This document shows, piece after piece, positions 1-64,000 of a DNA stretch of 64,000 nt. The translations under genes and the position numbers were made by a program. This stretch comes from Actinoallomurus soli. Its GTDB lineage: Bacteria > Actinomycetota > Actinomycetes > Streptosporangiales > Streptosporangiaceae. The stretch spans positions 62,001 to 126,000 of the forward strand of contig NZ_JAMXMV010000008.1 of assembly GCF_024055715.1 (NCBI RefSeq). The letters run 5' to 3'. How positions within the stretch are numbered: position 1 is the first letter of the stretch; each line of letters starts with the position of its first letter. The notes beneath the pieces were generated by a model. That model was not told the origin of the DNA. It searched no databases and saw nothing but the letters and a program-made list of their open reading frames with translations.

Positions 1-2
1 TG

Positions 3-377
3 GTGGCCGCCGCGCTGCGCCGCGACACCGCCGACCTCGCCACGTACGCCCGCGTGCTGACCGGAACGCTCGCCGACGCGCTGCCGCCCGGCTGCGTGAC
101 CGTCGAGCACGAGCGGAGTCTGGGCGACCGGCTGCGGGGGCGTGACGGGCGGCCCCATCGGATCGTCGTCCGGCTCGGCGAGCGCACGCTGTCCCTCACG
201 GCCGCCGCCGGCCGGCCGGTCGGGGAGATCCACCACGAGGTGCGCGGCGTCGTGCTGTCCCGCGACCAGGTGACGCTCGACGTGTGGGTGCGCGCCCTCG
301 CCGAGGAGCTCCTGGCCCAGGCCGAGGCGGACGCCCGTGCCGCCGAGGCGCTCCGCCGCCTGGTGGCCGGCGGCTGA
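3..377 (+). CDS. Hypothetical protein, probably 5'-truncated by the window edge
   Basis: The frame is open from the first bases and ends in TGA at 375-377. A GTG at position 3 could be a start, but the frame may continue upstream, so the gene is treated as partial. The visible 124 residues are soluble, rich in Ala, Arg and Leu, and end in an alanine-rich helical stretch. I do not recognise a family and assign no function. The next gene starts 56 bases downstream on the same strand. Confidence 0.6.
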   Translation: MAAALRRDTADLATYARVLTGTLADALPPGCVTVEHERSLGDRLRGRDGRPHRIVVRLGERTLSLTAAAGRPVGEIHHEVRGVVLSRDQVTLDVWVRALAEELLAQAEADARAAEALRRLVAGG

Positions 378-433
378 CCGGCGAAGGTCCACGCTGTACG
401 GTCGAGGCGCCGTCTTCGTGAAGGGAGTCGTCA

Positions 434-1276
434 GTGCGGGTGTTCGTCTCGGTCGACATGGAGGGCGTGTCCGGGCTCACCGACCCGGATGAGATGCGGG
501 CGGGCGGGCGCGGCTACGAGCGCGGCTGCGAGCTGATGACCGCCGACGCGAACGCCGCGGTGGCCGGGGCGTTCGACGCCGGAGCCGACGAGGTGATCGT
601 CACCGACGCGCACGGAAGCACGAAGAACATCCGCGCCGACCTCATCGACGAGCGGTGTTCGCTGATCCGCGGGCCGTACCGTCCGCTGCGGATGGGGCAG
701 GGGCTCGACACCGGCCATGACGCGGCGATGTTCGTGGGCTACCACGCCCGCGCGGGCGTGCCGCACGGCGTGCTCAACCACACGTGGATGGGTTATGAGA
801 TCCAGAACCTCTACCTGAACGGCGAGATCTGCGGCGAGATCCGGCTGATCGCCGCGCTGGCCGGGTCGATGGGCGTGCCGGTCGCGCTCGTGGCGGGCGA
901 CGAGGCGGCGTGCGCGGAGGCCCGCGAGGTGCTCGGCGACGTCGAGACGGTCGCGGTGAAGAAGGGCATCGACCGTTACTCCGCGCAGCTCCTGCCGCCC
1001 GCCCGCGCCCAGGCCCTGATCCGGGAGGGCGCCGCCCGCGCCCTGCGCGACCTGGACCGCCGCCGCCCGTACACGGTGCCGTCCCCGTACACGCTGGGCA
1101 TCGACTGGGCGTCCACCGCGATGGCGGAGTCCTGCGCGATGATCCCGGGCGTCAAGCGGCTCGGCCCCCGGTCGGTGGAGTTCACCAGCGACGACTACGC
1201 CGAGATCATGGCGGTGCTGGGCATCCTGGCCTCGATCGGCGGAGACGTCGGCTGCACCGGCCGGCACTACGGCTGA
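434..1276 (+). CDS. M55 family D-aminopeptidase (DppA-like zinc peptidase)
   Basis: A 280-residue protein of the M55/DppA family, which removes N-terminal D-amino acids from peptides in the cytoplasm and is linked to use of D-Ala-containing cell-wall peptides. Metal ligands are visible: Asp8 and Glu10 in SVDMEG, His60 in TDAHG, His104 in VGYHAR, and Glu131 or Glu135 in NGEICGE. The first four fall at the same residue numbers as the zinc ligands reported for Bacillus DppA. Length matches the family. The start is a GTG with AAGGGAG just upstream. No dipeptide transporter genes are adjacent, so the substrate supply is unknown. Confidence 0.88.
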   Translation: MRVFVSVDMEGVSGLTDPDEMRAGGRGYERGCELMTADANAAVAGAFDAGADEVIVTDAHGSTKNIRADLIDERCSLIRGPYRPLRMGQGLDTGHDAAMFVGYHARAGVPHGVLNHTWMGYEIQNLYLNGEICGEIRLIAALAGSMGVPVALVAGDEAACAEAREVLGDVETVAVKKGIDRYSAQLLPPARAQALIREGAARALRDLDRRRPYTVPSPYTLGIDWASTAMAESCAMIPGVKRLGPRSVEFTSDDYAEIMAVLGILASIGGDVGCTGRHYG

Positions 1277-1318
1277 CGTCGGAGGTCCGGCTGACGCCGG
1301 CGGTCCGGGTGCCGTCGG

Positions 1319-1324
1319 TAGGGT
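1319..1324 (+). promoter_or_regulatory. -10 box TAGGGT, probable leaderless promoter of the YbaK gene
   Basis: TAGGGT ends 8 bases before the ATG at 1333. With a usual 6-9 nt gap to the transcription start the mRNA would begin at or very near the start codon. No ribosome binding site lies between. I see no convincing -35. Confidence 0.45.
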
Positions 1325-1332
1325 GACGTCCC

Positions 1333-1860
1333 ATGTGGGGACTGTCGCTCGAGCCCGCCCTCGACCGTACGGATCTGCTCGCCGCGCCCGTGGCGGAGGC
1401 GATCCGCGCGTGGAAGGGCGAGGACGCCTTCCAGGTGGCCGAGATCGACCCGGAGCTCGCCGACACCGCCGCGTTCTGCGAGCGGTACGGCACTCCGCTC
1501 GACACGTCGGCCAACTGCGTGATCGTCTGCGCCAAGCGGGGCGGCGAGGTGCGGCTCGCGGCCTGCGTGGTGCTCGCGACGACGCGCGCCGACGTCAACG
1601 GCGTCGTACGGCGCCGGCTCGACGCGCGGAAGGCGTCGTTCGCGCCGCAGGAGCAGGCCGTGACGGAGACGGGCATGGAGTACGGCGGGATCACGCCGTT
1701 CGGCCTGCCCGCCGAGTGGCCGGTCCTGGTGGACCGGGCCGTCGTCGAGACCCCGTACGTCGTCGTCGGCAGCGGGGTGCGGCGGTCCAAGCTGATCGTC
1801 CCCGGCGCCTCGCTCGCCGCGCTCGGCTCGGCCGAGGTCATCGAGGGCCTCGCCCGCTGA
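1333..1860 (+). CDS. YbaK/EbsC-type aminoacyl-tRNA deacylase
   Basis: A 175-residue single-domain protein of the YbaK/ProX family. Such proteins hydrolyse mischarged aminoacyl-tRNA (for example Cys- or Ala-tRNA(Pro)) in trans. Seen in the sequence: the ANCVIVCAK strand near residues 60-68, a conserved Lys near residue 100 followed by SFA, the YGGITPFG turn at about 117-124, and the GSGVRRSKL segment at about 147-154 that forms the family's substrate pocket. Which tRNA it edits cannot be read from the sequence. The start is supported by the -10 box 8 nt upstream. Confidence 0.85.
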   Translation: MWGLSLEPALDRTDLLAAPVAEAIRAWKGEDAFQVAEIDPELADTAAFCERYGTPLDTSANCVIVCAKRGGEVRLAACVVLATTRADVNGVVRRRLDARKASFAPQEQAVTETGMEYGGITPFGLPAEWPVLVDRAVVETPYVVVGSGVRRSKLIVPGASLAALGSAEVIEGLAR

Positions 1861-1886
1861 CGGACCCGGCGGCGCCTCCGCGCGCC

Positions 1887-1903
1887 GGGCCCCGGCGGGG
1901 CCC
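1887..1903 (+). terminator. GC-rich hairpin after the YbaK gene
   Basis: GGGCCCC and GGGGCCC form a perfect 7-bp stem around a GGC loop, 26 bases after the stop codon. There is no T tract. A consensus-like TTGACA at 1919-1924 follows and may be the -35 of the first kinase gene, though I see no good -10 behind it. Confidence 0.45.
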
Positions 1904-1965
1904 AGGGGCCCCGCCCGGTTGACACGATCCGGAACCTCCGGAGCGGGTTCGGCGTCAAACCCTGC

Positions 1966-2775
1966 ATGAACGCGACGGGAGTTGCGCCGCTGGGCTCGTA
2001 CGAGCTGCTGGAACGGGTCGGCGAGGGGGCCACGTCCGTGGTGTACCGCGCCACGGACCGGTTCGGGCGGACGGTCGCGGTGAAGGAGCCGCGGCGCGAG
2101 TTCGCGCACGACCCGGGCGTCCGCCGCCGCCTGGCCCGTGAGGCCCGGGCGATGGCGCGGGTGCGCAGCCCGTACGTCGCCGAGGTCTTCGACGCCTGCC
2201 TGGACGGCGACCGTCCCCACCTCGTCACCGAGTTCGTCGCGGGCGTGCCGCTGCGCGACCTGGTGACGACGTACGGGCCGTTGTGGGAGGAGGCGCTGTA
2301 CGGCTTCGCGGAGCGGTTCGCGCGGGGCCTGGCGGCGGTGCACGGGGCCGGGGTGCTGCACCGGGACCTCAAGCCCGGCAACGTCATGGTGCTCGGCGGC
2401 GTACCCAAGATCATCGACTTCGGGATCGCGCGGGAGGCGGGGACCGAGGAGGTCACCCAGCCGGGCGTGCTGACCGGGACGCCGGGTTACGTCGCGCCCG
2501 AGCTGATCGACGGCGGTCGTTGCAGTGAGGCGTCCGACGTCTTCTCGTGGGCCGCGACGGTCGCGTTCGCGGCGACGGGCCGCCCGCCGTTCGGGACGGG
2601 GTCGCTGCACGGCGTCTGCTTCCGGGTGCTGCGCGGGGCCGCCGACCTGGACGGCGTGCCCGAGCCGCTGCTGCCGCTGCTACGCCGTGCCCTGTCCCGC
2701 GACCCGGCCGAGCGCCCGACCGCGGCCTGCCTGGCGGGCCGTCTGACCGAGCGGCGGCCGGTTCCCGCGTGGTGA
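1966..2775 (+). CDS. Ser/Thr protein kinase, catalytic domain only
   Basis: A 269-residue Hanks-type kinase. The glycine loop GEGATS is at about residues 19-24, the ATP-binding Lys at 40 (VAVK), the catalytic loop HRDLKPGN with Asp134, DFG at 151-153 and the GTPGYVAPE activation/P+1 segment after it, so all catalytic residues are present. Unlike its three neighbours it stops after the kinase domain, with no proline-rich linker and no membrane segment, so it should be cytoplasmic. It leads a same-strand run of kinase genes (1966-8761) and is 32 bases from the next. Targets are unknown. Confidence 0.92.
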   Translation: MNATGVAPLGSYELLERVGEGATSVVYRATDRFGRTVAVKEPRREFAHDPGVRRRLAREARAMARVRSPYVAEVFDACLDGDRPHLVTEFVAGVPLRDLVTTYGPLWEEALYGFAERFARGLAAVHGAGVLHRDLKPGNVMVLGGVPKIIDFGIAREAGTEEVTQPGVLTGTPGYVAPELIDGGRCSEASDVFSWAATVAFAATGRPPFGTGSLHGVCFRVLRGAADLDGVPEPLLPLLRRALSRDPAERPTAACLAGRLTERRPVPAW

Positions 2776-2807
2776 CCGGTTCCGCCGGGAAGGCCGTGAG
2801 GTGACAC

Positions 2808-4472
2808 ATGCCCAGGTATCGTGACGCATCTATGGAGGGGGTCGAGACGTCCGGCGAGAGCATCGGCCGATACCGCCTGATCGAGAAGATCGGGGAAGGC
2901 GGTATGGGGGTCGTGCACCTCGCCACCGACCCCTTCGGCCGCAAGGTCGCCGTGAAGGTCCTGCGGCCCGGGGTCGCGTCGGACCAGACGGCCCTGCGCC
3001 GGCTCGCCCGCGAGGTCGACTCCATGCGCCGGGTGCACAGCCCGCACGTCGCGGAGATCGTCGACGCGGACGTGACGGCCGAGCCGCCCTACGTCGTCAC
3101 CCAGTTCGTTCCCGGCCGGACCCTGGAGCAGGCGGTCCGCGACGACGGCCCGCTGCGCGGCGACGCGCTGCAGCGGCTGGCGACGGGGCTGGCCTCCGCG
3201 CTGGCCGCCATCCACGACGCCGGCATCGTGCACCGGGACCTGAAGCCCGGCAACGTCATGTTCCTGGAGAACGGCGAGCCGGTCGTCATCGACTTCGGCA
3301 TCGCGCAGGGCGTCGACGCGACGCGGCTGACCGCGACCGGCCTCGTGATCGGCACCCCCGGCTACCTCGCCCCGGAGATCATCGAGGGTGAGGACGCCGG
3401 CGCGCCCGCGGACGTCCACGCCTGGGCCGGCACGATCGCGTACGCCGCGACGGGGCGGGCGCCGTTCGGCGGCGGCACGTTCGAGTCGATCTTCTACAAG
3501 ATCATGGAGGGCCGCCCGGACCTGGACGGCGTGCCCGAGGCGCTGCTCCCGGTCGTCCGGGCGGCGATGGCACGCAACCCGGCCGAGCGGCCGACCGCAC
3601 ACGCCCTCGTCGAGCTGACCCGGCGCATCGACGTCAACAGCACCCGGCTGGACCCGCCGTCGTCCCAGACCAAACGGCTCACCGCCGTCTCGTCCCCGCC
3701 GGCACCGGCGCCGGCCCGCCCGCGCGACTTCGTCGGGCAGCTTCCTCCGGCGCCGCCGCCTCCGCCCCCACAGCAGTACGCGCGTTCCCCGTACGGCGCG
3801 CCGGGGCCGCAGCAGGGCTCGCCGGGGTACGCACCGCGCCCGCCGAAGCCGCCGCGGCCCGATGAACCGAAGCCGTACGGCGTCTACCGGTTCCTGAGCC
3901 TGCTGCTCCTCGTCGCCGCGATCGGGCTGTCCCTGGTGACGCCCACGCTGGCGCTCATCGTCGTGCTCGCCGTGCTGCTCGTCCTGCGGACCGCCGACCG
4001 CGGCCACAAGGAGCTCACGTCCAAGCGCACCCGGCGCGGACCGCGCTCGGGCGACCTGGTCGCGGTCATCGCCAAGTCACCGTTCACGGCGGTGCGCGCG
4101 GCGCTGGGAATGCTGCTGGTCAGCCCACTGGCGATCATGGCCGGGGTCATCGTGCTGCTCATCGGGCTGGCCGCCAAGACCGCGCTGACGATCCCGCACG
4201 CGGTCGCGCTGGGCACCGCGGCGTTCGTGATCGTGCAGTGCCTGGGGCCCGGCAGCGAGCCCCCGCGCCGTCAGCTCGCGCGGTTCTGGGGAGCCGTGCT
4301 GCCGAGGCGGAACCAGGCCCTGATCGCGCTGGCGGTCATCGGATTCGTCGTCTTCCTGCTCGTGTCGTTCGCGCTCAGCCAGACGCCGGACCTGCGGCCC
4401 TTCGAGGCCCGGTCGCTCACGCACAACCTCGCCCACCTCCGCTCCGGCATCCGGAGTCTGCTCGGCGGCTGA
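2808..4472 (+). CDS. Membrane Ser/Thr protein kinase with Pro-rich linker and multi-pass C-terminal module
   Basis: 554 residues. Kinase domain about 22-275: GEGGMG loop, Lys50, HRDLKPGN with Asp144, DFG at 162-164, GTPGYLAPE. A proline-rich linker (about 285-345, with runs of Pro) leads to several hydrophobic helices between about 358 and 535. The C-terminal module resembles those of the next two genes, including an EPPRRQL motif between helices. It is not a PASTA or beta-propeller sensor. An AGGTG sits shortly upstream of the chosen ATG; a second ATG at 2832 lacks one. The kinase domain should face the cytoplasm. Confidence 0.9.
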   Translation: MPRYRDASMEGVETSGESIGRYRLIEKIGEGGMGVVHLATDPFGRKVAVKVLRPGVASDQTALRRLAREVDSMRRVHSPHVAEIVDADVTAEPPYVVTQFVPGRTLEQAVRDDGPLRGDALQRLATGLASALAAIHDAGIVHRDLKPGNVMFLENGEPVVIDFGIAQGVDATRLTATGLVIGTPGYLAPEIIEGEDAGAPADVHAWAGTIAYAATGRAPFGGGTFESIFYKIMEGRPDLDGVPEALLPVVRAAMARNPAERPTAHALVELTRRIDVNSTRLDPPSSQTKRLTAVSSPPAPAPARPRDFVGQLPPAPPPPPPQQYARSPYGAPGPQQGSPGYAPRPPKPPRPDEPKPYGVYRFLSLLLLVAAIGLSLVTPTLALIVVLAVLLVLRTADRGHKELTSKRTRRGPRSGDLVAVIAKSPFTAVRAALGMLLVSPLAIMAGVIVLLIGLAAKTALTIPHAVALGTAAFVIVQCLGPGSEPPRRQLARFWGAVLPRRNQALIALAVIGFVVFLLVSFALSQTPDLRPFEARSLTHNLAHLRSGIRSLLGG

Positions 4473-4540
4473 CCGGAGGCGACCCCTGCCCAGAGCCAAC
4501 GCCTGACCAGGGGCGGCGCCCGACAGAGGAAGATCGAACG

Positions 4541-6304
4541 ATGCCAGTGGAGGACGTCCCGGTGGACAAGGTCGGCCCCTACCGACTCGTCGCGGCCCTC
4601 GGCGAGGGCGGCATGGGCGTGGTCCACCGGGCGGTCGACGACGCCGGCCGCGAGGTGGCCCTCAAGGTCGTGCGCGCCGAGTACGCCGAGGACCTGACCT
4701 TCCGGCGGCGGCTGGCCCGCGAGGTCGACACGATGCGGCGGGTGCGCAGCCCGTACGTCGCCGAGGTCCTCGACGCCGACGTCGCCGCCGAACGCCCCTA
4801 CATCGTCACCCGCTTCATCGACGGCCACCCGCTCGACGGTGTGGTCCGCGCGGCCGGGCCGCTGTCCGGCGGGCCGCTGGCACGCGTGGCGATCGGCCTG
4901 GCCGAGGCCGTGGCCGCCATCCACGAGGCGGGCGTCGTCCACCGGGACCTCAAGCCGAACAACGTCATGATGGTCGACGGCGCCCCGGTGGTCATCGACT
5001 TCGGCATCGCGCACGCGGCGGACGCGACGCGGCTCACCCGGACCGGCCTGGTCGTCGGCACCCCGGGATACCTCGGGCCGGAGATCCTCGACGGCCGGCC
5101 GCCGGGCCCCGCCGTCGACGTGTACGGCTGGGCGGCGACCGTCGCGTTCGCCGCGACCGGCCGCGCGCCGTTCGGCGGCGGTTCGCTGGAGGCGGTGCTG
5201 GCCCGGATCCTGTCCGGCAACCCCGACCTCGACGGCGTGCCGCCGGCCCTCGAACCGCTGCTGCGCGCGACCCTCGCCCGCGAACCGGAGGCCCGGCCGC
5301 CGGCGGCGGAGCTCGCGGGCCTGGTCCGCGCGCTCGACCTGGGCGCCCCGCCGCCCATCGCCGCGACGGCCCTCGGCCCGGCCGTCGACGCCGCCGGCAC
5401 CGTCGGCGCGCCACCGGACTCCCGGCCTCCCGGTCCCGCCGGCGCGCCACCGGACTCCCGGCCCTCCGGCTCCACGGGACGGCCGGTGGATTCCCGGTCG
5501 GGCGGCACCGGCGCGCCGGCGGACTCCCGGTCCTCCGGTGGCACCGGCGCACCGTCGGGCTCCCGGGTCTCCGGCTCCGCCGGGGCGGGACCGGACTCCT
5601 CGGCCTCCGGCCCCGGCGCGGCGACGCGCGTTCCCGAGCCGCAGGCGAGCCCGGCGTCCGGGCCGGTCCCGGCCTCTCCCGGCGGGGCCCCGCCCCGCCA
5701 GGCGCCGCGGGTGGCGCTCGGCTGGTACAAGCTGCTCGCCTACCTGGCCATCGTCACGGCCGTGGCGGCCTGTGCCGTGGTCCCGATCGTCGGCCTGCCC
5801 CTCGTGGTGGCGGCCGTCTGGTACCTGCGGGCGGGGGACTCGGCCGTCCGGTCCCGCCGGGTGCCCGTACGCGGCGCCCAGGACCTCGTGCTGGCGCCCT
5901 TCCGCGTGCCTGGGTCGCTGGGCCGGTCCACCGCGGCGCTGGTGCCCGCGCTGCTGTACGCGGCGGTTGCGGCGGCGGTGACCGGCGGGGCGCTGGTCGC
6001 CTGGACCGCCTGGCACGACGTGGACTGGCCGGACGCCGTCCTGCGGTGGAGCGCGGCGGTGTTCGCGGCGATGACGCTCGCCGGGCCCGGCGTGATGGGG
6101 CCGCGCCGCCAGGCGGTCCGGCTGCTGTCGGCGCTGGCCCGGAGCCGGGCGCAGGCCGCGTCGGTGGGCCTCTGCCTCGCCGGGATCACCGCGCTCGCGG
6201 TCGCGGCGGGGTGGCTGCTCCGCCCTCGGTGGTGGCCGATCGGTGACCGGGCCGGCGCCATCGTTGATCTCACGGACACGATCGCCGGGCTCCTGCACCG
6301 GTGA
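4541..6304 (+). CDS. Membrane Ser/Thr protein kinase with DSR-repeat linker
   Basis: 587 residues from the ATG preceded by AGAGGAAG; the frame is open further upstream, but that part overlaps the previous gene. Kinase domain about 11-270 with GEGGMG, Lys42, HRDLKPNN with Asp136, DFG and GTPGYLGPE. The linker (about 285-375) is low complexity and repeats short units such as GAPPDSRP and GAPADSRS. The C-terminal module starts at about GWYKLLAYL, carries VWYLRAGDS after the second helix and a GPRRQ motif, and has roughly five or six hydrophobic helices. The same YLRAG and PRR features occur in the following gene. Confidence 0.9.
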   Translation: MPVEDVPVDKVGPYRLVAALGEGGMGVVHRAVDDAGREVALKVVRAEYAEDLTFRRRLAREVDTMRRVRSPYVAEVLDADVAAERPYIVTRFIDGHPLDGVVRAAGPLSGGPLARVAIGLAEAVAAIHEAGVVHRDLKPNNVMMVDGAPVVIDFGIAHAADATRLTRTGLVVGTPGYLGPEILDGRPPGPAVDVYGWAATVAFAATGRAPFGGGSLEAVLARILSGNPDLDGVPPALEPLLRATLAREPEARPPAAELAGLVRALDLGAPPPIAATALGPAVDAAGTVGAPPDSRPPGPAGAPPDSRPSGSTGRPVDSRSGGTGAPADSRSSGGTGAPSGSRVSGSAGAGPDSSASGPGAATRVPEPQASPASGPVPASPGGAPPRQAPRVALGWYKLLAYLAIVTAVAACAVVPIVGLPLVVAAVWYLRAGDSAVRSRRVPVRGAQDLVLAPFRVPGSLGRSTAALVPALLYAAVAAAVTGGALVAWTAWHDVDWPDAVLRWSAAVFAAMTLAGPGVMGPRRQAVRLLSALARSRAQAASVGLCLAGITALAVAAGWLLRPRWWPIGDRAGAIVDLTDTIAGLLHR

Positions 6305-6507
6305 CGCGCGAGGTGTCCCCGCTCGGGGCGCCATGCGCCCTCCGGATGTGCGCGGCGCGTCGGCCGCGTCGCGCGGAATGGACCCCCGCGGCGCGGTAGT
6401 GTGGCACCGCCTTCGACGTCCGCCCGATGCGGGACCCCAGCGACTTTTTCCGAGGAGGGAACGGCGTTTCTCGCCGGCCAGGCGGCCGGGATGCGCGCCG
6501 CGCGCCG

Positions 6508-7170
6508 ATGACGTGGGATGAGACATCCGGCGTGGTCTCCGACCCGCCTCGGGAGGGCGGGGAGACCGTCGACGCCATCGTCGAGGGCTGGTCACGGCTC
6601 CTCACGTACCTCGTCGTCGCCAGTGTGTTCGGGATCGCCGTCATCACGCCGTTCTTCGGGCTCCTGCTGGCGCTGGCGGGCGCGTCGTACCTGCGGGCCG
6701 GGCAGTTCCACGCGCGAAAACACCCCGCCACCCCGCTGCGGCTGACGGTCGGCCCGCTGACCGCGCCGCTGGATCTCGTCCGCGGTGCCGTCGGGACGCT
6801 GCTGACCGTGCCCTACGCCGCGGTGTTCGCCGTCCTGGTGCCGATGGTGATCATGGCGGCGGCGGCCGCCGACGTCCGGGTCGCCCCGCTGGTCGCGGCC
6901 GCCTGGGGCGCCGGGGCCGCGGCGTACGTCCTGCTGGCCGCGCCGGGCGTCCGGGCGCCGCGCCGGCACCTCCAGCAGGTCTTCACCGTGCTCGCATACG
7001 GCCCGCGCCGGATCGCGGTCATCGGAGCGCTCCTGTGCGCGGTGACGCTCGCCGTCCTGGCCGGCGCGATCGTCCTGCGGCCGAGCTTCGCCCCCATGTA
7101 CGAACTGGAGAACTCCATCGCCCAGGAGCTCTCGCGATTCCAGGACTCCATCCAGCAGCGCGTGTCGTGA
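6508..7170 (+). CDS. Stand-alone membrane module related to the kinase C-termini
   Basis: About 220 residues with no kinase domain. From GWSRLLTYL onward it follows the membrane module of the preceding kinase: paired N-terminal helices, then SYLRAGQ, a basic loop, further helices, an APRRHLQQ motif in the place of GPRRQ, a last helix and a short amphipathic tail. I read it as an orphan copy of the module, made by duplication with loss of the kinase part. The start is uncertain: the frame is open from an ATG at 6427, and a strong GAGGAGGG at about 6452 has no start codon at the right distance. No known family is recognised. Confidence 0.7.
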   Translation: MTWDETSGVVSDPPREGGETVDAIVEGWSRLLTYLVVASVFGIAVITPFFGLLLALAGASYLRAGQFHARKHPATPLRLTVGPLTAPLDLVRGAVGTLLTVPYAAVFAVLVPMVIMAAAAADVRVAPLVAAAWGAGAAAYVLLAAPGVRAPRRHLQQVFTVLAYGPRRIAVIGALLCAVTLAVLAGAIVLRPSFAPMYELENSIAQELSRFQDSIQQRVS

Positions 7171-7234
7171 CCGGGGACCGGCCGGGCCGGGCATTTACGA
7201 TCTTGCGGTAGCCCGTCGACCGCGGAATCCCCCC

Positions 7235-8761
7235 ATGACGTCCCTGCGCGAGAGTCTCGGCCCCTACCGGCTCCTGGAGGAGATCGGCGTCGGTGGCATG
7301 GGCGAGGTGCATCTCGCGCTGGCACCGGACGGCAGCACGGTCGCGGTCAAGATCCTGCATCCCGCCGTCGCCCGCGACCCGCTCGCCCGCCGCCGCCTCG
7401 AACGCGAGGTCGCGACGATGCGCCGGGTCCGCAGCGCGTACGTCGCCGAGGTGGTCGACGCGGACTTCACCGGACGCCGTCCGTACGTCGTCACGAGGTA
7501 CGTCCAGGGCCGCTCCCTCGACCTGCGGGTACGCCGCGAGGGCCCGCTCCGCGGCGCGGCGCTGCCGACGGTGGCGCGCGGGCTGGCCCGCGCGCTGCAC
7601 GTGATCCACGCTGCCGGGGTCGTGCACCGCGACCTCAAACCCGCCAACGTGATCATCGTCGACCGCGATCCGGTCGTCATCGACTTCGGTCTCGCGCACG
7701 TCCTGGACGCGACCCGGCTGACGCGTACGGGCATGGCGATCGGCACGCCCGGCTACCTGGCGCCGGAGATCCTCGACGGGGAGCGGGCCGGGCCGGCCGC
7801 CGACGTCTTCTCCTGGGCCGGGACGGTCGCGTTCGCGGCCACCGGCCGCCCGCCGTACGGGCCGGGGCCCGCGCAGGCGATCTTCTCCCGCGTGCTGCGG
7901 GGAAGGCACGACCTCCGCGGCGTCCCGGGCGAGCTGCGGGCGATGCTCGAGGCCGCGCTGGCGATCGACCCGGAGGCGCGCCCCGGCACCGGCGACCTCC
8001 TGGAGGCGTTCGCCGCCCTGCGGAACCGCTCACGGCCGGCGGCACGCGGCCCTCGGGCGGTCCCCGCCCCGGACGCTCCGCCGGCGCGGGACCTCCGCGC
8101 CGCGGCCGGCGTTCCGGGGGAGCGAGACGCTTCCGCCGCGCCCGACGCTTCACCGGACGCCCTGGACCTCCCGGACGCGCCGGATGTTCCGGAGGTGGGC
8201 GGTGCTCCGGGAGCCGACGGTGTTCCGCCGGGGGAGCGGCCCGTCGAGCCGGATGCCGGAGAGCGGCGCCGCGGCCTGCCGATGCGCCTGCTGCGCGGGG
8301 CGGCGGGGCTCGCCGTGCCGGCGGCCTGCTATGCCCTGCCGGTCCTGGCCGTCGCGACGATCCTGTCGGCCTGCGCCGCCGGCTACACGTGGGACGCCGT
8401 GGCCCGCGCCCGCAGCCGGACGGCGGCACGGGTCGGCCGGCTCGCCCGTCTCGGCTCGGTGCTCGCCGCGCTCGTCGCGGTTCCGGCGCAGACGGTGGTC
8501 CGGCTGATGGCGCTGGTCGTCGCGATGGTCGTGGGGTACGGCGCGGTGCTGGGGATCACCTGGTGGTCGGTCGTGCCGCGCGAGCGGGCCCTGGCGCTGC
8601 CCCTCGGGGTGCTCATGGTGGTGGCGGCGGTCGTGCGCGCACGCTACGGCGGTGAGCGCCGCGCGGCCCGGCTGGTCCTGGCGGTCCTGGCCGCAGGAGC
8701 GCTGGCGCTGGCGGTGGTGGGGATCCCGTTTCCGGCGTGGTGGCCGTTCACCGCACCGTGA
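7235..8761 (+). CDS. Membrane Ser/Thr protein kinase, last of the cluster
   Basis: 508 residues. Kinase domain about 9-265 with GVGGMGEV, Lys39, HRDLKPAN with Asp133, DFG at 150-152 and GTPGYLAPE. A linker of about 265-345 is rich in Ala, Pro and Asp (repeated PDAP/PDAS units). The C-terminal part has about five hydrophobic helices and a shorter, more diverged form of the cluster's membrane module. The tail ends in a Trp/Pro-rich segment. The gene lies 64 bases after the orphan module and is followed by the etfB promoter region. Confidence 0.9.
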   Translation: MTSLRESLGPYRLLEEIGVGGMGEVHLALAPDGSTVAVKILHPAVARDPLARRRLEREVATMRRVRSAYVAEVVDADFTGRRPYVVTRYVQGRSLDLRVRREGPLRGAALPTVARGLARALHVIHAAGVVHRDLKPANVIIVDRDPVVIDFGLAHVLDATRLTRTGMAIGTPGYLAPEILDGERAGPAADVFSWAGTVAFAATGRPPYGPGPAQAIFSRVLRGRHDLRGVPGELRAMLEAALAIDPEARPGTGDLLEAFAALRNRSRPAARGPRAVPAPDAPPARDLRAAAGVPGERDASAAPDASPDALDLPDAPDVPEVGGAPGADGVPPGERPVEPDAGERRRGLPMRLLRGAAGLAVPAACYALPVLAVATILSACAAGYTWDAVARARSRTAARVGRLARLGSVLAALVAVPAQTVVRLMALVVAMVVGYGAVLGITWWSVVPRERALALPLGVLMVVAAVVRARYGGERRAARLVLAVLAAGALALAVVGIPFPAWWPFTAP

Positions 8762-8778
8762 ACGGGGTGGACGGACTT

Positions 8779-8806
8779 TTGCACAGTCGCTACCCGTGGG
8801 TAACAT
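8779..8806 (+). promoter_or_regulatory. Sigma70-type promoter of etfBA with palindrome between the boxes
   Basis: TTGCAC (8779-8784) and TAACAT (8801-8806) are 16 bases apart. A palindrome TACCC-GT-GGGTA at 8791-8802 fills the spacer and touches the -10, the usual position for a repressor site. Transcription would begin near 8813, leaving a leader of about 150 nt before etfB. No regulator gene is adjacent. Confidence 0.6.
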
Positions 8807-8812
8807 CGGGGG

Positions 8813-8962
8813 CGACACGAGGGGACGCCCCGGAGCCGAACCACCTTCGGGTGTTTGGCAGGCTTAGGGCGTCCAACGCGTCAGCCCGCGTCGCCCGCAG
8901 GGACGGCGCCCGTCGTGCCGGAGGAGCGCGTAGATGAAGTGTGCAGGGAGGGCGGACACCAT
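8813..8962 (+). promoter_or_regulatory. Structured 5' leader of etfB
   Basis: The leader can fold well. GGACGCCC (8823-8830) pairs perfectly with GGGCGTCC (8867-8874). Inside, GCCGAA and CACC pair with GGTG and TTTGGC around a TTCG loop (about 8835-8859). A further short stem, GACGG-CGC-CCGTC, lies in the last third. The ribosome binding site AGGGAGG is at about 8945. I could not match it to a known riboswitch class; it may be a mere stabilising leader or an uncharacterised regulatory RNA. Confidence 0.4.
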
Positions 8963-9742
8963 ATGAACATCGTCGTCTGCGTGAAGCAGGTCCCCGACAC
9001 GGCGACCGAACGCAAGCTGCGGTCCGACGACAAGACCCTCGACCGTGAGGCGGCCGACGGCGTCATCAACGAGCTCGACGAGTACGCCGTCGAGGAGGCC
9101 CTGACCATCAAGGAGGCCCACGGCGGTGAGGTGACCGTTCTCACCATGGGCCCGGAGAAGGCCTCGGAGTCGATCCGCAAGGCCCTGGCCATGGGCGCCG
9201 ACAAGGCCGTCCACGTGTCGGATGAGGCGCTGCACGGCTCGGACGCGCTGTCGACCTCGTACGCGCTCGCGCAGGTGCTCAAGAAGGTCGGCTTCGACAT
9301 CGTCATCCTCGGCGCGGAGTCGACCGACGCCCGTACCGGGCTGCTGGCCTCGATGCTGTCCGAGCGGCTCGGCGTCCCCCAGGTGACGCTGGCGAACAAG
9401 GTCGAGATCGACGGGTCCTCGCTCACGGCGCAGCGGCTCACCGACTACGGCTTCGACCGCGTCGAGGCGAGCCTGCCCGCCGTGGTCAGCGTCGTCGAGA
9501 AGATCAACGAGCCGCGCTACCCCTCGTTCAAGGGGATCATGGCGGCGAAGAAGAAGCCGGTCGAGAAGCTCGCCGTCGCCGACGCCGAGATCGACGCCGC
9601 CAAGGTCGGGCTCGCCGGGGCCTCGACCGAGGTCGTCGACTTCGCCGACGCGCCACCGCGCGAGAAGGGCCAGATCGTCAAGGACGAGGGCGACGGCGGC
9701 GTGAAGGTCGCCGAGTTCCTCGCGTCCAAGAAGTTCATCTGA
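8963..9742 (+). CDS. etfB: Electron transfer flavoprotein beta subunit
   Basis: 259 residues. EtfB pairs with EtfA to carry electrons from acyl-CoA and other flavin dehydrogenases to the membrane quinone pool. The N-terminus MNIVVCVKQVPDT is the family signature and sets the start, with AGGGAGG upstream. The AMP-binding segment around GAESTDARTG (about residues 113-122) and the C-terminal anchoring arm are present. Length is normal. The gene is 11 bases from etfA and surely co-transcribed with it. No dehydrogenase or ETF-quinone oxidoreductase gene lies next to it in this window. Confidence 0.96.
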   Translation: MNIVVCVKQVPDTATERKLRSDDKTLDREAADGVINELDEYAVEEALTIKEAHGGEVTVLTMGPEKASESIRKALAMGADKAVHVSDEALHGSDALSTSYALAQVLKKVGFDIVILGAESTDARTGLLASMLSERLGVPQVTLANKVEIDGSSLTAQRLTDYGFDRVEASLPAVVSVVEKINEPRYPSFKGIMAAKKKPVEKLAVADAEIDAAKVGLAGASTEVVDFADAPPREKGQIVKDEGDGGVKVAEFLASKKFI

Positions 9743-9753
9743 GAGGCGGGGAA

Positions 9754-10704
9754 ATGGCGGAGATTCTCGTCCTCGTCGACCATGTCGACGGAGAGGTCAA
9801 GAAGGTCACCTTCGAGCTGCTGACGCTCGCGCGCCGGCACGGCGACGCCGCGGCGGTATGGGTCGGCCCGGGCTACGAGGGCGCCAAGGACAAGCTCGCG
9901 GAGTACGGCGCGGCCAAGGTCTACGTCGCCGCCGACGAGGAGCTGACCTCCTACGTCGTCGCGCCGAAGGCCGAGCTGCTGGCTCAGCTCGTCGCCGAGA
10001 AGTCCCCGGCCGCGGTCCTCGTCGCCGCGACGGGCGAGGGCAAGGAGATCGCGGGGCGTCTCGCGGTCAAGACCGAGTCCGGCGTGCTCACCGATGTCGT
10101 CGACGTCGCGGACGGGTTCGTCGGCGAGCACTCGATCTTCGGTGGCGCGATCGTCTCGCACGCCAAGGTGACGAAGGGCACGCCGATCATCGCGGTCCGC
10201 CCCAACTCCACGGCCCCCGAGGCCGCGCCGTCGACGCCCGCCGAGGAGCAGGTGTCGGTGACGCTGTCCGACGCGGCCAAGGCCGCCAAGGTCGTCGAGA
10301 AGGTCGTCCAGGAGAAGGGCGAGCGCCCGGAGCTGACCGAGGCCGCGATCGTGGTCTCCGGCGGCCGGGGCGTCGGCGGCGCCGACAACTTCAAGCTCAT
10401 CGAGGAGCTGGCCGACTCGCTCGGCGCGGCCGTCGGCGCCTCGCGCGCCGCGACCGACGCCGGCTGGTACCCCCACACCTTCCAGGTGGGCCAGACCGGC
10501 AAGACGGTGTCGCCGCAGCTGTACATCGCGGTGGGCATCTCCGGTGCCATCCAGCACCGGGCCGGCATGCAGACCTCCAAGACGATCGTCGCGATCAACA
10601 AGGACCCGGACGCGCCGATCTTCGAGCTGGTCGACTACGGCATCGTCGGTGACCTGTTCCAGGTCGCCCCGCAGCTGACCGAGGAGATCACCAAGCGCAA
10701 GTGA
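9754..10704 (+). CDS. etfA: Electron transfer flavoprotein alpha subunit
   Basis: 316 residues, normal length. The C-terminal FAD-binding domain shows the family sequence: [12 protein letters not shown], then [34 protein letters not shown] and [10 protein letters not shown], which contact FAD. The N-terminal domain associates with EtfB. GAGAGGCGGGGAA precedes the ATG, so translation follows closely on etfB. A strong bidirectional hairpin lies just after the stop codon. Confidence 0.96.
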
Positions 10705-10713
10705 CCTCGCGCG

Positions 10714-10752
10714 CGACGACGCCCCGGCGGATCCATCGCCGGGGCGTCGTCG
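10714..10752. terminator. Bidirectional terminator hairpin between etfA and the minus-strand membrane protein
   Basis: Sixteen-base perfect arms (10714-10729 and 10737-10752) enclose the 7-base loop GATCCAT. It lies 9 bases after the etfA stop and 13 bases beyond the end of the convergent gene, so it can end both transcripts. There is no clear T run. Confidence 0.75.
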
Positions 10753-10765
10753 TGCCCGGGGAGCG

Positions 10766-11689
10766 TCAGCGCGCGGTCGGGGTGGGTACGGGCGCCCCCG
10801 GCGACGGCGGGCCCTCGTGCACCTGGCGGGTCGGGCCGACCCACAGCATGACCTGGCCCTGCGCCCACGGGTCGGCGTCGTGCACGAACCAGCCCGGCTT
10901 CACCTTCGCCGGTGGCACGCCGTACCGGTAGGGCCGGTTGTCGCCGTTCGCCGCCACGTACCGGTACTGCGGCACGGTGACGTGCCGCTTCTTCAGCATC
11001 GCGAGGACCTCGGCGACCGTGCGGCCGCGGTACGTCAGCCCGTGCATCACCTCGCCCGGCGCGTCGGCCGGGGCGGTGGAGGAGTACTGCTCGCCGGGCC
11101 GCGCCGCCCGCCCGAACACCTCCATCGAGTGCGCCTTGTAGCCGAGCGGGATCTTCAAGCCGACGGGGCAGTCGCCGCCGCCCCCGGTGCGGCACCTGCC
11201 TCGCGCCGAGATCACCTTGATCGCGTCGCCCTCCGACTCCGCCATCACCACGGTGCCGACGATCGACGGTGACACCGGGACCAGCCGCAGGTCGATGTTC
11301 ATGCCGTGCGCGGCGAACTCCTTCCGGTACCGCGCCGGATCGGCGAGCGGGTCCTTGACCTTGACGATCAGGTACCGGCCCTGGGTGGAGAAGGTCAGCG
11401 CCGCCAGCTGGACCCTCGGGGCGCCGCTGCGCGTCGTCTGCGGTGTCTGCCTCCGCGGGGCCGGTGAACCGGACAGCACGGACGCGGCGACGACGGACGC
11501 GGCGACCGCCGCGCCGGCCAGCGGCAGGCCGATGACCAGGGCCCGGCGGCGCCGTGCCGGACGTCCCTCCGGCACGGCGGTGGACATGATCCGATCGGCC
11601 AGGTCGCTTCTCGTCCCGGGGCTCACCCTGCGGGCCGCCTCCTCGTCCGTGACGGGCGCGAGCCGCCCGATCAGCTCGTCGTGCCTCAT
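10766..11689 (-). CDS. Single-pass membrane protein, probable anti-sigma partner
   Basis: 307 residues. A cytoplasmic part of about 50 residues ends in a run of arginines, followed by one membrane helix (about 49-70, ALVIGLPLAGAAVAASVVAA). The rest would be extracytoplasmic, with Cys-containing GRCRTGGGGDCP near the middle and a Pro-rich C-terminus. The topology and the 4-base ATGA overlap with the upstream ECF sigma factor gene suggest a role in controlling that factor. I see no HxxxCxxC zinc anti-sigma motif, so the assignment rests mainly on context. Confidence 0.65.
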   Translation of the reverse strand: MRHDELIGRLAPVTDEEAARRVSPGTRSDLADRIMSTAVPEGRPARRRRALVIGLPLAGAAVAASVVAASVLSGSPAPRRQTPQTTRSGAPRVQLAALTFSTQGRYLIVKVKDPLADPARYRKEFAAHGMNIDLRLVPVSPSIVGTVVMAESEGDAIKVISARGRCRTGGGGDCPVGLKIPLGYKAHSMEVFGRAARPGEQYSSTAPADAPGEVMHGLTYRGRTVAEVLAMLKKRHVTVPQYRYVAANGDNRPYRYGVPPAKVKPGWFVHDADPWAQGQVMLWVGPTRQVHEGPPSPGAPVPTPTAR

Positions 11690-12309
11690 GCGTGCTCTCC
11701 CTTCGCGACGCGCGCTCGGTGGTGGTGGGTGTCCGCGCGGGTCTCACGGGCCTCCCCGGCTTCCCGGGCCTCCTGGTCCGCGAGCGCGCGGGCGAACCGC
11801 TTGCGCGCCCGGTGGAGCCGGATCCGTACGGCGTTGCGCGAGCAGCCGAGCACCGTGGCGATCTCCCCGGCGTCCAGGCCCTCCCAGCCGACCAGCGACA
11901 ACAGCTCCCGGTCGTCCTCGGACAGGCCGCGGAACGCCTCCGCGACGGCGCCGGACCCCTGGTCCTCGGCGGGACGGATCACGGGTCCCAGCTCGGCCCG
12001 CAGCCGGTCACCGAGCGCGCTGCGCCGCCGTTCACCCCGGCGGTGGTTGGCGAGGACCCGCCTGGCCACGCCGTACAGCCAGGGACGTGCCCCGCCCCCG
12101 GCGGGCACGTCGTCGAGGCGCCGCCAGGCGATCAGGAAGGTCTCGGCGAGGATGTCCGCGGCGTCGTGCCCGTTCTCCGCGCGGCGCATGACGTATCCGA
12201 GGACCGGGTCATGACAGGCCGCGTAGATCTCCGCGAATCTTCGCCTTCTCTCGTCGAGAGGTTCCAAGCCCCTCTCCTCTCGGTCGGTGGCCCGCGCGAG
12301 TGCGCTCAC
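11686..12309 (-). CDS. ECF-family RNA polymerase sigma factor
   Basis: 207 residues. Region 2 runs from about residue 20 to 85 (YAACHDPVLGYVMRR, then AADILAETFLIAWRR). Region 4 is at about 125-180, with a helix-turn-helix in LDAGEIATVLGCSRNAVRIRL. The last 25 residues are charged and His-rich, beyond the usual end. The start is a GTG at 12309, and the stop overlaps the ATG of the membrane partner. The gene is divergent from the DUF2079 gene, whose start is under 40 bases away, so their promoters are compact or overlapping. Confidence 0.9.
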   Translation of the reverse strand: MSALARATDREERGLEPLDERRRRFAEIYAACHDPVLGYVMRRAENGHDAADILAETFLIAWRRLDDVPAGGGARPWLYGVARRVLANHRRGERRRSALGDRLRAELGPVIRPAEDQGSGAVAEAFRGLSEDDRELLSLVGWEGLDAGEIATVLGCSRNAVRIRLHRARKRFARALADQEAREAGEARETRADTHHHRARVAKGEHA

Positions 12310-12333
12310 CTACAGACCTGTCCGGCCGACCCG

Positions 12334-12339
12334 TACCAT
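12334..12339 (+). promoter_or_regulatory. -10 box TACCAT, probable leaderless promoter
   Basis: TACCAT ends 8 bases before the ATG at 12348, with no ribosome binding site between. This supports 12348 as start over an in-frame upstream candidate at 12300 that would overlap the divergent sigma gene. Confidence 0.4.
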
Positions 12340-12347
12340 TTCGCGAA

Positions 12348-13778
12348 ATGATCACCTATGTCCGGGCAGCGCGCCGGTCCTGGGCGGAGCCGCGCCGGGA
12401 TCCGTACTGGCTCGCGGGCGCCTTCCTCCTCGCGTACGCGGCGCTGTCGCTCGCGCGGTACCGCCGCATGGAGACGCTGTCCTGGGATCTGGGGATCTTC
12501 GAGCAGGCCGTCCGGGGCTACGCGCACCTGCGCGCCCCGATCGCCGACATCAAGGGCCCCGGCGCGAACGTCCTCGGCGATCACTTCAGCCCGATCGTCG
12601 CGCTGCTGGCGCCGCCGTACCGGATCTTCCCGACACCGGTCACGCTGCTCGTCGCCCAGGCCGCGCTGTTCGCGTTCGCCATCGTCCCGATCACGCGGGT
12701 CGCCGCGCATCTCCTGGGCCGCCGGCCGGGCCTGGCGATCGGCGCCGCCTACGGACTGTCCTGGGGCGTCCAGCGCGCGGTGCAGTTCGACTTCCATGAG
12801 ATCGCGTTCGCCATGCCGCTGCTCGCCCTCTCGCTGGAGGCGGTGCTGCGCGGGCGGTGGTGGGCGGCGATGGCGTGGGCGCTCCCGCTCGTCCTCGTCA
12901 AGGAGGACATGGGGCTCACGGCCGCCGCGATCGGCTGCGTGGTCGCCCTGCGGGCACGGCGGGATCCCGCGCGCTCCCGTGTCGTCCCCTGCGCGGTCGC
13001 GCTGGTCGCCTTCGGCGTGGCGTCGACCGTCCTCGCCCTCCTCGTGGTGATCCCGGCGTTCAACGGCGGCGGCTACGGGTACTGGCAGAAGCTGACCGGT
13101 CACGGCGTGCACGGCGCCCGCCACGTGCCGCCCGGCATCGCGATCCGCACCGTGCTGTGGACCCTGGTGCCCACGAGCGGCCTGTACGCGCTGCGGTCCC
13201 CGCTCGTCCTCGTCGCCGTGCCGACGCTGGGCTGGCGCCTCGTCTCCCAGGACGAGCACTACTGGGGGATCCACTGGCACTACAGCGCCGTGCTGATGCC
13301 GGTGGTGCTCCTCGCGCTCGTGGACGCGGTCGCGCGGACCCGTGCCCGCACGGACGGGCCGCGCTGGACGCGGGCGTACGCGGCCCGGCTCCCGGCCGCC
13401 GTCGCGGTCGCCGCGCTCGCGCTCACGACGACCCTTCCCCTCGGGGCGCTCCTGCACTGGGGGACGTACCGGGTGGACGCCCGGACCGTCGCGGTGAAGA
13501 GACTGCTCCGGAAGATCCCGGACGGCGCGACCGTCGAGTGCGACGTCGCGCCGATCAGCCGGCTGACCCGCCGCACGACCGTCTACTGGATCGGCGACGC
13601 CAAGGGCGTGACCCCGGACTACCTCACGTTCCGCCTGCGGTCGCTGCCCAGTGGGGATCCCCTCGGCTTCGCGCACGCCCTCCACCCCACCGCACACTAC
13701 CGCGAGGTCGCCCGGGCCGGGGGCTACGTCGTCCTCGCCCGGGAGCAGGGGAGCGGAGCCCTGTGGACGGGGTCCTGA
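12348..13778 (+). CDS. DUF2079 multi-pass membrane protein
   Basis: 476 residues with about ten hydrophobic segments. It has the DUF2079 pattern: WDLGIFEQAVRGYA near residue 48, GDHFSPIVALLAP near 80, a central QFDFHEIAFAMP and LVLVKEDMGL, and a soluble C-terminal part from about residue 380. The family is related in layout to membrane glycosyltransferases or mannosyltransferases, but no member's reaction is established, so none is assigned. The gene is followed directly by a hairpin. Confidence 0.8.
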   Translation: MITYVRAARRSWAEPRRDPYWLAGAFLLAYAALSLARYRRMETLSWDLGIFEQAVRGYAHLRAPIADIKGPGANVLGDHFSPIVALLAPPYRIFPTPVTLLVAQAALFAFAIVPITRVAAHLLGRRPGLAIGAAYGLSWGVQRAVQFDFHEIAFAMPLLALSLEAVLRGRWWAAMAWALPLVLVKEDMGLTAAAIGCVVALRARRDPARSRVVPCAVALVAFGVASTVLALLVVIPAFNGGGYGYWQKLTGHGVHGARHVPPGIAIRTVLWTLVPTSGLYALRSPLVLVAVPTLGWRLVSQDEHYWGIHWHYSAVLMPVVLLALVDAVARTRARTDGPRWTRAYAARLPAAVAVAALALTTTLPLGALLHWGTYRVDARTVAVKRLLRKIPDGATVECDVAPISRLTRRTTVYWIGDAKGVTPDYLTFRLRSLPSGDPLGFAHALHPTAHYREVARAGGYVVLAREQGSGALWTGS

Positions 13779-13781
13779 GAA

Positions 13782-13797
13782 CGGCGGGCACCCGCCG
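13782..13797 (+). terminator. Short GC hairpin after the DUF2079 gene
   Basis: CGGCGGG and CCCGCCG form perfect 7-bp arms with a two-base gap, 4 bases after the stop codon. No T tract follows. Confidence 0.5.
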
Positions 13798-13920
13798 GAC
13801 GCGGATCCACGCGTACGACGTCCCCCTGAATCAGCACCAAATCTGACGTTTCGGTTGACGCGTGATGACGGATCGGAGCAGGCTTCCCCGAGTCGTTTTC
13901 GATCTTGGGGGAATCGTCGA

Positions 13921-15825
13921 ATGTTCGACCGACGTCGCGTGATCGGTGCGGGGGCCGTGCTGGCGGCCGCCATCGGCACCGGAGCCGTTCTCGCGCAGCA
14001 GCACCCGTCCTCGCCCACCGTGGGACTCCAGGCGGCCTCCGCGCCGACCCGGCAGGCGGCGTTCGCCGCCGCGGCGAAGCGGTACAAGGTGCCGGTGAGC
14101 GTCCTGCTCGGGGTCTCCTACCTGGAATCGCGGTGGGACGCCAACGAGGGCCTGCCCAGCACGAGCGGCGGGTACGGCCCCATGCACCTCACCCAGGTCG
14201 CCGCCGCGCCCGGGGGCGGGGCGGAGCAGGGGGACGGCGACGACCGCGCCGCCTCGGCGGCGCCGAAGGCGGCCGCGGCCCCGGATGAGCAGACGATCCC
14301 GGTGGCCGCCCGGCTGACGGGGATCGACGCGGGCAGGCTCCGTACCGACCCGGCCGCCAACATCCAGGGCGGCGCGGCCCTGCTCGCGAAGTACCAGCGG
14401 GACGCGGGCGGGCCGCTCGCCGCCGACCCGGCGCGGTGGTACGCCGCCGTGACCCGCTACGGGGGGAGCGGGTGGTTCGCCGACCAGGTCTTCTCGGTGA
14501 TCCGCTCCGGCGAGTCCCGGACCACCGACGACGGGCGGCAGGTCACCCTGACGGCCGATCCGAAGGCCGTACCGGCGGGCGCGGCCACGCGGACCGCCGC
14601 GAGCGCCGCCGCCGCGACCGACTGCCCGGCGAGCCTGAAGTGCGAGTGGATCCCCGCGCCGTACAAGCAGCTCGACCCGAAGGACCCGTCGAAGTTCGGC
14701 AACCACGACGTGGCCGACCGCCCGGCGAAGCAGAAGATCGACTACATCGTCATCCACGACACCGAGTCGTCGTACGCCTCGGCCGTGAAGTCCGTCAAGG
14801 ACCCGGCCTACCTGGGCTGGCACTTCACGATCCGCTCGAAGGACGGGCACGTCGCCCAGCACGTGCGGGTCAAGGACGTCGGCCGGCACGCCGGAAACTG
14901 GTACATCAACTCCAAGTCGATCGGCGTCGAGCACGAGGGCTATGTCGCCAAGGGCACGTGGTACACCGAGGCGATGTACCGGGCCTCGGCGACGCTGGTC
15001 CGCCACCTGGCCGCGACCTACGGCGTCCCGCTGGACCGGGGGCACATCCTCGGCCATGACAACGTGCCCGCCCGGGTCATGGACACCGTGTCCCAGATGC
15101 ACCAGGACCCCGGCCCGTACTGGGACTGGGCGCACTACTTCAGCCTGCTCGGCAAGCCGCTCAAGGGCTCGGCGAGCCTCCACGGCCGGGTGATGATCCT
15201 GCCGAGCTACGCCGAGAACAAGGTCACCTACACCGGCTGCGACGCCGCGCACCCGAGCGCCAAGTGCCCGGCGCACGGCGGCGCGTCGATCATGCTGCGC
15301 ACGAAGCCGAGCTCGACGGCCCCGCTGGTCAAGGACATCGGCGCGCACCCGAGCACGGGCGGGAAGGCGACGACGAGCGTCTACGACCACTCCGCCCGCG
15401 CGTCGACCGGCCAGATCTACGCCGTCGCGGAGAAGAAGGGCTCGTGGGTGGCGATCTGGTACCTCGGGCAGAAGGCGTGGTTCTACAACTCCACGAGCAA
15501 GCGCCGGGCGGTCGCGGCCCCCGGTCTGGTCGCCACCCCGAAGACGTCGTCGGCCAAGATCTGGGGGATGGCCTACCCGGAGGAGTTCCCCGCCGGGGTC
15601 ACCCCGCCGTCGGACAAGAAGGCCGCGCCGCTGAAGTACAGCGTCGCCAAGGGCCAGAAGTACGCCGTCATCGGCAGCGAGACCGGTGAGTACTTCCACT
15701 CGGTGACGTACGACCCCGCCAAGCACATCGTGGTCACCGGCCCGCAGAAGTACTACGAGATCCAGTTCGGCCACCGCGCCTACTTCGTCAAGGCCGAGGA
15801 CGTGACGGTCTCCACCGTCTCCTAG
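13921..15825 (+). CDS. Secreted N-acetylmuramoyl-L-alanine amidase with lysozyme-like N-domain and SH3-like C-domain
   Basis: 634 residues. An export signal with consecutive arginines (DRRRVIGAG) may be Tat-type. Residues about 40-200 hold a lysozyme-like segment (SYLESRWDAN, then GGYGPMHL, NIQGGAALLAKY). The amidase_2 core follows, with zinc ligands His279 (IVIHDTE) and His379 (LGHDNV) and an Asp in HQDPGPYWDW. The C-terminal 150 residues hold SH3-like repeats (WVAIWYLGQKAWFYN). It should cut the lactoyl-alanine amide bond in peptidoglycan outside the cell. A close paralogue with the same architecture lies at 56953-58860. Confidence 0.9.
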   Translation: MFDRRRVIGAGAVLAAAIGTGAVLAQQHPSSPTVGLQAASAPTRQAAFAAAAKRYKVPVSVLLGVSYLESRWDANEGLPSTSGGYGPMHLTQVAAAPGGGAEQGDGDDRAASAAPKAAAAPDEQTIPVAARLTGIDAGRLRTDPAANIQGGAALLAKYQRDAGGPLAADPARWYAAVTRYGGSGWFADQVFSVIRSGESRTTDDGRQVTLTADPKAVPAGAATRTAASAAAATDCPASLKCEWIPAPYKQLDPKDPSKFGNHDVADRPAKQKIDYIVIHDTESSYASAVKSVKDPAYLGWHFTIRSKDGHVAQHVRVKDVGRHAGNWYINSKSIGVEHEGYVAKGTWYTEAMYRASATLVRHLAATYGVPLDRGHILGHDNVPARVMDTVSQMHQDPGPYWDWAHYFSLLGKPLKGSASLHGRVMILPSYAENKVTYTGCDAAHPSAKCPAHGGASIMLRTKPSSTAPLVKDIGAHPSTGGKATTSVYDHSARASTGQIYAVAEKKGSWVAIWYLGQKAWFYNSTSKRRAVAAPGLVATPKTSSAKIWGMAYPEEFPAGVTPPSDKKAAPLKYSVAKGQKYAVIGSETGEYFHSVTYDPAKHIVVTGPQKYYEIQFGHRAYFVKAEDVTVSTVS

Positions 15826-15837
15826 CGGACGGCGAAC

Positions 15838-15876
15838 GCGGCACCGCCGTGGCCACTGGAGCCACGGCGGTGCCGC
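15838..15876. terminator. Bidirectional terminator hairpin between the amidase and the glycosidase
   Basis: Perfect 16-base arms (15838-15853 and 15861-15876) enclose the loop CACTGGA. The two flanking genes converge, ending at 15825 and 15883, so it can serve both. Confidence 0.75.
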
Positions 15877-15882
15877 GCTCAC

Positions 15883-17412
15883 TCAGTGCCGCCGCGCCCT
15901 CGCCGCCGGGCTCTCGTGCCAGAGTCGGTCCAGCGCCGTCACGGCGTAGACGTGGTCCCTGCCGGGCTCGGCGGTCGGGTCGGTGAAGGACGTTCCGCCG
16001 GTCACGGCGATCCGCGAGGCGTCGCCGGCGCCGCACCGGGCGGCGGCCGGGCCGTCGAACCGGTACACCGCGTACCGCGCCGCGCCCGCGACGGGCCGCC
16101 AGGTCACGGTGGAGCCCGTCACGGCGGGATGCGGCCGCTGCGGGGCGTGCCCGCCGAGCCTCGGCATCAGCGGGACCAGCGCCGGGCGGGCGTAGTGGTC
16201 GGCGACCATCCGGCTCACCCCGCCGATCCGGTCGGCGTCCATGTCCTTGGCGCTGAAGTGGATGTCCCCGGCCACCTGCGGGTAGCCCCGGTCGAACGTC
16301 AGATGCCGGGACAGCTCTGCCGGGTCCTGCCACGGCGCGGCCTGCCCCGCGGCGCCCTCACGGTAGTCGGCCTGGCCGATGTAGAGCTGCACGCCGGTGC
16401 CGTCGACCTGCCGGGCCCACCAGGGGACGAGCTTGGCGTAGTCGGCCACGGTGAACCCGATGTACCAGTAGATCTGCGGAGCGAGGTAGTCGATCCACCG
16501 CTTCTTCACCCAGCCGCGGGTGTCGGCCGAGATCGCGGTGTAGGACTCCAGGCCGTTCGTGTCCGAGCCTTCGGGGTCGGAGCTCTTGTTGCGCCAGATG
16601 CCGAACGGGCTCACGCCGAACTTCACCCACGGCTTGAGGGCGTGGATCCGGCGGTCCATCTCCCGTACGAGCAGGTCGATGTTGTGCCGCCGCCAGGTGG
16701 CCTTGTCCGGGGACCCGGAGCCGTACTCGGCGTACGTCGCGTCGTCGGGGAAGTCGGCGGTGCCGCTCGGGTAGGGGTAGAAGTAGTCGTCGAAGTGGAC
16801 GCCGTCGATGTCGTAGCGGCGTACCGCGTCGAGCATCGCCCGCTCCACGAAGCGGCGGACGGCGGGGATCCCGGGGTCGTAGTAGAGCTTGCCGGCGTAG
16901 GGGTGCACCCAGTCCGGGTGGCGCCGGGCCGGATGGTTCGGGGACAGCAGGCTCGGATCGGCCTTCATCGACACCCGGTACGGGTTCATCCAGGCGTGGA
17001 ACTCCAGGCCGCGCGCGTGCGCCTCCCGTACGAGAAAGGCGAGCGGGTCGTATCCCGGGTCCTTGCCCTGCGTCCCGGTCAGGTACTGCGACCACGGCTC
17101 GTACGGCGAGGGCCAGAACGCGTCGGCGGTCGGCCGCACCTGGACGAACACCGCGTTCAGGTGGCGGGCCACGGCGTTGTCCAGCAGCCGGCGGTACTCC
17201 GCCTGCTGCCGGGCGACGGACAGGCCGGGCGCGGACGGCCAGTCGATGTTGGTGACGGAGGCGATCCACACGCCCCGCAGCTGCCGGCCGGCGGTGGCCG
17301 GGGCGGGGCAGGAGGCGGTACGGGCGCCGGCGGGAGTGGTGAGCGGCCCGGCGGCGAGTGCGCCGCCGAGCAGCGTGGCGGTGGCGAGAGACAGGACACG
17401 GCGAAGGATCAT
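15883..17412 (-). CDS. Secreted GHL10-type (DUF187) glycoside hydrolase
   Basis: 509 residues. A Sec signal peptide covers about 1-31 and ends near AGARTA. The catalytic barrel begins at LRGVWIASVTNIDWPS (about 44-60) and shows the family sequences VFVQVRPTADAFWPS, EFHAWMNPYR, the barrel strand YDIDGVHFDDYFYPY and WVKFGVSPFGIWRN. The last 90 residues form a fibronectin-III-like domain. The family acts on cell-wall or exopolysaccharide glycans; the exact substrate is unknown. GGAGAG lies upstream of the ATG. The neighbouring secreted amidase fits a cell-wall role. Confidence 0.88.
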   Translation of the reverse strand: MILRRVLSLATATLLGGALAAGPLTTPAGARTASCPAPATAGRQLRGVWIASVTNIDWPSAPGLSVARQQAEYRRLLDNAVARHLNAVFVQVRPTADAFWPSPYEPWSQYLTGTQGKDPGYDPLAFLVREAHARGLEFHAWMNPYRVSMKADPSLLSPNHPARRHPDWVHPYAGKLYYDPGIPAVRRFVERAMLDAVRRYDIDGVHFDDYFYPYPSGTADFPDDATYAEYGSGSPDKATWRRHNIDLLVREMDRRIHALKPWVKFGVSPFGIWRNKSSDPEGSDTNGLESYTAISADTRGWVKKRWIDYLAPQIYWYIGFTVADYAKLVPWWARQVDGTGVQLYIGQADYREGAAGQAAPWQDPAELSRHLTFDRGYPQVAGDIHFSAKDMDADRIGGVSRMVADHYARPALVPLMPRLGGHAPQRPHPAVTGSTVTWRPVAGAARYAVYRFDGPAAARCGAGDASRIAVTGGTSFTDPTAEPGRDHVYAVTALDRLWHESPAARARRH

Positions 17413-17559
17413 GAAGCTCTCTCCTCAGGCTCTGGAAGAGAACTTACGATCATCGGCTAGGAGATGTAAATCATTCACCGTGCCCGTCGTGTCGGCCGTG
17501 CGCGTCCTACGGCCTGGGGCCTGATCGGCGGGCGGCCCGCCGCGCCGGGCCGCGTGCCG

Positions 17560-18762
17560 TCAGGCCGCGAGACGTACGGTCTCGGGCTCCGCGTCCGGCT
17601 CCGGCTCGGCCGTCAGGACCATGAAGCGGCGTGCCGGGACGAACCGCGCGCTGGCCGCGATCAGCAGCGCGAGGACGACCGCGAGGCCCAGCCCGACCCG
17701 CAGCGAGGCCGCGTCCGCCAGGAACCCGATCACCACGGGCCCCAGGACGAGGCCGCCGTACCCGATCGCGCTCACCTGGCCGACCGCCGCGGCGGACCGG
17801 CCGGGCACGATCGAGCCGGCCACCGAGATCGTCGTCGGTACCACGGTGCAGACCATCAGCCCGGCGAGCCCGAATCCGACCAGCGCGAACGGCGTCGCCG
17901 GGGCGAGGACGACGACCGAGACGGCGACCGCCGTGCCCAGTCCCGCGTACGTCAGCAGCCGGCGCGTGCCCAGCCGGGCGCGGACGCGGTCGCCGACGAG
18001 CCGGCCGGCGAGCATGGCGGCCTCGAACAGCGGGTAGGCCAGGGCGGCGACCGACTGGGTGGCGCCGAGTTCACGGTTGAGGAACAGCCCGCTCCAGTCC
18101 GCGATCGTGCCCTCCATCATGAAGGCGACGAACGCCAGCGCGCCGATGAGGTAGACGACGAGCGGCAGCCGCGCGCGGCCCCGGCCCGCGGAGGCGGGCG
18201 CCCTGTCGTCGATGTACGTGCGGCCCACGACGACGATCGGAGCGAGAGCGATGATCGCCCCGCCGACGAGCGTCTCGCCGAACGACAGCCCGGCCGAGGC
18301 GCTGAAGGAGCCGATCAGGCCCCCGGAGATGGCGCCGGCGCACCATCCGGCGTGCATCCCGTTCATGATCGGTCGCCCGTAGGAACGTTCCACGGCGCTG
18401 CCCTGGGCGTTCATCCCGATGTCGGTCAGGCCGAACGTCATGCCGAACAGCGCGACCGCGGCGAACAGCAGCGGCCGGGTGGGCGCCAGGCCGATCAGCG
18501 CCACGCTGACCGCCGTCAGCGGTGCCGCGATCCGCAGGACGGCCGTGCCGCCCAGCCGCGCCATGACGCCGCGCAGCCCCTGCATCGCGATGATCGCGCC
18601 GATCCCCCAGACGAGGATGGCCGTCCCGACGTCGCCCTCGCTCATCCCGAACTTGTCCGCGAGGGCCGGCGTCCGTGACACCCAGACTCCGCAGAGCATG
18701 CCGGCCAGGGCGAACGTCAGCACGGTGCCCAGGCGGGCCCGGACGAGGACGCGAGACGTCAT
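17560..18762 (-). CDS. MFS transporter
   Basis: 400 residues with about twelve hydrophobic helices. The start at 18762 has a good AGAGGTGA upstream; an in-frame extension to 18930 lacks MFS features and is rejected. The N-terminal half carries WVSRTPALADKFGMSEG and the loop after helix 2, typical of the sugar/drug transporter group. The TetR gene 115 bases upstream is on the same strand, so the pair may be an exporter and its regulator. The substrate is unknown. Confidence 0.85.
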   Translation of the reverse strand: MTSRVLVRARLGTVLTFALAGMLCGVWVSRTPALADKFGMSEGDVGTAILVWGIGAIIAMQGLRGVMARLGGTAVLRIAAPLTAVSVALIGLAPTRPLLFAAVALFGMTFGLTDIGMNAQGSAVERSYGRPIMNGMHAGWCAGAISGGLIGSFSASAGLSFGETLVGGAIIALAPIVVVGRTYIDDRAPASAGRGRARLPLVVYLIGALAFVAFMMEGTIADWSGLFLNRELGATQSVAALAYPLFEAAMLAGRLVGDRVRARLGTRRLLTYAGLGTAVAVSVVVLAPATPFALVGFGLAGLMVCTVVPTTISVAGSIVPGRSAAAVGQVSAIGYGGLVLGPVVIGFLADAASLRVGLGLAVVLALLIAASARFVPARRFMVLTAEPEPDAEPETVRLAA

Positions 18763-18877
18763 GATTTCACCTCTCTCTTTTTTGCCGTGGTGCGCACGGA
18801 AGGACCGGCGCCCGCGGTGGGCGCCGGTGTGGTCGTGGTGGGCCGGCCGGTGTGGTCCGGCCGTGGTGGTCGGCTCG

Positions 18878-19399
18878 CTAAAGCGTGTCGAGCAGCCGTT
18901 CGCGCAGCGTCTCCAGCTGCGCCTCGTCATAGAGGCCGGGGTCGTGCATCACGACCTCCCACAGCCCCTCGGCCGCCAGTCGCGCGATCTGGGCGGCGAC
19001 CGGATCCGGGTCGTCGGCAGGGTCCCGGTCGTGCCAGCGGTGCATCGCCTCGCGAATCTGGGCGAGCAGGGCCGGGTCGGCCGCCGCCGCGCTGACCGTC
19101 GCCCATCGTCGGAGCAGCCGCGACTGGTCGCGGTCCATGACGACGGCGAAGTTCGCCTCGACGAAGGCCCGCGTGTACGAGCCGGGGCCGCCCGTCTCGT
19201 ACGAGGCGATCAGCGCGTCGAACTCCTCGACCAGCCGCTCCACCAGCCCTCTGATCAGGGCCTCCTTGTTCGGGAAGTGGTAGAGGAGCCCGCCCTTGCT
19301 GACCTGGGCGCGCTCGGCGACCGCGGACAGCGTGAGCGCCTGGGTGCCCTGCTCGCACAGCAGGGCCTCGGCGGCATCGAGAAGAGCATCGCGTTTCAT
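18878..19399 (-). CDS. TetR-family regulator
   Basis: 173 residues. The helix-turn-helix covers about 1-48 (ALLDAAEALLCEQG, LTLSAVAERAQVSKGGLLYHFPNKEAL). The C-terminal domain, with TRAFVEANFAVVMDRDQSRLL and EGLWEVV, belongs to the TetR group often found beside MFS exporters. The start follows a TATAGT -10 by nine bases, and that box overlaps a strong palindrome, suggesting autoregulation. The MFS gene downstream is the likely second target. Confidence 0.88.
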   Translation of the reverse strand: MKRDALLDAAEALLCEQGTQALTLSAVAERAQVSKGGLLYHFPNKEALIRGLVERLVEEFDALIASYETGGPGSYTRAFVEANFAVVMDRDQSRLLRRWATVSAAAADPALLAQIREAMHRWHDRDPADDPDPVAAQIARLAAEGLWEVVMHDPGLYDEAQLETLRERLLDTL

Positions 19400-19408
19400 A
19401 ACACTCGT

Positions 19409-19432
19409 ACTATACCGTCCGGACGGTACAGT
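19409..19432 (-). promoter_or_regulatory. TetR operator overlapping a leaderless -10 box
   Basis: The core TACCGTCCGGACGGTA (19413-19428) is a perfect 16-bp palindrome. With three more paired bases on each side after one mismatch it spans 19409-19432. The minus-strand -10 TATAGT (19414 to 19409) lies in its edge and ends nine bases before the ATG at 19399. A bound dimer would block RNA polymerase. Its outer end touches the stop codon of the next TetR gene. Confidence 0.7.
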
Positions 19433-20019
19433 TATTCCCCGATACCGACAGACCGGGCGATGAGTGACGCGACGTCCAGCGCCGCGGCGTCGTCCAGGGG
19501 GGCGTTCCGGAATAGCAGGCGGTACCAGAGCACGCCGTAGACCACGTCGTGCAGCAGACCGAGATCCGTGCCGGCGGGAATCTCGCCGCGCGCCACGGCC
19601 TGGTCCAGGACGGTGTTCAGGGCGGACCGGCGGCCGGCGAGGAAGTGATCGCGGAAGGTCTCGGCGAAGCCCGGATCGAGCAGCGACTGGGCCAGCAGGC
19701 CCTTCAGTATCGGCCCTTCCGACTCCTGCATCCCGTACGTCCGGCGGAGGAAGGCGGTCAGGTCGGCTTCGAGCGCGCCTTCGTCGGGGATCGGGATGCC
19801 CTCCGCCGCCACGGCGAGCAGCGCGTCCAGCGCGACCTCCGCCTTGGACCGCCACCAGCGGTAGATCGTCTGCTTGCCGACCCCGGCCCGCGCCGCGATC
19901 CCCTCCATCGTCAGCTCGCCGTAGCCGCGCTCCAGGAGCTCGTCGTGCGTCGCCTTGAGGATCGCCTGCCGGGCCGCCTCGCTGCGCGGGCGGCCGGGGC
20001 GCCGGGTGCCGTCGGCCAT
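19432..20019 (-). CDS. TetR-family regulator (TetR_C_33-like), controls the divergent SDR
   Basis: 195 residues. The RRPGRPRSEAARQAIL start is typical of this TetR group. The helix-turn-helix is LTMEGIAARAGVGKQTIYRWW (about 35-55). The C-terminal domain holds FLRRTYGMQESEGPILKGLLAQ and GVLWYRLLFRNAPLDD, as in the common actinobacterial group near short-chain dehydrogenases. It is divergent from the SDR gene, with two palindromes between, so repression of itself and the SDR is likely. Confidence 0.9.
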   Translation of the reverse strand: MADGTRRPGRPRSEAARQAILKATHDELLERGYGELTMEGIAARAGVGKQTIYRWWRSKAEVALDALLAVAAEGIPIPDEGALEADLTAFLRRTYGMQESEGPILKGLLAQSLLDPGFAETFRDHFLAGRRSALNTVLDQAVARGEIPAGTDLGLLHDVVYGVLWYRLLFRNAPLDDAAALDVASLIARSVGIGE

Positions 20020-20033
20020 ACCCCCACTTTACA

Positions 20034-20073
20034 AGACGGTGCGTCTCGGATTAAATTACGAGACGAAGCGTCT
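20034..20073. promoter_or_regulatory. Twin TetR operators between the TetR and SDR genes
   Basis: Two 13-bp palindromes, AGACGGTGCGTCT (20034-20046) and AGACGAAGCGTCT (20061-20073), have centres 27 bp apart. Together they form a larger inverted repeat with 13 of 15 matching bases per arm. The AT-rich GGATTAAATTA between them is a likely -10 zone. The position between divergent genes fits a shared repressor site. Confidence 0.7.
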
Positions 20074-20091
20074 AGAAACTTGGAGACATTG

Positions 20092-20784
20092 ATGCGCGTC
20101 GTCGTGCTGGGCGGTACGTCGGGTGTCGGACTGGCGATCGCCGAGAGCTGTGCCGCGAACGGTGACGAGGTGCTCGTGACCGGGCGCGACCCGGAGAAGC
20201 TGAAGGCCGCCGCGGCGAAGGTCGCCGTGGCCGAGGCCGTGGACGGGCGGTCGGCGGAGGACGTCCGGGCGTTCTTCGCGCGGCACGGCCGGTTCGACCA
20301 CCTGGTGCTCGCGCTGAGCGGCGCGAGCGGCGGGGGCCCGTTGCGGGACCTGAGGATGGACGATCTGCGGGCCGGTTTCGAGGGCAAGGTCTTCCCGCAC
20401 CTCATCGCCGCGCAGGCGGCCCTCGACACGATCGCCGAGGAGGGGTCGATCACGTTCATCACCTCCACCAGCGCCCAGGGCTCCATGCCCGGCACGGCGG
20501 GCCTGGCGGCGATCAACGGGGCGCTGGAGCGGGCCGTGCCGCCGCTGGCCGCCGAGCTCGCGCCGATCCGCGTCAACGCGGTCTCGCCCGGCGTGATCGA
20601 CACGCCGTGGTGGTCCTTCCTGCCCGAGGAGCAGCGGCGCGAGCAGTTCGCGGCCTACGCCGAGCAGACGCCCGTCCGCCGGGTCGGCCGCCCCCAGGAC
20701 GTCGCCGACGCGGTTCGCTACCTGATGGGCGCCGGCTTCGTCACGGGTCGGGTGCTCATCTGCGACGGCGGCCTGACCCTGTAG
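20092..20784 (+). CDS. Atypical SDR-fold protein lacking the Tyr-x-x-x-Lys motif
   Basis: 230 residues. The Rossmann glycine motif GGTSGVG is at 8-14, and the C-terminal RVNAVSPGVIDTP and VTGRVLICDGG match SDRs. Where active SDRs have YxxxK this protein has GLAAINGALE, so the Tyr and Lys are absent, although the preceding Ser-rich ITSTSAQGS strand remains. Similar forms exist in other bacteria, and their reaction is not established. It may bind NAD(P) without classic dehydrogenase activity. GGAGA precedes the ATG. It is divergent from its likely TetR repressor. Confidence 0.8.
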   Translation: MRVVVLGGTSGVGLAIAESCAANGDEVLVTGRDPEKLKAAAAKVAVAEAVDGRSAEDVRAFFARHGRFDHLVLALSGASGGGPLRDLRMDDLRAGFEGKVFPHLIAAQAALDTIAEEGSITFITSTSAQGSMPGTAGLAAINGALERAVPPLAAELAPIRVNAVSPGVIDTPWWSFLPEEQRREQFAAYAEQTPVRRVGRPQDVADAVRYLMGAGFVTGRVLICDGGLTL

Positions 20785-20907
20785 CCTCGCGGCCCGCCAC
20801 CGCACGGCGTCCGCCCGCACCGCACGGGCGTCCTCGTCGTGGGTGTCCGTCCGCGCCGCCCCGAAGCGTCCGGACCCGCCGCCGTGGCCCGACGGCGGCG
20901 GCGCGGA

Positions 20908-20913
20908 TAGGCT
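20908..20913 (+). promoter_or_regulatory. -10 box TAGGCT, probable leaderless promoter of the cysteine desulfurase
   Basis: TAGGCT ends nine bases before the ATG at 20923. There is no Shine-Dalgarno sequence between. Confidence 0.45.
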
Positions 20914-20922
20914 GAGGCCGCC

Positions 20923-22077
20923 ATGGTGTACCTGGATCACGCGGCGACCACGCCGATGCTGCCCGAGGCGATCGAGGCGATGACCGCGGAGCTCGCGCGC
21001 ATCGGCAACCCCTCCTCGCTGCACGCCTCCGGCCGCCGGGCCCGGCGCGTCGTCGAGGAGTCGCGGGAGGTCATCGCCGAGTCGCTGGGCGCACGGCCGA
21101 GCGAGGTCGTCTTCACCAGCGGCGGCACGGAGGCCGACAACCTCGCGCTCAAGGGCATCTTCTGGACCCGCCGGGGCGCCGATCCGGCCCGGACCCGCGT
21201 GCTGGTCAGCGCCATCGAGCACCACGCCGTTCTCGACTCGGCACAGTGGCTCGCCGACCACCAGGGGGCGAGCGTCGAGTACCTGCCGGTCGACGCCGAC
21301 GGCCGGGTCCGGCCCGACGTCCTGCGCGCCGCCGTCGACCGCGACCCCGCCACGGTCGCGGTCGTCAGCGTCATGTGGGCCAACAACGAGGTCGGCACCG
21401 TCCAGCCGATCGCCGAGCTGGCCGCGATCGCCCGCGAGCACGGCATCCCGTTCCACAGCGACGCCGTTCAGGCGGTCGCGCAGCTCCCCGTCGCCTTCGC
21501 CACGGACGCGATGACCGTCACCGGGCACAAGATCGGCGGCCCGGTCGGCGCCGGCGCCCTGCTGCTCGCCAAGGGCCTCGACCCCGTTCCCGTCCTGCAC
21601 GGCGGCGGCCAGGAGCGCGACGTGCGGTCCGGCACCCTGGACGCCGCCGCGATCGCCGGGTTCGCCGCCGCGATGCACGTCGCGGTCTCCCGGCGGGCCG
21701 CCGAGGCGGAGCGCCTGGCGAAGCTCCGCGACGACCTCATCGACCGCGTCCGCAAGGCCGTACCCGACGTCGTGCTCAACGGCGACCCCGAGGACCGGCT
21801 CCCCGGCAACGCCCACCTGTCCTTCCCCGGCTGCGAGGGCGACGCCCTGCTGATGCTGCTCGACGCCCGGGAGGTCGAGTGCTCGACCGGGTCGGCGTGC
21901 TCGGCGGGCGTCGCCGAACCCAGTCACGTGCTCCTCGCGATGGGCGCCGACCTGCCGCGGGCGCGCGGCTCGCTGCGGTTCTCCCTCGGCCACACGAGCA
22001 CGCAGGCCGACGTCGACGCCGTCGCCGAGGCCATCGCCCCCGTCGTCGAGCGCGCCCGCCGCGCCGGCGCCGCCTGA
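20923..22077 (+). CDS. Cysteine desulfurase (NifS/IscS family)
   Basis: 384 residues. A PLP enzyme that takes sulfur from cysteine as an enzyme-bound persulfide. The PLP lysine is Lys203 in [10 protein letters not shown] and the persulfide cysteine Cys326 in STGSACSAG. The N-terminal [10 protein letters not shown] and the HHAVLDS histidine loop are typical. Its usual actinobacterial neighbour is mnmA, which needs sulfur for tRNA 2-thiouridine, and mnmA lies 2.9 kb downstream on the same strand. I infer that it feeds MnmA. Three minus-strand genes now separate the two. Confidence 0.94.
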
Positions 22078-22150
22078 CCCGTTCGAGCGGCTCCGCCGCC
22101 TGATCCGTTCGAGCGCCCGCCCGTGTGACCCGTTCGGGCGCCCGCCCGCG
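22075..22150 (+). repeat. Three tandem imperfect 25-26 bp repeats at the desulfurase stop codon
   Basis: Units begin at 22075, 22101 and 22126 with TGANCCGTTCGNGCG, followed by a C/G-rich half. The first unit includes the TGA stop codon of the desulfurase. Each unit would supply another TGA. No function is evident; tandem duplication by slippage is the simplest explanation. Confidence 0.6.
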
Positions 22151-22190
22151 GGACCCCGCCGGGCGCGCCCGCACGGGCGGCGCGGCCCCC

Positions 22191-22850
22191 TCAGCCCGCG
22201 GGCCAGCCGCACTCCGAGCAGAACTTCGCGTCACCGAGCTGATTACCGCAGTTCGTGCAGTACTTCTTCAGCGCCGTCGGCGCGGCGGCCATGGGAGTGC
22301 CGCAGTTCCGGCAGAACTTCCCGCCGCCCGACTCCTGATGACAGTGGTGGCACAGCCCGGTCGCCTGCTGTTGGTACTCGACGCCCCTCGTCCAGTCCTG
22401 CGCCGCGATCCTGTCGCGCACCTGGTCGACCTGGGCCGCCGCCTGCATTCCCGCGATCTCCTGGTCGAGCCGCGGCGCGCACGTCGCGCAGAGCCCGCGT
22501 TCGGCGTTCCAGCAGATCTGGTCGCAGACCCACTGCCCGCAGCGGTGGCACTGGGTGAAGTGCGGCTTCATCTGCTCGACGGCCTTGGCGAGCGCCTTGT
22601 CCCGCGTCGAGCCGCGGGTGCCGCTGCGCAGCCACTGGGCGTCGAAGCCCAGGTTGGCTGCCTTGCTGCCGACCTCACCGCCGAGCAGGTCACCGCCCAT
22701 CTGCAGCAGCCGCCCGCCGAAGCCCGTCACCGAGTGCTGGAACGGCGAGGTGTAGCCGTTGCCGCAGCGCTTGCAGAAGAACTCGAACTGGTACCCCTCG
22801 TTCGTCGAGCGGTCCTGGTAGTTGTCGGTGAAGAACACCATGTCGGCCAT
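22191..22850 (-). CDS. Multi-zinc-ribbon protein
   Basis: 219 residues with repeated CxxC pairs: CKRC near residue 26, CHRC and CATC in the middle, and CHHC, CRNC, CTNC and CSEC in the last 60 residues. The C-terminus is thus a set of double zinc ribbons, ending KFCSECGWPAG. The first 60 residues (YQFEFFCKRCGNGYTSPFQ) resemble zinc-ribbon proteins often encoded near envelope or stress genes. No catalytic domain is seen; a protein- or RNA-binding role is only a guess. It is convergent to the cysteine desulfurase. Confidence 0.75.
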   Translation of the reverse strand: MADMVFFTDNYQDRSTNEGYQFEFFCKRCGNGYTSPFQHSVTGFGGRLLQMGGDLLGGEVGSKAANLGFDAQWLRSGTRGSTRDKALAKAVEQMKPHFTQCHRCGQWVCDQICWNAERGLCATCAPRLDQEIAGMQAAAQVDQVRDRIAAQDWTRGVEYQQQATGLCHHCHQESGGGKFCRNCGTPMAAAPTALKKYCTNCGNQLGDAKFCSECGWPAG

Positions 22851-22955
22851 GTGCGCCCCCTCGGCGGCAGGTTCCCCCGGTGGATACCTGACTTACTGGG
22901 ACGCATCGGCCCGCGCTCGCGTCGCCGACGGCGATGGCCGGGTTCGGCCAGAACC

Positions 22956-23957
22956 TTACGGCTGGTACGGCTCCAGGACCTGCCACGCCGGGTCCGGCTG
23001 GGACGAGACCTTGGCCCGGCCCTCCGACCAGCCCGCCGCCAGCTGGTCGAGCTCGGCGACCGCGCCGGAGTCCGGATCGGCGTACAGGTGGAACACCCGC
23101 CGTCCGTCGCCGCTCTCGTACGCCGCCAGGACGACCCGCCCGCCCATCGCCTCGATCGCCTTCTCGAAGTCCCGGAGCGCCGACGCCGAGGGCTCGACCG
23201 GGAGCCGGTCCGGGTTCGCGTGGGCGTACGGCAGCGTCACCGCGACGTACAGGTCGCACAGCGGGTGGTCCTGCCGGTGCAGCGGGAAGCGTACGGCCAC
23301 CCGCGCCGCGTGGCCCAGCGGCGTACGGCCCTCGCCGGTCAGCCATGCCGGCTCGCGGAAGGGGGCCGCGATCTGCTCGACCACCGCGGACAGCATCGAT
23401 GGCGGCAGCGCGTCCATCGGCTCCTCGGTGACGGCCACGACGTTGCCGATCCACCGCGCGACGTCGTCCTCGCCCAGCGCCCAGTCCAGCACGCGGTACG
23501 TGAGGGTGAGCTGCGTCTCCTCCGGCACGAACAGGAAGTCGGGGTGATAGGCGGTGACGTCGACGCGGGCCCGCCGGGTGTCCGCGCGCAGGCCCAGCCG
23601 CACGTAGCTCAGGTCGAACTCGTGCTCTTCGAGCTGCAGCTTGCCCTCCAGCATGGCCGGGTCGGCGGCCCGCGCCGGGCGGTACTCCCAGCCGTCGTCC
23701 GGGGCCGCCTGATACCAGCGCTCCGCGATCCCGCGCAGCTCGCCGACCCCGCCGCCGCTCACGGTCAGGCTCGGCCCGGGGCCGATCTCCCACTCGAGAT
23801 CGGGATGCATCGCCTCGATGCGCGTGGCCAGCTGCTGGGCGAGGTCGTCGGGAACGCCGTCGTTCAGCCGTTCCCGTGCCTCCGGCCACCACTCCCAGAA
23901 CCGGGCGATGGCTGGGTCGGACGAAGGCGTCCCTGGAGAGCGTCGGAAGATTCCCAT
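22956..23957 (-). CDS. Hypothetical protein, resembles DUF695-type proteins
   Basis: 333 soluble residues, rich in Glu and Trp. The C-terminal 100 residues (LRDFEKAIEAMGGRVVLAAYESGDGRRVFHLYAD) resemble DUF695 sequences, and the front contains FWEWWPEARERLND. No catalytic motif is recognised. It lies 105 bases upstream of the zinc-ribbon gene on the same strand, and both could be one transcript. The name is a weak family resemblance only. Confidence 0.6.
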   Translation of the reverse strand: MGIFRRSPGTPSSDPAIARFWEWWPEARERLNDGVPDDLAQQLATRIEAMHPDLEWEIGPGPSLTVSGGGVGELRGIAERWYQAAPDDGWEYRPARAADPAMLEGKLQLEEHEFDLSYVRLGLRADTRRARVDVTAYHPDFLFVPEETQLTLTYRVLDWALGEDDVARWIGNVVAVTEEPMDALPPSMLSAVVEQIAAPFREPAWLTGEGRTPLGHAARVAVRFPLHRQDHPLCDLYVAVTLPYAHANPDRLPVEPSASALRDFEKAIEAMGGRVVLAAYESGDGRRVFHLYADPDSGAVAELDQLAAGWSEGRAKVSSQPDPAWQVLEPYQP

Positions 23958-24203
23958 GGTGCGGCCAATCGTACGGCCGGCAGTGACCTCTCCAGCCTAT
24001 TCAGGCCCGATTCCCCACCCGGATCTCACGACCCGGACGCCCGGCGAAAATCGCCCACAGTGACCGGCCGTACACGAAGCGACTTGACAGGCGCGCCGCT
24101 GTAGGAGAACCTAGTGACCACTAGCCGACCTCATCGGGGTCTGGAAGTGAAGCCGGGAACCCCCGCACAGCCGGGAGCCCGGCTTCGCGCATTTCTCCTG
24201 GGA

Positions 24204-24821
24204 TTACGTCACCTCGATCAGACTCGTGTGAGGTGCGTACCACCTCGACCAGTTGTCCTTGCCCTCCACGAGATCGCGCCGCCAGGCCGCCGCCGCGGCG
24301 TCGGCCTTCCAAAGGCCGGGGGCCGCCGAGGCCGGCGCCTGGTCGACGGGGAGAGCGAGATCCAGGAAGCCGCCGTCGCGCAGCCGCCCGATCGTGCGGG
24401 CGTCCCTTGCCCGGAGCTTCGCGTCCTCGCGCTGCTCCAGCAAGATGCCGCCCGCAGCCTCCTTGGCCGCAAGATGGGGGAGGAACTCCCAGAGGATCTT
24501 GGCCCGTATTCGCTCTCGCGACTTGGGGTCGGCGTATCCCGACGTCCAGCCCACGGCGAAGCGCGTGCCGCGCAGGCTCGCGAGCGCGGCGGCCAGTTCG
24601 TGTTTGCGGTGCCGGTCTCTGATCCGCGACAGGTGTAGCCGCCGGTGCCCCTTGGAGTCGACGTCCTCGTCGCGCAGGAGAGCGTGAAGCACCGCTTCGG
24701 ACTGGGCGAGCTGCGCGCTTTCGATGATCGCCGCCGCGACGAGGTAGAGGCCGGGCCGGGCGAGCGTCGGCTCGGCGTCGGCCTCGTCCAGGTATGCAAA
24801 GGATCCCACGCGGCGCACCAT
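24204..24821 (-). CDS. Hypothetical protein, possible DUF3800/RNase H-like fold
   Basis: About 205 residues from MVRRVGSFAYLDEAD; the frame is also open from 24884. An acidic pair follows a hydrophobic strand (FAYLDEAD), a second strand LYLVAAAII follows, and near the end is LWKADAAAAAWRRDL. This order recalls DUF3800 proteins, which begin with YxDES-like strands and end with an ADxxA helix, but the match is weak. Arg and charged content is high. The gene seems isolated; a 14-bp palindrome CTAGTG-AC-CACTAG lies downstream at 24111-24124. Confidence 0.5.
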   Translation of the reverse strand: MVRRVGSFAYLDEADAEPTLARPGLYLVAAAIIESAQLAQSEAVLHALLRDEDVDSKGHRRLHLSRIRDRHRKHELAAALASLRGTRFAVGWTSGYADPKSRERIRAKILWEFLPHLAAKEAAGGILLEQREDAKLRARDARTIGRLRDGGFLDLALPVDQAPASAAPGLWKADAAAAAWRRDLVEGKDNWSRWYAPHTSLIEVT

Positions 24822-24932
24822 AGAGGACGCCGGAACGCTCTGTGTGTGGATCGCTACAGATCGCAGCCAAGATTGGCTGTTCATTCCGATAAGTCGTTAA
24901 TCGTGGCTGAGCGGTCGGTGGGTGGGAGCGCG

Positions 24933-24938
24933 TACCCT
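24933..24938 (+). promoter_or_regulatory. -10 box TACCCT, probable leaderless promoter of mnmA
   Basis: TACCCT ends ten bases before the ATG at 24949 and no ribosome binding site is visible. It gives mnmA its own promoter, needed since the upstream gene is on the other strand. Confidence 0.4.
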
Positions 24939-24948
24939 CGTGTGGGTC

Positions 24949-26040
24949 ATGACTCTTCGCGTACTCGCCGCCATGTCGGGCGGTGTCGACTCCGCCGTGG
25001 CCGCCGCCCGTGCCGCCGAGGCCGGTCACGAGGTGACCGGCGTGCACCTCGCGCTCTCGTCCAACCCGCAGTCGTACCGCACCGGCGCGCGGGGGTGCTG
25101 CACGCTGGAGGACGCCCGCGACGCTCGCCGGGCGGCCGACGTGATCGGCATTCCCTTCTACGTGTGGGACATGGCCGAGCGGTTCGACCGCGACGTCGTC
25201 CAGGACTTCGTCGCCGAGTACGCCGCGGGCCGGACGCCCAACCCGTGCCTGCGCTGCAACGAGAAGATCAAGTTCCAGGCGCTGCTGGACAAGGCGCTGG
25301 CGCTCGGCTTCGACGCGGTCTGCACCGGCCACCACGCCCGGCTGGCCGACGGGGTGCTGCGCCGCAGCGTCGACCTCGGCAAGGACCAGTCCTACGTCCT
25401 GGCGGTCTGCACGCGCGAGCAGTTGGCGCACGCGATGTTCCCCCTCGGCGACACCACCAAGGCGGAGGTGCGCCGGGAGGCCGAGCGGCGCGGGCTGGCG
25501 GTCGCCGACAAGCCGGACAGCCACGACATCTGCTTCATCGCCGACGGTGACACGCAGCGCTTCCTCGCCGACCGGATCGGCGCGGAGAAGGGCCCGATCG
25601 TCGACACGTCGGGCGAGGTCCTCGGCGAGCACGACGGCGCGTACGCCTACACGATCGGCCAGCGCAAGGGCCTGCGGCTCGGCCGCCCGGCGCCCGACGG
25701 CCGGCCGCGCTACGTCCTCGACATCTCGCCGGTGACCAACACGGTGACGGTCGGCCCGCGCGAGGCCCTCGACGTCCACGAGATCCACGGTGAACGCCCG
25801 GTCTGGCTGGGCGAGCCGCTCGCCGCGCCGCACGACTGCCAGGTGCAGCTGCGGGCGCACGGCGAGGTGTACGACTGCACGGCGACGCCGGACGGGGACG
25901 TGCTGCGGATCGCGCTGCGCACCCCGGCGCGCGGGGTGGCCAAGGGCCAGGCGGCCGTGCTGTACGACGGCGACCGGGTGCTGGGCTCCGCGACGATCGC
26001 GGCGACGTTCGCGGCGAGCGCCGTACGGGCCGGCGCCTGA
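24949..26040 (+). CDS. mnmA: tRNA-specific 2-thiouridylase MnmA
   Basis: 363 residues. MnmA puts sulfur on U34 of Lys, Glu and Gln tRNAs, using ATP and a persulfide relay. The PP-loop SGGVDS is at residues 10-15. The catalytic cysteines are Cys100 ([12 protein letters not shown]) and Cys195 (SHDICFI), corresponding to Cys102 and Cys199 of the E. coli enzyme. GKDQSYVL and YTIGQRKGL are also typical. A start nine codons upstream is possible, but [12 protein letters not shown] fits homologues. The sulfur donor is probably the desulfurase at 20923. Confidence 0.96.
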
Positions 26041-26046
26041 GAGGTC

Positions 26047-26349
26047 TCAGGGGCGCTGCCGGGCCGTTCGCACGATGCGTTCGAGCGCGGCGGCGTGGGC
26101 CGCGAACGCCTCGTGTCCGTGGTCGGTGAGCCGGACGAGCGTCCGGCGCGCGGCGCCGGAGCGTTCCTTGCGGACGGCCACGTACCCGGCGTTCTCCAGG
26201 GCCGTGATCTGCTTGGAGAGGGCCGAGTCGCTCGTGCCGATCGTCTCGCGGAGGAACCGGAACTCCACCCACTCGGCCGGGGCGAGGAGGGCCACGATCG
26301 ACAGCCTCGCCGGCACGTGGAGGAACTCGTCGAAACCTTCCTCCATCAT
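26047..26349 (-). CDS. Small winged-helix (MarR-like) regulator
   Basis: 100 residues, little more than a winged helix: FDEFLHVPARLSIVALL, then SALSKQITALENAGYV as recognition helix and RTLVRLTDHGHEAF as wing. Such 100-residue regulators are frequent in actinobacteria. Its ATG overlaps the stop of the membrane protein upstream (ATGA), so both are made from one mRNA starting near 26786. The perfect twin operators upstream of that operon are the likely target. Confidence 0.85.
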   Translation of the reverse strand: MMEEGFDEFLHVPARLSIVALLAPAEWVEFRFLRETIGTSDSALSKQITALENAGYVAVRKERSGAARRTLVRLTDHGHEAFAAHAAALERIVRTARQRP

Positions 26350-26786
26350 CGCTCCCGGCGGAGCGTCGCCTTCATCGCCCGGTTCAGCCACGGCGTCATC
26401 AGGGCCCAGGTCAGCGCCATGGCGACCGCGCTGATGGTCGAGGGGTACGGCAAGTCCGCCAGCGAGGCGACGACGTACAGCCCGATGAAGACGGTGATCA
26501 TGGCCCCCATCATCGACAGCACGAGCAGCGCCGACTTGTTCGTGTAGCGAGAGCGGCGCAGTCGCGCCCTGCGCGACCGGTTGGAGATCACGCTCAGGAT
26601 GAGGAGCAGCGCGATACCGGCGGCCTGATAGGGCAGGCTCCGGGAGACGTAGTCGGGGACGGCGCTCACGACGCACAGCAAGAGGGCCACGCTGACGAGG
26701 TACCACCGGGGCACCGGCCCGAGGGCGGCCTCGGTCGTCTGGTCCTCGCGGTTCCGGATCTCGCGCAGGGCGTCTTCTGGAGTCAT
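26346..26786 (-). CDS. Four-helix membrane protein co-encoded with a winged-helix regulator
   Basis: 146 residues with four hydrophobic helices (about 27-48, 51-67, 85-107, 112-130) and basic loops such as RSRRARLRRSR. GGAGGAAG precedes the ATG at 26786. No family function is known to me; similar small membrane proteins often sit beside 100-residue MarR-like regulators. It is the first gene of a two-gene operon with the regulator. Confidence 0.75.
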   Translation of the reverse strand: MTPEDALREIRNREDQTTEAALGPVPRWYLVSVALLLCVVSAVPDYVSRSLPYQAAGIALLLILSVISNRSRRARLRRSRYTNKSALLVLSMMGAMITVFIGLYVVASLADLPYPSTISAVAMALTWALMTPWLNRAMKATLRRER

Positions 26787-26805
26787 GCTTCCTCCCGTAC
26801 AGCTC

Positions 26806-26850
26806 ACTTTCCTCTCAGGAAAGTAGCACGTGCTTTCCTGAGAGGAAAGT
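26806..26850. promoter_or_regulatory. Twin 19-bp operators forming a perfect 18-bp inverted repeat
   Basis: Site one (26806-26824) is ACTTTCCT-CTC-AGGAAAGT, perfect. Site two (26832-26850) is GCTTTCCT-GAG-AGGAAAGT, one base off. The two are mirror images: 18-bp perfect arms, 26806-26823 and 26833-26850, around nine bases that include GCACGTGC. Centres are 26 bp apart. They lie 20 bases upstream of the membrane protein/regulator operon and 50 bases before the divergent oxidoreductase gene, so one regulator could control both. Confidence 0.75.
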
Positions 26851-26886
26851 AGGTGTGGCGGCCCGCCTCCGCCGCGCCGGCCGCGT

Positions 26887-26892
26887 TAGGGT
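26887..26892 (+). promoter_or_regulatory. -10 box TAGGGT, probable leaderless promoter of the LLM oxidoreductase
   Basis: TAGGGT ends seven bases before the ATG at 26900. The twin operators end 36 bases upstream, over the expected -35 zone or just above it. Confidence 0.45.
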
Positions 26893-26899
26893 CGGCAGA

Positions 26900-27712
26900 A
26901 TGAGATTCGGTGTTTCGACCTTCGTGACCGATGAGGGCATCGCGCCTGCCGACCTCGGCCGGGCGCTGGAGGAGCGCGGGTTCGCGTCGCTGTTCGTCGC
27001 CGAGCACACCCACATCCCGGTGAGCCGCGAGACGCCGTACCCGGGCGGCGGGGACCTGCCGCGCATCTACTACCGCACGCTCGACCCGATCGTCGCCCTG
27101 ACGGCGGCGGCCGTCGTCACCGAGCGGCTCACGCTGGGCACCGGGATCGCGCTGATCCCGCAGCGCGACCCGATCGTGTTCGCCAAGGAGGTCGCCTCGC
27201 TCGACTTCATCTCCGGCGGCCGGACCGCGCTCGGCATCGGCGGCGGCTGGAACCGCGAGGAGATGCGCGACCACGGCACCGAGCCGAAGACCCGGATGGC
27301 CCTCATGCGCGAGCGGGTCCTCGCCATGAAGGAGATCTGGGCGAACGACGAGGCGGAGTTCCACGGCGAGCACGTCGACTTCGACCCGATGTTCTCCTGG
27401 CCCAAGCCGGTACGAACGCCGCCGGTCCTGGTCGGCGGCTGGGGGCCGAAGACGTTCGACCGGGTCCTGGACTACGGCGACGGGTGGATGCCGATCGCCG
27501 AGGACCCCGCCCGCATCGCCGAGGGCGTCAGGGAGCTTCGCGAGCGCGCCGGACGCCGCATCCCGGTCACGGTGTACGCCGCTCCCGCGAAGAAAGAGGC
27601 CGTGGACGCGCTGATCGCCGCCGAGGTCGACGAGATCCTGCTGTACCTGCCGACCAAGCCCGCCGACGAGACCCTGAGCCGCCTCGACAGGATGGCCGAG
27701 CTCATCGCCTGA
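26900..27712 (+). CDS. LLM-class (luciferase-like) F420-dependent oxidoreductase
   Basis: 270 residues of the bacterial luciferase-like barrel family. It matches the actinobacterial F420-dependent subgroup: MRFGVSTFVTDEG, LFVAEHTHIPV, LTLGTGIALIPQRDP, FAKEVASLDFISGGR and GIGGGWNREEM. The cofactor is inferred as F420 rather than FMN from this pattern. The substrate is unknown. The divergent regulator operon and the operators between suggest regulated expression. It converges with the aminotransferase gene, leaving three bases between stops. Confidence 0.88.
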   Translation: MRFGVSTFVTDEGIAPADLGRALEERGFASLFVAEHTHIPVSRETPYPGGGDLPRIYYRTLDPIVALTAAAVVTERLTLGTGIALIPQRDPIVFAKEVASLDFISGGRTALGIGGGWNREEMRDHGTEPKTRMALMRERVLAMKEIWANDEAEFHGEHVDFDPMFSWPKPVRTPPVLVGGWGPKTFDRVLDYGDGWMPIAEDPARIAEGVRELRERAGRRIPVTVYAAPAKKEAVDALIAAEVDEILLYLPTKPADETLSRLDRMAELIA

Positions 27713-27715
27713 CGG

Positions 27716-28876
27716 TCAGCCGAGCGCCTGACGGAACCGGTCGCCGAGGCCCGTCAGGCGGTCGACCGGCTCGTTGGCGAAGACCAGCCGCAGGTACCGG
27801 CTCCCACTGGGACCCCAGCCGTCCATGGGCGTGGCCGCCACCTTCGCCCGGTCGAACAGGTGCCGGGACAGGTCGGCCGGGCCGAGCCCCAGCGGTTCGG
27901 TGTCGATGAGCAGCGACCAGCCGCCGTGCGGCCGGACGACCGGGTACGCGGCGAGTTCCCGCAGCACCGTGTCGCAGCGCCGTCCCCACTCGGCGGTGGC
28001 GGCGGCCACGTCGGCGTCGGCGTCCGGCGCGTCCAGCGCGGCGGCGACGGCGTCCTGGGCGAGGCCGACCTGGCAGACGACGTTCGTCAGGCCGACCAGC
28101 CGGATGTCGGCGAGGATGTCGGCCGGGCCGACGACCCAGCCGACCCGCCAGCCGATCATCCGCAGCTCCTTGGAGGCCGACCCGACGGTGATGGTCCGTC
28201 GCGCCAGCCCCTCGTGGGACGCCGGGTGGCTCGGCGGCCGGCCGTCGAACCGGATGCGCTCCATCGCCGCGTTGTAGATCAGCCAGGCGCCGTGGCGCTC
28301 GCAGGCGTCCGCGAGCGCCGCCCAGTGGCGGTCGTCGAGCACGAGACCGGTCGGCATGGCCGGGCCCATCATCAGGACCGCCGCCGTACGCGGGCCGACG
28401 GCGGCCGCGAGCCGCTCCGGATCCACGGACCAGCCCTCCGCCGTGGCCTCGCCCGGAACGAAGCGCGTCACCCCGCCCGCGAGGCGCACCCGGTTCACCA
28501 ATCCGGCGTAGATGGGGTCGCACAGCACGACCTCCTGCCCCGGCTCGACCGTCGCCAGCAGGGTGTTGAGGACGCCGTTCAGCCCGCCGACCACGCTGAC
28601 GCACTCGGTGGCCGGGTCGTACGCGCGCCCGGCGATCCGGCCCACGTGCGCGGCGGCCGCCGTCCGGAGCGATCGGTGCCCCTGAAACGGCAGGTAGCTG
28701 TTGGCCGCGTCGTCGTCGATGGCCGCGCGGGTCACGGCGAGCGCGACGGCGGGCGGCCGCAGGTCGGTGTCGAGGTTCTCCAGCCGCAGGAACTCCGGGT
28801 CGGCGACGGCGTCGGCGGCGTCTCCGATGACGTCCACGCCGATCCCGGGAATGTCGCGGAGCCTGGTGACGGTCAT
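27716..28876 (-). CDS. PLP-dependent aminotransferase (fold type I) with altered active-site residues
   Basis: 386 residues. Lys236 in VGSASKELRMIGWRVGW is the PLP lysine and the substrate Arg lies in YLRLVFAN. Two usually invariant positions differ: MPTG replaces NPTG (about 175-178), and the Asp that pairs with the pyridine nitrogen is Asn202 in LIYNAAMERIRFDG, a GAC-to-AAC type change. The usual Tyr of that motif is Met. The enzyme may be slow or have another role. It is divergent from an XRE-cupin regulator, a common pairing for amino-acid-related genes. Confidence 0.85.
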   Translation of the reverse strand: MTVTRLRDIPGIGVDVIGDAADAVADPEFLRLENLDTDLRPPAVALAVTRAAIDDDAANSYLPFQGHRSLRTAAAAHVGRIAGRAYDPATECVSVVGGLNGVLNTLLATVEPGQEVVLCDPIYAGLVNRVRLAGGVTRFVPGEATAEGWSVDPERLAAAVGPRTAAVLMMGPAMPTGLVLDDRHWAALADACERHGAWLIYNAAMERIRFDGRPPSHPASHEGLARRTITVGSASKELRMIGWRVGWVVGPADILADIRLVGLTNVVCQVGLAQDAVAAALDAPDADADVAAATAEWGRRCDTVLRELAAYPVVRPHGGWSLLIDTEPLGLGPADLSRHLFDRAKVAATPMDGWGPSGSRYLRLVFANEPVDRLTGLGDRFRQALG

Positions 28877-28892
28877 GGGCGACCTCCGTTCG

Positions 28893-28927
28893 CTATGTCG
28901 GTACGGGCATACCACTATGCTGATACG
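28893..28927. promoter_or_regulatory. Direct repeat between the aminotransferase and XRE-cupin genes
   Basis: CTATGTCGGTACG (28893-28905) and CTATGCTGATACG (28915-28927) match at 10 of 13 bases and are 22 bp apart, two helical turns. They lie between the divergent starts at 28876 and 28917, as expected for binding sites of the regulator encoded next door. Confidence 0.5.
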
Positions 28928-29474
28928 CATGGACGTTGGGCAAGTGGTCGGCGGCAATCTGCGGAGGCTGCGCACCGCGGCGGGCATCTCCCTGGCGGAT
29001 CTCGCCGCCGCGGGCGGGATCGGCAAGACGACGCTGCACGGCATCGAGCTGGGCCAGGCCAACCCGACGCTGAGCACGCTGTGGGCGCTGGCCACCGCGC
29101 TGAAGGTGCCGCTCGGCGAGCTGCTCGAAGCACCCGCCTCGGCCGTCGAGGTCGTACGGTCGACGGACGGCCGGCCCCGGGTCGAGGGCGACGCCGTCGG
29201 CGCCCGCCTGCTCCATCGCATCCGGATTCGCGGCACCGTCGAGGTGTACGACATCGAGGTCGCCGAGGCGGAGCAGCACTCGGACGCCCACCTGCCCGGC
29301 GTGGAGGAGTGCCTCGTCGTGACGGAGGGCGGCGTCACGATCGGCCCCGTGGACGCGGTGGCGGAGCTGGAGGCGGGCGACTCCATCCGCTTCGACGCGG
29401 CCCGGCCGCACATCTACCAGGGACGCGGCCCGCACAACCGCGCCGTCCTCCTGATGCTGCACCCCGAGCCCTGA
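28917..29474 (+). CDS. XRE-family regulator with C-terminal cupin domain
   Basis: 185 residues. The helix-turn-helix covers about 10-65 (LRRLRTAAGISLADLAAAGG, KTTLHGIELGQANPTLSTLWALA). The cupin covers about 95-185, with DAHLPGVEECLVVTEG and LEAGDSIRFDAARPHIY. Such proteins sense small molecules through the cupin and regulate adjacent metabolic genes. An internal ATG at 28929 (MDVGQVVGG) is an equally good start. It likely controls the divergent aminotransferase. Confidence 0.88.
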   Translation: MLIRMDVGQVVGGNLRRLRTAAGISLADLAAAGGIGKTTLHGIELGQANPTLSTLWALATALKVPLGELLEAPASAVEVVRSTDGRPRVEGDAVGARLLHRIRIRGTVEVYDIEVAEAEQHSDAHLPGVEECLVVTEGGVTIGPVDAVAELEAGDSIRFDAARPHIYQGRGPHNRAVLLMLHPEP

Positions 29475-29677
29475 CCGGCGGTCCGGGGGCCGGGCCATCA
29501 CGCCTGCCCCCGGCCGGGTCCCTCGCTGGGCCGACGCCCTCCCTTCCACGGGGGAGGTGCGGGTACGGGGCCGCTTGCGATCGTGAAGGCGTGACACACA
29601 GACACCTGTCCGCACGAGGGACACGGCTGAGCACCGCCGTCACTGCCACGCCCGGGGGGCACCCCGCTCGACGCCTC

Positions 29678-30289
29678 ATGGCACGGCTGCACGGCCGGAC
29701 GGCGGCCGGGGTTCCCCGATGGGCGGTGTGGGCGGCGTACGCGACGACGCTGACCGTGCTGCCCTCGTGCGTCTGGAGGATTGCGGCGATCAGCTTCCAC
29801 GCCCCGCTGCTCGAACGGAGCACGGAGCCCGCCCCGGGCCATGGTCCCGTGGTTTTCGGGGGCGTCTGGTACGTCGTCGCGCTCAGCGTCGTCAGCGAGG
29901 CGCTGGCCTATCTCGCCTTCGGGCTGGTCGGCGAATGGGGTGAGAGGATCCCGCACCGGATCCCCGTCCTGGGCGGCCGGCGGGTGCCGATCCTCGCCGC
30001 CGTGATCCCGGCGGGTCTCGGCGCCGTCGCGCTACTGATCTTCCCGTACGCCCTGGTCATGGCCGGACTCGGCCGGATGATCGACGGCGCTCACCGCAGC
30101 GGCCTGGTCGTGCACGGATGGCAGTCCGTCGCGTTCGTCGTCGCGTACGGCCCGCTCGCGGCCTGGGGGCCGCTGCTCGGCCTGCTGACCGTGCACTACT
30201 ACCGTCGCCGCCGGAACCGCGCGGCTCATCCGGGCGTTGACGTCGTGAAGCGCGCCCAGACGACCTTGCCGCCGTCGGCGCCGGGGTGA
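29678..30289 (+). CDS. Hypothetical four-helix membrane protein
   Basis: 203 residues with four hydrophobic helices (about 15-35, 60-80, 105-130, 150-175) and a basic tail (YYRRRRNRAAH). It is related to small actinobacterial membrane proteins of unknown function. The start is uncertain: a GTG at 29591 in the same frame would add 29 residues. Its last 64 bases overlap the end of the HATPase gene on the other strand. Confidence 0.6.
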   Translation: MARLHGRTAAGVPRWAVWAAYATTLTVLPSCVWRIAAISFHAPLLERSTEPAPGHGPVVFGGVWYVVALSVVSEALAYLAFGLVGEWGERIPHRIPVLGGRRVPILAAVIPAGLGAVALLIFPYALVMAGLGRMIDGAHRSGLVVHGWQSVAFVVAYGPLAAWGPLLGLLTVHYYRRRRNRAAHPGVDVVKRAQTTLPPSAPG

Positions 30290-30645
30290 TGTCCCCAGGC
30301 GGTGGACAGCGCCTCGACGATGAACAGGCCGCGCCCGGTCTCGGCGACGAAGTCGGGTCGCCGCGGCTGCGGCCGTCCGGGCGCGTCGTCCCACACCTGG
30401 AGTTCCACGGTGTCGGTGCTCCAGTGCCACTCGATGAGGGCGTGGATCGAGCCCGCCCCGGCGCGCAGTGCGTTGGTCACCGACTCGGTGACGGCCGTCT
30501 GCAGGTCGTCGGCGACGCCGGTCAGGTTCCACCGGGCCAGCACCTTCGCCGCCCACTCCCGCGCCTCGCCCGGTGCGGTCGGCGCGGGAGGCAACTGCCG
30601 GAAGGCGAAGAGCCGTTCATCCGGTGGAGATTCCCGCTCGGTCAT
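30226..30645 (-). CDS. HATPase_c anti-sigma-type ATP-binding protein (RsbW-like)
   Basis: 139 residues, only the GHKL ATPase domain. The N box is AVTESVTNALRAG (about 50-62), with VWDDAPGRP and ETGRGLFIVEAL forming the ADP lid. In actinomycetes such proteins are commonly encoded next to DUF5753-type XRE regulators and DUF397 proteins, as here. A kinase role toward an anti-anti-sigma factor or another partner is inferred, not seen. Its 3' end overlaps the convergent membrane protein gene. Confidence 0.85.
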   Translation of the reverse strand: MTERESPPDERLFAFRQLPPAPTAPGEAREWAAKVLARWNLTGVADDLQTAVTESVTNALRAGAGSIHALIEWHWSTDTVELQVWDDAPGRPQPRRPDFVAETGRGLFIVEALSTAWGHHPGADGGKVVWARFTTSTPG

Positions 30646-30692
30646 GGTCGTCCCGCCTTCTCGTCGGAGATCGTGCGCGTTGCGCAGTCGTT

Positions 30693-30722
30693 CTGTAACA
30701 ATGACCTCACGCTGAGTTACAG
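30693..30722. promoter_or_regulatory. Inverted repeat between the HATPase and XRE genes
   Basis: CTGTAAC (30693-30699) and GTTACAG (30716-30722) are perfect arms 16 bases apart, about 40 bases before the XRE start. The AT-rich arms could hold both -10 boxes of the divergent genes, and the repeat is a candidate site for the XRE protein. Confidence 0.5.
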
Positions 30723-30762
30723 GGAAGATTCAATTCGACCTTCGAACCCCCCGGAGGCAGCG

Positions 30763-31590
30763 ATGACCGCAGCCGAGAACCTCGACCCCGACGAGTCCCT
30801 CTGGAATGCCATCGCCTTTCATCTGCGGTACGAGCGCCAGAAGCGTGGAATGTCGCAGACCGAGGTCGGCAACATCATCGGCGTCAACAAACATGGGGTT
30901 TCAAACGCCGAAGCGGGCCGCAACAAGGTCACCAGCGCCCAGGCCGCCCGCCTCGACAAGGCCTGGGACACCGGCGGCCTCTTCTTGAGACTCCGCCGCT
31001 TCGCCCGCCTCAGCCACAACCCCGACTGGCCCGCCCGCGTCGACCGATACCAACGCGATTCCGACCAGCTCAAGATCTTCTACAACAGTTTCGTCCCGCT
31101 TCCTTTCCAGACGGAGGACTACGCCCGCGGACTTCTATCCGCTGGCCACAGCGCAGGACTGATCGATGACCTCGAGGCTGCCCTTCTGCGACGAATGGCC
31201 CACCAGGCGGCGATCCTGGAACGCCGCCCTCAGCCGCCGCTCATCTGGGCCGTCCTGGACGAGGCCGCATTACGGCCAATGGGGGGCCCGGCAGTCATGA
31301 AGGCCCAGTTCGAGCACCTGATTCATTGCAGCAGGCTGCCGCATGTTTCTTTGCGTATCGTCCCCCTCACGGCTGCTCCGCATATCGGCATCGACGGCTG
31401 GTTCTGGTTCTTCGAGCTTCCCGGCCGGCGTCTGGCTGCATTCGCCGGGACGACCCTCGATGTCGGCCGAGTGATCGACGACCCCGCAGAGGCCGTCAGC
31501 GTGGCCATCCGATTCGACCGGCTCGCCGCACAGGCGTTGAATGAGGATCAGACCCGTGACCTCTTGTTGAGGATGGCTGAGGACCTATGA
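30763..31590 (+). CDS. XRE regulator with DUF5753 domain (WhiJ-like)
   Basis: 275 residues. The helix-turn-helix covers about 20-75 (LRYERQKRGMSQTEVGNIIG, VSNAEAGRNKVT). DUF5753 follows from about 85 to 270 (YNSFVPLPFQTEDYARGLL, RMAHQAAILERR, IVPLTAAPHIGIDGWFWFFE, FAGTTLDVGRVIDDP). GGAGG precedes the ATG. Members with this layout, with a downstream DUF397 gene, act in development or antibiotic regulation in Streptomyces. The ATGA overlap with the DUF397 frame shows coupling. Codon use is less GC-biased than in core genes nearby. Confidence 0.9.
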   Translation: MTAAENLDPDESLWNAIAFHLRYERQKRGMSQTEVGNIIGVNKHGVSNAEAGRNKVTSAQAARLDKAWDTGGLFLRLRRFARLSHNPDWPARVDRYQRDSDQLKIFYNSFVPLPFQTEDYARGLLSAGHSAGLIDDLEAALLRRMAHQAAILERRPQPPLIWAVLDEAALRPMGGPAVMKAQFEHLIHCSRLPHVSLRIVPLTAAPHIGIDGWFWFFELPGRRLAAFAGTTLDVGRVIDDPAEAVSVAIRFDRLAAQALNEDQTRDLLLRMAEDL

Positions 31591-31748
31591 CGGCTTGGCG
31601 TAAGAGCAGTTACACCACCGGAGGCGGGGGCGCGACCGAATGCGTCGAAGTGGCGATCCTCCCGAGCGCTGACGAGGCTGTAGATGTCGGTCAGTCGTCG
31701 GCTTTGGTGAGGGAGCGGATCGAGGGGCGCAGGATTTCGACGATCTGA
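31587..31748 (+). pseudogene. Truncated DUF397 gene
   Basis: Starts with ATGA overlap on the XRE gene and reads MTAWRKSSYTTGGG, then ATECVEVAILPSADE, the usual first half of DUF397 (WRKSSYS, CVEVA). After about residue 32 the similarity ends. The expected second half (VAVRDSKDP and an FxxxEWxAF end) is missing, and the frame runs 21 residues into the antisense of the TetR gene before stopping. Total is 53 residues against about 60-70. It seems cut by a rearrangement near 31685-31695. DUF397 proteins work with DUF5753 regulators, so this system may be impaired. Confidence 0.75.
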
Positions 31749-32242
31749 TCCGGGTCGGCGTCGGCCAGGTGGTCCAGTTTGATCAGGTGCCGGCCGACGG
31801 CGACGCCGATGAGGACCGCGCTGACCACGGCGGCGCGCAGGTCGGCCTGGTCGTCGGGGATGGCCTCGCTGATCCGCCCCCAGTGGTCGTGGGACGCGGC
31901 CCGTACCTCATGGGCTGCCTCGGGGTGGGTGAGCATCGACCGTAGGACGGCCAACGACTCGACGGGTTCGTCCGCGAGTGAACTGCGGAGAAGATCGAGT
32001 AGTTGCTCGGCCACCTGTTCCGGTGTGCCGCCGCGGATCGGGGGAGTCCCGCGCTCGGTGGCCCGTGCGAAGAGTTTCTCCTTGCTGCCGAAGTAGTGCA
32101 TGACCAGGCCCGGGTCCACTTCGGCGGCCGTCGCCACGGCGCGGATCGTGGTCCGGTCATAGCCGGTCTCGGCGAACAGTCGGCGAGCCTGCGCCAGGAT
32201 CCGCGCCTCGGTGTTGCGCCGCTGCTCGGCTCTGGTGCTCAC
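31691..32242 (-). CDS. TetR-family regulator
   Basis: 183 residues. The helix-turn-helix RTTIRAVATAAEVDPGLVMHYFGSKEKLF (about 30-58) belongs to the large TetR group with a TetR_C_17-like C-terminus (LRSMLTHPEAAHEVRA). The GTG start is six bases after a TAGAAT -10 box on the minus strand, so the mRNA is probably leaderless. The last 58 coding bases overlap the remnant DUF397 frame. It is divergent from the SnoaL-like gene. Confidence 0.87.
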   Translation of the reverse strand: MSTRAEQRRNTEARILAQARRLFAETGYDRTTIRAVATAAEVDPGLVMHYFGSKEKLFARATERGTPPIRGGTPEQVAEQLLDLLRSSLADEPVESLAVLRSMLTHPEAAHEVRAASHDHWGRISEAIPDDQADLRAAVVSAVLIGVAVGRHLIKLDHLADADPDQIVEILRPSIRSLTKADD

Positions 32243-32248
32243 GCGGTG

Positions 32249-32310
32249 ATTCTACGGGCGTTGAATCGCGGGCAATTTCGTTCTACAGTCGTTGAATGAG
32301 TTGTTCAACG
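32249..32310. promoter_or_regulatory. Operator region of the TetR/SnoaL pair, with leaderless -10
   Basis: A 17-bp direct repeat TTCTACNGNCGTTGAAT occurs at 32250-32266 and 32281-32297 (15 of 17 identical). The second copy also begins an inverted repeat, CGTTGAA (32290-32296) and TTCAACG (32304-32310). The first copy overlaps TAGAAT (minus strand, 32254 to 32249), the TetR gene's own -10. This suits autorepression and control of the downstream plus-strand gene. Confidence 0.6.
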
Positions 32311-32331
32311 ATTGTTCAATGGAGGTGCGAG

Positions 32332-32733
32332 GTGGAAGGTCCGCTAGAGGTGCTGGAGCGCCGGCGGCGTGCGCTCCTCGACGGAGACATGGAGGCGTTC
32401 GCCGGTCTCTTCGCGGAGGACGGCGTGCTGGAGATGCCGTTCGTCGTCGACGGCCTCCCCTCGCGGCTGGAGGGCCGGGAGGCGATCCGGGAGTTCTCGA
32501 CGAGCGCCGGCGGGATCCCGTTCGAGGTCGTCGAGCTCCGCACCGTACAGGTCCACCAGACGTCGGACCCCGAGGTGGTGATCCTCGAACTGGTCAGCGT
32601 CGCGCGGCTCACCACCACGGGAGAGACGTTCGAGGTGCCCTGCATCCAGGTCTTCCGGATCCGCGACGGCCGGATCGTCCTCTTCCGCGACTACGTGGGC
32701 GCGAACGCGCTCCCGGACGTGACCGCCGCCTGA
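32332..32733 (+). CDS. SnoaL/NTF2-like protein
   Basis: 133 residues from a GTG with GGAGG seven bases upstream; an in-frame ATG at 32296 lies inside the operator and is less likely. The protein has the NTF2-like cone fold pattern: LEVLERRRRALLDGDMEAFAGLFAEDGVLEMPF, then GREAIREFST and FRIRDGRIVLFRDYVG. Such proteins are small isomerases or hydrolases, or binding proteins. The substrate is unknown. It is probably repressed by the divergent TetR. Confidence 0.85.
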   Translation: MEGPLEVLERRRRALLDGDMEAFAGLFAEDGVLEMPFVVDGLPSRLEGREAIREFSTSAGGIPFEVVELRTVQVHQTSDPEVVILELVSVARLTTTGETFEVPCIQVFRIRDGRIVLFRDYVGANALPDVTAA

Positions 32734-32849
32734 ATCCACTGGTGCGATGACCACGAACGTTCGCCGGATCGGATGAGAGTCCCGGCGCTGTCCTGGGCCG
32801 GCGCTGCCGGCCGTACGGACCACGGGAGCGGGTGGGTCCGTCATTGGCC

Positions 32850-32889
32850 CTGTCGCCTCGGCAGGGATTCGTTCCTGCTGGGGCGACAG
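32850..32889. terminator. Hairpin between the convergent SnoaL and MerR genes
   Basis: CTGTCGCC (32850-32857) pairs with GGCGACAG (32882-32889), and GCAGG with CCTGC inside, separated by a small internal loop and an eight-base terminal loop. It lies in the middle of the 243-base gap (32734-32976), in which I see nothing else. Confidence 0.6.
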
Positions 32890-32976
32890 CGTCGGATCGC
32901 TTGGGGGCGGCCCCGGGAGGGGCCGGCCGGGCGCCACCGGACCCGGTCAACGTCTGCGATCACCGCACTGGCTTGA

Positions 32977-33762
32977 TCAGGAGTCGGGCGGATCCGCCAG
33001 CCGCTTCAGCCGGGTCCAACCGGCCCAGCCACGTTCGCGCATCAGGTCCAGCATCCGCTGCGCCCGCGGGTCGGACTCGAGGGCGAGCGCGTCCAGGAGG
33101 TCGAACGACAGCTCGTCGTTCGCCATCTCGCCGAGGTCGATCTCACCGGAGGCGTATGCCTGCTCGGCCATGCCGGCCATGATGTCGGCGGCTTCTCGCA
33201 GACGCGGGTCGTCGTCGCCCGCGTCGCTTTCGATGATCTCCGACAGGACCTTGTAGAGCCGTACGACTCGCGGATCATCGAGCTGGGCGAGTTTTCCGGG
33301 CATGAACTCGTGGACGAGATCGGGCCAGCGAGCCACGATCAGGATCCATCCGTCCCGCTCGGCCTCCACCATCCGCTCTGACACCCCGATCTCCCGGAGC
33401 CGGTCCAGGTAGAAGACCACCTCCGGTGGGAGCGCCAGACTGTCTCCGGCGGCGAGCTGCGCGATCTGCCTTCGGCTGGTCTGAAGCCGTTCGATCTCGT
33501 CGCGCAGGCGGCTGTCGATCCTCTGGACGGCTTCGGCGAAGGTCGCTTCGTCGGCTTCGAGCATCTGACCGATCTGCGACAGTGGCACGCCGGCGTCGGC
33601 GAGGATATGGATCTTGATGAGGGTCACGACGGCCTTCGCGCCGTACCGCCGGTAACCCGAGGCGTCCCGCTCCGGCTCGGGCAGCAGGCCGATCTGGTGG
33701 TAATGCCGCACCGCTCGCGCCGTGACGCCGGCGTACGCCGCCAGTTGACCGATCGTCAGCAT
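32977..33762 (-). CDS. MerR-family regulator
   Basis: 261 residues. The N-terminal MerR domain (MLTIGQLAAYAGVTARAVRHY, IGLLPEPERDASGYRRYG) is followed by a dimer helix and a long C-terminal effector domain of about 150 residues, of the kind seen in drug-sensing MerR proteins next to ABC exporters. It is 44 bases downstream of the ABC permease, same strand, so the three genes may be one operon. The MerR-type palindrome in front of the ABC genes is the likely target. Confidence 0.88.
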   Translation of the reverse strand: MLTIGQLAAYAGVTARAVRHYHQIGLLPEPERDASGYRRYGAKAVVTLIKIHILADAGVPLSQIGQMLEADEATFAEAVQRIDSRLRDEIERLQTSRRQIAQLAAGDSLALPPEVVFYLDRLREIGVSERMVEAERDGWILIVARWPDLVHEFMPGKLAQLDDPRVVRLYKVLSEIIESDAGDDDPRLREAADIMAGMAEQAYASGEIDLGEMANDELSFDLLDALALESDPRAQRMLDLMRERGWAGWTRLKRLADPPDS

Positions 33763-33806
33763 GCCGTGATCCTGCCTCAACTCGCCCGGACCGGGTCGGC
33801 GCCGGC

Positions 33807-34568
33807 TCAGGAGATCCTGCGACGGTAGGAGATGCCCGCGACCACGTAGGCGACGACGAGGATGCCGACGCACCAGGCGAGGGCGGTCCAGAGGCCGGCG
33901 CCGACCGGATGCCGGCCGAACAGGTCGCGGATCGTGTTCACGATCGGCGTGACCGGCTGGTGGTCGGCGAACCAGCGCACCGGGCCGGGCATCGTGTCGG
34001 TGGGCACGAACGCGGAACTGACGAACGGCAGGAACATGAGCGGGTAGGCGAATGCGCTCGCACCGGACACGGTGTTCGCAGTGAGGCCCGGGATGACGGC
34101 GATCCACGTCAGCGCGAGGGTGAACAGGATCAGGATGCCGGCGACCGCGAGCCAGGCTCCCACGCCCGCTCCGGTGCGGAAGCCCATGAGGAGGGCGACG
34201 CCGACGACGATCGTCAGCGAGATGAGGTTGGCGATCAGCGAGGTCAGCACGTGCGCCCACAGCACGCCGGAGCGGGCGATCGGCATGGAGTGGAAGCGTT
34301 CGAAGATGCCGGCCTGCATGTCGGTGAAGAGCCGGAACGCGGTGTAGGAGATGCCCGACGCGATCGTGATGAGCAGGATGCCGGGCAGCATGTAGGACAC
34401 GTAGGCGCCCGACCCGTGCCGGATCGCGCCGCCGAACACGTAGACGAACATCAGCATCATGGCGATCGGGACGATCGCGGTGGTGATGATGGTGTCCACG
34501 CTGCGGGTGACGTGCTTGAGGGAACGCCCGGTGAGGACGGCGGTGTCGCCGAAGAAGTGCGTGGTCAT
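33807..34568 (-). CDS. ABC-2 type transporter permease (DrrB-like)
   Basis: 253 residues with six hydrophobic helices. It follows the DrrB pattern: FGDTAVLTGRSLKHVTRS at the front, then MLMFVYVFGGAI, YMLPGILLITIASG, RFHSMPIARSGVLWA, and VSSAFVPTDTMPGPVRWFADHQPVTPIVNTIR. It forms the membrane channel of a drug or lipid exporter with the ATPase encoded upstream. The ATG overlaps the ATPase stop codon (ATGA), so the two are made together. Confidence 0.92.
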   Translation of the reverse strand: MTTHFFGDTAVLTGRSLKHVTRSVDTIITTAIVPIAMMLMFVYVFGGAIRHGSGAYVSYMLPGILLITIASGISYTAFRLFTDMQAGIFERFHSMPIARSGVLWAHVLTSLIANLISLTIVVGVALLMGFRTGAGVGAWLAVAGILILFTLALTWIAVIPGLTANTVSGASAFAYPLMFLPFVSSAFVPTDTMPGPVRWFADHQPVTPIVNTIRDLFGRHPVGAGLWTALAWCVGILVVAYVVAGISYRRRIS

Positions 34569-35392
34569 CGGTCTTCGCCGCTCTCGCCGGCGGCGCCGTG
34601 CTCGTCGTGCTTCCCGTTCTCGCCGATGACGGCGAAGAAGACGTCCTCCAGAGTGGGCTGCTTCTCGACGTACTCGACCTCGGCGGGCGGCAGGAGCCTC
34701 CTCAGCTCGTCGAGGGTGCCGTCGACGATGATCCGGCCCTCGTGCAGGATCGCGATCCGGTCCGCGAGCTCTTCCGCCTCATTGAGGTACTGGGTCGTCA
34801 GCAGCACCGTCGTGCCGTCCTCGGCGAGTTTCTTCACCGTCCGCCACACCTCGACGCGCGCCTGCGGGTCCAGCCCGGTCGTCGGCTCGTCGAGGAAGAT
34901 CACCGGCGGGTCGCCGATGAGGCTCATCGCGATGTCCAGGCGGCGACGCATGCCACCCGAGTACGTCGACACCCTCCGCGTGGCCGCGTCGGTCAGCGCG
35001 AAACGCCGCAGCAGCGTGTCCGCCACTGCGCCGGGATCCTTGAGATGCCGCAGCCTCGCCACCAGCACCAGGTTCTCCCGCCCGGTGAGGATCTCGTCCA
35101 CGGCGGTGAACTGCCCGGTGAGATTGAAGGACTCCCGGACCTTCGCCGGCTGCCTGGCGACGTCGAAGCCGTTCACGGTGACCGTGCCCGCGTCCGCCTT
35201 CAGCAGCGTGGACAGGATTCTGACAACCGTGGTCTTGCCCGCCCCGTTCGAGCCGAGCAGGGCGAAGATGCCGCCGCGTTCCACGTCGAAGTCCACGCCG
35301 CGCAGCACCCGCAGTTCCTTGTACGACTTCTCCAGGCCCTGCACGTGGATCGCAGGTCCCTGGACCTGATCAATCGTTGACGGGACGCTCAT
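34565..35392 (-). CDS. ABC transporter ATPase (DrrA-like)
   Basis: About 275 residues from the ATG at 35392. Walker A is GSNGAGKTT, the signature STYSGGMRRRLDIA, Walker B VIFLDEPTTGLD and the H-loop LLTTQYLNEAEELADRI. The C-terminal GEDR-like tail and the YVEKQPTLEDVFF motif match DrrA, the anthracycline exporter ATPase. The frame extends 22 residues upstream to 35458 through a MerR-type operator, so the later start is preferred. It energises the DrrB-like permease. Confidence 0.93.
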   Translation of the reverse strand: MSVPSTIDQVQGPAIHVQGLEKSYKELRVLRGVDFDVERGGIFALLGSNGAGKTTVVRILSTLLKADAGTVTVNGFDVARQPAKVRESFNLTGQFTAVDEILTGRENLVLVARLRHLKDPGAVADTLLRRFALTDAATRRVSTYSGGMRRRLDIAMSLIGDPPVIFLDEPTTGLDPQARVEVWRTVKKLAEDGTTVLLTTQYLNEAEELADRIAILHEGRIIVDGTLDELRRLLPPAEVEYVEKQPTLEDVFFAVIGENGKHDEHGAAGESGEDR

Positions 35393-35410
35393 GACAGCGA
35401 GCATGAAGGG

Positions 35411-35431
35411 TTGCCGCAGCGTCAAGGTCAA
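35411..35431 (-). promoter_or_regulatory. MerR-type operator/promoter of the ABC transporter
   Basis: On the plus strand TTGCCGCAGCGTCAA (35411-35425) is palindromic at 12 of 15 positions. Directly upstream, on the minus strand, is TTGACC (35431-35426), a good -35. The usual MerR-family spacer of 19 bases would put the -10 at 35406-35401 (TCATGC, weak). Transcription would start near the ATG at 35392. Confidence 0.5.
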
Positions 35432-35534
35432 GACCACGATGCAGAGTCGATTCTCCACGGCCGATCGACGAGGAGGCGGCGCACCGGCCGGAGTGCCCAG
35501 GCGGTCGGCGGCCGAAGATCCACTGGCCAGCCTC

Positions 35535-35540
35535 TAGGCT
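35535..35540 (+). promoter_or_regulatory. -10 box TAGGCT, probable leaderless promoter
   Basis: TAGGCT ends six bases before the GTG at 35547, with no Shine-Dalgarno sequence. The mRNA probably starts at the GTG. Confidence 0.45.
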
Positions 35541-35546
35541 TCTGCT

Positions 35547-36551
35547 GTGCCTGATCTTCCGTGGACCATCGGGACCGCGACCGGTGTCGGTTCCCATCCG
35601 GGTGACGATCCCGCCGAGGCGCTGCGGGTCGTCCTCGGTGAGCTTCCCAACCTGCCGTACCTCCCGGAACTGCCCGCGCGCGGCCCCGGCGCGGACATGA
35701 TCGGACGCACCGCCGGGCTGCTCGTCGAACTGGCCGTCGCGCTCCAACCGTCCGGATGGAGGTTCGCCGACCGGCCGGGCCGGGACACCACCCGGGCCCG
35801 CAGCATGCTCGCCCAGGACCTCGACGCGCTGGAAGAGCAGGCGGGGGAGTACGAGGGGCCGTTCAAGATCCAGATGACCGGGCCGTGGACCCTCGCCGCC
35901 TCGATCGAGCTCAGGCACGGCGACCGGGCGCTCCGCGACCCCGGCGCCGTACGCGACCTGACCGCCTCGCTCGCCGAGGGCGTCGCCGCGCACGTCGCGG
36001 AGGTGCGGCGCAGGCTGCCGCGCGCCACGATCCTGCTGCAGTTCGACGAGCCCGGCCTGCCCGGCGTCCTCGCCGGAACCGTGCCCACCGCGAGCGGCTT
36101 CTCCCGGCTCCCCGCCGTCGAGGCTCCGGTGGCGGAGGACGGTCTGCGCCGGGTGATCGAGGCGACCGACGCCTTCCCGATCGTCCACTGCTGCGCGCCG
36201 CGCGCCCCGTACGGCCTGCTGCGCGCCGCCGGAGCGAAGGCGATCTCGGTCGACGCCGCGTTGCTGCGCGGGGCGGACGAGGACGCGATCGGCGAGGCCG
36301 TCGAGGCGGGCACCGGCTTCCTCCTGGGCATCGTCCCCGGTACGGACAAGCCGCTGCCCACGCCGAAGGCGTCGCTCACCCGGGTCCAGGAGCTGTGGCG
36401 GCGGCTCGGCTTCTCGCCGCGCGTCCTCGCCGAGGGCGTCGCCGTCACCCCCGCCTGCGGCCTGGCCGGAGCGAGCCCCGGCTACGTACGCGCCGCGCTG
36501 AAGCACTGCCGCGAGGCGGCTCGGGTTCTGCACGAGACCGCCGAAGCCTGA
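35547..36551 (+). CDS. Methionine synthase-like protein (MetE C-terminal catalytic barrel)
   Basis: 334 residues, the size of the MetE catalytic barrel alone; full cobalamin-independent synthases are about 750. Start GTG. GVGSHPG opens the barrel, QMTGPWTLAAS and LLQFDEPG contain the conserved acidic site, and zinc ligands are likely in IVHCCAPRAPYG and TPACGLAGAS. In actinobacteria this short form lies between mnmA and ligA and is annotated as methionine synthase, but it cannot bind folate the way MetE does, so the methyl donor is uncertain. I regard the family as sure and the reaction as open. Confidence 0.82.
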   Translation: MPDLPWTIGTATGVGSHPGDDPAEALRVVLGELPNLPYLPELPARGPGADMIGRTAGLLVELAVALQPSGWRFADRPGRDTTRARSMLAQDLDALEEQAGEYEGPFKIQMTGPWTLAASIELRHGDRALRDPGAVRDLTASLAEGVAAHVAEVRRRLPRATILLQFDEPGLPGVLAGTVPTASGFSRLPAVEAPVAEDGLRRVIEATDAFPIVHCCAPRAPYGLLRAAGAKAISVDAALLRGADEDAIGEAVEAGTGFLLGIVPGTDKPLPTPKASLTRVQELWRRLGFSPRVLAEGVAVTPACGLAGASPGYVRAALKHCREAARVLHETAEA

Positions 36552-36573
36552 TCCTGCCCTTTCGTGCCTGTTC

Positions 36574-36600
36574 GGGGGGCTGATCACCTGATAGGCCCCC
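36574..36600 (+). terminator. Hairpin after the methionine synthase-like gene
   Basis: GGGGGGCT (36574-36581) and AGGCCCCC (36593-36600) pair at seven of eight positions around 11 bases, 23 bases after the stop. No T tract. Confidence 0.5.
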
Positions 36601-36687
36601 ATGGGCCATGAATGATCAATATCGTCTGATCATCTTCGGCGACGAAGGTCCGGCAGGGTCACAGCAGAGCAGGGAGGAGCAGCTGCC

Positions 36688-37542
36688 ATGGCGCGGTTGC
36701 GAGCGGCGGAGCAGGACGAGGGCGGCTCTGCCGCCAAGCGGAGTACGAGCGGTTCCGCCGCCGGACGAGCCAAGAGCAGGCCCGCCGCAGCGCGGAAGAA
36801 GACCGGTTCGGCGTCCGTGCGGAAGGAGAGCGGTTCCGCAGCCGGGCGGAGGGAGACCGGCTCCGCGGCCGGGCGGAAGGGGACCGGTTCGGCGGCCGGG
36901 CGGAAGAAGGCCGAGTCTGCGGAGGCGCGAAGGAAGAGGCGGCCGGCCACCGCAAGGAAGAAGAGCCGGCGCGGCGCGGCGGGGCCTCTGCCGCGCATGG
37001 CGCTCGCCGCGGCCGGCGTGCTCGGCGCGATCGGAGTTCTCGCCCTCGCGGGCTGGCTGGTGACCTTCCCGCTCGACGACTTCCGCTACTCGTCCGGGAT
37101 GGCCGGGACCCCGGGCACGTTCACGGCCGCTCAGTGTCACAAGACCGGAACCGGCAAGGGCACGCGCGTCTGCACCGGGACGTTCGTGGCGGCGCACGGC
37201 GGCTTCGTCGATCCGTCCGCTCGGATCCGCGGCGCTCGGGTCGACGTCGGCAAGCCCGCGCAGCTGCGCCGCAGATCCGACGGCGGTTACGTCCAGCCCG
37301 GACCGAGGAGCGCCGGAATGAACCTGGCGGCCGCCTTCGGGATCGTGAGTCTCGCCGCGTTCCTGCTCGTGGTGCTCTGCGTGTCGCCGAACGGGGTCTC
37401 GGCGGGCGGCTACAAGCGGCTGCGGAAGAACCCTCCTCCCTGGGGAACGCTGCTGTCCGTCCTCGTCCCGGTGTTCGGAACCGCCCTGGGCCTGGCCGCC
37501 CTGTGCGCCCTGATCGGCTTCCTGCTCTCGCTGATCTTCTGA
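36688..37542 (+). CDS. Membrane protein with Lys/Arg-Ser-Gly-Ala repeat N-terminus
   Basis: 284 residues. Residues about 12-100 are repeats of about nine to eleven residues, such as ESGSAAGRR, ETGSAAGRK and GTGSAAGRK, strongly basic and without acidic balance. Two hydrophobic helices flank an external segment with two cysteines (AAQCHKTG, RVCTGTF), and two more helices follow at the end. GGGAGGAGCAGC precedes the ATG. The basic repeats resemble nucleic-acid-binding tails of actinobacterial histone-like proteins, so membrane-bound DNA or RNA contact is possible. No family is recognised. Confidence 0.75.
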   Translation: MARLRAAEQDEGGSAAKRSTSGSAAGRAKSRPAAARKKTGSASVRKESGSAAGRRETGSAAGRKGTGSAAGRKKAESAEARRKRRPATARKKSRRGAAGPLPRMALAAAGVLGAIGVLALAGWLVTFPLDDFRYSSGMAGTPGTFTAAQCHKTGTGKGTRVCTGTFVAAHGGFVDPSARIRGARVDVGKPAQLRRRSDGGYVQPGPRSAGMNLAAAFGIVSLAAFLLVVLCVSPNGVSAGGYKRLRKNPPPWGTLLSVLVPVFGTALGLAALCALIGFLLSLIF

Positions 37543-37550
37543 GGCGCCGG

Positions 37551-37958
37551 TCAGCCGGCCGCGGTTCCGACCACTCGGTGCGGAGTGATGCGGATGACGA
37601 TGCGGACGATCTCCGGGGGCAGCTCCAGGTACTCCTGGCCGGCGCCGGCGCCCTCGTAGTGCTCGGCCAGTTCGATGGCCAGCCGCCTTCCGACGTCCTC
37701 GGTGATCTCGGCCGTGCCGCGCACCTCGGCGTACTGCAGCGGGTCGTTCCGGTCGAAGACGGTCAGGCTGGCGCGAGGGTCGCGGAGAAGGTTGCTCTCC
37801 TTGCGCCGTCCGGCCGCGCTGGGAATGATCAGGTCGTCTCCGTCCCGGCCGACCCAGACGACCGAGGTCTGCGGGCTGCCGTCGGGGTTGATCGTCCCCA
37901 GGACGGCCGGGTTCACGTCGTCGAGCAGTTGGCGCACGGTCTCGTTGAGCATGGTCAT
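37551..37958 (-). CDS. PPOX-class F420/FMN-dependent split-barrel protein
   Basis: 135 residues; the start is 37958 or 37952 (MLNETVRQLL). The split-barrel sequence AVLGTINPDGSPQTSVVWVGRDGD is followed by ESNLLRDPRASLTVFD and VRGTAEI, as in actinobacterial F420-dependent or flavin-binding PPOX proteins. The cofactor cannot be told from the sequence alone. It converges with the basic-repeat membrane protein, eight bases apart. Confidence 0.85.
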   Translation of the reverse strand: MTMLNETVRQLLDDVNPAVLGTINPDGSPQTSVVWVGRDGDDLIIPSAAGRRKESNLLRDPRASLTVFDRNDPLQYAEVRGTAEITEDVGRRLAIELAEHYEGAGAGQEYLELPPEIVRIVIRITPHRVVGTAAG

Positions 37959-38163
37959 GCAGCCAACGTACGGGTGTCCCGCGCGCAGTGCCGCGTGATT
38001 TCTCCCGCCGTGTCGGAGACCCGCCATGGCCTCTTCCGCCGTCGTCGGGGGCGTGAGCATCGTCGACCCCGGAGGCTCACAAGGTCCGCGCAAAGAGCCG
38101 TGCCGGACATCGAGGCGCAGGTCAAAGTGTCAGTGGCACGCGAGACACTATGAGCAGTGGTAG

Positions 38164-40350
<2,187 letters not shown>

Positions 40351-40384
40351 AACCTCAAGACTCTGTTCATGCTGACCTGCGAGG

Positions 40385-40402
40385 CGATACTGTACGGTAT
40401 CG
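40385..40402. promoter_or_regulatory. Palindrome upstream of the GGDEF-EAL gene
   Basis: CGATAC and GTATCG form perfect arms around TGTACG. The shape resembles TetR operators of the TACNGTNNNNACNGTA type, including the one at 19409-19432, but no TetR gene is nearby. It sits 192 bases before the start codon in a 226-base gap (40351-40576) with no other clear signal. Confidence 0.4.
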
Positions 40403-40576
40403 ATTGATTACCGAGGGGTCGCTCAGCGGTCGGGCGCAGGCGTAACGCAACGTGCGCAATCGGTTCCGCGAAGTTGCTCGGACGTCGTAGTCTCCCCTCA
40501 GCACTACTTGTGTCCGTCCAAACACCATCGCCTCCCCCCAAAGCGCAAGGTTTGGGTGTAACCCCCCGAGGACGTG

Positions 40577-42673
40577 ATGAAGGACCCGAATAACACGCGG
40601 GACACCGTCCCCCGGCGTGGCTCCCCGCTGTGGAGCTACGTCGTCTGTGTCACGGTGGTCGGCGTCGCGGCCCTTGCCACTTCGTTCGCCGGCCTGAGCG
40701 GCGGCGACCTTCGGACGCTGGTCGGCGGCCCGCTCTTCTGGATCCTGGCCTTCCTGATCGTGTGCGGAGAGCTCAAGCCGATCATCACGCCGGGCTCCAC
40801 CGAGACCACCGGCGCGACGGTCTCCACGACCTTCACCTTCGCCACCATGATCTACGCCGGCCTGCCGACCGCGCTGCTCCTGCACGCCGTCGCCACGGTG
40901 GCGACCGGCACGCTGCGCCGCCGCGCCCTGCACCGCACGGCCTTCAACGTCGGGCAGTACACCCTCAGCTTCGTCGCGGCGGGGCTGGTGCTGCTGACGG
41001 CCGGCATCTCGGCGTCGCCGACGCACCCGTGGACGCCGCGGGCCCTCGACCTGCCGACGATGCTGCTCGCCGGGGTGGCGTACTTCGTCGTCAATCTCGT
41101 GCTCGTCAACACCGCGATCGCGCTGCACGAGCGCACCTCCGTGCTCAAGACCATGCGCTGGAACCTCGGCCTGCAGCTCCTCGTGCACAGCGCGCTGCTC
41201 GGGCTGGCGCCGCTGGTGGTCGTGGCCATGAGCTGGTCGGCGGCGTTCGTCCCGCTGTTCGTCCTGCCGTTCATCGCGGTCTACATCAACGCCTCGGTGT
41301 CGGTCAGCCGTGAGTACCAGGCCCTGCACGACGCCCTCACCGGCCTGCCCAACCGCAAGCTCCTCATCGTGCGCACGGAGGAGGCGCTCGCGCAGGCGCG
41401 TCACCAGGCCGAGCGCGCCGTGGCCGCGCGGGGCCGGGACCACGAGCCGCCCCGGCGGGTCGGGCTGTTCCTCCTCGACCTCGACCGGTTCAAGGAGGTC
41501 AACGACACGCTGGGGCACCCGACCGGCGACCGTCTCCTGCAGCTCGTCGCGCACCGTCTCACCCACAGCGTGCGGCCCGGTGACCTGGTCGCGAGGCTCG
41601 GCGGCGACGAGTTCGCGGTGCTGCTGCCCACCGTGCGTGACGCACGCGGGGCCCGCGAGGTCGCGGCGCGGCTACGGGCGGCGCTGAACGAACCGGTGCG
41701 TCTCGACGGGATGTCGTTCGACCTGGAGGCCAGTGTCGGCATCGCCCTGCACCCCGACCACGCGCCCGACTTCGAGCTGCTGATGCAGCGCGCCGACGTC
41801 GCGATGTACGTGGCGAAGGAAAACCGCACCGGGGTAGAGATCTATTCACCGGATCGGGATCGCAACTCGCCCGAACGCCTCGGCCGGCAGGGGCAACTGC
41901 GCCGCGCGATCGACCGCTGCGAGCTGGAGCTGTTCTTCCAGCCCAAGCTGTTCCTCGGCAACGGCCGCCCGGTCGGCATGGAGGCGCTGCTGCGCTGGCG
42001 GCACCCGCAGAAGGGCCTGCTCACCCCCGAGCAGTTCCTGCCGATCGCCGAGCAGACCTACCTCATGCGCGGCATCACCGACTTCGTGGTCGACGCCGCG
42101 CTGACCCAGGTCGCCCGCTGGTGGAAGGCCGGGCTCCGCGTCCAGGTCGCCATCAACGCCTCCGGCCGTGACCTGCTCGACTCGGCGCTCACCGAGATGA
42201 TCGCATCGGGCCTGCTCCGGCACGAGGTGCCGCCGCAGGCCCTGCAGCTGGAGATCACCGAGCGGATCCTGATGAACGAGCCCGCCTACGCCGCCGACAC
42301 CGTCGAGGCGCTGGCCGCGCTGGGCATCCCGCTCAGCCTGGACGACTTCGGCACCGGATACTCCTCGCTCGTGCGGCTGAAGAGCCTGCCGGTCGAGGAG
42401 ATCAAGATCGATTCCTCCTTCGTCAGCCGGCTCCGCGAGGCGGGCGACGACGCGATCATCGTCCGGTCGATCATCGATCTGGCCCGCACGCTCGGCCTCC
42501 GCTCGGTCGCCGAAGGCGTCGAGAACGCCGAGACCGAGGACCTCCTGCGCAACCTCGGCTGCGACGCCGGCCAGGGCTACCACTTCCAGCCGCCGATGAC
42601 CGCGGCGGAGGCGACCGACTGGCTGCGCGAGCACGTCACGAAACTCCAGGCCCCCGAGGGTGCGGCACTCTGA
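40577..42673 (+). CDS. Membrane GGDEF-EAL protein (c-di-GMP synthase/phosphodiesterase)
   Basis: 698 residues from ATG; a GTG one codon earlier is also possible. Seven or so membrane helices fill about 15-240. The GGDEF domain has the intact LGGDEFAVL motif and the inhibitory I-site RPGD exactly five residues before it. The EAL domain has MEALLRW, LEITER, DDFGTGYSS, KIDSSFV and EGVE, so all metal and catalytic residues look present. Both making and breaking of c-di-GMP are possible. The membrane part is of MASE type, signal unknown. A related protein at 54100 has lost the GGDEF signature. Confidence 0.93.
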   Translation: MKDPNNTRDTVPRRGSPLWSYVVCVTVVGVAALATSFAGLSGGDLRTLVGGPLFWILAFLIVCGELKPIITPGSTETTGATVSTTFTFATMIYAGLPTALLLHAVATVATGTLRRRALHRTAFNVGQYTLSFVAAGLVLLTAGISASPTHPWTPRALDLPTMLLAGVAYFVVNLVLVNTAIALHERTSVLKTMRWNLGLQLLVHSALLGLAPLVVVAMSWSAAFVPLFVLPFIAVYINASVSVSREYQALHDALTGLPNRKLLIVRTEEALAQARHQAERAVAARGRDHEPPRRVGLFLLDLDRFKEVNDTLGHPTGDRLLQLVAHRLTHSVRPGDLVARLGGDEFAVLLPTVRDARGAREVAARLRAALNEPVRLDGMSFDLEASVGIALHPDHAPDFELLMQRADVAMYVAKENRTGVEIYSPDRDRNSPERLGRQGQLRRAIDRCELELFFQPKLFLGNGRPVGMEALLRWRHPQKGLLTPEQFLPIAEQTYLMRGITDFVVDAALTQVARWWKAGLRVQVAINASGRDLLDSALTEMIASGLLRHEVPPQALQLEITERILMNEPAYAADTVEALAALGIPLSLDDFGTGYSSLVRLKSLPVEEIKIDSSFVSRLREAGDDAIIVRSIIDLARTLGLRSVAEGVENAETEDLLRNLGCDAGQGYHFQPPMTAAEATDWLREHVTKLQAPEGAAL

Positions 42674-42871
42674 CCGCGTCTCTGGCGGGCACACGGAGGA
42701 TCGCCGGGCACCGTGCCCGCCGCCTCCGCCACCGCACGGCCGAGGGGCGCCGATGACGCCGCCCTCCGCCGAACCACCTGGTCGGCTCCTGATCCGGCCC
42801 GGATGACGGCTCCTTGATCACCGCTGTGTAAACCGCCCGTTAACCGGTCGTGGCCGCTTTCGCCCGCCCTC

Positions 42872-42877
42872 TAGGAT
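42872..42877 (+). promoter_or_regulatory. -10 box TAGGAT before gatC
   Basis: TAGGAT lies 36 bases before the gatC ATG. I see no good -35. It gives a short leader that would enter the palindrome inside gatC. The gap 42674-42913 holds no other obvious element. Confidence 0.4.
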
Positions 42878-42913
42878 GGCTGGGAACCCATCGATCGCAG
42901 AAACGGTTTCGAC

Positions 42914-43267
42914 ATGCTTAACGAGCACGCCGCCCATGGCTCCGCCGCCGCGGGCCAGGCCCGCGGCGGCGGAGCCATCACCCGCGATGAGGTCGCGCAC
43001 CTCGCCCGGCTGTCCCGGCTGGCGCTGCGCGAGGACGAGCTCGACCACCTCGCCACCCAGCTCGACGACATCATCTCCGCGGTCGCGCGCGTCCAGGAGG
43101 TCGCCGCCGAGGACATCCCGCCGACCTCGCACGCGCTGCCGCTGACCAACGTCTTCCGCGCCGACGAGGTGCGGCCCTCGCTCACGCCCGACCAGGCGCT
43201 GTCCGGCGCGCCCGCCGCCGACGAGCAGCGTTTCAAGGTTCCGCGGATTCTCGACGAGGAGGCGTGA
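42914..43267 (+). CDS. gatC: Aspartyl/glutamyl-tRNA amidotransferase subunit C
   Basis: 117 residues. From [25 protein letters not shown] it is a normal GatC, the subunit that ties GatA to GatB. Before it is an unusual Ala/Gly-rich extension of about 21 residues ([20 protein letters not shown]); GatC proteins normally start just before the ITR. The extension is encoded largely by a perfect 43-nt palindrome. The C-terminal [15 protein letters not shown] is typical. No in-frame start is seen closer to ITR. First gene of gatC-gatA-[two genes]-gatB. Confidence 0.93.
42936..42978 (+). repeat. Perfect 43-nt palindrome in the 5' end of gatC
   Basis: Arms of 21 bases (42936-42956 and 42958-42978) are exact reverse complements around a single A at 42957. 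They are almost all G and C, flanked by ATGGC and GCCAT. In the mRNA this would be an exceptionally stable hairpin starting 23 bases after the start codon. It encodes the GatC extension. Confidence 0.85.
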
Positions 43268-43379
43268 GCATGAGCGAACACGACGCAGCGAGCGGGGTGG
43301 CCGGCCGTACTGTGCCCCTTGGCGCGCCTCCGGCACGACGAAGGCCGTCCGCGGAGCGAGTGAGGAGCGTGAGCGACCA

Positions 43380-44876
43380 ATGAGCGCGGAGCTGATCAAG
43401 AAGACCGCGGCCGAGCTGGCCGGGCTGATCTCCTCCGGCGAGGCGTCGGCGGTCGAGGTCGCCCAGGCGCACCTCGACCGGATCGCCGCCGTCGAGGACT
43501 CCGTCAAGGCGTTCACGCACATCGACCCGGAGGCGGCCCTCGCGCAGGCCCGTACGGTCGACGAGCGCCGCGCGGCGGGGGAGACGCTCGGCCCGCTGGC
43601 CGGCGTGCCGATCGCGCACAAGGACGTCTTCACGACGACGGACATGCCGACGACCGCCTCCTCCAAGATCCTGGAGGGGTGGCGCCCGCCGTACGACGCG
43701 ACCGTCACGCGGCGGCTGCGCGAGGCCGGGCTGGTCATCCTCGGCAAGACCAACATGGACGAGTTCGCGATGGGCTCCTCGACGGAGAACAGCGCGTTCG
43801 GCCCCACCCACAACCCGTGGGACCTGAACAAGATCCCCGGCGGGTCGTCCGGCGGGTCCTCGGCGGCCGTCGCCGCGTACGAGGCGCCTCTGGCGACCGG
43901 CACCGACACCGGCGGCTCGATCCGCCAGCCCGCCGCGGTCACCGGCCTCGTCGGCATGAAGCCGACCTACGGCGGGTCCTCCCGGTACGGCCTGATCGCG
44001 TTCGCGTCCTCCCTGGACACGCCGGGCCCGCTGGCCCGTACGGTCCTGGACGCCGCGCTGCTGCACGAGGCGTTCTCCGGGCACGACCCGATGGACTCCA
44101 CGTCGATCGACCAGCCGGTGCCGCCCGTCGTCGAGGCGGCGCGCCGCGGCGAGGTCGGCGGCCTGCGGATCGGCGTCGTCAAGGAGTTCGGCGGCGAGGG
44201 CTACCAGCCGGGCGTGCTGGCGCGGTTCCACGAGGCCGTCGAGCTGCTCGAGTCGCTCGGCGCCAAGGTCGTCGAGGTGTCCTGCCCGCACTTCACGTAC
44301 GCGCTGCCGGCGTACTACCTGATCGCGCCGTCGGAGTGCTCGTCCAACCTGGCCCGGTTCGACGGCATGCGCTACGGCCTGCGCGTCGGCGACGACCAGA
44401 CCCGCTCGGCCGAGGAGGTCATGGCGCTCACCCGCGCCGAGGGCTTCGGGCCGGAGGTCAAGCGCCGGATCATGCTCGGCACCTACGCCCTGTCCAGCGG
44501 CTACTACGACGCCTACTACGGCAAGGCCCAGCAGGTGCGCACGCTGATCGCCCGTGACTTCGACGCCGCGTTCGAGCAGGTCGACGTGCTGGTCTCGCCG
44601 ACGACGCCGACGACCGCGTTCCCGATCGGCGAGCGCGCCGACGATCCGATGGCGATGTACCTCGCCGACCTGTGCACGATCCCGTCCAACCTCGCCGGCA
44701 ACGCCGCGATCTCGGTGCCGTGCGGCCTGGCGGACGAGGACTCCCTGCCGGTCGGCCTGCAGATCATGGCGCCGGTCCTCGCCGACGACCGCGTCTACCG
44801 CGTCGGCGCCGCCGTCGAGCGGGCCCTGCAGGACCGCTGGGGCGGCCCGCTCCTGGCCAAGGCCCCCGAACTGTAG
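43380..44876 (+). CDS. gatA: Aspartyl/glutamyl-tRNA amidotransferase subunit A
   Basis: 498 residues. GatA releases ammonia from glutamine for amidation of Glu-tRNA(Gln) or Asp-tRNA(Asn). The Ser-cisSer-Lys triad is Lys81 (IAHKDVF), Ser156 (GGSSGGSS) and Ser180 (DTGGSIRQP), each two residues later than in the S. aureus enzyme. The gap to gatC (43268-43379) contains GAGCGAGTGAGGAGCGTGAG, a GAGCG-rich run before the ATG. The gene downstream, 17 bases away, is not gatB but an AAA ATPase. Confidence 0.97.
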
Positions 44877-44893
44877 GGGGGAGGAACGGCGGC

Positions 44894-46219
44894 ATGATCA
44901 CCCGCATCGAGATCGACGGCTTCAAGTCCTTCTCGGACTTCAGCCTGGACCTGCCGCCGTTCCTCGCCGTCATCGGCACCAACGCCAGCGGCAAGTCCAA
45001 CCTCGTCGAGGCGCTGACGTTCTTCGCGCTCGCGGCCACGGAAGGGCTCGACGATGCGGTCGCGGCCGTACGCGGTGACGCGCGTGGACTGTTCCGGCAG
45101 CGCGGGGACGGATCTCGCTGCGAAAAGATCCGATTCGCCGCCGAATTCGTTTTCCAGCCCTCGCCCCCTTGGCGTGACGCTCTACCGAGTCGCTGGCGGT
45201 ACGAGATGGAGCTCTCGTGGGGAACACCGCCCGGCCGGCTGGAAGGTCTGGTTGCGGGCGCCCAACGCCTCATCGCGCTGGACCCTCGGGCGGATACGTG
45301 GCCGGTCAGGTTCGGCGCGGCTGAAAAGTGGCAGGAAGCGTATCTCTCTTACGAGGCGCGGCCCAGAGTGATCGAAGGGCGCGCCGCCCCAGCCGCACGA
45401 GAGTCGTCCGCCCTTTCCCTGCTGCTTTCGTATCGGGGCGAGGATCCCGCGGACGATGAGATCGTCGGTAGGGTCGAAACGGAACTCCTCTACATTCGGA
45501 CTCTCCATCTCGAGGCCGGCGCGCTTCGTGCGTCCAGCGAGATGGGTGGCCCGGAGTTCATGGACGTGCACGGACGCCACCTGCCGAACTTCCTTCGCTG
45601 GTTGAGCCTGGGGACGGGAGACGAGAACCGGCCCCTCGGGGTGGTCGCCGATATCGAGACGCATCTTGTCGGACTGGTTCGTGAGGTCAGCGGGTTCGAG
45701 ATCGTCGAGGACGAGCGACGAAGAGACGTCAGGCTGGAATTCTCCTCCCCGTACACCGGCCCGGTCGGCGCGGAGTTCGCTTCTGACGGGACTCTCCGGA
45801 TGCTCGCTATCTTGGCGGCTCTGCATGATCCGCGAGCTGCCCTAGTGGCGGTGGAAGAACCGGAGAACGGCGTGTTCCCCGAACGCCTGCGGCATCTCCT
45901 GGCATTGGTCCAGGAATTGGTGAGCGATATCCGAGCGGATCCCAACGATGAGCTACGGCCCGGCGCCTTCCAGCTCGCGTCGCTCAGGCAGGCTTTGGTG
46001 ACGAGTCATTCACCGGTGATCCTTGACGTGGTCGAGCGAGACCGGATCGTCTTTCTCGACACGACGACCCTCCTGGAAGGCGGAGTGGCGAGCCACGTGA
46101 CGCGGGTGCGTTGGATCCGCGAGCCAGGTGGCCCGGTGACCGGCTCCGGCGAGCGCTGGGCGCGGATCACCGATTCCGAGCTTCGCCGCTTTCGGGCCGG
46201 AGTCGAGGAACCGGTCTGA
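44894..46219 (+). CDS. AAA/SMC-type ATPase (AAA_21, OLD-like) of a putative defence pair
   Basis: 441 residues. MITRIEIDGFKSFSDFSLDL leads to Walker A GTNASGKSN (28-36). The signature-like SDGTLRMLAILAAL is at 298-311, Walker B LVAVEEPENGVFP at 317-329 and a TSHSP switch at 370-374. This is the RecF/SMC/OLD ATPase head without a coiled coil or an attached TOPRIM domain; a TOPRIM-like protein is encoded by the next gene. It lies 17 bases after gatA and overlaps the next gene by one base. Codons such as GAA, GAT, CTT and TCT are commoner than in gatA/gatB. I infer acquisition into the gat operon and a role in phage defence, known only by analogy. Confidence 0.85.
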   Translation: MITRIEIDGFKSFSDFSLDLPPFLAVIGTNASGKSNLVEALTFFALAATEGLDDAVAAVRGDARGLFRQRGDGSRCEKIRFAAEFVFQPSPPWRDALPSRWRYEMELSWGTPPGRLEGLVAGAQRLIALDPRADTWPVRFGAAEKWQEAYLSYEARPRVIEGRAAPAARESSALSLLLSYRGEDPADDEIVGRVETELLYIRTLHLEAGALRASSEMGGPEFMDVHGRHLPNFLRWLSLGTGDENRPLGVVADIETHLVGLVREVSGFEIVEDERRRDVRLEFSSPYTGPVGAEFASDGTLRMLAILAALHDPRAALVAVEEPENGVFPERLRHLLALVQELVSDIRADPNDELRPGAFQLASLRQALVTSHSPVILDVVERDRIVFLDTTTLLEGGVASHVTRVRWIREPGGPVTGSGERWARITDSELRRFRAGVEEPV

Positions 46220-46857
46220 TGCGTAGCCTTAGCTGTGTCCTCGTACGAGAGGGGCCGTCCGACGACTGGTTCCTTCCGGTGGTGCTGCAGCGCGCTCTGC
46301 AGGACATGTGCCGGGAGTTCTTCCCGTCCTGTGGCGAGGTCCAGGAGATCCGATCCCTGCCCGAGGCCGGCAACCAGCACCCGGATTCCGTGGTGCGGGC
46401 GATCGAGGCGGAGCTCGGGACATTCGATGTCGCGCTGTACCACCACGATGGGGCTCCGCCGGCCATATCCGACCCAGTGATCAAGCGGATGCAAGGAGCC
46501 TGGCAGGAGGCCGGATTCCAGGAGCCGCTCGTCCCCGTGGTGCCGGTCCGCGAGACCGAGGCGTGGCTATTGGCCGACCCGGAGGCGATCAGGTCCGTGC
46601 TGCGCGTCCGCAAGCTTCCTGAGCTCGGATTCGGACCGGAACGGGTGCACTCCGTGCCTCGGCCGAAGGAGGAGTTCGAGGCCATCGTCCGGCAGGTCGC
46701 CGGCCGGAAGGCCGTCGGTGAGCATGGCATACGCGACTATGTGATCCGGGTCGGCGCGACGGTCCAGATCGATGTACTGCGAAGGGTTCCCGCCTTCAGA
46801 GACTGGTGGGACGAGATGATAGAAGCACTGGAGAGGCTGGGATACCAGCATGGCTGA
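46219..46857 (+). CDS. TOPRIM-like protein (DUF4276 type), partner of the AAA ATPase
   Basis: 212 residues. A first-strand Glu11 in [10 protein letters not shown], an acidic loop [10 protein letters not shown] with Asp77, and [15 protein letters not shown] (about 110-124) match the DUF4276-type TOPRIM pattern of EG, D and E(I/T)EAWLLAD. TOPRIM domains use these acidic residues with a metal to cut or join nucleic acid. Start ATG shares one base with the ATPase stop, and the end overlaps the gatB start by eight bases. AAA ATPase plus TOPRIM pairs occur in OLD/PARIS-like defence systems; membership here is inference. Confidence 0.8.
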
Positions 46858-48352
46858 CACGACGACGCTCGTGCCGTACGACGAGGCGCTGGCGAAATAC
46901 GAGCCGGTGCTGGGCATCGAGACCCACATCGAGCTGGGCACGAAGACGAAGATGTTCTGCGGGTGCGCGACCGAGTTCGGCGCGGAGCCGAACACCCAGG
47001 TCTGTCCCGTCTGCCTGGGCCTGCCCGGGTCGCTGCCGGTGACGAATCGCTCGGCGATCGAGGGCATCATCAAGATCGGCCTGGCGCTGAACTGCACGAT
47101 CGTCGAGTGGTGCCGCTTCGCCCGGAAGAACTACTTCTATCCGGACATGCCGAAGGACTTCCAGATCTCGCAGTACGACGAGCCGCTCTGCGTCGACGGG
47201 TACCTCGAGGTCGAGGTCGAGGGGGAGACGTACCGCATCGAGATCGAGCGGGTCCACATGGAGGAGGACACCGGCAAGTCGCTGCACGTCGGCGGCGCCA
47301 CCGGCCGGATCCACGGGGCCGACTTCTCCCTCGTCGACTACAACCGGGCCGGCATCCCGCTCGTCGAGATCGTGACCAAGCCGATCGTCGCGACGGGTGA
47401 CAAGGCGCCGCTGGTCGCGCGGGCGTACGCCACCGAGCTGCGCGAGCTCGTCCGCGCGGTCGGCGTCTCGGACGTGCGCATGGAGCAGGGCTCGATGCGC
47501 TGCGACGTCAACGTCTCGCTGATGCCCAAGGGCGCGTCCGAGTGGGGCACCCGCACCGAGACCAAGAACGTCAACTCGCTGCGCTCCGTCGAGCGCGCCG
47601 TCCGGTTCGAGATCGAGCGGCAGGCCGGCGTCCTGGACGCGGGCGGCAAGGTGATCCAGGAGACGCGGCACTTCCAGGAGGCCACCGGGACGACGACGAG
47701 CGGGCGCAGCAAGGAGGAGGCGCAGGACTACCGCTACTTCCCCGAGCCCGATCTGGTGCCGATGGCGCCGTCGCGCGAGTGGGTCGAGCAGCTGCGCGCC
47801 TCGCTGCCGGAGCTGCCCGCCGCCCGCCGCCGCCGCGTACAGGGCGAGTGGGGCGTCGCCGACAAGGAGCTGCAGGACATCGTCAACGCCGGCGCGCTCG
47901 ACCTGATCGAGGAGACGGTGCGCGAGGGCGCCGAGCCGGCCGCGGCCCGTAAGTGGTGGATGAACGAACTGTCCCGGCGGGCCACCGAGCAGGGCGTCGA
48001 CCTGGCCTCGCTGCCGGTGACCCCGGCCGACGTGGCGCGGGTCGGCGCGCTGGTCGCCGAGGGCAGCATCAACGACAAGCTGGCCCGGCAGGTCTTCGAC
48101 GGCGTGCTCGCCGGCGAGGGCACGCCGGACGAGGTCGTCGAGAAGCGCGGCCTGAAGGTCGTCAGCGACGAGGGCCAGCTCGGTTCGGTCATCGACGAGG
48201 TCATCGCCGCCAATCCCGACATCGCGGACAAGGTTCGCGGCGGCAAGGTCGCGGCGGCGGGGGCGCTGGTCGGCGCGGTCATGAAGGCCACGCGCGGCCA
48301 GGCCGACGCCGGCCGGGCCCGTGAGCTGATCATCGAGAAACTCACGAGCTGA
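46850..48352 (+). CDS. gatB: Aspartyl/glutamyl-tRNA amidotransferase subunit B
   Basis: 500 residues. GatB binds the mischarged tRNA and activates its side-chain carboxylate. [13 protein letters not shown] opens the cradle domain; zinc cysteines are Cys37, Cys39, Cys52 and Cys55 ([16 protein letters not shown]). The helical and YqeY-like tail domains complete the protein to the usual length. Its ATG lies inside the end of the TOPRIM gene, so its translation may depend on that gene. gatA and gatB are normally adjacent or close; here two foreign genes lie between. Confidence 0.97.
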
Positions 48353-48447
48353 CGGCCGAACCGGCCAGCAGGCAGAGTGCGACCCGGCCGGACCGAAGCG
48401 AACCGGCGGGACGATGCGAACCGGCCGGAGGCCGGAGAACGACGGCG

Positions 48448-48504
48448 GCCCCGCACCCTCACGGGTGCGGGGCGGCCCCCCCCCCCCCGGGGGGGGGGGC
48501 CGCC
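48448..48504. terminator. Two adjacent terminator hairpins, the second a C13/G11 homopolymer stem
   Basis: First hairpin: GCCCCGCACCC and GGGTGCGGGGC (48448-48458, 48463-48473) around TCAC. The second starts within its last bases: GGCGG followed by thirteen C, then eleven G and CCGCC (48471-48504). gatB and the GH3 gene converge here, ending at 48352 and 48526. The homopolymer stem is unusual and may be a sequencing or assembly weak spot, or length-variable in the cell. Confidence 0.7.
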
Positions 48505-48525
48505 GCGGTCTAGCGATCTCTACTG

Positions 48526-51237
48526 TCAGGCAACCCGGACGACGAAGGTCGTCGAGGCCACCCCGTCGTTGGAGTGGACGGTCGCGGTGACGGTCGCCAC
48601 GCCGGATCCGACGGTGCGGATGACGCGGTCACCTTCGACGCCGACGACCTGCGGGTTGTCGCTGCGGTAGGTCACCCGCATCCCCGCGGGCAGCGGCGTG
48701 CTCTGGCCCTTGGTGATGTAGCCGTAGATGCTCTCGTCCTTCATCGACACCGTGAGCTGCGGGTCGATCGTGGTGCCCTTGTCGAAGGTCACCCGCTGGA
48801 CGATGCCCTGGGCGGCGTCCCCGGCCTGGGCCGGCTTGGCGGTGACGACCGCCGGCGACGGCTTGAGCGTGCCGTCGATCTGGACGTCGGCCTTCGCCGC
48901 CACATCCCCGCTGGAGTTGCCGACACGCAGCTCGTACGTGCCCGGGTCGACGACGTAGCGGTTCGACGACTCGTCGAAGAACGCGAGCTTGGACGCCGGG
49001 AAGGTCAGGCGGACCGTCTTGCTGCGGTGCGGGTCCACGTTGACCTTGTCGAACGCCTCCAGCCGCTGGGCCGGACGCTCCTTGCTCGCGGGCTCGAACG
49101 GCGTGCTCGCGTACAGCTGCGGCACCGTGGTGCCCCGCGTGTCACCGTTGTTGGTGACCTTCACGGTCGCGTGGACCGTGCCGTTCGCGTCCACCTTCTT
49201 CTCGACGTTCAGGTCCGAGTAGGAGAACCGCGTGTAGCTGAGGCCGTACCCGAACGGGTACGAGACGTCCCCGTTGAAGTACATGTAGGTGCGACCGTGG
49301 GTGGTGGAGGTGGGCCGGATGGTGTAGTCGCCGATCGCGGGGAGCTGGCTCTGGTCCTTGTACCAGGTGAACGGCAGCCGCCCGCTCGGGTCGGTGTTGC
49401 CGAGCAGCACGTTCGCGAGCGCGGCGCCCTGCTCCTCGCCGTTGTAGGAGCTCCAGATCATCGCCGGCACCTGCGACTGGAAGCTGTTGGTGTCGACCTG
49501 ACCGACGGTCTCCATGTACGCGATGGTGCGGGGGTTGCGGGCCGCGACCTGGCTGATCAGCGACGCCTGCGCGCCGGGCAGCGCCAGCGTGGTGCGGTCG
49601 ACGTCCTCACGGGAGTTGCTGGAGTTCGTGCCCGCGACGATGACGACCGCGTCGTACTGGTCGGCCGCCGCGACGGACGCCGCGTCGACGGTGCTCTGAC
49701 CGTTGCCGGTGACGCCGGGGTAGTAGTCGACCGTGGCGTCCGGGTTGATCTTCTGGATCGCGGCCTTGATGCCCTGGTAGGGGTTGACCTGCTTGGCCAC
49801 ACCGGACGGGCCCTCATAGGTGGCGTAGCCGCCGAGGAAGAGCGAGGACGGGTTGGCGTAGGCGCCCATGACCGCGATCTTGTAGGAGCCCTTGGCGGGC
49901 ACCTTCAGCGGCAGCAGGCTGTCCTTCGCGCCGGCGACCGGGTCGTTCTTCAACAGCACGAGGCTCTGCTCGGCCGCCTGCTGCGCGAGCGCGATCCGCT
50001 CCGGGGTCTGGGTGACGGCCTTGTTGGCGTCGGAGTTGACCCACGGCGTCCCACCGAGGCGGGCGCGGGCGTCGCGGACCCACGGCACCTGGTCTTCCTG
50101 GTCGAACTCACCGGTCTCGATGCGCGCGGTGAACAGCCGGACGAGGGAGACGTCGACGTCGTTCTCGTTGAAGACGCCGGTCTGGGTGGTGATGTGCTTG
50201 GCGACCGCGTCGGGGACGGTGTTCCCGTAGTTGGACGCGTCGTGGTAGCCGCCGTTGCAGTCCAGGTCCTCACCCGCGGTGATGGCGTAGGCCGTCCGGC
50301 CGTACTGGTCCAGCGGGGCGGACGCGCCCGGCGGCTGCCAGTGGTGGCCGCCCTGGATCTCGTACACCGCGTCGCAGTCGGAGGTGAAGTACCCGCCGAA
50401 GCCCCACGTCTGCCGGGCCAGCGTGTCCATCAGCTGGACGCTCGCGGCGGCCGGGACGCCGTTGACCCGGTTGTACGAGCTCATGATCGAGCCCGGGCGG
50501 GCGCTCTCGATGATGTCGCGGAACTGGGCGGTGTAGTACTCCCGCAGCGTCCGCTGGTCCATGTCGGACGTGCCGGTGCGGCGGTTGTACTCGCTGTTGT
50601 TGGCGGCGAAGTGCTTGAGCGTGGCCACCGCCTTGAGGTAGCCGTTCGCCGACTCCGGCAGCCTGCCGTTCTCGTCCTGACCCTGCAGGCCGTTGACGTA
50701 CTGGCCGGCGAGGGCGGCGGTCAGGTTCGGGTCCTCGCTCCACGTCTCGTCGTTGCGGCCCCAGCGAGGGTCGCGGCCGAGGTTGACGGTGGGGGAGTAG
50801 AAGTCGAGGTTCTCCTTGTTGTTCGGCATCACCTCGCGCGCCTCGTCACCGATGGCGCTCGCGACCTTGTGGACCAGGTCGGGGTTCCAGGTGCTGCCCA
50901 TCGCCAGGTCGACCGGGTAGGACGTCGTGTTCGTGGCGGGCGGCGGGTTCGACGTGCTGCCGGTGATCGCGGCGACGCCGTGCGACGCCTCGTTCCACCA
51001 GCCCCACTGCGCGATACCCAGCCGGGGGAGCGCCGGCGCGATGTTGCTGTTCATCTGCTGGGCCTTCTCGGCCAGCGTCATACGGCCCACCAGGTCCGCC
51101 GCGCGCTCGACGGGCGTGTAGTGGGGGTTGAGGTAGATCGGCGTGTTGTCGTCCGCCGACGCGGCGGGCAGGCCGGTCGCGACGGCCGCGAACAGGGCCG
51201 CCCCTGTCGCGAGCAGCGCGAGTGGTCTTCTTCTCAC
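48526..51237 (-). CDS. Secreted GH3 family beta-xylosidase/beta-glucosidase
   Basis: 903 residues from a GTG with GGGAG upstream; a GTG at 51270 adds eleven residues. The signal peptide is about 1-30 (RRRPLALLATGAALFAA to ASADD). The GH3 barrel has LKHFAANN, the nucleophile Asp in FTSDCDAVYEIQG, then the alpha/beta domain, a fibronectin-III-like domain (VPQLYAS) and a C-terminal Big-2-like domain (VATVTATVHSNDG). YTPVERAADLVGRMTLAEKAQQM and the SDC motif match the xylosidase group, but glucosidase activity cannot be excluded. The divergent ROK regulator fits sugar induction. Confidence 0.92.
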   Translation of the reverse strand: MRRRPLALLATGAALFAAVATGLPAASADDNTPIYLNPHYTPVERAADLVGRMTLAEKAQQMNSNIAPALPRLGIAQWGWWNEASHGVAAITGSTSNPPPATNTTSYPVDLAMGSTWNPDLVHKVASAIGDEAREVMPNNKENLDFYSPTVNLGRDPRWGRNDETWSEDPNLTAALAGQYVNGLQGQDENGRLPESANGYLKAVATLKHFAANNSEYNRRTGTSDMDQRTLREYYTAQFRDIIESARPGSIMSSYNRVNGVPAAASVQLMDTLARQTWGFGGYFTSDCDAVYEIQGGHHWQPPGASAPLDQYGRTAYAITAGEDLDCNGGYHDASNYGNTVPDAVAKHITTQTGVFNENDVDVSLVRLFTARIETGEFDQEDQVPWVRDARARLGGTPWVNSDANKAVTQTPERIALAQQAAEQSLVLLKNDPVAGAKDSLLPLKVPAKGSYKIAVMGAYANPSSLFLGGYATYEGPSGVAKQVNPYQGIKAAIQKINPDATVDYYPGVTGNGQSTVDAASVAAADQYDAVVIVAGTNSSNSREDVDRTTLALPGAQASLISQVAARNPRTIAYMETVGQVDTNSFQSQVPAMIWSSYNGEEQGAALANVLLGNTDPSGRLPFTWYKDQSQLPAIGDYTIRPTSTTHGRTYMYFNGDVSYPFGYGLSYTRFSYSDLNVEKKVDANGTVHATVKVTNNGDTRGTTVPQLYASTPFEPASKERPAQRLEAFDKVNVDPHRSKTVRLTFPASKLAFFDESSNRYVVDPGTYELRVGNSSGDVAAKADVQIDGTLKPSPAVVTAKPAQAGDAAQGIVQRVTFDKGTTIDPQLTVSMKDESIYGYITKGQSTPLPAGMRVTYRSDNPQVVGVEGDRVIRTVGSGVATVTATVHSNDGVASTTFVVRVA

Positions 51238-51346
51238 AGAGATACTCCCAGGACGCACGTGGCGTGTCACGACCGTTCACGCTCTGGTCACTGACACTTG
51301 TTGCGGGACTGTAGGAACGGCGGTTTGTCAGCGTCAAGGACTAAAT

Positions 51347-51409
51347 AACGGCCAAAAACGGCCAACATTAATCCGGAGCCCGTACGAATCCCGTACGAAT
51401 CTGTACTCT
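51347..51409. promoter_or_regulatory. Repeated operators and leaderless -10 between GH3 and ROK genes
   Basis: AACGGCCAA occurs at 51347-51355 and 51357-51365, ten bases apart. CCCGTACGAAT occurs twice without a gap at 51379-51389 and 51390-51400, each with the palindrome CGTACG. TACTCT (51404-51409) is the -10 of the ROK gene, seven bases before its ATG. The repeats lie over the ROK promoter and are candidates for ROK binding. Confidence 0.55.
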
Positions 51410-51416
51410 GACCGCC

Positions 51417-52604
51417 ATGTCGGAAGCTCCAGGCTCACTCACCTCTCTCCGGTCGCGGAACCGCCTGCTCGTCGTGGAGACCGTGCAGCGCCGCGGCAGG
51501 ATCAGCAGGGTCGGCATCGCCCGGGCCACGGGCCTCTCGCGCACCACGGTCTCGAGCCTCGTCGCGGACCTGCTCGCCGAGGGCGTCCTCACCGAGGCCG
51601 ACGGCACCGGACGCCGCGCCTCGCCCGGCGGCGGACGCCCCGCCACCCCGCTCACCCTCAATCCGGAGGGCGGCGGTGTCCTCGGCGTCCACCTGCGCCA
51701 CGCCGGGATCCGGGTGCTGTTCGCCGACCTGTCCGGCGGGGTGCTCGGCGAGCGGTACCACGAGATCGACGTCGATCACCGGCCGGACGACGCGCTGGCC
51801 TACGTCGCCGACGCCGCGCTCGATCTGGTGGCGGCCGGGGGCCACGACGCCGGCCGCGTCTTCGGCATGGGGGTCGCGGTCTCCGCCCCGATCCGGTCGC
51901 GGTCGCACACGCTGCGGACCTCTTCGGTGCTGGCCGACTGGACCGGCGTCGACATCGCCGCGCGCCTGGAGGCGCGCGTCGGCATGCCGGTCCACGTGGG
52001 CAACGACGCGAACCTCGGCGCGCTCGCCGAGTGGACCTTCGGCGCGGGCCAGGGCGCCGACGACCTGATCTACGTGATGCTGTCCGACGGTGTCGGCGCG
52101 GGGCTCATCCTGGGCGGGGAACTGTACGAGGGGGCCACCGGATCGGCCGGCGAGCTCGGGCACATCCCCGTGGTCGACGGCGGCTACGTCTGCCGCTGCG
52201 GCAACCGGGGCTGCCTGGAGACGGTGGTCGGCCTGCGCGCGCTCACCTCGACCTTCGCGCACACGCGCGGACCGGACACCACGATCGCCGACGTGGTGGC
52301 GCTGCTCGCGGCCGACGACCCCGGCGCGCAGCGGGTCACCGCCGACGCCGGGCGCATGGTCGGCCGCGCCCTGGTCGGCATCTGCGCCATGCTCGAACCA
52401 CGCCGCGTGGTGATCGGTGGCGAGGTCGCGGCGGTCGGCCGGCCCCTGCTGGAGGGCGTCCGTGACATGCTCGCCCGGCAGCTGCCTCCGCCGATCGGCC
52501 AGGAGGTCACCGTCACCGCCGGCCGCCTCGGCGACCGCGCCGAGGCGCTGGGCGCGATCGCGCTCGCCACCCAGAGCACGTCGGCGCACCTGCTGACCCG
52601 CTGA
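51417..52604 (+). CDS. ROK-family sugar-responsive repressor
   Basis: 395 residues. The winged helix is at about 10-70 (RRGRISRVGIARATGLSRTTVSSLV). The ROK/ASKHA sugar-binding domain begins at LGVHLRHAGIRVLFADL and has the zinc motif CRCGNRGCLE (about 260) with GELGHIPV before it. It lacks proof of kinase activity; ROK proteins with a DNA-binding domain are xylose- or glucose-sensing repressors. It is divergent from the GH3 glycosidase, its probable target. Confidence 0.92.
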   Translation: MSEAPGSLTSLRSRNRLLVVETVQRRGRISRVGIARATGLSRTTVSSLVADLLAEGVLTEADGTGRRASPGGGRPATPLTLNPEGGGVLGVHLRHAGIRVLFADLSGGVLGERYHEIDVDHRPDDALAYVADAALDLVAAGGHDAGRVFGMGVAVSAPIRSRSHTLRTSSVLADWTGVDIAARLEARVGMPVHVGNDANLGALAEWTFGAGQGADDLIYVMLSDGVGAGLILGGELYEGATGSAGELGHIPVVDGGYVCRCGNRGCLETVVGLRALTSTFAHTRGPDTTIADVVALLAADDPGAQRVTADAGRMVGRALVGICAMLEPRRVVIGGEVAAVGRPLLEGVRDMLARQLPPPIGQEVTVTAGRLGDRAEALGAIALATQSTSAHLLTR

Positions 52605-52747
52605 CCTGCTGACCCCGGCCCCGAGCGGGACTTCTCCGCCCCGGGCCGGCCCGCCGGTTCCGGGCCGGAAGTCCGCTGGGACATCCCGGATCCGGCTCCG
52701 CCGGAGCGGCCTCTACGATCGGTCTGGGCGTTCAGGGAGGCGGCAGG

Positions 52748-53656
52748 ATGAAGGTCTGGGTTCCGGACAAGGAGATGGCGGAGGCGCTGGCGGGCATCGC
52801 CGGAGCGGAGCCCGAGGTCTACCCGGGAGGAGACGATCTTCCCGGTGATCCGGCCGAGGTGGAGTTCTACGTCCCGCCGTTCGTCCCGACGCCGCAGAGC
52901 CGCGCGATCCTGGACCGGATGCGCGGGCTGAAGGTCCTCCAGCTGCAGGTGGCGGGCGTGGACGCCTTCCTGCCGCACGTCCCGCCGGGCGCCGTGCTCT
53001 GCAACGGCCGGGGAGTGCACGACGCGAGCACCGCGGAGTGGACGGTCGGGGCGATCCTCGCCGCGCAGCACGACTTCCCGCGCTTCGCCGACGCCCAGCG
53101 GGAGGGCCGCTGGGACTGGCACATGACCGACGCGCTCGCCGACCGCACCGTGCTGATCGTCGGGTACGGCTCGGTGGGCGCGGCGATCGAGCGGCGCCTG
53201 CTCCCGTTCGAGACCGAGGTCGTCCGGGTGGCGCGAACGGCGAGGGACGGCGTCCACCCGGTGGACGCGCTGCCGGAGCTGCTGCCCCGGGCCGACGTCG
53301 TGGTGCTGATCGTGCCGTTCACCGAGGAGACGACCGGCCTGGTCGACGCCGGCTTCCTCGCGCGGATGAAGGACGGCGCCCTGCTCGTGAACGCCGCCCG
53401 GGGCGCGGTGGTGGACACCGAAGCGCTGGTCGCGGAGCTGTCCCGGGGGCGGCTGCGCGCCGTGCTGGACGTCACCGACCCGGAGCCCCTGCCCGCGGGT
53501 CATCCCCTCTGGTCCGCGCCGGGGGTCTTCATCACTCCGCACGTCGGCGGCTCGACGCCGGCGTCGCGGCGACGCGCCGTCGCCCTCGTCCGCCGGCAGC
53601 TCGAACGTTACGTACGGGCCGAAACCCTAGAAAATGTCATCACCGGGGCCTACTGA
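52748..53656 (+). CDS. D-2-hydroxyacid dehydrogenase family protein
   Basis: 302 residues. The NAD motif is GYGSVG at about 138-143 (VLIVGYGSVGAAI). The catalytic Arg is in NAARGAVVD, the Glu in VTDPEPLP and the His in TPHVGG, all in the usual order. It reduces a 2-keto acid or oxidises a D-2-hydroxy acid; the substrate cannot be told. GGGAGGCGGCAGG precedes the ATG, and TACGAT at about 52713 is a possible -10. No pathway genes are adjacent. Confidence 0.9.
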   Translation: MKVWVPDKEMAEALAGIAGAEPEVYPGGDDLPGDPAEVEFYVPPFVPTPQSRAILDRMRGLKVLQLQVAGVDAFLPHVPPGAVLCNGRGVHDASTAEWTVGAILAAQHDFPRFADAQREGRWDWHMTDALADRTVLIVGYGSVGAAIERRLLPFETEVVRVARTARDGVHPVDALPELLPRADVVVLIVPFTEETTGLVDAGFLARMKDGALLVNAARGAVVDTEALVAELSRGRLRAVLDVTDPEPLPAGHPLWSAPGVFITPHVGGSTPASRRRAVALVRRQLERYVRAETLENVITGAY

Positions 53657-54099
53657 ATTCCGTAAAGGCTGCCCTTCCGGGCTTTTGCCGTTTCGAACGG
53701 AGCGCGGACCGGCGCTTTGCCGATTCGGGCGGTCGCGCGGAGAAAGCGGCCTGAAGCGCTCAGTGTCCGATTACGCAACGTCGCGAGTTGTCGCCGGGTG
53801 GACGCCCAGCCTCAATCGCTCCGTGACCTACGGACCGTACATTGAGCATCGAGGCTGACCAGAGTGACCGCCGCGCGGGCGCCGCCGGAGACCCCGGCAC
53901 GTCCGCGTCCGGTGCGACCCACATCGGTGACGTCCCGTTCGCGGGTCGTCACCCTTACCGGCTGACACGGCATTCGACAGACAGGTTTACGGCGCACCGG
54001 AGACGGCCACGAGTCGTCACCCGAAAAGTCATGCGTTCGGCACCCGGCGCACCCGGTGCTCCGGAAGAATCTGATCAAGACTTAGAGAGCGAGTAAGTG
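53657..54099 (+). other. 443-base gap before the second GGDEF-EAL gene
   Basis: I see no convincing gene. An 84-codon frame starting at a TTG (53842) ends one base before the GGDEF-EAL GTG, but its composition is unlike a real protein and it has no ribosome binding site. A frame on the other strand (53812-54078) is equally unconvincing. Base composition is less GC-rich than the coding regions. TACATT at about 53837 could be a -10. No riboswitch class is recognised. Confidence 0.5.
53671..53686 (+). terminator. Short hairpin with T tract after the dehydrogenase
   Basis: GCCC-TTCC-GGGC followed by TTTT is the only T-tailed stem I found in the window. The stem has only four pairs, so efficiency would be low. 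Confidence 0.45.
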
Positions 54100-56808
54100 A
54101 TGACCGGCGAGCGGACCGAGCGGCGGCGCTGGGGGATACCGGCGGCCGCGCGGCCGTTCTACCCCATGCTCGCGCTCGCCGTCATCCACGCGGTCGCGTT
54201 CCTGTCCGGCCGGGGGATCGACCGGGCCTGGCTCACCGCCTGGGCCGCGGCGACCGCGTCGACCTCCCTGCTGTTCGCCATGTGGCGGGCGCCGCAGACC
54301 CCCGCCGGCAAGGTCGGCCGGGACACCTGGCGGTGGTTCGGCGTCGCAGGAATGGCCTGGTCCGCCGGTGCGGCGGTCCAGGCGATCTCCCGGATCGTCT
54401 TCAGCCGGTCCGCGGTGGCGGTCTCCCCGGCCGACCTGTTCTTCCTGATCGCACTCGGCGCGATGACGGCGGGCTTCGTCATGCCCATCGGCCTGCCGCG
54501 CAGCGCCCGTCCCTGGCTGCGCTACCTCGCCGACACGTACGTCTGCGCCTGCGCCCTGTTCGTGGTCGCCTGGGTGGCCGTGTTCGATCACCTGTACCGG
54601 CTGTCCGGTGAGGGCTGGGCGGACTTCCTCATCGAGCTGCGGTATCCCCTGCTCGACGCCGTGCTGGTCTGCGGGCTGCTGCCGATGGCGGTCGGCACGG
54701 TGCGCGGGTACCGCCGCTCCGCCATCGTCGCCTACTGCGCGCTCGCCGTCCTCACCGCGGCCGACGTCCTGTACGTCGTGGGCCGGCTCAACGGCCGCGG
54801 GCCGTACGACACCGCCGCCGACCTGGCGCACCTGGCCGGGCTGCTCTTCCTCGGCGCGGCTCCGTGGGTGCTGCGCCGGTGGCACGGCGACGCGACCCGG
54901 CGACGGCTGGTCGGGCCCGGCATCGCGCCGACCGCCACGGCCGCCGCCGCGGCGATCTTCGTGGCCGGGCACACGCTGACCGGCGCGCAGGGCCTGCGGC
55001 CGGTCGTCCCGATCATCGCGGGCTCCGCCGTCCTCGTCGTCCTGGCCCGCCTCGGCGAGCTCGTCCACGACAACGACCGGCTGCGGCGCGCCGCGCGGAC
55101 CAGCGAGAAGCACTTCCGCGCGCTGACCGAGAGCATCAACGACGTCGTCGTCATCTGCGACCTCGGCGGCGTCATCGAGTACGTCAGCGCCGGCGCCCAG
55201 CCGTCGTACCACTACCCCGCCGAGGAGCTGCTCGGCCGGTCAGTGACCGAGCTCATCCACCCCGAGGACCTGCCGAAGGTCGTCGGAGCGGTGCGCCGGC
55301 TGCTCCGGGAGAAGGGCGACGACGTCGCCCGCCTCGCGTGCCGGGTCCGCGCCCCCGACGGCACCTGGCTGCCCACCGAGAGCACGATCTGCCGGTACGG
55401 CTCCTCGGGCGGCGGGGCCGCGGACCGGCTCCTGGTCACCGTACGGGACTTCAGCGAGCAGGCCGCGCTGCAGCGGCAGGTCACCCACCTGACGTTCCAC
55501 GACGGGCTCACCGGCCTCCCGAACCGCGCCTACTTCGAAGAACGCGCCCGCGAGGTCGTGGAGCGGTCCCACGGCACGGTCGCGGTCATCTTCGTCGACC
55601 TCGACGGCTTCACCGCCGTGAACGACTCGATCGGCCACGCTGGCGGTGACCAGGTGCTGGCGCAGGCCGCCCGCCGCCTGCGAGCCGGGGTCCCGGCCGA
55701 CGACACGGTCGCCCGCTGGGGGAGCGACGAGTTCGCCGTGCTCGTGGAGAACGCCACCGAGGTCCAGGCCGTCGTCGACCTCGGCGAGCGGCTCGTGCGG
55801 ACGCTGGCGGGCGAGCCGTACCGCGTCGGCGACCGCAGCATCGTGCTGACCGCGAGCGTCGGGGTCGCCTTCACCGAGGACGGCATCGGCGGGCTCGAGC
55901 TCATCCGCAACGCCGACGTCGCGCTGTCCCGCGCCAAGGACCTCGGCGGAGGCCGGGTCGAGGTGTTCGCCGCCAAGATGCACGCCGACGTCGTACGCCG
56001 GCTCGAGCTCGGCGGCGAGTTGCAGCGTGCCCTCACCGAGCAGCGGTTCACGGTGGAGTTCCAGCCGGTGGTCGAGCTCGCCACGTCACGGGTCACGGGC
56101 GTCGAGGCGCTCGTGCGCTGGTGGCGGGACGGGGAGTTCGTGCCGCCCGAGGAGTTCATCGGCACCGCCGAGGAGTCGGGCCTGATGATCCCGCTCGGCA
56201 ACTGGGTGCTGCGCGAGGCGTGCTCCCAGGTGGCCCGCTGGCGCGCGTCCGGCTGGGACATCGGGCTGTCGATCAACCTTCGGCCGCGCGAGATCGCCGC
56301 GCCGCGGTTCGTCGAGTCGGTGGCGACCGCCCTCGACGACAGCGGCCTGTGCCCCGGGATGCTCACCCTCGAGGTCGAGGAGGAGGTCCTCGTCGACGGC
56401 GGCGACGAGCTGATCGCCCGGCTGTCCGCGCTGCGCGACCTCGGGGTGCGGCTGGCCATCGACGACTTCGGCACCGGCTACGCCTCGCTGGCCTTCCTCC
56501 GGCAGCTGCCGGTCGACGTCATCAAGATCGACCCGTCGTTCGTCGCCGGCCTCGGCCGGGACGAGACCCTGACGCTGCTGACCCGCACGATCGTCCGGGT
56601 CGGCCGCGACCTCGGGCTGAGCGTCGTGGCCGAGGGCATCGAGCGGCCCGAGCAGCTCGTGCTCCTGAAGGAGATGGGCTGCCCGCGCGGTCAGGGATTC
56701 CTGGTCGCCCGCCCGATGGCGGCCCAGGGGGTCGAGGCGCTCGTGCGGACGAACCCGCGCGGCGAGGCGTCCATCCCGCTCCACGGCTCCGCTCTTTCCG
56801 CAGGCTGA
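54100..56808 (+). CDS. Membrane PAS-GGDEF-EAL protein with degenerate GGDEF
   Basis: 902 residues from ATG; a GTG just before is possible. About ten membrane helices fill 20-325, a PAS domain about 345-460 (FRALTESINDVVVICDLGG), then GGDEF and EAL. The GGDEF signature is changed to WGSDEFAVL and the I-site Arg is absent (PADD), so cyclase activity is doubtful. The EAL part keeps VEALVRW, DDFGTGYAS, KIDPSFV and EGIE; LEVEEE replaces the usual LEITE. It is likely a c-di-GMP phosphodiesterase or sensor regulated through PAS. Confidence 0.92.
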   Translation: MTGERTERRRWGIPAAARPFYPMLALAVIHAVAFLSGRGIDRAWLTAWAAATASTSLLFAMWRAPQTPAGKVGRDTWRWFGVAGMAWSAGAAVQAISRIVFSRSAVAVSPADLFFLIALGAMTAGFVMPIGLPRSARPWLRYLADTYVCACALFVVAWVAVFDHLYRLSGEGWADFLIELRYPLLDAVLVCGLLPMAVGTVRGYRRSAIVAYCALAVLTAADVLYVVGRLNGRGPYDTAADLAHLAGLLFLGAAPWVLRRWHGDATRRRLVGPGIAPTATAAAAAIFVAGHTLTGAQGLRPVVPIIAGSAVLVVLARLGELVHDNDRLRRAARTSEKHFRALTESINDVVVICDLGGVIEYVSAGAQPSYHYPAEELLGRSVTELIHPEDLPKVVGAVRRLLREKGDDVARLACRVRAPDGTWLPTESTICRYGSSGGGAADRLLVTVRDFSEQAALQRQVTHLTFHDGLTGLPNRAYFEERAREVVERSHGTVAVIFVDLDGFTAVNDSIGHAGGDQVLAQAARRLRAGVPADDTVARWGSDEFAVLVENATEVQAVVDLGERLVRTLAGEPYRVGDRSIVLTASVGVAFTEDGIGGLELIRNADVALSRAKDLGGGRVEVFAAKMHADVVRRLELGGELQRALTEQRFTVEFQPVVELATSRVTGVEALVRWWRDGEFVPPEEFIGTAEESGLMIPLGNWVLREACSQVARWRASGWDIGLSINLRPREIAAPRFVESVATALDDSGLCPGMLTLEVEEEVLVDGGDELIARLSALRDLGVRLAIDDFGTGYASLAFLRQLPVDVIKIDPSFVAGLGRDETLTLLTRTIVRVGRDLGLSVVAEGIERPEQLVLLKEMGCPRGQGFLVARPMAAQGVEALVRTNPRGEASIPLHGSALSAG

Positions 56809-56952
56809 TCGCCGATCATCCCGAGAGCCACCGCGCCACATCCGCGTTGGTAGAAATCCTTCCTTTTGATCACGGTTCTGGAAAGATCTTGTCTCCGCTC
56901 GGGTCCTCTGCGATCGTTACCGCGACTTCACCCCGTAGCGCGGAGGCTGCCG

Positions 56953-58860
56953 ATGAGCCTGCGAGGTCGTACCCTCGTCGCGGCGACCGTGGTCCTGGCC
57001 GGTCTTGGCACCGGACAGGCCCACGCCCAGCAACACGCACGTCCTGCCCCCACCACCCGCCAGCAGGTCTACGCCCAGGCGGCGCAGGCCTACCACGTCC
57101 CCGAGAACCTGCTGCTCGCCGTGTCGTACCTGGAGTCCCGCTGGGACGCCAACCAGGGGCGGCCGAGCATGAGCGGCGGCTTCGGGCCCATGCACCTCGT
57201 CGACGGCACACTCGTCCCGGCCGGTGAGCACCTCGCCGGCGGTCAGGAGGACCCCCGCGGCGACACGGCGCGTCCGGCCCTGCACCCCACGGCGCCGGCG
57301 ACCTCCGCGCAGCAGACCGCGCGGACCGAGCAGACGCTGCAGGACGCGGCCCGCATCACCGGTGACGCGCCGAGCGAGCTGCGCACCGACCCCGCCGCCA
57401 ACATCCGGGGCGGCGCCGCGCTGCTCGCGCGCTACCAGCAGGACTCGGGCGCGTCGCCGAGCGCCGACCCGGCCGCCTGGTACGCGGCCACCGTCCGGTA
57501 CGGCGGCGGCGACTGGTTCGCCGGCCAGGTCTACGACCTAATCCGTACGGGCGCCTCGCGGACGACCGATGACGGGCAGCAGGTCACCCTGGCCGCCGAC
57601 CCGGCCGTACAAAACCCGTCGAAGGCCGCCAACGACCCCGAGACCGAGTGCCCGAAGGACCTCGGCTGTGAGTGGGTCCCCGCGCCGTACCAGCTCCTCG
57701 ACCCGAACGACCAGACGAACTACGGCAACCACGACCTGGGCGACCGGCCGAAGAGCCAGAAGATCGACTACATCGTCATCCACGACACCGAAGGCTCCTA
57801 CGACACCAGCATCAACCTGGTGAAGGACCCGACCTACCTGGGCTGGAACTACACCATCCGGTCCGCCGACGGGCACGTCGCCCAGCACCTCAAGGCCAAG
57901 GACGTCGGCTGGCACGCCGGCAACTGGTACATCAACGCCAAGTCCATCGGCGTCGAGCACGAGGGCTTCCTGGCCCAGGGCGGCACCTGGTACACCGAGG
58001 CGATGTACCGCAGCTCGTCGGAGCTGGTGCGCTACCTCGCCCGGAGGTTCCAGATCCCGCTGGACCGGGCGCACATCCTCGGCCACGACAACGTTCCGGG
58101 GACCACCCCGGGCGGCGTGTCCGGCATGCACGAGGACCCCGGCCCGTACTGGGACTGGGCGCACTACTTCGACCTGCTGCACCGGCCGCTGCACGCCACC
58201 GCCGGGAAGAACTCCGGCGAGGTGATGATCCTCCCCGACTACGACGAGAACGTCGTCCCGTACACCGGCTGCGACGACAAGAACCCGTCGGCGCTCTGCC
58301 CGCCGCACGGCGGCGGCTCGATCATGCTGCACACGGAGCCCCGTGACGACGCGCCGCTGGTCAAGGACATCGGCAAGCACCCGACGACCGGCGGGACCGC
58401 GACGATGAGCGTGTACGACCACAGCGCCCGCGCGGCCACCGGCCAGAAGTTCGCCGTCGCGGACCGGCAGGGCGACTGGACGGCGATCTGGTACCTCGGC
58501 CAGAAGGCGTGGTTCCACAACCCGCCGAAGCAGCGGACGGCCGTCGGCGTTCACGGCCTGGTCGCCGTGGCCAAGCCGGGCGCGACCTCGGTCCCGGTCT
58601 ACGGCCGCGCGTACCCGGAGCCGGCGGCCTACCCGGCCGGCGTGCCGGTCCAGAGCCTCACGCCCATGCAGTACACCTTCGCCGCGGGCCAGGCGTACGC
58701 CGTCGTCGGCTCCGAGCGCGGGGAGTACTACTACTCCAACACCTACGACCGGGCGGGCTCGACGGTCGTCAGGGGCGAGCTGAAGTACTACGAGATCCAG
58801 TTCGGCCACCGGGTCTACTTCGTCAAGGCCGACGACGTGGACCTGAAGCCGGTCCGGTAA
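56953..58860 (+). CDS. Secreted N-acetylmuramoyl-L-alanine amidase, paralogue of 13921-15825
   Basis: 635 residues from the ATG with CGGAGG upstream. The signal peptide is about 1-27 (AATVVLAGLGTGQAHA). Architecture equals the first copy: SYLESRWDANQG and GGFGPMHL, NIRGGAALLARY, amidase_2 with His277 (IVIHDTEG), LGHDNVP and HEDPGPYWDW, then the SH3-like WTAIWYLGQKAWFHN and a closing YYEIQFGHRVYFVK. Identity looks high through the catalytic part. The signal peptide is Sec-type rather than arginine-rich. It converges on the LysR gene with six bases between. Confidence 0.9.
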   Translation: MSLRGRTLVAATVVLAGLGTGQAHAQQHARPAPTTRQQVYAQAAQAYHVPENLLLAVSYLESRWDANQGRPSMSGGFGPMHLVDGTLVPAGEHLAGGQEDPRGDTARPALHPTAPATSAQQTARTEQTLQDAARITGDAPSELRTDPAANIRGGAALLARYQQDSGASPSADPAAWYAATVRYGGGDWFAGQVYDLIRTGASRTTDDGQQVTLAADPAVQNPSKAANDPETECPKDLGCEWVPAPYQLLDPNDQTNYGNHDLGDRPKSQKIDYIVIHDTEGSYDTSINLVKDPTYLGWNYTIRSADGHVAQHLKAKDVGWHAGNWYINAKSIGVEHEGFLAQGGTWYTEAMYRSSSELVRYLARRFQIPLDRAHILGHDNVPGTTPGGVSGMHEDPGPYWDWAHYFDLLHRPLHATAGKNSGEVMILPDYDENVVPYTGCDDKNPSALCPPHGGGSIMLHTEPRDDAPLVKDIGKHPTTGGTATMSVYDHSARAATGQKFAVADRQGDWTAIWYLGQKAWFHNPPKQRTAVGVHGLVAVAKPGATSVPVYGRAYPEPAAYPAGVPVQSLTPMQYTFAAGQAYAVVGSERGEYYYSNTYDRAGSTVVRGELKYYEIQFGHRVYFVKADDVDLKPVR

Positions 58861-58866
58861 CGAGCC

Positions 58867-59799
58867 TCAGATCCGCGCCCACTCCGGAAGCCAGCCCTCT
58901 TCGGGCCCCGGGGTGGGCGCGGCCGCGTCCCGCAGGTGGTCGCGCAGCGTTCCCAGCGCGGGGTGGCGATTGACCGAGTGCCACGCGAGCGACCACGGGT
59001 AGATGGGCGCCGGGCGGCGGATCGGGATCCGCCGCAGCTCGGGACGCGCGGACCACGCGATGCGCATCCGGGGGCCGATGAAGGTCGTCAGGGTCGCCGA
59101 GTCGGTGATCGTGTCGAGCAGGTGCTCCATCCCGAAATCGGGCCCGGTCGCGTCGATGCGGAGCCCGAAGTCCTCGGCCATCGCCTCGTAGTAGTCGCCC
59201 CATTCGGTGCCGACGACGATGCCGGGCACCCACACCCGGTGCGCCGTGAGATCGGCCAGGCGGATCTCGGGGGCGGTGGCGAGCGGGTTCCGGTGTCCCA
59301 CCAGGAGCTCCAGCGGCTCGTCGTACGCGCGCCGATGGGAGATCGCGGCCGGCAGGGAGCGGGGGTCGCGGACACAGCAGAAGGCCGCGTCGATCGTGCC
59401 GTCGAGCAGCGCGCCGAAGGCGGCCTGCGCACCCCCGAGACCGACGAGGTCGATCTCCACCTCCGGGTGCCGCCGGTGGAAGTCCAGCACGATGGCGGCC
59501 GAGGCCAGGCGCCGCTCGAGAACGTCGACGCGGAGCGCGCGGCGGCCCGGCCGGACGGACTCAACGGCGCCGCGCACCGCCAGGAGCACCGCCTTGGCGT
59601 GCGGCAGGAAGGCCCGGCCGTCCAGGGTCAGCTCCGCTCCGTGCCCGCCCCGCGTGAACAGGGGAACACCGAGGTACCGCTCCAGCGCGGCGATCCGCTT
59701 GGACACGGCCTGCTGAGTCACGCGGAGCTCGGCGGCCGCGTCCTGGAACCGGCCGTACTCGGCGATGAGGACGAACGCCCGGACCGCTTCGAGGTTCAC
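58867..59799 (-). CDS. LysR-family regulator
   Basis: 310 residues from a GTG at 59799 (VNLEAVRAFVLIAEYGRFQDAA). The helix-turn-helix is about 15-45 (AAAELRVTQQAVSKRIAALE). The effector domain follows from about 90. The GTG lies six bases after TACGCT on the minus strand, so it is probably leaderless. It is divergent from the MFS gene and shares a perfect palindrome with it. The effector is unknown. Confidence 0.88.
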   Translation of the reverse strand: MNLEAVRAFVLIAEYGRFQDAAAELRVTQQAVSKRIAALERYLGVPLFTRGGHGAELTLDGRAFLPHAKAVLLAVRGAVESVRPGRRALRVDVLERRLASAAIVLDFHRRHPEVEIDLVGLGGAQAAFGALLDGTIDAAFCCVRDPRSLPAAISHRRAYDEPLELLVGHRNPLATAPEIRLADLTAHRVWVPGIVVGTEWGDYYEAMAEDFGLRIDATGPDFGMEHLLDTITDSATLTTFIGPRMRIAWSARPELRRIPIRRPAPIYPWSLAWHSVNRHPALGTLRDHLRDAAAPTPGPEEGWLPEWARI

Positions 59800-59805
59800 C
59801 AGCGG

Positions 59806-59825
59806 AGCGTACAACCGGCGGTTGT
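59806..59825. promoter_or_regulatory. LysR/MFS intergenic palindrome with leaderless -10
   Basis: ACAACCG-G-CGGTTGT (59811-59825) is a perfect 15-bp palindrome. TACGCT (minus strand, 59811 to 59806) is the LysR gene's -10 and touches its edge. A related half-site, CCGGTTGT, follows at about 59839-59846. This is a good candidate for the LysR binding region. Confidence 0.6.
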
Positions 59826-59917
59826 GGGGCCGCCCGCCCGGTTGTTTGTGGCCGGGCCGCCGGCGGGTGTTGGATCGCTGACGGTCGACGGGCGGTCTGC
59901 GGAGAGGGGAGCACGGG

Positions 59918-61207
59918 ATGGCGCGGGGCGAGGGGCTGGGACGGGACTTCGCGTGGCTGTGGCGCGCCTTCGCGGTCAGCACGCTGGGCACGTGGCTCGC
60001 GTTCGACGCGCTCCCGATCCTCGCGGTCCGGGTCGTCCACGCCAGCGCCGCGCAGGTGTCCCTCCTCGCCGCGGCCGGCGCGGTGGCCGCGGCGGCACTC
60101 GCCCTCCCGCTGGGCCCGTGGGTGGAGTACCGGCCGAAGCGGCGGCTGATGATCCGCGCGGACCTGCTGCGCTTCGTCGCGATGCTCAGCGTGCCGATCG
60201 GGTACGCGACGGGGACGCTGTCCTATCTGCAGTTGATCGTCGTGACCGTGGTCGTCGCCGTGGCCGACGTCGTCTTCACCGCGGCGGCCGGCGCGAACCT
60301 CAAGTCGCTGGTGGGCCGGCCGCACCTGCTGGAGGCCAACCGCCGCTTCGAGACCGTCACCTGGGTCTCGACGGCCATCGGCCCCCCGGCGGGCGGAGCG
60401 CTCATCGGGGCGCTCGGGCCCGTCGTGACGATCCTCCTCGACGCGGTCAGCTACCTGCTGTCCGCGCTGGGGATCCGCGCCATCGCCCGGACCGAGCCCG
60501 CGCCTCCCGTCCGGGCGGAGAGCGGCTCGCGCCTGGCCGACATCGGCGAGGGCTGGCGGGCGATCGCCGCCGACCGGGAACTGCGGCTGCTGTTCGCCAA
60601 TGGCATGCTGGCCGGGGGACTGATCATGGCCACGGCCCCGCTGCTGATGTATCTCATGCTGCACGACCTCGGGTTCAGCACGCTTCAGTACGGGCTCGCG
60701 TTCGGCGTGCCCTGCCTGGGCGGCATCCTGGGCGCGCGGCTGTCCGGGCCCCTGGTCCGCCGGTACGGGCAGCGGAGGATCCTGCTCGTCTTCGGTGTCG
60801 GGAGGGTCCTCTGGCTCGCCGGGCTCGCCTTCACGGGGCGTGGCACGGCCGGTCTCCTCGTCGTGATGGCGACGGAGCTGGGGATCATCACGTGCATGGG
60901 GGTCTACAACCCCGTCATGGCCACGCGCCGCCTTGAGCGGACCGCCGACGACAAGACGGCCCGGGTCCTCACCACCTGGAGGGTCGGCTCCCGCGCGTCC
61001 ATCGCCGGGATGACGGCCCTGTGGGGCGCCCTGGCTGGCCTCACGAGCGCCCGTACCGCCATCGCCGTGGCCGGCGTCCTGCTGATCGCGACGTCGTTCC
61101 TCCTGCCGTGGCGTACGGGGGAGGACGCGCCCCGCGGCGGGGAGGAGCACGGCCCGGCGGAGGTCGCGGACACGGCTCCGGAGGCGGCCGACGTCGGATC
61201 CGCCTGA
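59918..61207 (+). CDS. MFS transporter (DHA3/macrolide-efflux type)
   Basis: 429 residues with about twelve helices. The start WLWRAFAVSTLGTWLAFDALP and the loop RPKRRLMIRADLLRF resemble the DHA3 group of drug exporters, which lack the DHA1/2 motif set. The C-terminal 35 residues are acidic and cytoplasmic. GGAGAGGGGA precedes the ATG. Regulation by the divergent LysR is probable. Substrate unknown. Confidence 0.87.
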   Translation: MARGEGLGRDFAWLWRAFAVSTLGTWLAFDALPILAVRVVHASAAQVSLLAAAGAVAAAALALPLGPWVEYRPKRRLMIRADLLRFVAMLSVPIGYATGTLSYLQLIVVTVVVAVADVVFTAAAGANLKSLVGRPHLLEANRRFETVTWVSTAIGPPAGGALIGALGPVVTILLDAVSYLLSALGIRAIARTEPAPPVRAESGSRLADIGEGWRAIAADRELRLLFANGMLAGGLIMATAPLLMYLMLHDLGFSTLQYGLAFGVPCLGGILGARLSGPLVRRYGQRRILLVFGVGRVLWLAGLAFTGRGTAGLLVVMATELGIITCMGVYNPVMATRRLERTADDKTARVLTTWRVGSRASIAGMTALWGALAGLTSARTAIAVAGVLLIATSFLLPWRTGEDAPRGGEEHGPAEVADTAPEAADVGSA

Positions 61208-61222
61208 CCGGGCCCGCGGCCC

Positions 61223-61687
61223 TCAGCGGTCCTCGGTGTTCCTCTCGATGACCAGGTCGGCGATCTCCGCCAAGAGGGTGATCTGGCCGGGGGTGAGGTG
61301 GTCGAGGAAGAAGCGCCGGACGTCCTCCACATGCCGCGGGGCGGCGGCCGTGATCGCCTCTCGGCCCGCGGCGGTGACCACCACGTACGCCCCGCGCCTG
61401 TCGTCCGCGCACTCCTCGCGGGCGACCAGGCCGCGCTTCACCATGCGCGCGAGGTGGTGTGACACGCGGCTCTTCTCCCAGCCCAGGACGCGGGACAGCT
61501 CCTGGATGCGCAGCCGGCCGTCGGGCGTCCGGGTCAGCTCGGCCAGCACCGTGTAATCGGTGGCGGACAGCCCGAACCCGGTCTGCATCGAATGCCCGGC
61601 CCGGCTGACCAGCAGATCGCTCATCCTCAGGAGGCCGCGCCACGCCCGTTCCTCGGTCGCCGTCAGCCAGCGGGTCTCCGTGCTCAT
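61223..61687 (-). CDS. MarR-family regulator
   Basis: 154 residues. The core is SATDYTVLAELTRTPDGRLRIQELSRVLGWEKSRVSHHLARMVKRGLVARE, followed by the wing with DDRRGAYVVVT. The start at 61687 (MSTETRWL) is preferred to 61792. It converges with the MFS gene and lies 159 bases downstream of the SDR on the same strand. It may regulate the SDR or itself; no palindrome is obvious before it. Confidence 0.87.
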   Translation of the reverse strand: MSTETRWLTATEERAWRGLLRMSDLLVSRAGHSMQTGFGLSATDYTVLAELTRTPDGRLRIQELSRVLGWEKSRVSHHLARMVKRGLVAREECADDRRGAYVVVTAAGREAITAAAPRHVEDVRRFFLDHLTPGQITLLAEIADLVIERNTEDR

Positions 61688-61846
61688 GAGACCACCGTAC
61701 GGGGAAGTTGACGTGTCACGCTTCACTTCCGGAGCAAACGGCGACCACCGCCGTGTGAGCGAGGCCGGTCCCCGCCAGGCGTGCGAGGTCATCCGGGCCG
61801 CGGTGGGCCGGGCGGGCCGGATGTCGGCCGGCCCGGCCGCTGCCGT

Positions 61847-62596
61847 TCAGACCTGGGCGGCGCCGCCGTCGACGTAGAGCTCGGTGCCGGTGACGAAGCT
61901 GCTCTCGGACGAGGCGAGGAAGACGGCCACGGAGGCGACCTCCTCCGGCCGGCCCATGCGGCCCAGCGGCACGGTGCCCGCCAGCTGGTCCCGGAGCTGC
62001 GCGGCCTGCTCGTCGTCGGGGGCGAGCCCGTCGACGCCCGGGGTCGCGATCGGTCCCGGCGCGATGGAGTTGACGCGGATGCCGCGGCCCTTGAGCTCGT
62101 TGGCCCAGGTGCGGGCGAAGGACCGGATCGCCGCCTTGGACGCGCCGTAGACGCCGAACGCCTCGCTGCCCGCCGTCGCCGCGATGGAGCCGGTCAGGAT
62201 GACCGACGCGCCGTCGTTCAGCAGCGGGAGCGCCTTCTGGACGGTGAACAGCACTCCCTTGACGTTCGTGCCGAACGTCGCGTCGAAGTGCTCCTCGGTG
62301 ACCTCTTCGAGCGTCTTGAACTCACCGCCGCCGGCGTTGGCGAACAGGACGTCGATGCGCAGCCCCTGGTCGGCGAGGGTCGCGTAGAGGCTGTCGAGGT
62401 CCGCCAGGTCGGAGCTGTCGGCCTGGACCGCGGTCACCGATCCGCCGATGGCGGCGGCGGCCTCGTCCAGGGTCTCCTTGCGGCGTCCGGTGATGACGAC
62501 GCGGGCGCCCTCCTGTGCGAACCGCCGGGCCGCGGCCAGTCCGATGCCGCTGGTGCCGCCCGTGACGACGGCGGTCTTTCCGTCGAGCTGTCCCAT
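61847..62596 (-). CDS. SDR-family oxidoreductase
   Basis: 249 residues, a classical SDR with all residues: cofactor motif GGTSGIG (12-18), NAGGG, the Ser of TGSIAAT, YGASK and PGPIATPG. GGAGAG precedes the ATG at 62596. The sequence, with GRRKETLDEAA after the glycine loop, suggests NADP preference. The substrate is unknown. It is divergent from the MarR/MFS operon, with repeats between that could serve both. Confidence 0.92.
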   Translation of the reverse strand: MGQLDGKTAVVTGGTSGIGLAAARRFAQEGARVVITGRRKETLDEAAAAIGGSVTAVQADSSDLADLDSLYATLADQGLRIDVLFANAGGGEFKTLEEVTEEHFDATFGTNVKGVLFTVQKALPLLNDGASVILTGSIAATAGSEAFGVYGASKAAIRSFARTWANELKGRGIRVNSIAPGPIATPGVDGLAPDDEQAAQLRDQLAGTVPLGRMGRPEEVASVAVFLASSESSFVTGTELYVDGGAAQV

Positions 62597-62644
62597 GGTT
62601 CTCTCCTGTTCGGGTTCGCCAACCCGGGTGGGTTGTTCAAGCTT

Positions 62645-62734
62645 CAACTAAGTTACCGCAACTAGGTGACGTGTCAACCAATTCCGCCGCAGAGAAAATG
62701 TGCAGCTCATACTGTTCAGGCTGAACTGGACAGT
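62645..62734. promoter_or_regulatory. Direct repeat and palindrome between the SDR and MarR genes
   Basis: CAACTAAGTTAC (62645-62656) and CAACTAGGTGAC (62659-62670) match at 10 of 12 bases, 14 bp apart, 50-75 bases before the SDR start. A separate palindrome, ACTGTTCAG and CTGGACAGT (62711-62719, 62726-62734; 8 of 9 paired), lies about 30 bases before the MarR start. Two different regulators may act here. Confidence 0.55.
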
Positions 62735-62762
62735 TTGGGCTGAAGGTTTTACCGTGGTCGGC

Positions 62763-63212
62763 ATGGCAGAGATCGATCCGGCCGTCTCCGAATCGGCCGT
62801 CCGCGCGGCGCGCGAGGTCCGCGTGGTGGTCGGCCGCCTGCGCCGGCGGTTCCGGGAGACCTACGACACGGAGGGGCTGACGCCGTCGCAGACGTCCGCG
62901 CTGAGCAGGCTGAGCAAGGCCGGACCGGCGTCGGCGAGCGACCTGGCAGCCGCCGAACGCGTACGGCCGCAGTCGATGGCCGCCACGCTCGCGGTGCTGG
63001 AGGAGCGCGGCCTGATCCAGCGGCGGCGCGACCCCGGCGACGGCCGCCGGCAACTGCTCTCGGTGAGCGAGACCGGGCAGGCGTATCTGGAGGACAAGCG
63101 CCGCGCGGGCGAGGAGTGGCTGGCCCGCGCCCTCGAAGACGACTACACCGAGGGCGAACGACAGACCATCATCGAGGCGCTGGCCCTGCTGGACCGGCTG
63201 ACGCACCGATGA
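62763..63212 (+). CDS. MarR-family regulator, first gene of an MFS operon
   Basis: 149 residues. The winged helix runs LTPSQTSALSRLSKAGPASASDLAAAERVRPQSMAATLAVLEERGL, then RRRDPGDGRRQLLSV as wing. A start at 62700 would run through the palindrome and is rejected. The stop overlaps the ATG of the MFS gene (ATGA), so this is an autoregulated drug-exporter operon of the common type. Confidence 0.9.
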   Translation: MAEIDPAVSESAVRAAREVRVVVGRLRRRFRETYDTEGLTPSQTSALSRLSKAGPASASDLAAAERVRPQSMAATLAVLEERGLIQRRRDPGDGRRQLLSVSETGQAYLEDKRRAGEEWLARALEDDYTEGERQTIIEALALLDRLTHR

Positions 63213-64000
63213 GGGCGGAGGCCGAACGCTCCCGCCGTGCCGGGAGCGAGGCGGGGGAGGCCTTCGACCGCAGGCTGCTCGCCCCGATGATCCTCGGCGC
63301 GGTGCTCAACCCGATCAACTCCTCGATCGTCTCGGTCGCGCTGGTGCCGATCGGCGCCGCGTTCGGGGCGCCGCCCTCCCAGACGGCCTGGCTGGTCTCC
63401 GCGCTGTACCTCGCGACCTCGATCGGTCAGCCGGTGGTCGGGCGGCTGATCGACCTGTACGGGCCGCGTCGGCTGTTCCTCGCGGGCACCTCCCTGGTGG
63501 GGATCGCGGGGCTGGTCGGCCTCCTCGCCCCGAACCTGGGCGTGCTCGTGGTCGCGCGGGTGCTGCTCGGCTTCGGGACCTGCGCGGGCTATCCCGCCGC
63601 GATGCACCTCATCCGCAGTGAGGCGGAGCGTACCGGCAGGGGCAGCCCCGCCGGCGTGCTGACGGTGATCGCGGTCAGCACCCAGACCGTCGCCGTCATC
63701 GGTCCCACCCTGGGCGGACTGCTGATCGCGGTGGGCGGCTGGCGGACCACCTTCGCCGTCAACATCCCGCTCGCGGTGGCCGGCCTGGTCGTCGGCTCGC
63801 TGCGCCTGCCGAGGACACCCCTGCCCGAGCGGACTACCAGGGAGCGGCCGACGGCCCGGCTGGACCTGCCGGGGATGGCCCTGTTCGCCGTGACGCTGGT
63901 CGCGCTGCTGCTCTTCTTGATGAAGCCCGGAGCCGGTCACTGGTACCTCCCGGCGCTCGCCGTCGTGGCGGCGGCCGGTTTCGCCCTGCGGGAGTCGCGC
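63209..64000 (+). CDS. MFS transporter (DHA2 type), 3' end beyond the window
   Basis: 264 residues are visible and the frame is still open at base 64000. ATG overlaps the MarR stop. The protein has LNPINSSIVSVALVPIG at helix 1, TAWLVSALYLATSIGQPVVGRLIDLYGPRRLF (motif A in the 2-3 loop), VARVLLGFG (motif B) and GPTLGGLLIAVGGWRTTFAVNIPL (motif C and D2), the DHA2/EmrB-QacA pattern with 14 helices expected; about seven are seen. Proton-driven drug export under control of the MarR is likely. Confidence 0.88.
   Translation, partial: MRAEAERSRRAGSEAGEAFDRRLLAPMILGAVLNPINSSIVSVALVPIGAAFGAPPSQTAWLVSALYLATSIGQPVVGRLIDLYGPRRLFLAGTSLVGIAGLVGLLAPNLGVLVVARVLLGFGTCAGYPAAMHLIRSEAERTGRGSPAGVLTVIAVSTQTVAVIGPTLGGLLIAVGGWRTTFAVNIPLAVAGLVVGSLRLPRTPLPERTTRERPTARLDLPGMALFAVTLVALLLFLMKPGAGHWYLPALAVVAAAGFALRESR

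Follow-up and report, generated by a model that had tools for sequence, protein, structure and literature searches.

The window, the whole stretch of 64,000 nucleotides from Actinoallomurus soli analyzed here, raises the question of what an ATPase gene and a TOPRIM-type gene are doing inside the operon for the tRNA amidotransferase GatCAB. The operon reads gatC, gatA, ATPase, DUF4276/TOPRIM, and gatB, with all five genes on the + strand. The flanking genes are genuine by Pfam, as the initial annotation had held for gatA and gatB: gatC (42914..43267, 117 aa) matches GatC at E 1.3e-19, gatA (43380..44876, 498 aa) matches Amidase at E 8e-160, and gatB (46850..48352, 500 aa) matches GatB_N at E 2.5e-113. 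A 17-nt spacer (44877..44893, +) separates gatA from the ATPase gene (44894..46219, 441 aa) and contains a Shine–Dalgarno-like GGAGG ahead of the ATPase start, which may serve as a ribosome site; GGAGGAACGGCGGC, within the same spacer, was found again in several relatives and in relics of the pair. The ATPase stop and the TOPRIM start overlap by 1 nt in TGATG (46217..46221), and the end of the TOPRIM gene (46219..46857, 212 aa) overlaps the start of gatB by 8 nt, ATGGCTGA (46850..46857). These distances agree to the base with those first claimed, and the same kind of packing is seen in relatives. When repeats and tandem, fused, and after-gatB loci were excluded from the overlap counts, 65 of 68 loci had an ATPase/TOPRIM overlap of 4 or 1 nt, and 38 of 65 had a TOPRIM/gatB overlap of 4 or 8 nt. 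In 66 of 70 loci, the ATPase began no more than 60 nt after gatA.

The codons of the pair are less GC-biased than those of gatA and gatB, again in line with the initial annotation. GC3 is 0.77 for the ATPase and 0.81 for the TOPRIM gene versus 0.99 for gatA, 0.97 for gatB, and 0.93 for gatC, and ATPase GC3 was below GatA GC3 in all 93 loci compared (repeats counted). In the host assembly (9.4 Mb, 60 contigs, 98% complete), neither GlnRS nor AsnRS was found above cut-off, so GatCAB is likely the sole route to Gln-tRNA and Asn-tRNA and the operon should be essential. PADLOC at 1e-10 gave no match in the 10 neighbors of the pair, gatC included, and support from a defense island is therefore absent.

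The ATPase matches the PADLOC model HEC-01A at E 1.3e-92, with residues 1–435 aligned to positions 1–458 of the 464-position profile, and Pfam AAA_21 at E 5e-20; AAA_15 also matches. Its AlphaFold model (pLDDT 89) has structural matches to SMC, Rad50, Septu PtuA, and retron ATPases, and a sequence search of the PDB returned no match at 1e-3. All of the motifs named at the outset are present, including Walker A GTNASGKSN (residues 28–36, 44975..45001) and EEPENG in the Walker B region (residues 321–326, 45854..45871). Within these motifs, Lys34 of Walker A, Glu321, and Glu322 are invariant in alignments A2 and A4, while one locus outside those alignments, L173, has ED in the Walker B region. 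All 75 full-length ATPases at gat keep GKS; with stricter patterns, Walker A is recognized in 64 and Walker B in 65 of the 75, relics being excluded from these counts.

The second protein matches the PADLOC model HEC-01B at E 6.9e-44 (residues 1–210, positions 1–215 of 217) and Pfam DUF4276 at E 8e-11, and these are the only Pfam and PADLOC profiles that it matches. Its motifs were also confirmed, comprising the EG..D stretch with Glu11-Gly12 (46249..46254), His75-x-Asp77 (46441..46449), and ETEAWLLAD, whose ETEAW spans residues 112–116 (46552..46566). Glu11 is invariant in alignments A1 and A3; in A3, which holds 45 sequences, His75, Glu114, and Trp116 are invariant as well, and Asp15 and Asp77 are conserved in at least 90%. 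The AlphaFold model, built on a 45-row alignment, reached a pLDDT of 92.4 and a pTM of 0.89, and its top PDB match was 6nk8, the Toprim in the C-terminal region of OLD (probability 1.00, E 1.0e-3, TM 0.42/0.44), followed by a second-ranked match at E 9e-3. The TM-scores of the model to OLD are modest. By sequence, the PDB yielded a single chance-level match at E 0.66. The protein thus combines a Toprim fold with conserved acidic residues, which are eroded in one gat-linked subtype.

To see where such pairs reside, we searched 345 genomes of the order at E<=1e-30. The window's ATPase matched 25 of them, and in 25 of 25 the ATPase lies between gatA and gatB. A profile of the gat-linked ATPases, for which five candidates were scored per genome so that some may have been missed, matched 92 of the 345, and every one of the 92 was inspected: 76 have the ATPase between gatA and gatB, one (G080) has a relic there, and 15 have it elsewhere only, with no gat gene in the 5–10 kb around the match. 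The 76 genomes with the pair at gat belong to 20 of the order's 70 genera, and the majority of the order's genomes lack a match at gat. In a phylum-wide sample of 396 genomes, including the window's own, a cut-off of E<=1e-25 yielded four further matches, and the 3.7–9.5 kb around them contained no gat gene.

We also scanned named species genomes and analyzed the best 80 of at least 292 relatives. Among these best 80, 24 loci were gat-linked, all of them actinobacterial, although several duplicate genomes of the order-level set; 22 lie between gatA and gatB, five of these outside the order (Micromonospora twice, Actinoplanes, Winogradskya, and Kitasatospora), and two Streptomyces loci have the ATPase after gatB with no TOPRIM gene recognized. 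The remaining 56 of the 80 comprise 54 from other phyla and two actinobacterial loci, with no gat in the surrounding DNA. As the profile and the peptide patterns were built from gat-linked rows, both searches lean toward gat-linked loci. The arrangement itself varies in a few cases: one genome (G211) carries two pairs in tandem between gatA and gatB, type b followed by type a, and two loci only, L022 and L027, have the ATPase and TOPRIM parts as a single open frame, which in L022 runs to 678 codons.

The initial annotation had spoken of a cassette "placed" in the operon, as if by one event, whereas the survey reveals a recurrent resident of the gatA–gatB gap in 20 genera of the order. It is not a common feature of the phylum, since the 395 other genomes of the phylum-wide sample contain no gat-linked match at E<=1e-25, and its codon use is not core-like but looks foreign. 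Full-length profile matches, recurrence at the same place, and a median dN/dS well below 1 in close relatives establish that the pair is real, and they rule out chance or an annotation artefact. We also considered phage or plasmid cargo and rejected it, as viral contigs scanned with one peptide pattern gave no relative and tblastn with the TOPRIM protein returned a single phage record, distant at 24%, and a single record labelled "plasmid", an 11.85-Mb replicon from Nonomuraea gerenzanensis that carries the pair at gat. The ATPase of one genome of the window's family (G153) shares at least 96% identity with its N. gerenzanensis counterpart.

Phylogenetic trees of the ATPase suggest that the link to gat arose once or twice. 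On a FastTree of 157 ATPases, 75 of them gat-linked, the gat label needs two changes, compared with a mean of 52 for shuffled labels, and no row from another site falls within the gat branches. In building this tree, we removed 12 loci by hand as repeats, dropped rows shorter than 330 aa, and left out 13 rows whose identity to others reached 96% or more; it suggests two separate origins. A mixture-model tree, which applies the better model to fewer rows (53), does not, and places the 32 gat rows on one side of a branch with a support of 92, which is not decisive. The gat-linked ATPases accordingly form one or two clades, and the order's other HEC-01 ATPases fall outside them.

Although loyal to the site, the pair agrees poorly with the operon around it. 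Across 57 loci of the larger group, ATPase distances follow TOPRIM distances closely (rho 0.91) and GatA distances weakly (rho 0.23), the latter correlation being still above all 300 permutations. Where GatA proteins are less than 0.08 apart, 47 of 251 pairs have ATPases that differ by more than 50%; in the case of L030 and L136, GatA is 0.006 apart and the ATPase 0.69. When the states of the gap (type a, type b, type II, empty, relic, and after gatB) are mapped on a GatA tree of 96 loci, 29 changes are needed against a shuffled mean of 46.5, while type a alone needs 12 and is scattered like shuffled labels, 204 of 500 shuffles being as low. If the strong branches of the tree alone are counted, fewer changes are forced, namely nine for type a and 10 for type b. 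Repeats and loci with GatA shorter than 440 aa were omitted from this tree, and 13 type a rows remain in it. In addition, two genera (g29 and g17) have types a and b both at the same place in gat.

Within the window's genus, one of eight genomes, the window's own, matches at gat. The gap was read and found empty in six of the seven others, and for the seventh (G005) the evidence is the absent match alone. The nearest relative in the genus has a GatA that is 98% identical and an empty gap, so the pair's arrival in this genus is apparently recent. Compared with the pair-less G007, the window's gatA is 94–99% identical per 150 nt (93% in the first 150 nt) and its gatB is 86–100% identical per 50 nt. 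The first codons of the window's gatB encode MADT, as in occupied loci, rather than MSTE, and the rest resembles pair-less relatives. Because gatA and gatB match G007 up to the junctions, no long donor flanks are seen at the insertion. We also looked at the first 42 ATPase codons as a possible recombination anchor. In distant pairs, amino-acid identity there is 0.78 versus 0.28 in the rest, and third-position identity is 0.70 versus 0.51, where base composition leads one to expect 0.55 versus 0.41. The anchor was dropped because the third-position identity is largely compositional, non-gat pairs follow the same trend, and the species-genome scan had itself selected for peptides within these codons.

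The gap also preserves decayed copies. We read 48 gatB-upstream regions, which were chosen by hand from the gatB matches (335 genomes have one) and are not a random sample: seven hold the pair, eight a relic (G067, G212, G079, G083, G080, G076, G082, and G159), 27 a plain gatA–gatB junction, and five a gap of about 3.4 kb, and one has no visible gatA. All eight relics retain the ATPase start or the TOPRIM end (start in six, end in six, both in four), and in G083 GatA now ends in EGLGYQHG, which is the end of several TOPRIM proteins. The Walker A stretch persists in five relics, with its lysine altered in G067, G212, G079, and G080 and intact in G159. With relics included, 15 of 15 genomes of genus g29 and four of four of g30 carry the pair or a trace of it. 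The five larger gaps hold genes on the opposite strand, and nine of their 10 main frames were scanned, all nine encoding thioester-domain (TED) proteins. One TED gene lies between the pair and gatB in G023, and in some Micromonosporaceae other genes separate the pair from gatB; between gatA and the pair, the sampled regions contain nothing else. It had been proposed that loss of the cassette could harm gatB expression. This idea is weakened, as gatA runs directly into gatB in many relatives and the eight relics retain gatB.

Purifying selection acts on both proteins. In close pairs (ATPase distance below 0.25), the median dN/dS is 0.34 for the ATPase (173 pairs) and 0.22 for the TOPRIM protein (146), compared with 0.16 for GatA (173). 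A distinct form is found in four genera (g43, g44, g45, and g58), where 23 of 23 genomes have the pair. The ATPase of this form is short, at 362 aa, and retains GKS, whereas its TOPRIM protein has lost the lysine of the DPK motif in 19 of 19 non-redundant rows, and Glu11, His75, or Asp77 in several. The median dN/dS of this TOPRIM protein is 0.32, against 0.25–0.27 in the other groups. Judged from its sequence, the fixed form retains a TOPRIM protein that is under selection, with an active site that is weakened or different. Lost active residues together with retained selection speak against a plain nuclease-effector reading for this form, and a pair that is universal in four genera is more like a domesticated gene.

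We consider it fairly likely that the pair is a two-gene conflict module of the OLD/PARIS kind, which has long occupied a single site where it can be swapped, become fixed, or be deleted. In such a module, the SMC-like ABC ATPase would probably act as sensor and scaffold, and the DUF4276 TOPRIM protein would be the probable effector, which, by analogy with related systems, may be released or activated in response to a trigger, for instance a phage protein. Once activated, the TOPRIM protein would cut nucleic acid and thereby cause growth arrest. One branch of these modules, or two, has settled directly behind gatA in gatCAB, where transcription together with essential genes is to be expected and translation overlaps with that of the neighbors. 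At this site, the module is exchanged among lineages, gives way to strongly divergent alleles, and disappears through deletion. Counted against this reading are the missing defense gene in the neighborhood, the fixation in four genera with its lost TOPRIM residues, the ATPase–GatA correlation, which is weak yet above all 300 permutations, the finding that strong branches force just a part of the 29 changes, the lack of a relative in the scan of viral contigs, the candidate status of HEC-01, and the modest TM-scores to OLD.

Some of the same observations would suit a housekeeping accessory of tRNA amidation, in which the pair aids GatCAB, for instance by removing misacylated or damaged tRNA, and its placement in the operon is kept for that reason. 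Site loyalty, the presence of the pair throughout the four genera, purifying selection, and a host with neither GlnRS nor AsnRS above cut-off are all consistent with such a role. We nevertheless regard it as unlikely, as a gat match is missing from most of the order's genomes and 27 of the 48 read gaps are plain, alleles about 70% different stand beside near-identical GatA, the pair evolves faster and has a lower GC3 than GatA, and decay is frequent. Decay also bears on the idea of a selfish, addiction-like module, whose overlaps with essential genes would make deletion costly and whose spread by recombination would be allowed by the conserved gatA and gatB, with any host benefit secondary. 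The overlapping gene ends, the retention of the ATPase start or the TOPRIM end in every relic, and the exchange at one site are what such a module would lead one to expect. However, many gatA–gatB junctions are clean and traceless, and the window's gatA and gatB match those of the pair-less G007 to the junctions without a long donor flank, so that we hold this explanation to be rather improbable.

The site could also be meaningless, a gap that tolerates insertions and holds the pair as one passenger of several. The five opposite-strand gaps with their TED genes, the TED gene that follows the pair in G023, and the intervening genes in some Micromonosporaceae point in this direction. Yet nothing else was sampled between gatA and the pair, the TED genes split the operon on the opposite strand and do not join it, and the gat-linked ATPases are one or two clades while the order's other HEC-01 reside elsewhere; a mere passenger is in our view quite unlikely. 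A functional tie to the operon is a similarly long shot, in which the ATPase would watch translation or GatCAB and the TOPRIM protein would cut the GatCAB-dependent tRNA-Gln and tRNA-Asn, giving an immunity built around indirect charging with phage-driven turnover of alleles. The leads to this tie are the cleavage of tRNAs by AriB, as described in the accessible part of PMC12409363, and the lack of GlnRS and AsnRS matches in the host; it is weakened by the swapping of alleles beside an almost unchanged GatA.

If the pair is a conflict module, it is a candidate immune pair with a fixed address in a presumably essential operon, whereas defense genes have mostly been sought in islands and mobile elements, and island-based searches can miss lone systems in housekeeping operons. 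The locus raises the questions of whether core operons serve as stable yet exchangeable immune loci, whether a link to tRNA charging explains the gat site, and why the nuclease part loses its active residues in some genera while the ATPase retains its own. Judged by title or the opening of the abstract, none of the papers listed in our literature search reports HEC-01 or any defense pair inside gatCAB; the coverage of this search was partial, and absence in print is thus not established.

Among known systems, the closest is HEC-01, a candidate pair in PADLOC. Both proteins of the window match it over their full length, are adjacent (1-nt overlap), and stand in the identical order, so the proposal of an undescribed system does not hold; the models concerned, PDLC04184 and PDLC04210, are also matched by three other loci at gat (L004, L038, and L130). 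The window pair differs in lying inside gatCAB, in having no defense gene in the 10 scanned neighbors, and in being loyal to its site over many genera. The defense setting from which the set takes its name (Hma-embedded) is not found around the window pair, and we did not take this setting as a requirement for membership; in its accessible text, PMC12988326 has the HEC name reflect how the candidates were found. In the same portion of that source, activity is attributed to HEC-06, and HEC-01 is not named. PMC9252829 makes no mention of HEC, and functional proof was not found in the literature searched; HEC-01 is itself a candidate defense system.

Septu PtuA and retron ATPases share the ATPase fold, and the PtuA profile matches at E 1.7e-9, but the window partner is a DUF4276 protein and not PtuB. 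PtuB is an HNH protein. The ATPase of MADS, MAD3, is partly similar, at 85.8 bits in NCBIfam, which is far under the cut-off of 420 bits. OLD class 1, including GajA, resembles the window pair in the Toprim fold matched by 6nk8, and L022 has both domains in one frame; the window, however, has two genes, a GajA profile match that is only partial (E 2.9e-11), and no adjoining GajB helicase.

PARIS (AriA and AriB), proposed as class 4 among the OLD classes in the part of PMC10568477 available to us, offers a comparison in how the pair may work, as it also has separate genes for an ABC ATPase and a TOPRIM protein. PARIS is a related module that acts on phage; according to PMC12409363, AriA releases AriB once it is bound by trigger proteins, and AriB is a two-metal tRNase that cleaves tRNA-Lys, tRNA-Thr, and tRNA-Asn. 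The window's ATPase matches AriA at E 1.1e-21, far more weakly than HEC-01A; its effector is a DUF4276 protein, and no AriB model is among the 17 PADLOC matches at E<=1, and membership in PARIS was rejected on this ground. Of the OLD/PARIS-like pair first suggested, the kind therefore stands, an ATPase with an OLD-like Toprim fold, and the identity with PARIS does not. Such a pairing has wide company, as OLD-ABC ATPases are widely paired with nucleases according to the accessible part of PMC12839542. The parts of the window pair are of a known kind, the candidate HEC-01, and the novelty lies in their gatCAB address, which is fixed and common to genera and orders, and at which alleles are swapped, become fixed, and decay in place.

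Every genome of four genera (g43, g44, g45, and g58) carries a common form of the pair (loci L155, L170-L176, and L178-L190, among others), in which the ATPase is 362 aa long. The TOPRIM protein of this form has lost the DPK lysine, often together with further active-site residues, and this depleted protein is under purifying selection. A change of role is possible for this form.

Among the five relics in the gatA-gatB gap that still hold the Walker A stretch, the Walker A lysine is altered in four (L134, L138, L150, and L223) and unaltered in L242. The alterations look as if ATPase function had been lost early, though chance could also explain them. In other genera, opposite-strand thioester-domain (TED) genes lie between gatA and gatB (L147, L148, L149, L152, L156, and L145).

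Within the window, two large GGDEF-EAL proteins flank the region, one on each side (40574-42673 and 54097-56808). HEC-01-like pairs also occur outside gat in two genomes of the host's genus (L200 in G007 and L204 in G003). The gat-linked locus L004 lies on NZ_LT559118.1, an 11.85-Mb Nonomuraea replicon with gatCAB that is entered as a plasmid in PLSDB and is probably a mislabeled chromosome.

Two tandem ATPase-TOPRIM pairs of differing types are present between gatA and gatB in L243 (G211, 2612-6432). The ATPase and TOPRIM share a single open frame in L022 (G209, 1501-3537, 678 codons) and L027 (G066, 949-2646, 565 codons), which may reflect fusion, deletion, or sequencing error; in this joined arrangement, both loci resemble single-chain OLD.
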